Shown here: in pieces, positions 1-17,523 of the stretch
How the letters are laid out: each line of letters begins with the position of its first letter
How positions within the stretch are numbered: position 1 is the stretch's first letter
From: Gammaproteobacteria bacterium
GTDB lineage: Bacteria; Pseudomonadota; Gammaproteobacteria; HK1
DNA length: 17,523 nt
Direction of reading: 5' to 3'
NCBI GenBank assembly: GCA_020444775.1
Contig: JAGRHX010000744.1
Location: forward strand, 1-17,523
Program-made: the position numbers and the translations under genes
The notes under the pieces: generated by a model
Database searches by the model: none
The model's input: the letters and a program-made list of their open reading frames with translations, nothing else
Told to the model about the DNA's origin: nothing

Positions 1-653
1 TGTCGAACCGCCGGGCCCGGGCCTTCGCGGTGTTGCAGAAGATGGGCGCCACCGAGGCCGCGGTGCTGGCCAAGCTGGGGCGGGCTGGTATCGAGTCGGT
101 GACGCTCGATGATCTTGCGGTGCTGAACGGGATCCGCAACGCCATCAAGGAGGGCGAGATCACCGTCGAGGCGGCGTTCTCGCTCGAGCCGGAGAAGCCC
201 AAGGCCGAAGCCAAGAAGGCCGGCCTGAACGACAAGCTCAAGGCGAAGGCCCAGGCGGCGCAACCCACCAACGAGCAGCCGGAGGAGAACGATGGGGCGA
301 GTGATAGCGGGGCGGAAGCGCCATCTGACGTGGCTGAGCCTGACCCGGCCGTGGAAGCCGAAGCTGCGGCCGATGAAGACCCGGCAACGGTGGGGTCTGC
401 TGATGATGAATCGCTGGGATCTGAGGCCGAAACGGTTCATGAAGAATCGCGGGTACGCGATGATGAACTTCTGGGAGCCCCCGAAGAAGGGCCGCTGGAA
501 ACCGATCAGCTCCTGGAGCTCATACGAACAGCGCCGGAGGTTGCGGCGCTGGACTATGCAAAAGGCCTCATACCTCGAGGCGATGACCCGGGCCGCCACA
601 AGGAGCTGCGGGCCGCAGCGCGGGCGCGATCCAGGGAACTTGCCAATGGGTGA
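1..653 (+). CDS. C-terminal part of a phage protein, possibly a single-strand annealing (RecT/Erf-type) recombinase; 5' end outside window
   Basis: The frame is open from base 3, so the gene starts before the window; 216 residues are visible. A GTG at base 30 could be read as a start, but the in-frame codons before it (SNRRARAFA) run on smoothly, so truncation is the better reading. The first 60 residues form a compact helical segment ending in GIRNAIKEGEITVEAAF. That pattern (helices, then a 'glyxAIxxGExTVxxAF' end) is one I associate with the C-terminus of phage annealing proteins; this is recognition from memory, not a search. The rest is acidic and low in complexity (rich in E, D, A, S, P) and ends in a basic helix ([19 protein letters not shown]). 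The downstream SSB gene fits a recombination role. The stop overlaps the next start (ATGGGTGA). Function is tentative; the reading frame is secure. Confidence 0.6.
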   Translation, partial: SNRRARAFAVLQKMGATEAAVLAKLGRAGIESVTLDDLAVLNGIRNAIKEGEITVEAAFSLEPEKPKAEAKKAGLNDKLKAKAQAAQPTNEQPEENDGASDSGAEAPSDVAEPDPAVEAEAAADEDPATVGSADDESLGSEAETVHEESRVRDDELLGAPEEGPLETDQLLELIRTAPEVAALDYAKGLIPRGDDPGRHKELRAAARARSRELANG

Positions 654-831
654 GAACAAGATCGTGATCGAGATCGAGTGTGATAGCGGTGATGACTCGG
701 CCTCGGTCCAGGTTCAGGAAATTGCACCGGACGGCAGCGTGGTCAACAGAGTGTCACGCGACGGGATCCGGTACGAAACCGACACCATCACCCTACCCGA
801 CGACTGGGAGGCACCATCATGCCCGGAGTAA
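646..831 (+). CDS. small acidic hypothetical protein, 61 aa
   Basis: The ATG at 646 overlaps the upstream stop (TGA 651-653) and has an AGGGA Shine-Dalgarno at 633-637, eight bases away. The protein starts [17 protein letters not shown] and looks like a small beta-strand protein with two short repeats of hydrophobic strands (KIVIEIE, SVQVQEI) followed by turns. Its end overlaps the SSB start by 13 bases, so the two are likely translated together. No family was recognised. The same frame stays open back to 292, but that upstream part is the complement-like basic shadow of the acidic region of the preceding gene and has no good ribosome binding site. The job may be linked to SSB or recombination, based only on position. 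Confidence 0.62.
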
Positions 832-1271
832 ACAAAGTCATCCTGCTGGGCCACCTCGGCAAGGACCCAGAGACCCGCCATATCCAGAGCGGACAGCAGG
901 TCACGTCCTTTTCGCTGGCCACCAGCGAGCGATACAAGGACCGCAGCGGCGAACGCCAGGAGAAGACCGAATGGCACCGCTGCGTGTGCTGGGGCCGTCT
1001 GGCCGAGATCGCCGACCAGTACCTGACCAAGGGGGCGCAGGTGTATGTCGAGGGCAAGCTGACCACCCGCCACTACGAGAAGGAGGGACAGAAGCACTAC
1101 GCCACTGAGGTTGTCGTGCGCGAGCTCACGATGCTGGGTGGCGGCAACTCGGGCCCGAAAGAGCCCAAGACCACCCGCCGGCGTGAGCCGCCACAGGACG
1201 ATGCCGGCTGGGACAAGCCGGCGCAGCGTCCGGCCGGCACCGACGACTATGACGACGACATTCCTTTCTGA
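819..1271 (+). CDS. ssb: single-stranded DNA-binding protein (SSB), 150 aa
   Basis: This is a classic bacterial/phage SSB. Residues 1-110 form the OB fold: the start [20 protein letters not shown], then [14 protein letters not shown], then [31 protein letters not shown], all typical conserved blocks. Residues 110-140 are a flexible Gly/Pro/charged linker. The end DDYDDDIPF (142-150) is the acidic tip that in cellular SSBs docks partner proteins such as RecO, PriA and exonuclease I. It would coat single-stranded phage DNA during replication and recombination. The start at 819 is supported by GGAGG at 807-811, seven bases upstream, and it overlaps the preceding gene by 13 bases. The length is slightly below that of E. 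coli SSB (178 aa), as is common in phages. Confidence 0.96.
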
Positions 1272-1283
1272 GGCCGACCTGAT

Positions 1284-1919
1284 GTGAAGAACTATCGGGT
1301 ACTCCTCGCCGACCCGCCGTGGCGGTTCGGCGCATGGAGCAAGGCGGGGAAGGGGCGCACCGCAGAGCACCACTATCGGACGATGATGCAGGAAGACCTC
1401 GAGGATCTCGGGCCCTGGATCATCGACATCACCACCGCCAACAGCGCGCTGTTCATGTGGACGACCAACAGCACGATCCCGCAGGCGCTGATGCTGATGG
1501 GGGCCTGGGGCTTTGATTACAAGACTATCGCGTTCACGTGGCTGAAGCTGGCGAAGAAACCATATCGACTGACGCCCGCGAATGTGGACGGCTATCTGGC
1601 AGGCAACGTGCCGTGCGTGCTCGGCATGGGCAGCCTGCGCGGTCTGCACTTCGGTATGGGCCACTACACCCGCAGCCAGTCCGAAGTGTGTCTGCTCGGG
1701 ATCCGCGGCCGGATGCCGGTGGCCGACCGCTCGGTGCGACAGGTGATCTTTGCCCCCGTGCGCCAGCACAGCGCAAAGCCGGATGAGCAGTATGGGCTGA
1801 TTGAGCGGCTGTACCCGGACGGCCAGCGTCTCGAGCTGTTCGCGCGGCAGCGTCAGCCAGGGTGGGATGTGTGGGGCGCAGAGGCGCCGGAGTCAATCGC
1901 GGGAGGGCCGACAGCATGA
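1284..1919 (+). CDS. MT-A70 family DNA N6-adenine methyltransferase, 211 aa
   Basis: The protein would transfer a methyl group from S-adenosylmethionine to the N6 of adenine in DNA. Visible family signatures are the catalytic DPPW at residues 10-13, GMGHYTRSQSEVCLLGIRG at 124-142, HSAKPDEQYGLIERLYP at 162-178 and ELFARQRQPGWDVWG at 184-198. The last three match the shared end of the MT-A70 fold ('KPDExYGxIERLxP ... ELFxR ... W'). All key positions look intact and the length is normal for the short phage/bacterial branch. The start is GTG at 1284; an ATG two bases earlier runs straight into a stop. A GAGG at 1270-1273 lies ten bases upstream. No restriction enzyme lies beside it in the window, so it is probably an orphan enzyme protecting or marking phage DNA. 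Its recognition sequence cannot be read from here. Confidence 0.93.
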   Translation: MKNYRVLLADPPWRFGAWSKAGKGRTAEHHYRTMMQEDLEDLGPWIIDITTANSALFMWTTNSTIPQALMLMGAWGFDYKTIAFTWLKLAKKPYRLTPANVDGYLAGNVPCVLGMGSLRGLHFGMGHYTRSQSEVCLLGIRGRMPVADRSVRQVIFAPVRQHSAKPDEQYGLIERLYPDGQRLELFARQRQPGWDVWGAEAPESIAGGPTA

Positions 1920-2134
1920 CCGATATCATCATTCGTAACCCAGACGCATTGCCGGCCGAGCGCTGTATCGAGCTGGTGCGGCGAGTCATTATGAAGGGGC
2001 TGATCAGCACACATCGTGGTATGCCGTGCTATTGCCTGCTGACGGTCTTTCCAGGCTATCGAGAACAACGCGTGCATGCGCACCGGACCGACACGGCGCA
2101 AGTGTTCCGCGTGGAGGTGTGTGGCAATGACTGA
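1916..2134 (+). CDS. small hypothetical protein, 72 aa
   Basis: The ATG at 1916 overlaps the methyltransferase stop as ATGA, with GGAGGG at 1902-1907 eight bases upstream, so translation coupling is very likely. The protein begins MTDIIIRNPDALPAERCIEL, has a helix around 14-28, then a Cys-containing strand (GMPCYCLLTVFPGY) and a His/Arg-rich end (REQRVHAHRTDTAQVFRVEV). Predominantly one helix and strands can be inferred; no family was recognised. The frame is open a little further upstream (to 1862), but that part lies inside the methyltransferase and lacks a ribosome binding site. Confidence 0.65.
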   Translation: MTDIIIRNPDALPAERCIELVRRVIMKGLISTHRGMPCYCLLTVFPGYREQRVHAHRTDTAQVFRVEVCGND

Positions 2135-2474
2135 CGACAAGATCCGCGAAGCCTGCGCGCGGGTGCTGGGGTGGGCGCATAAGGAAGTTGGGAGCAATAG
2201 GGACATCTGGTGTTGCAACGCGAGGGGGATCCTACAAGCTCCGCCTATCCCTCTTGACGGCAACACGGCGATGGCGTTGATCGAGCGCTTGGCCGCGACA
2301 ACAGTAGACGGGATCGCAATAGAAACGTGGAAAAATTTGGTCCAATGGTATCGCGAGGCAAGTGACGGTGGGTATATCGTCGGACGACTCCAAGGCGTGT
2401 CGACCCGCAACGTCATCCTTGCTTGCCTTCTCGCCCTGGGCGAGATATCGCCGGAAGACTTGGATCAGGGCTGA
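2127..2474 (+). CDS. hypothetical protein, 115 aa, possibly a phage alpha-beta-alpha (ABA) sandwich protein
   Basis: The ATG at 2127 overlaps the preceding stop (ATGACTGA) and has GGAGG at 2113-2117. The protein has an N-terminal helix (KIREACARVLGWAHKEV), then a Trp/Cys segment (DIWCCNARG), a 'LDGNTAMALIERL' helix, a 'WKNLVQWYREAS' segment and an end helix (TRNVILACLLALGEI). The order 'entry - helix A - strands around Trp - GxST - helix' resembles the small phage ABA-sandwich proteins found in many siphophages and podophages; this is a resemblance only. Base composition is slightly more AT-rich than that of its neighbours (for example around 2320-2345). It is the last gene of the rightward operon, and its stop overlaps the end of the leftward operon by 10 bases. 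Confidence 0.65.
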   Translation: MTDDKIREACARVLGWAHKEVGSNRDIWCCNARGILQAPPIPLDGNTAMALIERLAATTVDGIAIETWKNLVQWYREASDGGYIVGRLQGVSTRNVILACLLALGEISPEDLDQG

Positions 2475-2635
2475 CGCCGGCGGTCAGCCAGCTGGCGCCG
2501 GCGGTGAGGGGGCACCGGGTCTCTCAGGATCGAGGTGATCTGGTTGCTGGTTTCGATGTCGTAGCGTAGGGCCTGCTTGAACCGCTCAACGTCGCGGGCA
2601 AGCCCTGGGTGCAGAATCCAGAAGATCAGGCGCAT
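2465..2635 (-). CDS. small basic hypothetical protein, 56 aa, last gene of the late operon
   Basis: The start ATG at 2635 overlaps the upstream stop (TGATG), and GGAGGG at 2642-2647 lies six bases upstream, so the short gene is well supported even though its frame is open much further. The protein begins with a short hydrophobic stretch (MRLIFWILHPGL), continues with an amphipathic helix (ARDVERFKQALRYDIETSNQITSIL) and ends in a very basic tail (HRRRQLADRRRQP). The hydrophobic part is too short to be a confident membrane span. It sits directly after a one-span membrane protein, so a lysis-associated accessory role is possible but unproven. Its end overlaps the convergent + strand gene by 10 bases. 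Confidence 0.55.
   Translation of the reverse strand: MRLIFWILHPGLARDVERFKQALRYDIETSNQITSILRDPVPPHRRRQLADRRRQP
2469..2489. terminator. small hairpin at the convergent gene junction, possible bidirectional terminator
   Basis: GGCTGAC (2469-2475) and GTCAGCC (2483-2489) are perfect reverse complements around a 7-base loop (GCCGGCG). The hairpin covers the TGA of the + gene (2472-2474) and lies inside the end of the - strand gene whose stop is at 2465-2467. There is no run of T on either side, so it is not a textbook intrinsic terminator. The 9-base direct repeat GCCGGCGGT at 2476 and 2497 is partly explained by the repeated RRRQ residues of the - strand protein. Confidence 0.3.
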
Positions 2636-2910
2636 CAGTCGCCCTCCCCATTCCCTCGGTTCCGGGCGCACATCATAAGCTGACGGAGCAGGAGCAATTC
2701 TTGGAGCACCTCCGACAGCCTTGTTGCCATCTCGAGCTTGGCCGCCGCCGCCTCCGTTTGGGCCTTTGTGTTCTCTCGCAGCAGGTCGCGGAAGAGCTTT
2801 TCGCGGACAATATCCCTCGCCCACAGCGCTGCCACTGCGACCATCATCAGGCCGATCAGCACCGCGGCTTCCGGGCCCAGCCTGTCGAGTAGCGCGTTCA
2901 ATTCCTGCAT
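2635..2910 (-). CDS. one-span membrane protein, 91 aa, candidate holin or spanin-like lysis protein
   Basis: The ATG at 2910 is chosen because GAGGA at 2918-2922 is seven bases upstream; the in-frame upstream ATG at 2964 would overlap the previous gene by more. The protein has a short N-terminal helix (MQELNALLDRLG), one membrane span at about residues 12-30 (EAAVLIGLMMVAVAALW), then a charged amphipathic helix with coiled-coil character at about 33-80 (REKLFRDLL ... KAQTEAAAAKLEMATRLSEVLQELLLLRQL). An N-terminal span followed by a coiled helix is seen in i-spanins (Rz) and in some small phage holins. It lies after the tail spike, where podoviruses often keep lysis genes. No endolysin is visible next to it, so the lysis role is inferred from topology and position. 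Confidence 0.6.
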   Translation of the reverse strand: MQELNALLDRLGPEAAVLIGLMMVAVAALWARDIVREKLFRDLLRENTKAQTEAAAAKLEMATRLSEVLQELLLLRQLMMCARNRGNGEGD

Positions 2911-2926
2911 CCATCCGTCCTCACCC

Positions 2927-3142
2927 TCAGCGTGGCGACTGGCCGGCGCCGGACGCTGCGGCATCGGCTGCGTTGCGCTCCTCGAGCGCCCTGGCGATGC
3001 GATGGAGCTCGAGCACGGCGCTCGCCAACAGCATCTCTATCCGGGCCCCCTTGTTGGCGCTGGCGCGCGGTCGACGCTGAGACGCGATCGCCGTGGCTTC
3101 TTCGATGCGCTCGTCTCGCGCCTCAGGTGGTTCAGCTGGCAT
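2927..3142 (-). CDS. small charged helical hypothetical protein, 71 aa
   Basis: The start ATG at 3142 overlaps the tail-spike stop (TGATG); an AGGGG at 3150-3154 lies seven bases upstream. A GTG three bases earlier (3145) is an alternative start. The protein is one charged helix: EARDERIEEATAIASQRRPRASANKGARIEMLLASAVLELHRIARALEERNAADAAASGAG. No signal peptide or membrane span is seen. Its place between the tail spike and a membrane protein fits a small late accessory protein or an unrecognised lysis or packaging factor. No family was recognised. Confidence 0.55.
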   Translation of the reverse strand: MPAEPPEARDERIEEATAIASQRRPRASANKGARIEMLLASAVLELHRIARALEERNAADAAASGAGQSPR

Positions 3143-5007
3143 CACTCATCCCCTATGACGGCCACCCATCCAACGTACACGGGATTCGCGGCGGTTGCGC
3201 TTGCACCAATGGAGATCCGTCCATTGGCCATTTGGAATGAGAAAGGCATCGACACGATGACCGAACCGTCCGATAGCTTCGTTTCTGTACGTGTTGGAAC
3301 GAGGGTCAGCACTGGGCGCAGATCGTCGTTGCCATTCCAGCTTGACCCATGGCACAGAAAGACGGATTCATCGTCCGGGTTGTAGATACGGGCCAGTGCC
3401 AAATACCGGCGCCCGGCCTCAAACGTGGAGACATTGTAGTAGAAACCCCAGCCCCCAGAGGCCGAGATACTCACCCATGGCCTGGCCACGATCACCGGTT
3501 GAGCCGAAGCGTCAGAGGTGAAGCCGCTGGCAAGCGTCAGCCCAGTGTCGCTCGCGCGCGCGGTTACCTTTCGCCATTCCCCGTTGTAGTAGAGGTAGTC
3601 CCCCACCGTGACCTCGGGATCGAAGTTCGTCCCGGATCCGGTAACCGCGGTGCCGGTGCTGGAAAAGGTGCCCGTTACCGTTCGATTTTGACTTGTATGG
3701 AAAGGTGCGGCCTCCGTAGCGGTGCAATTGGTCGTTCCCCATCCACTGATATCGAACGCGCCAGCGTTGGTGGAGAACGAACCAGGCACCAGGTTGTTGT
3801 ACGCCTGTAGCGTCAAAAAGCCCGGCCCAGAAACTTCCAGCGCACTGTCACCGGTACGGCCACGAACGGCGAACATCCTTGTCAAACGCCCACCGTCGGT
3901 GGTCGTTGGGCCGCTACGATCCGCAAGGGTCTCTGATCCTGACCAGGCTAGCGCTTGTGCGGTGGTGACGCCGGCGACGACCTGCGCCGCAGTATTGTCC
4001 GCGGTCGTTTCTCTGCCGTCGTAGCGCGCAGACAAAAAGAGCTCGTCTCCAGCGGCAGCCGTGAACTGATATCGTTCACCAGCCACGCCGAGAGAACGTA
4101 GCGGAGAAGGAATCATTGCGGCATCAGGGGCAAAGAGCGCATTGGCGGCGTGGATGTTTCGCAACCGACCCCACAAGGAACCCGCGCTTATCAAAGTGCC
4201 AGCATATATATCCTCCACCGTCCAATTGATCGCGTCGGGGTGCACGTAGATATTGGTGCTTGCCCCGCCAACGTGACTGATGGTTGGCCCTTGTCCCGTG
4301 ATTACGGCCTCTACTCTCTCGAACTGGGAGTCACGGATGACCGTGTGTCCCTTAATGTATATCTCTCCTTTTTCGGCGTTGTCAGCCTCGAACTTGCAAT
4401 GAGAAAACCAGACATCCATTGCGTCGACATACAGCAGCTGACTGCCATCGGATGCCCCATTGCATGCGAGTCGCGTGAACGAGACCGAGTCGCTATCGAT
4501 CAATCGTAGGTAGTTGTAAACGCCGCCATCGGCGCTCGGGTGGACCTGGATATCACGCATCCACCAGCTGTGGCAGTCTCTCAGGTCCAAAGCGTAAGTG
4601 GTCGCATTGTTGTTGTTTCGAAAGTGCACATGATCGAGGGAGAACCGCGTCGTCAGCGTCCCGGGGGAGTCCACCCCGGTTGTTTTCAACGCAGGAAAAT
4701 CTCCAGTGGCCCGCAGCTGGCAGCCGCCGAAGTGCTGCGACCATCCGGTTATGGAAACATTGCTCGCGGCGTACAGAGGCTCATCGAGCTCGATAACGTT
4801 GTTGATGGCCGCGTTTTTCCAGTTTATCCAGAGCGTTCCATCAAGACGGGCTGCTTGGTCGTCTATTGCGGCCTGGATCTGCGCACCTGGGGTCGCGCCG
4901 TCATAATTGCCGAAGATTGGTATCAGTGTGCCAGAGCGGTCGGCGTTCCCTCCGTCGTCGAAATCCACCCAGCCTCGATGCGTTTTCGATCCGAATGTTG
5001 CAGCCAT
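3142..5007 (-). CDS. tail fibre/tail spike protein with right-handed beta-helix, 621 aa
   Basis: This would be the receptor-binding or surface-degrading tail protein. The start is ATG at 5007, with AGGAGA at 5013-5018 five bases upstream; the frame is open to 5172 but that 55-residue part lacks a ribosome binding site and overlaps the preceding gene. Residues 1-40 are a likely virion-attachment segment. About 80-300 show short strand repeats with Asn, Gly and Asp turns (for example FSLDHVHFRNNNNATTYALDLRDCHSWWMRDIQV), typical of pectate-lyase-like beta-helices. About 305-400 is beta-rich, and 410-621 looks like a carbohydrate-binding-type module split by a 65-residue insert (443-507, VTGSGTNFDPEVTVGDYLYYNGEWRKVTA). 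Catalytic residues cannot be assigned. The local base composition is lower in GC than that of the neighbouring structural genes. Confidence 0.82.
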   Translation of the reverse strand: MAATFGSKTHRGWVDFDDGGNADRSGTLIPIFGNYDGATPGAQIQAAIDDQAARLDGTLWINWKNAAINNVIELDEPLYAASNVSITGWSQHFGGCQLRATGDFPALKTTGVDSPGTLTTRFSLDHVHFRNNNNATTYALDLRDCHSWWMRDIQVHPSADGGVYNYLRLIDSDSVSFTRLACNGASDGSQLLYVDAMDVWFSHCKFEADNAEKGEIYIKGHTVIRDSQFERVEAVITGQGPTISHVGGASTNIYVHPDAINWTVEDIYAGTLISAGSLWGRLRNIHAANALFAPDAAMIPSPLRSLGVAGERYQFTAAAGDELFLSARYDGRETTADNTAAQVVAGVTTAQALAWSGSETLADRSGPTTTDGGRLTRMFAVRGRTGDSALEVSGPGFLTLQAYNNLVPGSFSTNAGAFDISGWGTTNCTATEAAPFHTSQNRTVTGTFSSTGTAVTGSGTNFDPEVTVGDYLYYNGEWRKVTARASDTGLTLASGFTSDASAQPVIVARPWVSISASGGWGFYYNVSTFEAGRRYLALARIYNPDDESVFLCHGSSWNGNDDLRPVLTLVPTRTETKLSDGSVIVSMPFSFQMANGRISIGASATAANPVYVGWVAVIGDE

Positions 5008-5032
5008 TGCTATCTCCTGAGGGTGGGTCGAG

Positions 5033-5539
5033 TTAGATACTCGAAACCAAAGCCGTGAGCGCGTCGGCTCCGGCGTTCGTGATAGAGGCGATCCGGGCGT
5101 AGCGCCAGGCGCCAGTGCGTTGAGCTGTAGCCGGGGTGCTGGTGGTCGGCGCCAAAGCGTCCGAGGCGCCAACCGTCACGCCGTCAAGCGACCACTGCAC
5201 GCTCATTGCCGGCGTGCCGCCGCCGGTCGTGGTGTCGATGCCAGATACGAGGATCGCGTCCGTCGTGACCCCGCTGACGCCGCCCGTGATGATCTTGCCT
5301 CCGGAGGTGTAGATGGCGGTGGGGCTATTGAACCAGGTCCAAGACCCCTCGTGGGCTAAGACATGGTGTCGAGTCGGCCAGAATGGAATTACCCCGCCTC
5401 CAGAATCCTTGACGGCAATCCTCCCGCCGGCCGCCTGCTCTTCGACATTGGCGACGCCCCATAGCGGGACCCAGGTCAACAGGTTCGAGACATCGGCGTC
5501 GATGTAGCTGGCGTTGATCGTGATCTCGCGCTGCACCAT
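5033..5539 (-). CDS. phage structural or tail-associated protein, 168 aa, paralogue of the next upstream gene's product
   Basis: The start ATG at 5539 lies one base after the upstream stop, with GGTGAG at 5548-5553. The first 90 residues are beta-rich with Gly and Trp (LLTWVPLWGVANVEEQAAGG ... EGSWTWFN). The last 75 residues share a clear pattern with the 104-aa neighbour: 'VQWSLDGVTVGASDALA' against 'VEWSLDRVTVASTDALS', 'WRYARIASITNAGADALTALVSSI' against 'YRYARINVTGNAGGNELNALAVSI'. These 'slDgxTW ... R YaRi' modules are usual in beta-sandwich domains of phage virion proteins. A role in tail-fibre attachment, decoration or adhesion is inferred from position between the giant internal protein and the spike. 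Confidence 0.7.
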   Translation of the reverse strand: MVQREITINASYIDADVSNLLTWVPLWGVANVEEQAAGGRIAVKDSGGGVIPFWPTRHHVLAHEGSWTWFNSPTAIYTSGGKIITGGVSGVTTDAILVSGIDTTTGGGTPAMSVQWSLDGVTVGASDALAPTTSTPATAQRTGAWRYARIASITNAGADALTALVSSI

Positions 5540-5540
5540 G

Positions 5541-5855
5541 TCAGATGCTCACCGCCAGCGCGTTTAGTTCGTTGCCGCCGGCGTTCCCGGTCACGTTGAT
5601 CCGGGCGTACCGGTACACCTCGCCGGTCACGTTGACCGTGGCCACGTTGCTCGAGAACGACAGCGCGTCGGTCGATGCGACGGTTACGCGGTCCAGGCTC
5701 CATTCGACGTTGCCGGTCGGCGAGCCGCCATCGGTGGTCACCACGACCGTATGCACCGAACCCTCGACCCGGCTCCAGCCATTGTGGCCGCTGCCGCTGG
5801 TCCCGGTGCCGGTGAAGCCGTCCAGCAGGACAGCGTCTTGCGAGCGTAAAGGCAT
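5541..5855 (-). CDS. small beta-sandwich phage virion-associated protein, 104 aa
   Basis: The start ATG at 5855 has AGGAGA at 5861-5866, five bases upstream, and that sequence overlaps the TAG stop of the giant gene (5865-5867), so the ribosome ending the giant protein is well placed to restart here. The N-terminus is a Gly/Ser/Thr-rich linker (GFTGTGTSGSGHNGW). The C-terminal ~60 residues match the end of the next downstream protein, indicating a duplicated domain. A 13-base direct repeat (CCGGTCACGTTGA at 5587 and 5623) reflects two NVTG peptides in this domain. It is probably a virion surface or fibre-associated protein; no exact family was recognised. Confidence 0.7.
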   Translation of the reverse strand: MPLRSQDAVLLDGFTGTGTSGSGHNGWSRVEGSVHTVVVTTDGGSPTGNVEWSLDRVTVASTDALSFSSNVATVNVTGEVYRYARINVTGNAGGNELNALAVSI

Positions 5856-5860
5856 GGATC

Positions 5861-5866
5861 TCTCCT
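5861..5866 (-). promoter_or_regulatory. Shine-Dalgarno fused to the giant gene's stop codon
   Basis: On the - strand AGGAGA (5866-5861) begins inside the giant gene's TAG stop at 5867-5865 and stands five bases before the ATG at 5855. A ribosome ending the 2285-aa chain would be directly over this site, giving strong termination-reinitiation coupling with the small beta-sandwich protein. Confidence 0.6.
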
Positions 5867-8800
5867 ATGGCACCGGCACGTCAGCGACGGCCTGAGCGTT
5901 GTCCTGGAGCAGCTGGCGCAGCTCCTCGATGCGTTTCTCTTTGGCGCGCTCACCCATGCGCGCGTCTCGGTTCACCGAGCGCAGCTGGCCACGGAGCTGG
6001 CTTTGCTCGCGGCGCAGATCGCCGATCTTGTACTGGCGCTCCCGGTCCAGGTCAACCTCGCGGATCTTGGTGCCGGTCAACGTGTCGAGCAGCGCGCGCG
6101 GCAGGTTCTGCTTGCGCCCGTAGTAGTCCTCGCCGGTGTACTCACCCAGCAGCGGCACATCGAGCGTCTCGCCGGTCGATCCCGCGATCCCGTTCATGAC
6201 CTTGTTGAAGCTGTACGAGCCCGGCAGCACCGGCGTGTTCGGCAGCAGCTGGCGGGCGAGCCACGCGGCGCGGGCCTCGGCCTCGTTGCCCTTGTCCTTG
6301 GGGCCCACGACCTCGCGGCCGGTGAACGGGTCCTTGTTCATGAACAGACCCGAGAACAGCGACAACACCGGGCCGGACGGCATGAACGGAGCCGGCACGT
6401 TCAGACCGCCGGCCTGGTTCTGCAGGTCGAACAGATCCCCCAGTGGCATGCGTCGAGACAGATCCAGAAACAGCGGGTTGCCGGACTCGGAGTCGGTCGG
6501 CAGACGCATGCTCTTGGGGATCCCCGGGAACGCGGTACCCCCCTCCATGTAGCCTGGCAGCAGCCCGCGCTCGATGTCCTGACGCTCGCCGGCCTCATCG
6601 CCGAACAGCTGCTCGTAGGCGTACCAGTTCATGCCGCCGAACAAGGCAGCCCACTTGGCGAACCGCCATGGCGTATGCACCCATGCGTAGGCCATCGCCG
6701 GGATCGCTTTATAGGTGTAGCTGAAGAACGGCGCCGCGGTGGCCTTGATCGCGCGCACACCCTCTGGCACGTCGGCGTAGTTGAAGAACCAGCGCTCGGC
6801 CTCGTCCACGGCCTTCTGCGGGTCGGCGCCCTTGGCCCGTTGGTCCATGTAGACGAGCATCTTGAAATACTGGTCCTCGGCCTCGTACATGCGGCCCATC
6901 TTGTCGCGGTAGGCCTTGGCGCCCGAGTAGCGGTACGCGTAGTCGACACCCTTGGTGAACCAGCCGGCCGATGCCGTCTCGATGTCCCGGAACTGGTCGA
7001 GCTCCGGCAGCATCTGACGGATCTCCTGACCGTAGAACTCGGTGCCGAACAGACCCGCCTCCTGCGCCTCGCGGTACAGCTTGCCCTTGCGCATGTATTC
7101 CTTCGCCGCGCGGTAGTAGGCCTTGCCGTCCCAGGGGCTGATCCCGGCCAGATCGGCCATGATCACGTTGGAGACGATGTTGTTGCCGTGGACCACCGGG
7201 TTAAGGCTGGTCTTCCCCTCTTTCCACAGCGCCAGGGCCTTCAGGTACGCCCGCGTGAGCGTCGCTCGGGCCGAGCCCGGGTCCTCGGGCCGGATCACCT
7301 TCAGGTCGTCCCAGACGGCGTCTGGGACCCACTTGCCGGCGAGCTTGCCGTAGCGCTGCACACCGGTGCCCGGGATCTGCGTCGCCGGGACCTGGTGGTA
7401 GCCGCCGCCGGGGTCGCTGTTCTTGGCGATCCCGCGCTCGACCATGTCGGCGAAGAGCTCGCCCATGGCGATGTCCCTGGACGCTTCCATGTAGCCGCGG
7501 GTGTAGCGGTACACGGCGTCGCGGATCTCGCCCATCTTCTCGCGCTCGGCCTTGGTCCAGTCGCGCCACACCCGGATCTCGGTGTCACGGCCCAGATCGC
7601 GCACCTCGGCATCGTCCATGCCGCGCAACTGCCAGCCGAGCGCCTTGTACTGCGGCCAATCGCCGGCCTTGATCGGCTCGAACGTCCCACGCCCCCGCAG
7701 CCGATCGCCCTGGATCCCCTGGCGTATCGTGGTGCGCAGCGCGCGGTCGAACGGATTGTTCAGGATGTGCTTGGTGTAGTACCGCGCGAGGTACCGGCCA
7801 GCGCCGGACAGACGCTCGTGGGACTCAGGGGCCAGCATGCCCAGCTCGACCAGGCGCTTGCCCTGCGCCTTGTGCGCGACCTGCATCATGGTGGCGATGT
7901 CGGTCACCACCTGCGGCGGCACGGTGCCGACCTTCATCTCGCCTTCGATGTAGTCGGAGACGACCTTGCGCAGGTCGGGGTCTAGTTCTCGGCCGTGCTT
8001 GGCGACGTTCGCGGCCTGCTCGGCGGCGATCTGTTGCTTGGCTCGCATCTGACGAACCAACCGCCGGAACTCCGGCGGGGTGTCGTTGGCCAGCTTGACC
8101 TTGCTCAGGATTCGCGTGGTGAAGGCGGCGACGGGCTGCCATACGCGACGATCAGCGGCTTCCTGGTAGGCCTCGCTGATCTTGCTCAGTGGACGTTCGC
8201 GGGCGAAGCGCGGTCCATCCTCAGACCGGCGGGCCTCACGCAGACGATCGAGACGAGAGGCGGCACGCTGCAAGTGCCGCGGGTTGATCAGTGCTTCGGC
8301 TTGTGCAGCAGATCCAGCAGCCGCTGCTGTTTCGCCTGCAGTTCCGGACTCGGCTGGCGCTGCTCCTGCGCGATCTGCTCGAGCAGCGTCTGCGCCTCGC
8401 TCCAGCCGGGCGAGCTCCGGTCCGTAGCCGGCCTTTTCGAGGATTTGTCGGTATCGCCCTTCATTGAACAGCCCCGCGAAGTCTGGCACCGAGTTGATAA
8501 TGTCGCTCGTCAGCGCCTGATCTTCAATGATCTGACGCACACTTCGGGTCTCGCCGGCTGCTTCGGCCATTTCGTACGCGGCCTTCGCCCAGCTCCAGAC
8601 CGTTTCCTGCACCTCGGCGGGGGTCCACTGCTCGCCGGTCATCTTGGTAAGCTCGCGCGCCGCCTGGCGCACCCTGGCGGACATCGCCACGTAGCCGGGG
8701 CCCTTACCCGGATCCGTGCCGGTCGGGGTCAGCGACCCGCTGAACAGCGTCTGCTCGACCAGCGCATAGTTGGCCATCCACGCATCGTTCGTGACGTGCT

Positions 8801-11800
8801 CGAACTCGGCGTTCAGGTTCCGGCGGAACGAATCGACCTTGGGCCCGGACAGCACCACGTTGGCTGGGTCCTCGGCCTGCAGCGCCCGCACGGTGTTGTT
8901 GATCCACGACGGCAGGATTGACTCCTCACCCTTGCCGCCCTGCACGCTTTCGGCCAGCACCTTGATGATCGCCGCCCGGTCGGTCGGGCGCTGATACTGC
9001 GTCCAGGTCACCCAGGTCCGCACCGCGTTGGTCAGGTTGGATTCGACGCTGGTCTGCGGGCTGAGCGCAGCCAGCAGCGCGGAGAACCGCGGTGCGTCAC
9101 GCTCACCGAACACCTCGAGCAGAGCCCGGGCGCTTTCGCGGTACCAGCCACGCTTGGCCGAGCCGGCCAGCGCCACCGATGCCATCTCGGTGCCCGACGG
9201 CAGGCGCTTGAACACCTCGACCACCTTGGCCGCGGTGCCTCGGTTCAGTTTCTGCCGCTCGGGATCGGTCAGGTAGCGGTCGACCTGCTTGTAGCCGGGC
9301 ACGTCCTCTCGGAGCTGGGACACGCGATCGCGCGGGCGCGCAAACAACGGGCGCTGACGCCCGACGCCCTGATCTACGGGCCGGGCCTCTATCTCTTCAT
9401 CTGGCGTGATCGCATCGTCCCAGAAGCCCACCTCACCCTTGCGCGCATTGGGTGGCGTGTCCTCGAACCGCTGACGACGGGCCTTCAGTCGAGAGCCGAG
9501 ATCATATTGAGGGTCCGGAGACAGTCGCTGCGCGATCAGCCGCAGGGATTGTCCGCTTTCGCTGATGATGTCCTGGAACATTCCGGTGCGAATGAGCTGC
9601 GCCAGCTTCTGCTTGTAGTCGTACCCGTTGAACTTTTCATCCGGAACACCGGTCAGGAACAGCTGATTGGACCCGGTGGCCCGCGCGAAGTCCCGGACGT
9701 AGGCGACCATGCGCGCGTCAGACAATCCCTCGGCATCTTCGAGACGCACGCCCATGAGACCTGAGACGCCCTCTCGGGTTTGCCCGATGACGATCAGGTC
9801 CTCGTCCACATCATTGCGCACGGTTCGCCAGACGCGCGCCAGGGACACCGGGCCAGTGATGGAGGTCGAGCCCAGGACCGGGTGCGGGAGCTCGGCGGGC
9901 CCCGTCAGATCGTATGGGGTGCTCGGCAGGTCGTCTGGCAGGTCGTGGACGGCGGCCAACCCATTGTCATCGATCGTGGCGTACCGACGGTGATTGATCA
10001 CGACGTGGCCGCGGAAGCCGGGAACCCGCTGCGCGATCGCTCGGGTCAACTGCTGATCCGCTTGGGACGGCGCAGGGTTGCCGGACGGGTGATTGTGGAC
10101 GAGGTAGTAGCCGTCAGCCCCGAGGGACTGCATGGACATATTGATGTCCGCTATGGCATCAGACGGTGCGCCTATGAACGCCTGCGCAGATCCTGGCAGC
10201 CGGCTGCTGACTGCTGTGTGCGCGGCGACCTCGTCCCCCCGCATGAAGACGTAGTGCAGGGTCTCGTAGCGCGGGTTGCGGTAGACCTGCGCGAGAGTTG
10301 CTAGGTCCTCCGACCCTCGGATCTGGGCGCCCTTGAGGCTGGCTCGTCCGGTTTCGGCGATCTCGGCGGGGATACGGGAACCAAATAGGGTGCCCGCCTT
10401 CCGCCGCACACCGAGGTCGGCAGGTCGTCCAGCTTGTCGGCCGGTGTCGGCGTCTGCTTGTCGTTGCTCATCGAACAAGGCCCCCTGATTCTCTGGCGCT
10501 GCACGGCGAGCATACAGCGGCCCACCGGCATCGGCACCACGGGCCTGTCCTCGCGCGTACCGTGGCACGCCATCCACACGCCCCTCGGTGTAGCGCCTCG
10601 AGTCGGCCACCAGCTGCCGGATCTCGGCCGGCGACATCTGCATATCCGGAAACAGAATACGAAACGCGTTTCGTATTTGAGTCAAGACACGGTCGAGAAA
10701 CCCCGGCGCGATCCCCGTCTCGGCTGCGTGGGCGATGTACTCCTCGGCGGCCTCGCGGCGCCCGGCCGGGGTGTTCAGGTCGAGCCCGTAGGTGCTGGCG
10801 ATCTCATCCAGGCTCGGGCCGTCGACCAGCCGGCCGGCGGCGTACTGCTGGTACACCTGGTCCAGCACCGGGTTGAGCCGGTCGCCGAGCAGCCCACGCA
10901 GACCATAGTGGCCGCTGACCTCGTGCAGCAGCTTGGCCTGCGCCTCCATGGTGGAGTTCAGGTTGCTGGCGACCAGGTAGACCGTGCCGTCGCGGGGATT
11001 GAGCGCCCCTTTGACCGACGGCTCCACGTCGAACGGCAGCTGGTCTGCCGTCTCGACGATCTGGATGTTTACCGCTCGTCCGAGTCCAGCTCGTGCGGGT
11101 TCAACGGCCGCCCGTACCGATTCAACGGTAGGACGTCCGCCGACTTGGCTGGCAATGGTCGGACCCGCCCCCGGCGCCTCGGGTGAATACCGCGGGCGCG
11201 CTGCTCGCGGGCCCACTGCTTGACCATCGTCCAGCGGTTGATCGGCTCCTCGTCGTCCATCCTGGCCTCCCTCGATGCGTACGTGCAGCGGCTCGGGTGA
11301 CGGCGGCGTGTAGGGGATCCCGTCCCCTGCATCACCGGTGGCGCCGAGCGCGGTCGTCCAGCTGGAGGAGGTTGGAGGTTGATCGATGGCAGCCGGCGCG
11401 TAATCGATGCCGCCCTCGTACCGCGGCGACAAAGCGCTCTGATACAGGTTCTCGACCGGGCCTGGGGCCAGCCGCTCGGGTGCTGGCGCTCCACGTGGAA
11501 CGGGGCCGGCGGCGGCCTGGTCAGGCAGCATGGCGCGATCGGCGGTGCTGGTCTGGGCGCGCGGGGTCGGCCGTGGTTGGGCAGGAGCCGCAGGTTCAGC
11601 AGCCGGTGCCGGGCGCGGGGCCTCGGCACCGCCGGTGATCGTCTGGGTCAGCGCATCGACCAGGCCCGGCGCTTGGGCCTCGGCGCCGGCGCGGTTGAGC
11701 TCGGAGTGGATCCGGTTGGGTTGCGCGGCCGGCTCGGCCCGTGAGCCGAACGCCCAGCCGAAGAAGGCGCTCAACAGCGCATCAGCCACCATCGACTTGG

Positions 11801-12722
11801 TATCGAACGGATCCTCAGCGAACTGCGCATTCTCTGGGCCCAAGGCCTCGGCCTCGAGCGCGCGCTGGCCGACGCCGGCCGGCACGTTCAGCCCGGCACC
11901 AGTCAGTGCGCGAGTCAGTATTCCACCCGGCACCGCGGCTGGCAGCAGGCCTTCGGCCGTGTGCGATAGGTAGTTGGCCGCGCTCGCCGCCCCCACGTCC
12001 GCCGGGTCGACCCCTTGCTCGGTGAGCTGACGCGCCCGGTTCAGCGTGGTGGGCACCGAGTAGGCCTGCGAGGCACCGATCGCTGCCGGGGCACCTGCAG
12101 CGGCCCGACCCAGCTGCGTCGCGACCGCCTCACCGGTGCCGGCCCGCAGCGCAGTGTTCGCGGTCATCGCCGCACGGCCCATGTTCGCGGCGCGTGATCC
12201 GGACGTGGCGTACCCGCCGGCCAGGATCTGCGGGATCATGCCGCCCACGTAGCCGCCGGCGAACGCCATCTCATCACCCAGGCCGAACGTTTCGGTGTCC
12301 GGGTTCAGGGCCTGTGCTTCGGCGGCTCGCACCAGCGGGTCGACGGTGGACTCGAACGCCAGATCGCCGACCGAGGTATACGGCGCCGGGGGCTGGTAGT
12401 TGGGGTTCAGCTGGGCATTTGGATCCTCGGGAGTTTCCTGGCCGATCCCGAACTCGCCGATCTGCTCCATGATCTGGTCAGCGATCGTGCCGATGCCGCC
12501 GCCGAGCGCCATGGCCATCGACGCACCGGTGTCGAGGAACGACTTGGCTGCCCCGCGGCCTGCAGCGGCCCAGCCACCGACCTCGGGCTTGTACCCGATC
12601 GCCGCATTGAACTGGTCGCGATCGGCATCCGCGTAGTACCGCTGGTACATGGCATCGGCGATCTGCTGATCGCTGTACCCCTCGTACTGCGGATACCTGG
12701 CCCGGATCTCGGCAAGATTCAC
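5865..12722 (-). CDS. giant internal virion/ejection protein, 2285 aa, with zincin-like, RadC/JAMM, 'ALSPQ' and large-polyvalent-type domains
   Basis: It holds the position of T7 gp16 (end of the ejected-protein genes) and is probably injected with the DNA. Domains seen: 1-45, a 'YxxYSDxxIADAMYxRYY' entry motif common to giant phage proteins; 50-330, Ala/Gly-rich amphipathic helices; 330-540, Pro/Ala-rich linker; 540-715, metallopeptidase-like, with HEVSGH at 600-605 and EEYIAH at 660-665; 775-925, RadC/JAMM domain with HNHPSG at 876-881, S886 and D889; 1185-1330, a helical domain (LLAALSPQTSVESNL ... LSGPKVDSF ... TNDAWMANY); 1500-2200, a long helical region with NPVVHGNNIVSN (1841-1852) and ATAAPFFSYTYKAIP (1994-2008), like phage large-polyvalent-protein domains; 2220-2275, coiled coil. 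The start is GTG at 12722, overlapping the preceding stop (GTGA), with a weak GGGGG site upstream. No transglycosylase or RNA polymerase motif was found. Confidence 0.88.
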   Translation of the reverse strand: MNLAEIRARYPQYEGYSDQQIADAMYQRYYADADRDQFNAAIGYKPEVGGWAAAGRGAAKSFLDTGASMAMALGGGIGTIADQIMEQIGEFGIGQETPEDPNAQLNPNYQPPAPYTSVGDLAFESTVDPLVRAAEAQALNPDTETFGLGDEMAFAGGYVGGMIPQILAGGYATSGSRAANMGRAAMTANTALRAGTGEAVATQLGRAAAGAPAAIGASQAYSVPTTLNRARQLTEQGVDPADVGAASAANYLSHTAEGLLPAAVPGGILTRALTGAGLNVPAGVGQRALEAEALGPENAQFAEDPFDTKSMVADALLSAFFGWAFGSRAEPAAQPNRIHSELNRAGAEAQAPGLVDALTQTITGGAEAPRPAPAAEPAAPAQPRPTPRAQTSTADRAMLPDQAAAGPVPRGAPAPERLAPGPVENLYQSALSPRYEGGIDYAPAAIDQPPTSSSWTTALGATGDAGDGIPYTPPSPEPLHVRIEGGQDGRRGADQPLDDGQAVGPRAARPRYSPEAPGAGPTIASQVGGRPTVESVRAAVEPARAGLGRAVNIQIVETADQLPFDVEPSVKGALNPRDGTVYLVASNLNSTMEAQAKLLHEVSGHYGLRGLLGDRLNPVLDQVYQQYAAGRLVDGPSLDEIASTYGLDLNTPAGRREAAEEYIAHAAETGIAPGFLDRVLTQIRNAFRILFPDMQMSPAEIRQLVADSRRYTEGRVDGVPRYARGQARGADAGGPLYARRAAPENQGALFDEQRQADADTGRQAGRPADLGVRRKAGTLFGSRIPAEIAETGRASLKGAQIRGSEDLATLAQVYRNPRYETLHYVFMRGDEVAAHTAVSSRLPGSAQAFIGAPSDAIADINMSMQSLGADGYYLVHNHPSGNPAPSQADQQLTRAIAQRVPGFRGHVVINHRRYATIDDNGLAAVHDLPDDLPSTPYDLTGPAELPHPVLGSTSITGPVSLARVWRTVRNDVDEDLIVIGQTREGVSGLMGVRLEDAEGLSDARMVAYVRDFARATGSNQLFLTGVPDEKFNGYDYKQKLAQLIRTGMFQDIISESGQSLRLIAQRLSPDPQYDLGSRLKARRQRFEDTPPNARKGEVGFWDDAITPDEEIEARPVDQGVGRQRPLFARPRDRVSQLREDVPGYKQVDRYLTDPERQKLNRGTAAKVVEVFKRLPSGTEMASVALAGSAKRGWYRESARALLEVFGERDAPRFSALLAALSPQTSVESNLTNAVRTWVTWTQYQRPTDRAAIIKVLAESVQGGKGEESILPSWINNTVRALQAEDPANVVLSGPKVDSFRRNLNAEFEHVTNDAWMANYALVEQTLFSGSLTPTGTDPGKGPGYVAMSARVRQAARELTKMTGEQWTPAEVQETVWSWAKAAYEMAEAAGETRSVRQIIEDQALTSDIINSVPDFAGLFNEGRYRQILEKAGYGPELARLERGADAARADRAGAAPAESGTAGETAAAAGSAAQAEALINPRHLQRAASRLDRLREARRSEDGPRFARERPLSKISEAYQEAADRRVWQPVAAFTTRILSKVKLANDTPPEFRRLVRQMRAKQQIAAEQAANVAKHGRELDPDLRKVVSDYIEGEMKVGTVPPQVVTDIATMMQVAHKAQGKRLVELGMLAPESHERLSGAGRYLARYYTKHILNNPFDRALRTTIRQGIQGDRLRGRGTFEPIKAGDWPQYKALGWQLRGMDDAEVRDLGRDTEIRVWRDWTKAEREKMGEIRDAVYRYTRGYMEASRDIAMGELFADMVERGIAKNSDPGGGYHQVPATQIPGTGVQRYGKLAGKWVPDAVWDDLKVIRPEDPGSARATLTRAYLKALALWKEGKTSLNPVVHGNNIVSNVIMADLAGISPWDGKAYYRAAKEYMRKGKLYREAQEAGLFGTEFYGQEIRQMLPELDQFRDIETASAGWFTKGVDYAYRYSGAKAYRDKMGRMYEAEDQYFKMLVYMDQRAKGADPQKAVDEAERWFFNYADVPEGVRAIKATAAPFFSYTYKAIPAMAYAWVHTPWRFAKWAALFGGMNWYAYEQLFGDEAGERQDIERGLLPGYMEGGTAFPGIPKSMRLPTDSESGNPLFLDLSRRMPLGDLFDLQNQAGGLNVPAPFMPSGPVLSLFSGLFMNKDPFTGREVVGPKDKGNEAEARAAWLARQLLPNTPVLPGSYSFNKVMNGIAGSTGETLDVPLLGEYTGEDYYGRKQNLPRALLDTLTGTKIREVDLDRERQYKIGDLRREQSQLRGQLRSVNRDARMGERAKEKRIEELRQLLQDNAQAVADVPVP
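10656..10677. repeat. perfect 22-bp palindrome inside the giant gene
   Basis: AATACGAAACG is followed at once by its exact reverse complement CGTTTCGTATT, with no spacer and no mismatch. It lies in the coding sequence for residues 683-689 (I-R-N-A-F-R-I), just after the metallopeptidase-like domain, and uses ATA for Ile and CGA for Arg, codons that are uncommon in this GC-rich stretch. A dimeric DNA-binding protein site is one possible role; no second copy was seen in the window. Confidence 0.85.
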
Positions 12723-13687
12723 TTCGGTGCCCCCAGTAGGTCACGGATGCCGAGCGGATCATCGGTCGTGGGGGGGAGCACCATGACACCTTTGCCGGCA
12801 GAGCCCGCCGGGGTTGCTGGAGCTGACGCGCCACCTGATGCGCGCGCGGCGTTGTGCAGCATGTTGCCCTTTGCGTCGAGCTCGAACACGACTTCACCGC
12901 TCGACGTGTCGATCCAGCGGGTGCTCATGCCCATCGGATCCTGCACTCGCTCAATCGTGTCACCGTAGGCCAGCACCAGAGCCGTCTTTGGGTCCACCCC
13001 CATCGCGGTCAACTCTTGATACTGCTTCATAGCGTTCGTGGGCTTGTGTGCGCTCGGGCCGGGCGGCAGCGTGCCGGCAATCTCAGTTCGAGTCTTGTCG
13101 CGGCTGCCGATGCTGTTGGCCGCTGACGCGTTGCGCTGTCCGGTCAAGGCTCGAATGGCAGCCATGGATGCAGCAGCCATGTCGTTGCCCAGGTCCATCT
13201 CACCGGTGGTTTGGTTCAGCACCGCCCCCGACGCGTTCGCCTGGAACGGCTCGTACGGCTTGCGGCCACTGGCAGCCAGCCACGCATTGGCCTGTGTCGG
13301 GTCGTCCTTGTAGATGCGCGCGGCGTGCGCCTGCTGGCCTTGCTCGAGCAGTCCACCCAACCCCCCAACCAGCTGCTGGAAGTTCCCCCCGTCGCTGGCG
13401 CGCAGCAGGTTTGCATAGCTCGCGACCATCTCTGGCGTCAGCTCACCGGCGTGGTTCGCCGCCATCGCATCGCCGAGCCAGTCCTGTGCGTTGGCCAGCG
13501 CCGCGTTCTGGGTGTACAGCCGTGCTGCTTCCTCTTGCGCCTTGCGGGCCTGCATGAGGCGTTGTCGCCCGGTCGCACCGGCAGTCAGCGCCTGGTCGTA
13601 CGCGTCCTGACGGATCGATCCGAGGTTGCCGAAGGTGCCGACGGCCTTACTGATACCGGCGTTCAGGTTGCGCAGACCGTAGTCCAT
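12719..13687 (-). CDS. internal virion (core/ejection) protein, 322 aa, T7 gp15-position
   Basis: The start ATG at 13687 has GTGAGG at 13693-13698, five bases upstream. The protein is mostly helical and rich in Ala, Gln and Gly, beginning MDYGLRNLNAGISKAVGTFG, then long helices (GRQRLMQARKAQEEAARLYTQ; EMVASYANLLRASDGG), ending in an Ala/Pro/Gly linker and GVMVLPPTTDDPLGIRDLLG. It lies between the gp14-like protein and the giant, as gp15 lies in T7, and its stop overlaps the GTG of the giant gene. There is no detectable sequence motif, so the assignment to the ejection core rests on order and composition. It is much shorter than T7 gp15 (747 aa); the giant next to it may have taken over part of its role. 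Confidence 0.65.
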   Translation of the reverse strand: MDYGLRNLNAGISKAVGTFGNLGSIRQDAYDQALTAGATGRQRLMQARKAQEEAARLYTQNAALANAQDWLGDAMAANHAGELTPEMVASYANLLRASDGGNFQQLVGGLGGLLEQGQQAHAARIYKDDPTQANAWLAASGRKPYEPFQANASGAVLNQTTGEMDLGNDMAAASMAAIRALTGQRNASAANSIGSRDKTRTEIAGTLPPGPSAHKPTNAMKQYQELTAMGVDPKTALVLAYGDTIERVQDPMGMSTRWIDTSSGEVVFELDAKGNMLHNAARASGGASAPATPAGSAGKGVMVLPPTTDDPLGIRDLLGAPK

Positions 13688-13694
13688 CGATACC

Positions 13695-14510
13695 TCACTT
13701 CAGCGGCTGAATCGGAACGCCGCTGTACATCGGGTTCTGGGCAAAAAACGCGCCCGCACCGGGCTTCGTCAGTTGCATGCGCGAAGCGGGGATCCCCGAG
13801 TAGTTCGGCGACGGCGAGAAGAACGCTGAACCGCCAGAGCCCTGACCGCCACCGAAGTTCATGCCAGCCAGCGCCGGGCCCGCAGCTGTCAGCGCAGCCC
13901 CGGCACCCGAGGTCCATGGATTCACCTGCCCGGCCTTGGCGATCTCGAGCCCGCTGATCGCGTTGCTATTGGCGCCTGCGGTGCCCAGCCGGCCAAGCGC
14001 ATGCGCGAAGTCAGAGGAGGCGAAGCCCTCCTGCTGGGCGTTGTACGCAGGGGCGTCCAGGCGGGCCAGCAGGCTGGCCAAGTACGTGCCGCGCTCCAGC
14101 TGTCCGGCCTTCGCGCGTGCCGCGGACTTCAGGTAGTCATCCGACACGTTCCCCGCCACATCCAGATCGGACCGTGGGGCCAACGTGTCCGCCTGCTCAA
14201 GCGCCCGACTGTACGTTTCGGTCAGCTGCTGCTCGATGTTCTCGGTGCGCTGTTCACGCTTCTGCGGCTGGTATTCCTGGGTGTGCTCACGCACTGCCCG
14301 GTCCGCCTCATCCTGCAGCTGCTGCTGACGTACCATCTCCGCGATCGATGCCCGATTCTGACGTTTGATGGCGTCGTTCTCGGCCTTGTTCTGCATCAGC
14401 ACGCCGGCGCCGGTCGACAGCAGTGATGCGATCGTACCCAGCGAAATTGTGCTGCCTGTAGCGCTGCCTGCAGCTGCACCGAGGGCCGCTATTTCAGGTC
14501 CAAGACACAT
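13695..14510 (-). CDS. T7 gp14-like internal virion protein, 271 aa
   Basis: The start ATG at 14510 overlaps the previous stop (TGATG), with GGAGG at 14519-14523 eight bases upstream. The N-terminus MCLGPEIAALGAAAGSATGS, then a hydrophobic segment, then long polar helices (KAENDAIKRQNRASIAEMVRQQQLQDEADRAVREHTQEYQ) recall T7 gp14, which starts MCWAAAIPIAISGAQ and forms the ejection pore in the outer membrane. The C-terminal ~90 residues are Gly/Ser/Pro-rich (GGGQGSGGSAFFSPSPNYSG) and end with GAFFAQNPMYSGVPIQPLK, which contains a repeated 'P.YSGIP/VP' motif (residues about 232-267). A membrane-pore role in DNA ejection is inferred from this resemblance and the gene order. Confidence 0.66.
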   Translation of the reverse strand: MCLGPEIAALGAAAGSATGSTISLGTIASLLSTGAGVLMQNKAENDAIKRQNRASIAEMVRQQQLQDEADRAVREHTQEYQPQKREQRTENIEQQLTETYSRALEQADTLAPRSDLDVAGNVSDDYLKSAARAKAGQLERGTYLASLLARLDAPAYNAQQEGFASSDFAHALGRLGTAGANSNAISGLEIAKAGQVNPWTSGAGAALTAAGPALAGMNFGGGQGSGGSAFFSPSPNYSGIPASRMQLTKPGAGAFFAQNPMYSGVPIQPLK

Positions 14511-15403
14511 CAGACGATCCTCCCCTTGTAGGTATCGCCCTGGCCCGCGGCCGGCGTGGTGAAGGTCGAGAACTCATCGCCCTCGAGCGCCGACAGCGGC
14601 ACCGAGTTGTACGCCTTCGCGAACTCACGGCGGATCTGGCCAGCCGATTTCCGCTGCTGTAATCCTTGTGCGGCCACGGCTGCCATCTCATCACCCAACC
14701 CACCCAGTTCGCTACCCTGTCCCACCTGGTTGAGCCAACTATTGAGGTTCAGCCACCATCCGTTCTGCAGGTTGTCAGCGTTTGCGGTATCCAGGTTCGT
14801 GACAAGATTCGGCGTAGTGCCTATCGGGTTGCTCGTCCCGCTCTGTGACACCGCTGGCAATTGGGATTGCCAGAAATCCAAGTAAGACTTGTCGAGTTCT
14901 GGCGCCTGAATCTGGTTCCGTTCTCGTATGACATCTCGTTGAGCAAGCCTGTAGAGGTCGCCTCGGTCCAACCCAGTGCGCCCAGCGTCGAACGCTGCCT
15001 GGCGTTGCGCGACGGACAAGGCATCCTCAAACGCTGCCGCCAGCTGTGGATAGAACGTCGAAGTCAGGGCATTGCCGTGAACCGCGTCAGCCTCATTCCC
15101 CACCCACGTGGTGAACTCATATGGTTTGGCCAGGTTGTTGGCTGGATCGTTCCGGCGATCGATGTCCATCAACGCGAGCATGTGAGCACTGGCATTGACA
15201 GGGGCATCTCCGCTGACCCAGTCAGCCAAGAAGGAGCGGCGACCGTTTGTGTTCTGATTGAACACACCGAGGCCAGCAATCTGCTTGGCGTAGGACTCTG
15301 CGGGGCTGTCCATCAACGACCCCTGAAACGTCAGGTTGTGCCACCATCCCTGACCGTATGGCTGCCCAGTCAGTGGATTCGTGGCCGTCTCGATGTAGGC
15401 CAT
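14510..15403 (-). CDS. internal virion or tail-associated hypothetical protein, 297 aa
   Basis: The start ATG at 15403 overlaps the upstream stop (TAATG), with GAGGA at 15411-15415 seven bases upstream. The N-terminus MAYIETATNPLTGQPYGQGWWHNLTFQGSLMDSP is followed by alternating helical and polar segments; the middle has a helix pair (AAFEDALSVAQRQAAFDAGRTGLDRGDLYRLAQRDVIRERNQ), and the end contains FSTFTTPAAGQGDTYKGRIV. No family was recognised. Its place among the ejection-protein genes and its matching operon coupling suggest it belongs to the core or proximal-tail set. It is not obviously membrane-bound. Confidence 0.6.
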   Translation of the reverse strand: MAYIETATNPLTGQPYGQGWWHNLTFQGSLMDSPAESYAKQIAGLGVFNQNTNGRRSFLADWVSGDAPVNASAHMLALMDIDRRNDPANNLAKPYEFTTWVGNEADAVHGNALTSTFYPQLAAAFEDALSVAQRQAAFDAGRTGLDRGDLYRLAQRDVIRERNQIQAPELDKSYLDFWQSQLPAVSQSGTSNPIGTTPNLVTNLDTANADNLQNGWWLNLNSWLNQVGQGSELGGLGDEMAAVAAQGLQQRKSAGQIRREFAKAYNSVPLSALEGDEFSTFTTPAAGQGDTYKGRIV

Positions 15404-16059
15404 TACCCGATCCTCGTGGACCTGCCCGAATACCCGGACCCACCGGTTGCCGGGATGTAGGTGCCGAACTTGTCCTCGTCAGCAAGGATTCGACGGGCAT
15501 CACCTTGGCCGGCGGCCGCGGCTCCCTGATGTTGAGCCAGCGCGACATTGGCCAACAGGTCGCCGAGCGACGCCAGGTTGTTCTGGTTCTGAGCCAGCTG
15601 CAGGTTGTTCTGCAGCCCGCTCTGGGCCAGCCGCGCGGCGGTTGTCGCATCCAGACCGCCATAGGCTTGGTTCAGCAGGTTCGACTTCGCCGTCTGATCC
15701 TGCCGACGCAGGTTGGCCGCCTGCTCTTGAGCGTACTGGTTCGCCCGCAGCACGTTTTCGTCGTAGTTCTGGCCGAGCTGCTGTGCGCTGTCCGCCTGAG
15801 CGCTGCCGCCAGCCAGACCGGACCGAGCCAAGGCGAACTTGAGCTCACGGTCGGCCCGCTGCTTGTCCTCGGACAGTCTCATCATGTTCCGCGACAGCAC
15901 GTCATTGGCGTACTGCGCGTATGCCTGCTCACGAGCCCCTGGCGCGAACTGCTGTTCGATCGCGGCCGTGGCCTGCGCGATTTGTGCCTGTCGTCGAGCC
16001 TCCTGCTCACGAGCAAATGCGGCCGGATCGCCGCCACCTCCACCGCCACCGAAGCACAT
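15403..16059 (-). CDS. Gly/Ala/Gln-rich helical virion protein, 218 aa, T7 gp14-region
   Basis: The start ATG at 16059 lies four bases past the GNAT gene stop, with only a GGGG tract upstream, so its initiation probably depends on coupling. The protein starts MCFGGGGGGG and then forms long Ala/Gln-rich helices (AFAREQEARRQAQIAQATAAIEQQFAPGAREQAYAQYANDVLSRNM; RANQYAQEQAANLRRQDQTAKSNLLNQAY), with a Gly/Ser-rich end (GGSGYSGRSTRIG). The Met-Cys start followed by a Gly-rich patch and helices echoes the gp14-like protein two genes on. It is probably a core or ejection component; no enzymatic motif was found. Confidence 0.62.
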   Translation of the reverse strand: MCFGGGGGGGDPAAFAREQEARRQAQIAQATAAIEQQFAPGAREQAYAQYANDVLSRNMMRLSEDKQRADRELKFALARSGLAGGSAQADSAQQLGQNYDENVLRANQYAQEQAANLRRQDQTAKSNLLNQAYGGLDATTAARLAQSGLQNNLQLAQNQNNLASLGDLLANVALAQHQGAAAAGQGDARRILADEDKFGTYIPATGGSGYSGRSTRIG

Positions 16060-16063
16060 GGTG

Positions 16064-16558
16064 CTACCCCGCTACCTTGGAATAGAGCCAGACCGGCTCA
16101 CGATTGACCCCATAGCACTCGAATTTGTGCTCGAGCCTCAACCCGCAGCTCGTGTAGAGCTTGACCGCGCGCTCGTCATCACCCACCGCGGACCAGCATT
16201 CGACTCGATGGATCCCGGCGATCTGCGCCTTGCCCTGCGGGTCCATGATCATGCGGATCGCCTTGCGCATCGCGCGAACGACTTCACGCTTGATGTCTGC
16301 GTCCAGGTGCTCACGCGGCACGTGATGCAGGAACGTCGAGGCGATCCCAGGCCGGCCGCCCATGGCGAACCCACCGATCATCACCGGCTCGTTACCCTGA
16401 ATGGCTACCAGCGCCACCCCGGTTGTCGAGGCAATCTGCTGCGCGCGCTCGTAATACTTCCAGCCCTGGCCCAGGAACACGTCCAGTTCGCGATGACAGA
16501 CCGGGTCCAGGTGGGCTAGCACCTTGCACGCATCGGCGTAATCCATCGGTCGGATCAC
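16064..16558 (-). CDS. GNAT-like acetyltransferase in the T7 gp13 position, 164 aa
   Basis: The start GTG at 16558 is preferred: it overlaps the upstream stop (GTGA), and its product begins MIRPMDYADACKVLAHLD, a usual GNAT first strand and helix. The frame is open further upstream but only inside the nozzle gene. The GNAT pattern is strongest at the end: WSAVGDDERAVKLYTSCGLRLEHKFECYGVNREPVWLYSKV (about residues 122-162), the 'A..LY...G......' acetyl-CoA-fold signature. The middle (REHLDADIKREVVRAMRKAIRMIMD) gives the helix of the fold. The usual R/Q-x-x-G-x-G/A acetyl-CoA loop is not clear, so the enzyme may be degenerate. T7 gp13 lies at the same place between gp12 and gp14 and is needed for virion assembly. 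Role inferred from order. Confidence 0.72.
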   Translation of the reverse strand: MIRPMDYADACKVLAHLDPVCHRELDVFLGQGWKYYERAQQIASTTGVALVAIQGNEPVMIGGFAMGGRPGIASTFLHHVPREHLDADIKREVVRAMRKAIRMIMDPQGKAQIAGIHRVECWSAVGDDERAVKLYTSCGLRLEHKFECYGVNREPVWLYSKVAG

Positions 16559-17523
16559 ATGGCCCCCAGCACGTCGTAGTAGATTTCGACCAACTCCAGC
16601 TCCCACGCCTCGTTTGCCGAGTGCGTGAACTTCGGGCTGACCTCGGTTGCGTTCAGCTCGTAGTTGATCATGTCGCCAGCGCGGGAATCACCGTCGAGCG
16701 TGACGTTGGGCCCACGCTTGCTCGGGTCCCGCGCGTCGTAGCCCATGCTGAAGACGCCGGAGCCCTGCTGGACGATGTCGGCGCCATGGATGTGCTTGCG
16801 CTGACCCGGCTTCTTGAAGTCCTGATAGGTCATCTCGAACACGACATCGATCGCAGTGCCGTTGTCGGTGTACGCGGCCGGGTCCACCTGATAGACGCTA
16901 TCGCCCGAGCGCAGGTAGAGCTTACCGGCGAGCTCGGCGATGTCGGAGATCCGGAACGGGTAGGTGTAGTAGGACCACGCGCTGACCTTCGCGGTGCGCG
17001 AGAACGTGTAAACGAACACCAACGAGTCGTTCTCGCTAATCCGTTCGAGCACACACCAATACTGGCCACCCCCTTGGTAGAAGGCCGAGTGCACGCGGAT
17101 GTTCGTCGGATCGGCGATCTCTGGAACGACGAGACTCTCGATCGGCGAGCCGACGTCGATGTCGGCGAGGTTGTTGGTCAATGACAGGGTCGACAGTGAC
17201 TCGAAGCCGGCCTGGCCGAGGTAGTACAGATCCCCGGACACGTTGTCACCGGACTGGCTGAACGTGGTGCCAGTGTTTTCGACGACCTCACTGATCGACA
17301 TCAACGACGGGTCAGGGTCGACGTTCCACGTCTGGACGCTGTCCGACATGGCGACCGCGAGCAGTTCGTTGTAGAGCCCCAGCATCCGCGGCTGCGGGTC
17401 GCCCGGTGACCGGGTGCCCGTTGGCAGGAAGCCGGCATCACTGGCGGTCGTCCAGTCCCATGGCCCGGTGGCGGTAGCCGTGAACGGCACAGTGTCTGTG
17501 TCGAGCGCGAATATCTTCGACGC
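16555..17523 (-). CDS. tail nozzle/stopper (T7 gp12- or P22 gp10-like) protein, C-terminal part; 5' end outside window
   Basis: The frame is open to the right edge (the codons before 17490 give ASKIFALDTDT), so the gene begins beyond the window; 322 residues are visible. It is beta-rich throughout, with repeating blocks such as PRMLGLYNELLAVAMSDSVQTW, QYWCVLERISENDSLVFVYTFS, KVSAWSYYTYPFRISDIAELAGKLYLRSGDSVYQVD. These are typical of the propeller-like nozzle or stabilisation proteins of short-tailed phages, where a Tyr/Trp-rich 'WS.Y ... I.......G.LYlrsGdsvY..D' repeat is usual. It is directly upstream of the GNAT gene, whose GTG overlaps its stop. It would form the distal end of the tail tube that seals packaged DNA. 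Exact family needs a profile search. Confidence 0.75.
   Translation of the reverse strand, partial: ASKIFALDTDTVPFTATATGPWDWTTASDAGFLPTGTRSPGDPQPRMLGLYNELLAVAMSDSVQTWNVDPDPSLMSISEVVENTGTTFSQSGDNVSGDLYYLGQAGFESLSTLSLTNNLADIDVGSPIESLVVPEIADPTNIRVHSAFYQGGGQYWCVLERISENDSLVFVYTFSRTAKVSAWSYYTYPFRISDIAELAGKLYLRSGDSVYQVDPAAYTDNGTAIDVVFEMTYQDFKKPGQRKHIHGADIVQQGSGVFSMGYDARDPSKRGPNVTLDGDSRAGDMINYELNATEVSPKFTHSANEAWELELVEIYYDVLGAM

Follow-up and report, generated by a model that had tools for sequence, protein, structure and literature searches.

A polyvalent protein of a podovirus-like virion operon whose C-terminal module appears related to the ends of N4-type virion RNA polymerases

Giant phage proteins and the present locus

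N4-type virion RNA polymerases (vRNAPs) are ejected proteins. For the N4 enzyme, gp50 of the Schitoviridae, the sections of Iyer et al. (2017, PMC5512222) cited here give the C-terminal 1,400 aa as required for encapsidation, and the cited part of PMC12633501 describes the C-terminal domain (CTD) as a new fold with an undefined role in early transcription that inhibits transcription, DNA binding or unwinding being suggested. Polyvalent proteins, in turn, are large chains that join at least two enzymatic or effector domains of different kinds. We describe a 2285-aa protein in which RadC and DUF7178 score above their Pfam cut-offs and accompany a zincin-type module; as a polyvalent protein it belongs to a known kind, but its cargo set is unusual. 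It resembles the polyvalent proteins in the cited sections of PMC5512222 in its unrelated enzyme modules, a zincin included, its giant chain and its place beside late virion genes, and differs from them in carrying RadC and DUF7178, the latter not discussed in those sections. With N4 gp50 it would share a giant ejected chain, a homologous C-terminal part and, upstream of that part, a metallopeptidase-type motif. However, gp50 has 3500 residues and an HExxH motif, whereas the present protein has HExxxH, lacks the RNA polymerase module and carries zincin, RadC and DUF7178 as cargo.

The protein is encoded by a single open frame at positions 5865-12722, minus strand, with a GTG start; the window is the whole stretch analysed, 17,523 nucleotides of a gammaproteobacterial contig. 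The frame is beyond chance, since 2285 codons free of stops have a relative (P0002, below) along most of their length, and further homologues were found. The unbroken frame had been recorded in a first-pass annotation of this DNA, which did not give its strand. It overlaps by 4 bases the upstream gene (12719..13687, minus strand, 322 aa), which from its position may encode a tunnel (gp15-like) protein; its product has no family match and no match among viral contigs. Further upstream on the minus strand lie a possible internal virion protein (gp14-like; 13695..14510) with a weak match to phrog_15746 'internal virion protein' (E 0.019), two ORFs of the virion operon (14510..15403 and 16064..16606), a neighbour with a conserved place (15403..16059) and a probable tail protein truncated by the window end (16555..17523), so labelled from position. 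This last product also matches phrog_5107 'amidase' (E 5.6e-6), a label that may be a misannotation. Downstream of the giant frame, small proteins are encoded, along with a 676-aa protein that resembles a tail fibre or spike (3142..5172, minus strand; phrog_1980 tail fiber, E 0.014, weak).

We judged this gene order, mainly from position, to be that of a podovirus virion operon. The giant gene thus lies among late virion genes by gene order and conserved neighbours, the family matches of those neighbours being weak. Across 28 loci that encode the C-terminal module described below (L027-L054), homologues were present for the tail protein (42-46%) in 13, for 15403..16059 in 13 and, upstream of the C-module protein, for 13695..14510 in 12, counts that are not independent because the values of L034 and L035 are identical. 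In 10 of the 11 loci L027-L037 the C-module protein stands behind homologues of the tail protein, 15403..16059 and 13695..14510, in that order; the one locus that has none of the three, L030, is a 6.8-kb piece.

Other features of the window were noted in passing. An SSB gene followed by an MT-A70 methyltransferase gene lies at 819-1919 on the plus strand, opposite to the giant ORF, and the methyltransferase possibly provides a separate protection, from restriction. Near the tail genes, a 109-aa ORF with a hydrophobic stretch (2635-2964, minus strand) is holin-like by eye only and has no family match. PADLOC detected nothing, and no phage record near-identical to the window was found.

A constant C-terminal module behind variable cargo

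The main new result concerns the C-terminal module (residues 1550-2285, about 740 aa; 5868..8075, minus strand), which is constant in the homologues and mostly helical in the structure model, as the long C-terminal helical region of the first-pass annotation had suggested. Homologue sets comprised the best 120 of 131 and the best 120 of 165 matches, the C-module being the query of the second search. In 131 of 235 homologues the module aligned over more than 500 residues, at the C-terminus behind variable cargo, and was followed by a median of 13 and a maximum of 173 residues. Its core (residues 1829-2028; 6639..7238, minus strand) aligned in hhalign with the C-termini of N4-type vRNAPs at E 2.5e-7 over 200 columns, against 0.12-0.46 for the controls. 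In hmmsearch the C-module HMM matched 7 of 14 vRNAP tails, N4 itself not being among those matched. On this profile evidence the core is homologous to the vRNAP C-termini, and since those enzymes are ejected, the homology supports an ejection reading on an N4-like frame; the delivery frame seems to be common to both. The claim of a polyvalent protein in an ejection-protein position, first made from the sequence, thereby gains a second support. The protein itself, to judge by its sequence, is not a vRNAP: there was no Pfam match to an RNA polymerase domain, and the best BLAST hit to gp50 had E 0.26. In a search made mostly at abstract level, we found no publication that connects the ends of N4-type vRNAPs with the constant C-module.

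Two further observations touch this module. Its profile matches a 57-residue part of PDB 9k3a, a 'Tail protein' of 1114 aa (chain A 719-775; E 4e-4), for which no publication naming the entry was found, and a partial genome record of 248 kb from Enterobacter phage SonariX (L106) holds an N4-type vRNAP-like end in a 'hypothetical protein'. Most structural alignments of the C-module by VIA-align, pore-forming toxins included, cover its last helices only (model 674-736); these were dismissed as simple helical hairpins.

At the other end, the N-terminal region (residues 1-340; 11703..12722, minus strand) matches phrog_10691 at residues 2-54 (E 6.5e-8). Roughly its first 44-54 residues find matches at the N-termini of giant proteins from cultured phages, namely Ruegeria phage 45A6 (E 1e-6; 3912 aa), Vibrio phage FGH (vB_ValP_FGH; 6e-4; 2634 aa), Pelagibacter phage HTVC106P (3e-3) and Thalassomonas phage BA3 (7e-3; 2631 aa). 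In 45A6, FGH and BA3 a series of smaller genes in the same orientation precedes the giant gene, and the giant proteins share with ours the N-terminal element and, besides, have an HExxH motif and LPD38 near the C-terminus. They differ in cargo, which is a methyltransferase or a methyltransferase, a helicase and a GNAT, and none of the three matched the DUF7178, zincin or RadC HMMs. The C-module HMM matched 45A6 (E 0.0066) and neither BA3 nor FGH. Between LPD38-bearing ends and the C-module there is a weak profile link (E 1.2e-4 over 64 columns); between LPD38 ends and vRNAP ends there is none (0.32).

The cargo between these ends is exchanged. The closest relative among the matches listed is the metagenomic P0002 (2086 aa; 49% identity over 68% of the query). 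It repeats the order N-terminal region, RadC, middle region, DUF7178, C-module but has neither the zincin nor any HExxH, a Pro/Ala-rich stretch standing in that place. In the present protein, the Pro/Ala-rich hinge that had been noticed at first reading lies at about residues 361-420 (11463..11642, minus strand), with 25-28 P+A per 50 residues, and the region of residues 930-1120 (9363..9935, minus strand) was matched among the homologues only in P0002 (34%). The N-terminal region is also common to P0124, partly to P0152, and to P0122, where it (32%) and the C-module (55%) enclose ParB, a zincin and a zeta-toxin. The four loci of L027-L037 scanned for cargo likewise differ from one another. 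C-module proteins also occur on long Burkholderiales contigs of Polynucleobacter, Parasutterella and Quisquiliibacterium (L048, L049 and L052), perhaps prophages, with LPD5/LPD1, ART/ParB and LPD5/ParB/LPD1/RadC as their respective cargo.

A census with four HMMs was made on 325 proteins and the ORFs of L001-L046, a set in which some proteins may be present twice. At least one HMM matched 372 sequences, RadC and the C-module together matched 24, and all four matched the 2285-aa protein only. This 'only one' holds for these HMMs, since P0008, although it matches fewer than three of the four, combines the C-module with an HExxH and with Pfam hits to RadC and DUF7178. The exact combination, singled out at first as noteworthy, was thus found once by the HMMs, yet its uniqueness is rejected on account of the comparable set of P0008; it is one assortment drawn from a reshuffled pool of modules.

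The zincin-type, RadC and DUF7178 modules

The zincin-type metallopeptidase module, assigned on sequence evidence (residues 535-725; 10548..11120, minus strand), contains HEVSGH at 600-605 and a further Glu, E661; H600 is conserved in 66, E601 in 67, H605 in 69 and E661 in 67 of 69 aligned rows, so that the motif pair proposed earlier stands. HEXXXH proteins form one set of polyvalent metallopeptidases in the cited sections of PMC5512222. Related segments are present in phage proteins (best E 5e-11). A profile search of the module against the PDB found no metallopeptidase.

The RadC-type JAB module (residues 775-930; 9933..10400, minus strand) holds the JAMM motif HxHPxG....S..D, here HNHPSGNPAPSQAD, at residues 876-889, where the RadC/JAMM motif had been predicted. 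H876, H878, S886 and D889 are invariant among the 32 rows that have a residue there, out of 37 in the alignment. Pfam RadC scores 31.7 bits against a cut-off of 22.1, and a seven-row profile matches the solved RadC domain PDB 2qlc (E 1.2e-7). E820 is invariant in the seven-row alignment, yet outside the 90% positions of the larger one, and is a candidate for the catalytic JAMM Glu. Section 33 of PMC5512222 confines RadC to polyvalent proteins of conjugative elements and section 16 adds prophages; in L028, L036 and L052 a C-module protein with RadC adjoins a tail-protein homologue, so RadC is present in phage-type proteins too.

The helical DUF7178 module (residues 1120-1500; 8223..9365, minus strand) corresponds to the separate ALSPQ domain first delimited at 1185-1330; its conserved extent is wider, about 1170-1400 (Pfam DUF7178, 36.3 bits against a cut-off of 27). 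Its structure model is confident (pLDDT 84.3, pTM 0.82), and the best VIA-align matches are 8-oxoguanine DNA glycosylases. K1295 and D1313, each 98% conserved in 111 rows, are 18 residues apart, which is the spacing of the catalytic Lys and Asp of OGG2 at the positions given in the cited part of PMC5069365; they are a candidate pair, likened by spacing, and an [ST]PQ motif lies upstream as in OGG2. For DUF7178, a helix-hairpin-helix fold like that of DNA glycosylases, with a Lys/Asp site, is therefore probable. It differs from OGG2 in that hhalign found no sequence-profile relation between the two, and for this reason we do not file it in the HhH-GPD superfamily. Its profile had no useful match among PDB profiles, nor did Foldseek return one from the PDB for the DUF7178 or the C-module model; among viral models, the DUF7178-like folds that Foldseek found all belong to phage proteins that are unnamed or uncharacterised, one at E<=0.001. 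No OGG2 family member was found in six genomes with C-module loci. Our literature search, mostly at abstract level, found no paper naming DUF7178 and none tying it to DNA glycosylases. DUF7178 also occurs in P0261, P0262, P0270 and P0300, which are small (295-323 aa) and encoded on 39-50 kb contigs, so the domain may work alone.

Proposed delivery of the cargo and alternative explanations

We consider it probable that this phage polyvalent protein is cargo on an ejection frame, with a C-module for packaging and ejection and modules directed at nucleic acid. The protein would be made late and packaged in the capsid by means of the C-module and the N-terminal element, and the chain would be expelled late, like N4 gp50, through a channel built by the products of the genes upstream, while the cargo between the two ends would be swapped among related phages. 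Its own zincin may then cut the chain at the flexible hinges and free the parts, a step to which we give slightly less than an even chance. Once in the new host, the RadC and DUF7178 modules may soon act on nucleic acid, for which the chances seem evenly balanced; the effect could be to disarm the host, to protect phage DNA or to repair it. A broader joint proposal is tentative and, as a whole, rather doubtful: the C-module would be a general packaging and ejection module of polyvalent proteins (perhaps LPD38 proteins) and N4-type vRNAPs, which would make the N4 gp50 CTD a delivery part, and DUF7178 would be an enzyme of the DNA-glycosylase type that is delivered by the virion and works on bases in host or incoming phage DNA.

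Several observations could be read otherwise. The operon position, after internal-virion-like and before tail-fibre-like genes, would also suit a purely structural ejection protein like T7 gp16 whose enzyme-like modules are worn-down remnants. This seems very unlikely, as the catalytic motifs, intact here, recur in the other family members and the modules are exchanged whole between relatives. Moreover, the likeness to T7 gp16 is one of gene position only: against T7 gp13-gp17 the best BLAST E values were 0.30 for the giant protein and 0.056 for its neighbours, the C-module HMM had no match, and the Pfam search of the giant protein showed no transglycosylase domain. On these searches we reject homology to gp16; the place assigned to the protein at first holds as gene order, and the further claim that it replaces gp16 is unsupported. 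The first-pass annotation had also counted deubiquitinase-like domains among those of phage polyvalent proteins and inferred that the protein disarms the host early. One could imagine direct disarming, with the zincin cutting host proteins and RadC acting on proteins. The cited sections of PMC5512222 do name host targets among the possible ones of polyvalent metallopeptidases, but they favour a processing role for zincins and argue that RadC-type JAB domains lack a groove for the ubiquitin tail and act on nucleic acids or nucleotides, on which ground we reject a deubiquitinase. The absence of HExxH from P0002 also weighs against direct host disarming, which we regard as distinctly improbable.

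The effects of the N4 CTD on transcription, and the DNA binding or unwinding suggested for it, would fit a C-module that regulates the cargo or binds DNA instead of serving packaging and ejection. That the module stays constant while the cargo changes, and that the end of gp50 is described as an encapsidation requirement, make this explanation unlikely. A stronger competitor, short of an even chance and still to be taken seriously, is that DUF7178 is an unrelated helical module, structural or binding, that moves among polyvalent proteins, and not a DNA-glycosylase-type enzyme.

The proposed ejection frame bears on an open problem, namely how giant phage proteins are selected for packaging and for entry into the cell. 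Because N4-type vRNAPs share the constant C-module with proteins of swappable cargo, a packaging role can be put to a direct test in N4 and E. coli K-12. Furthermore, should DUF7178 prove to be an enzyme of the glycosylase type, this common domain, so far without a known function, would gain a testable chemistry, and phages would deliver a base-processing activity together with their DNA.
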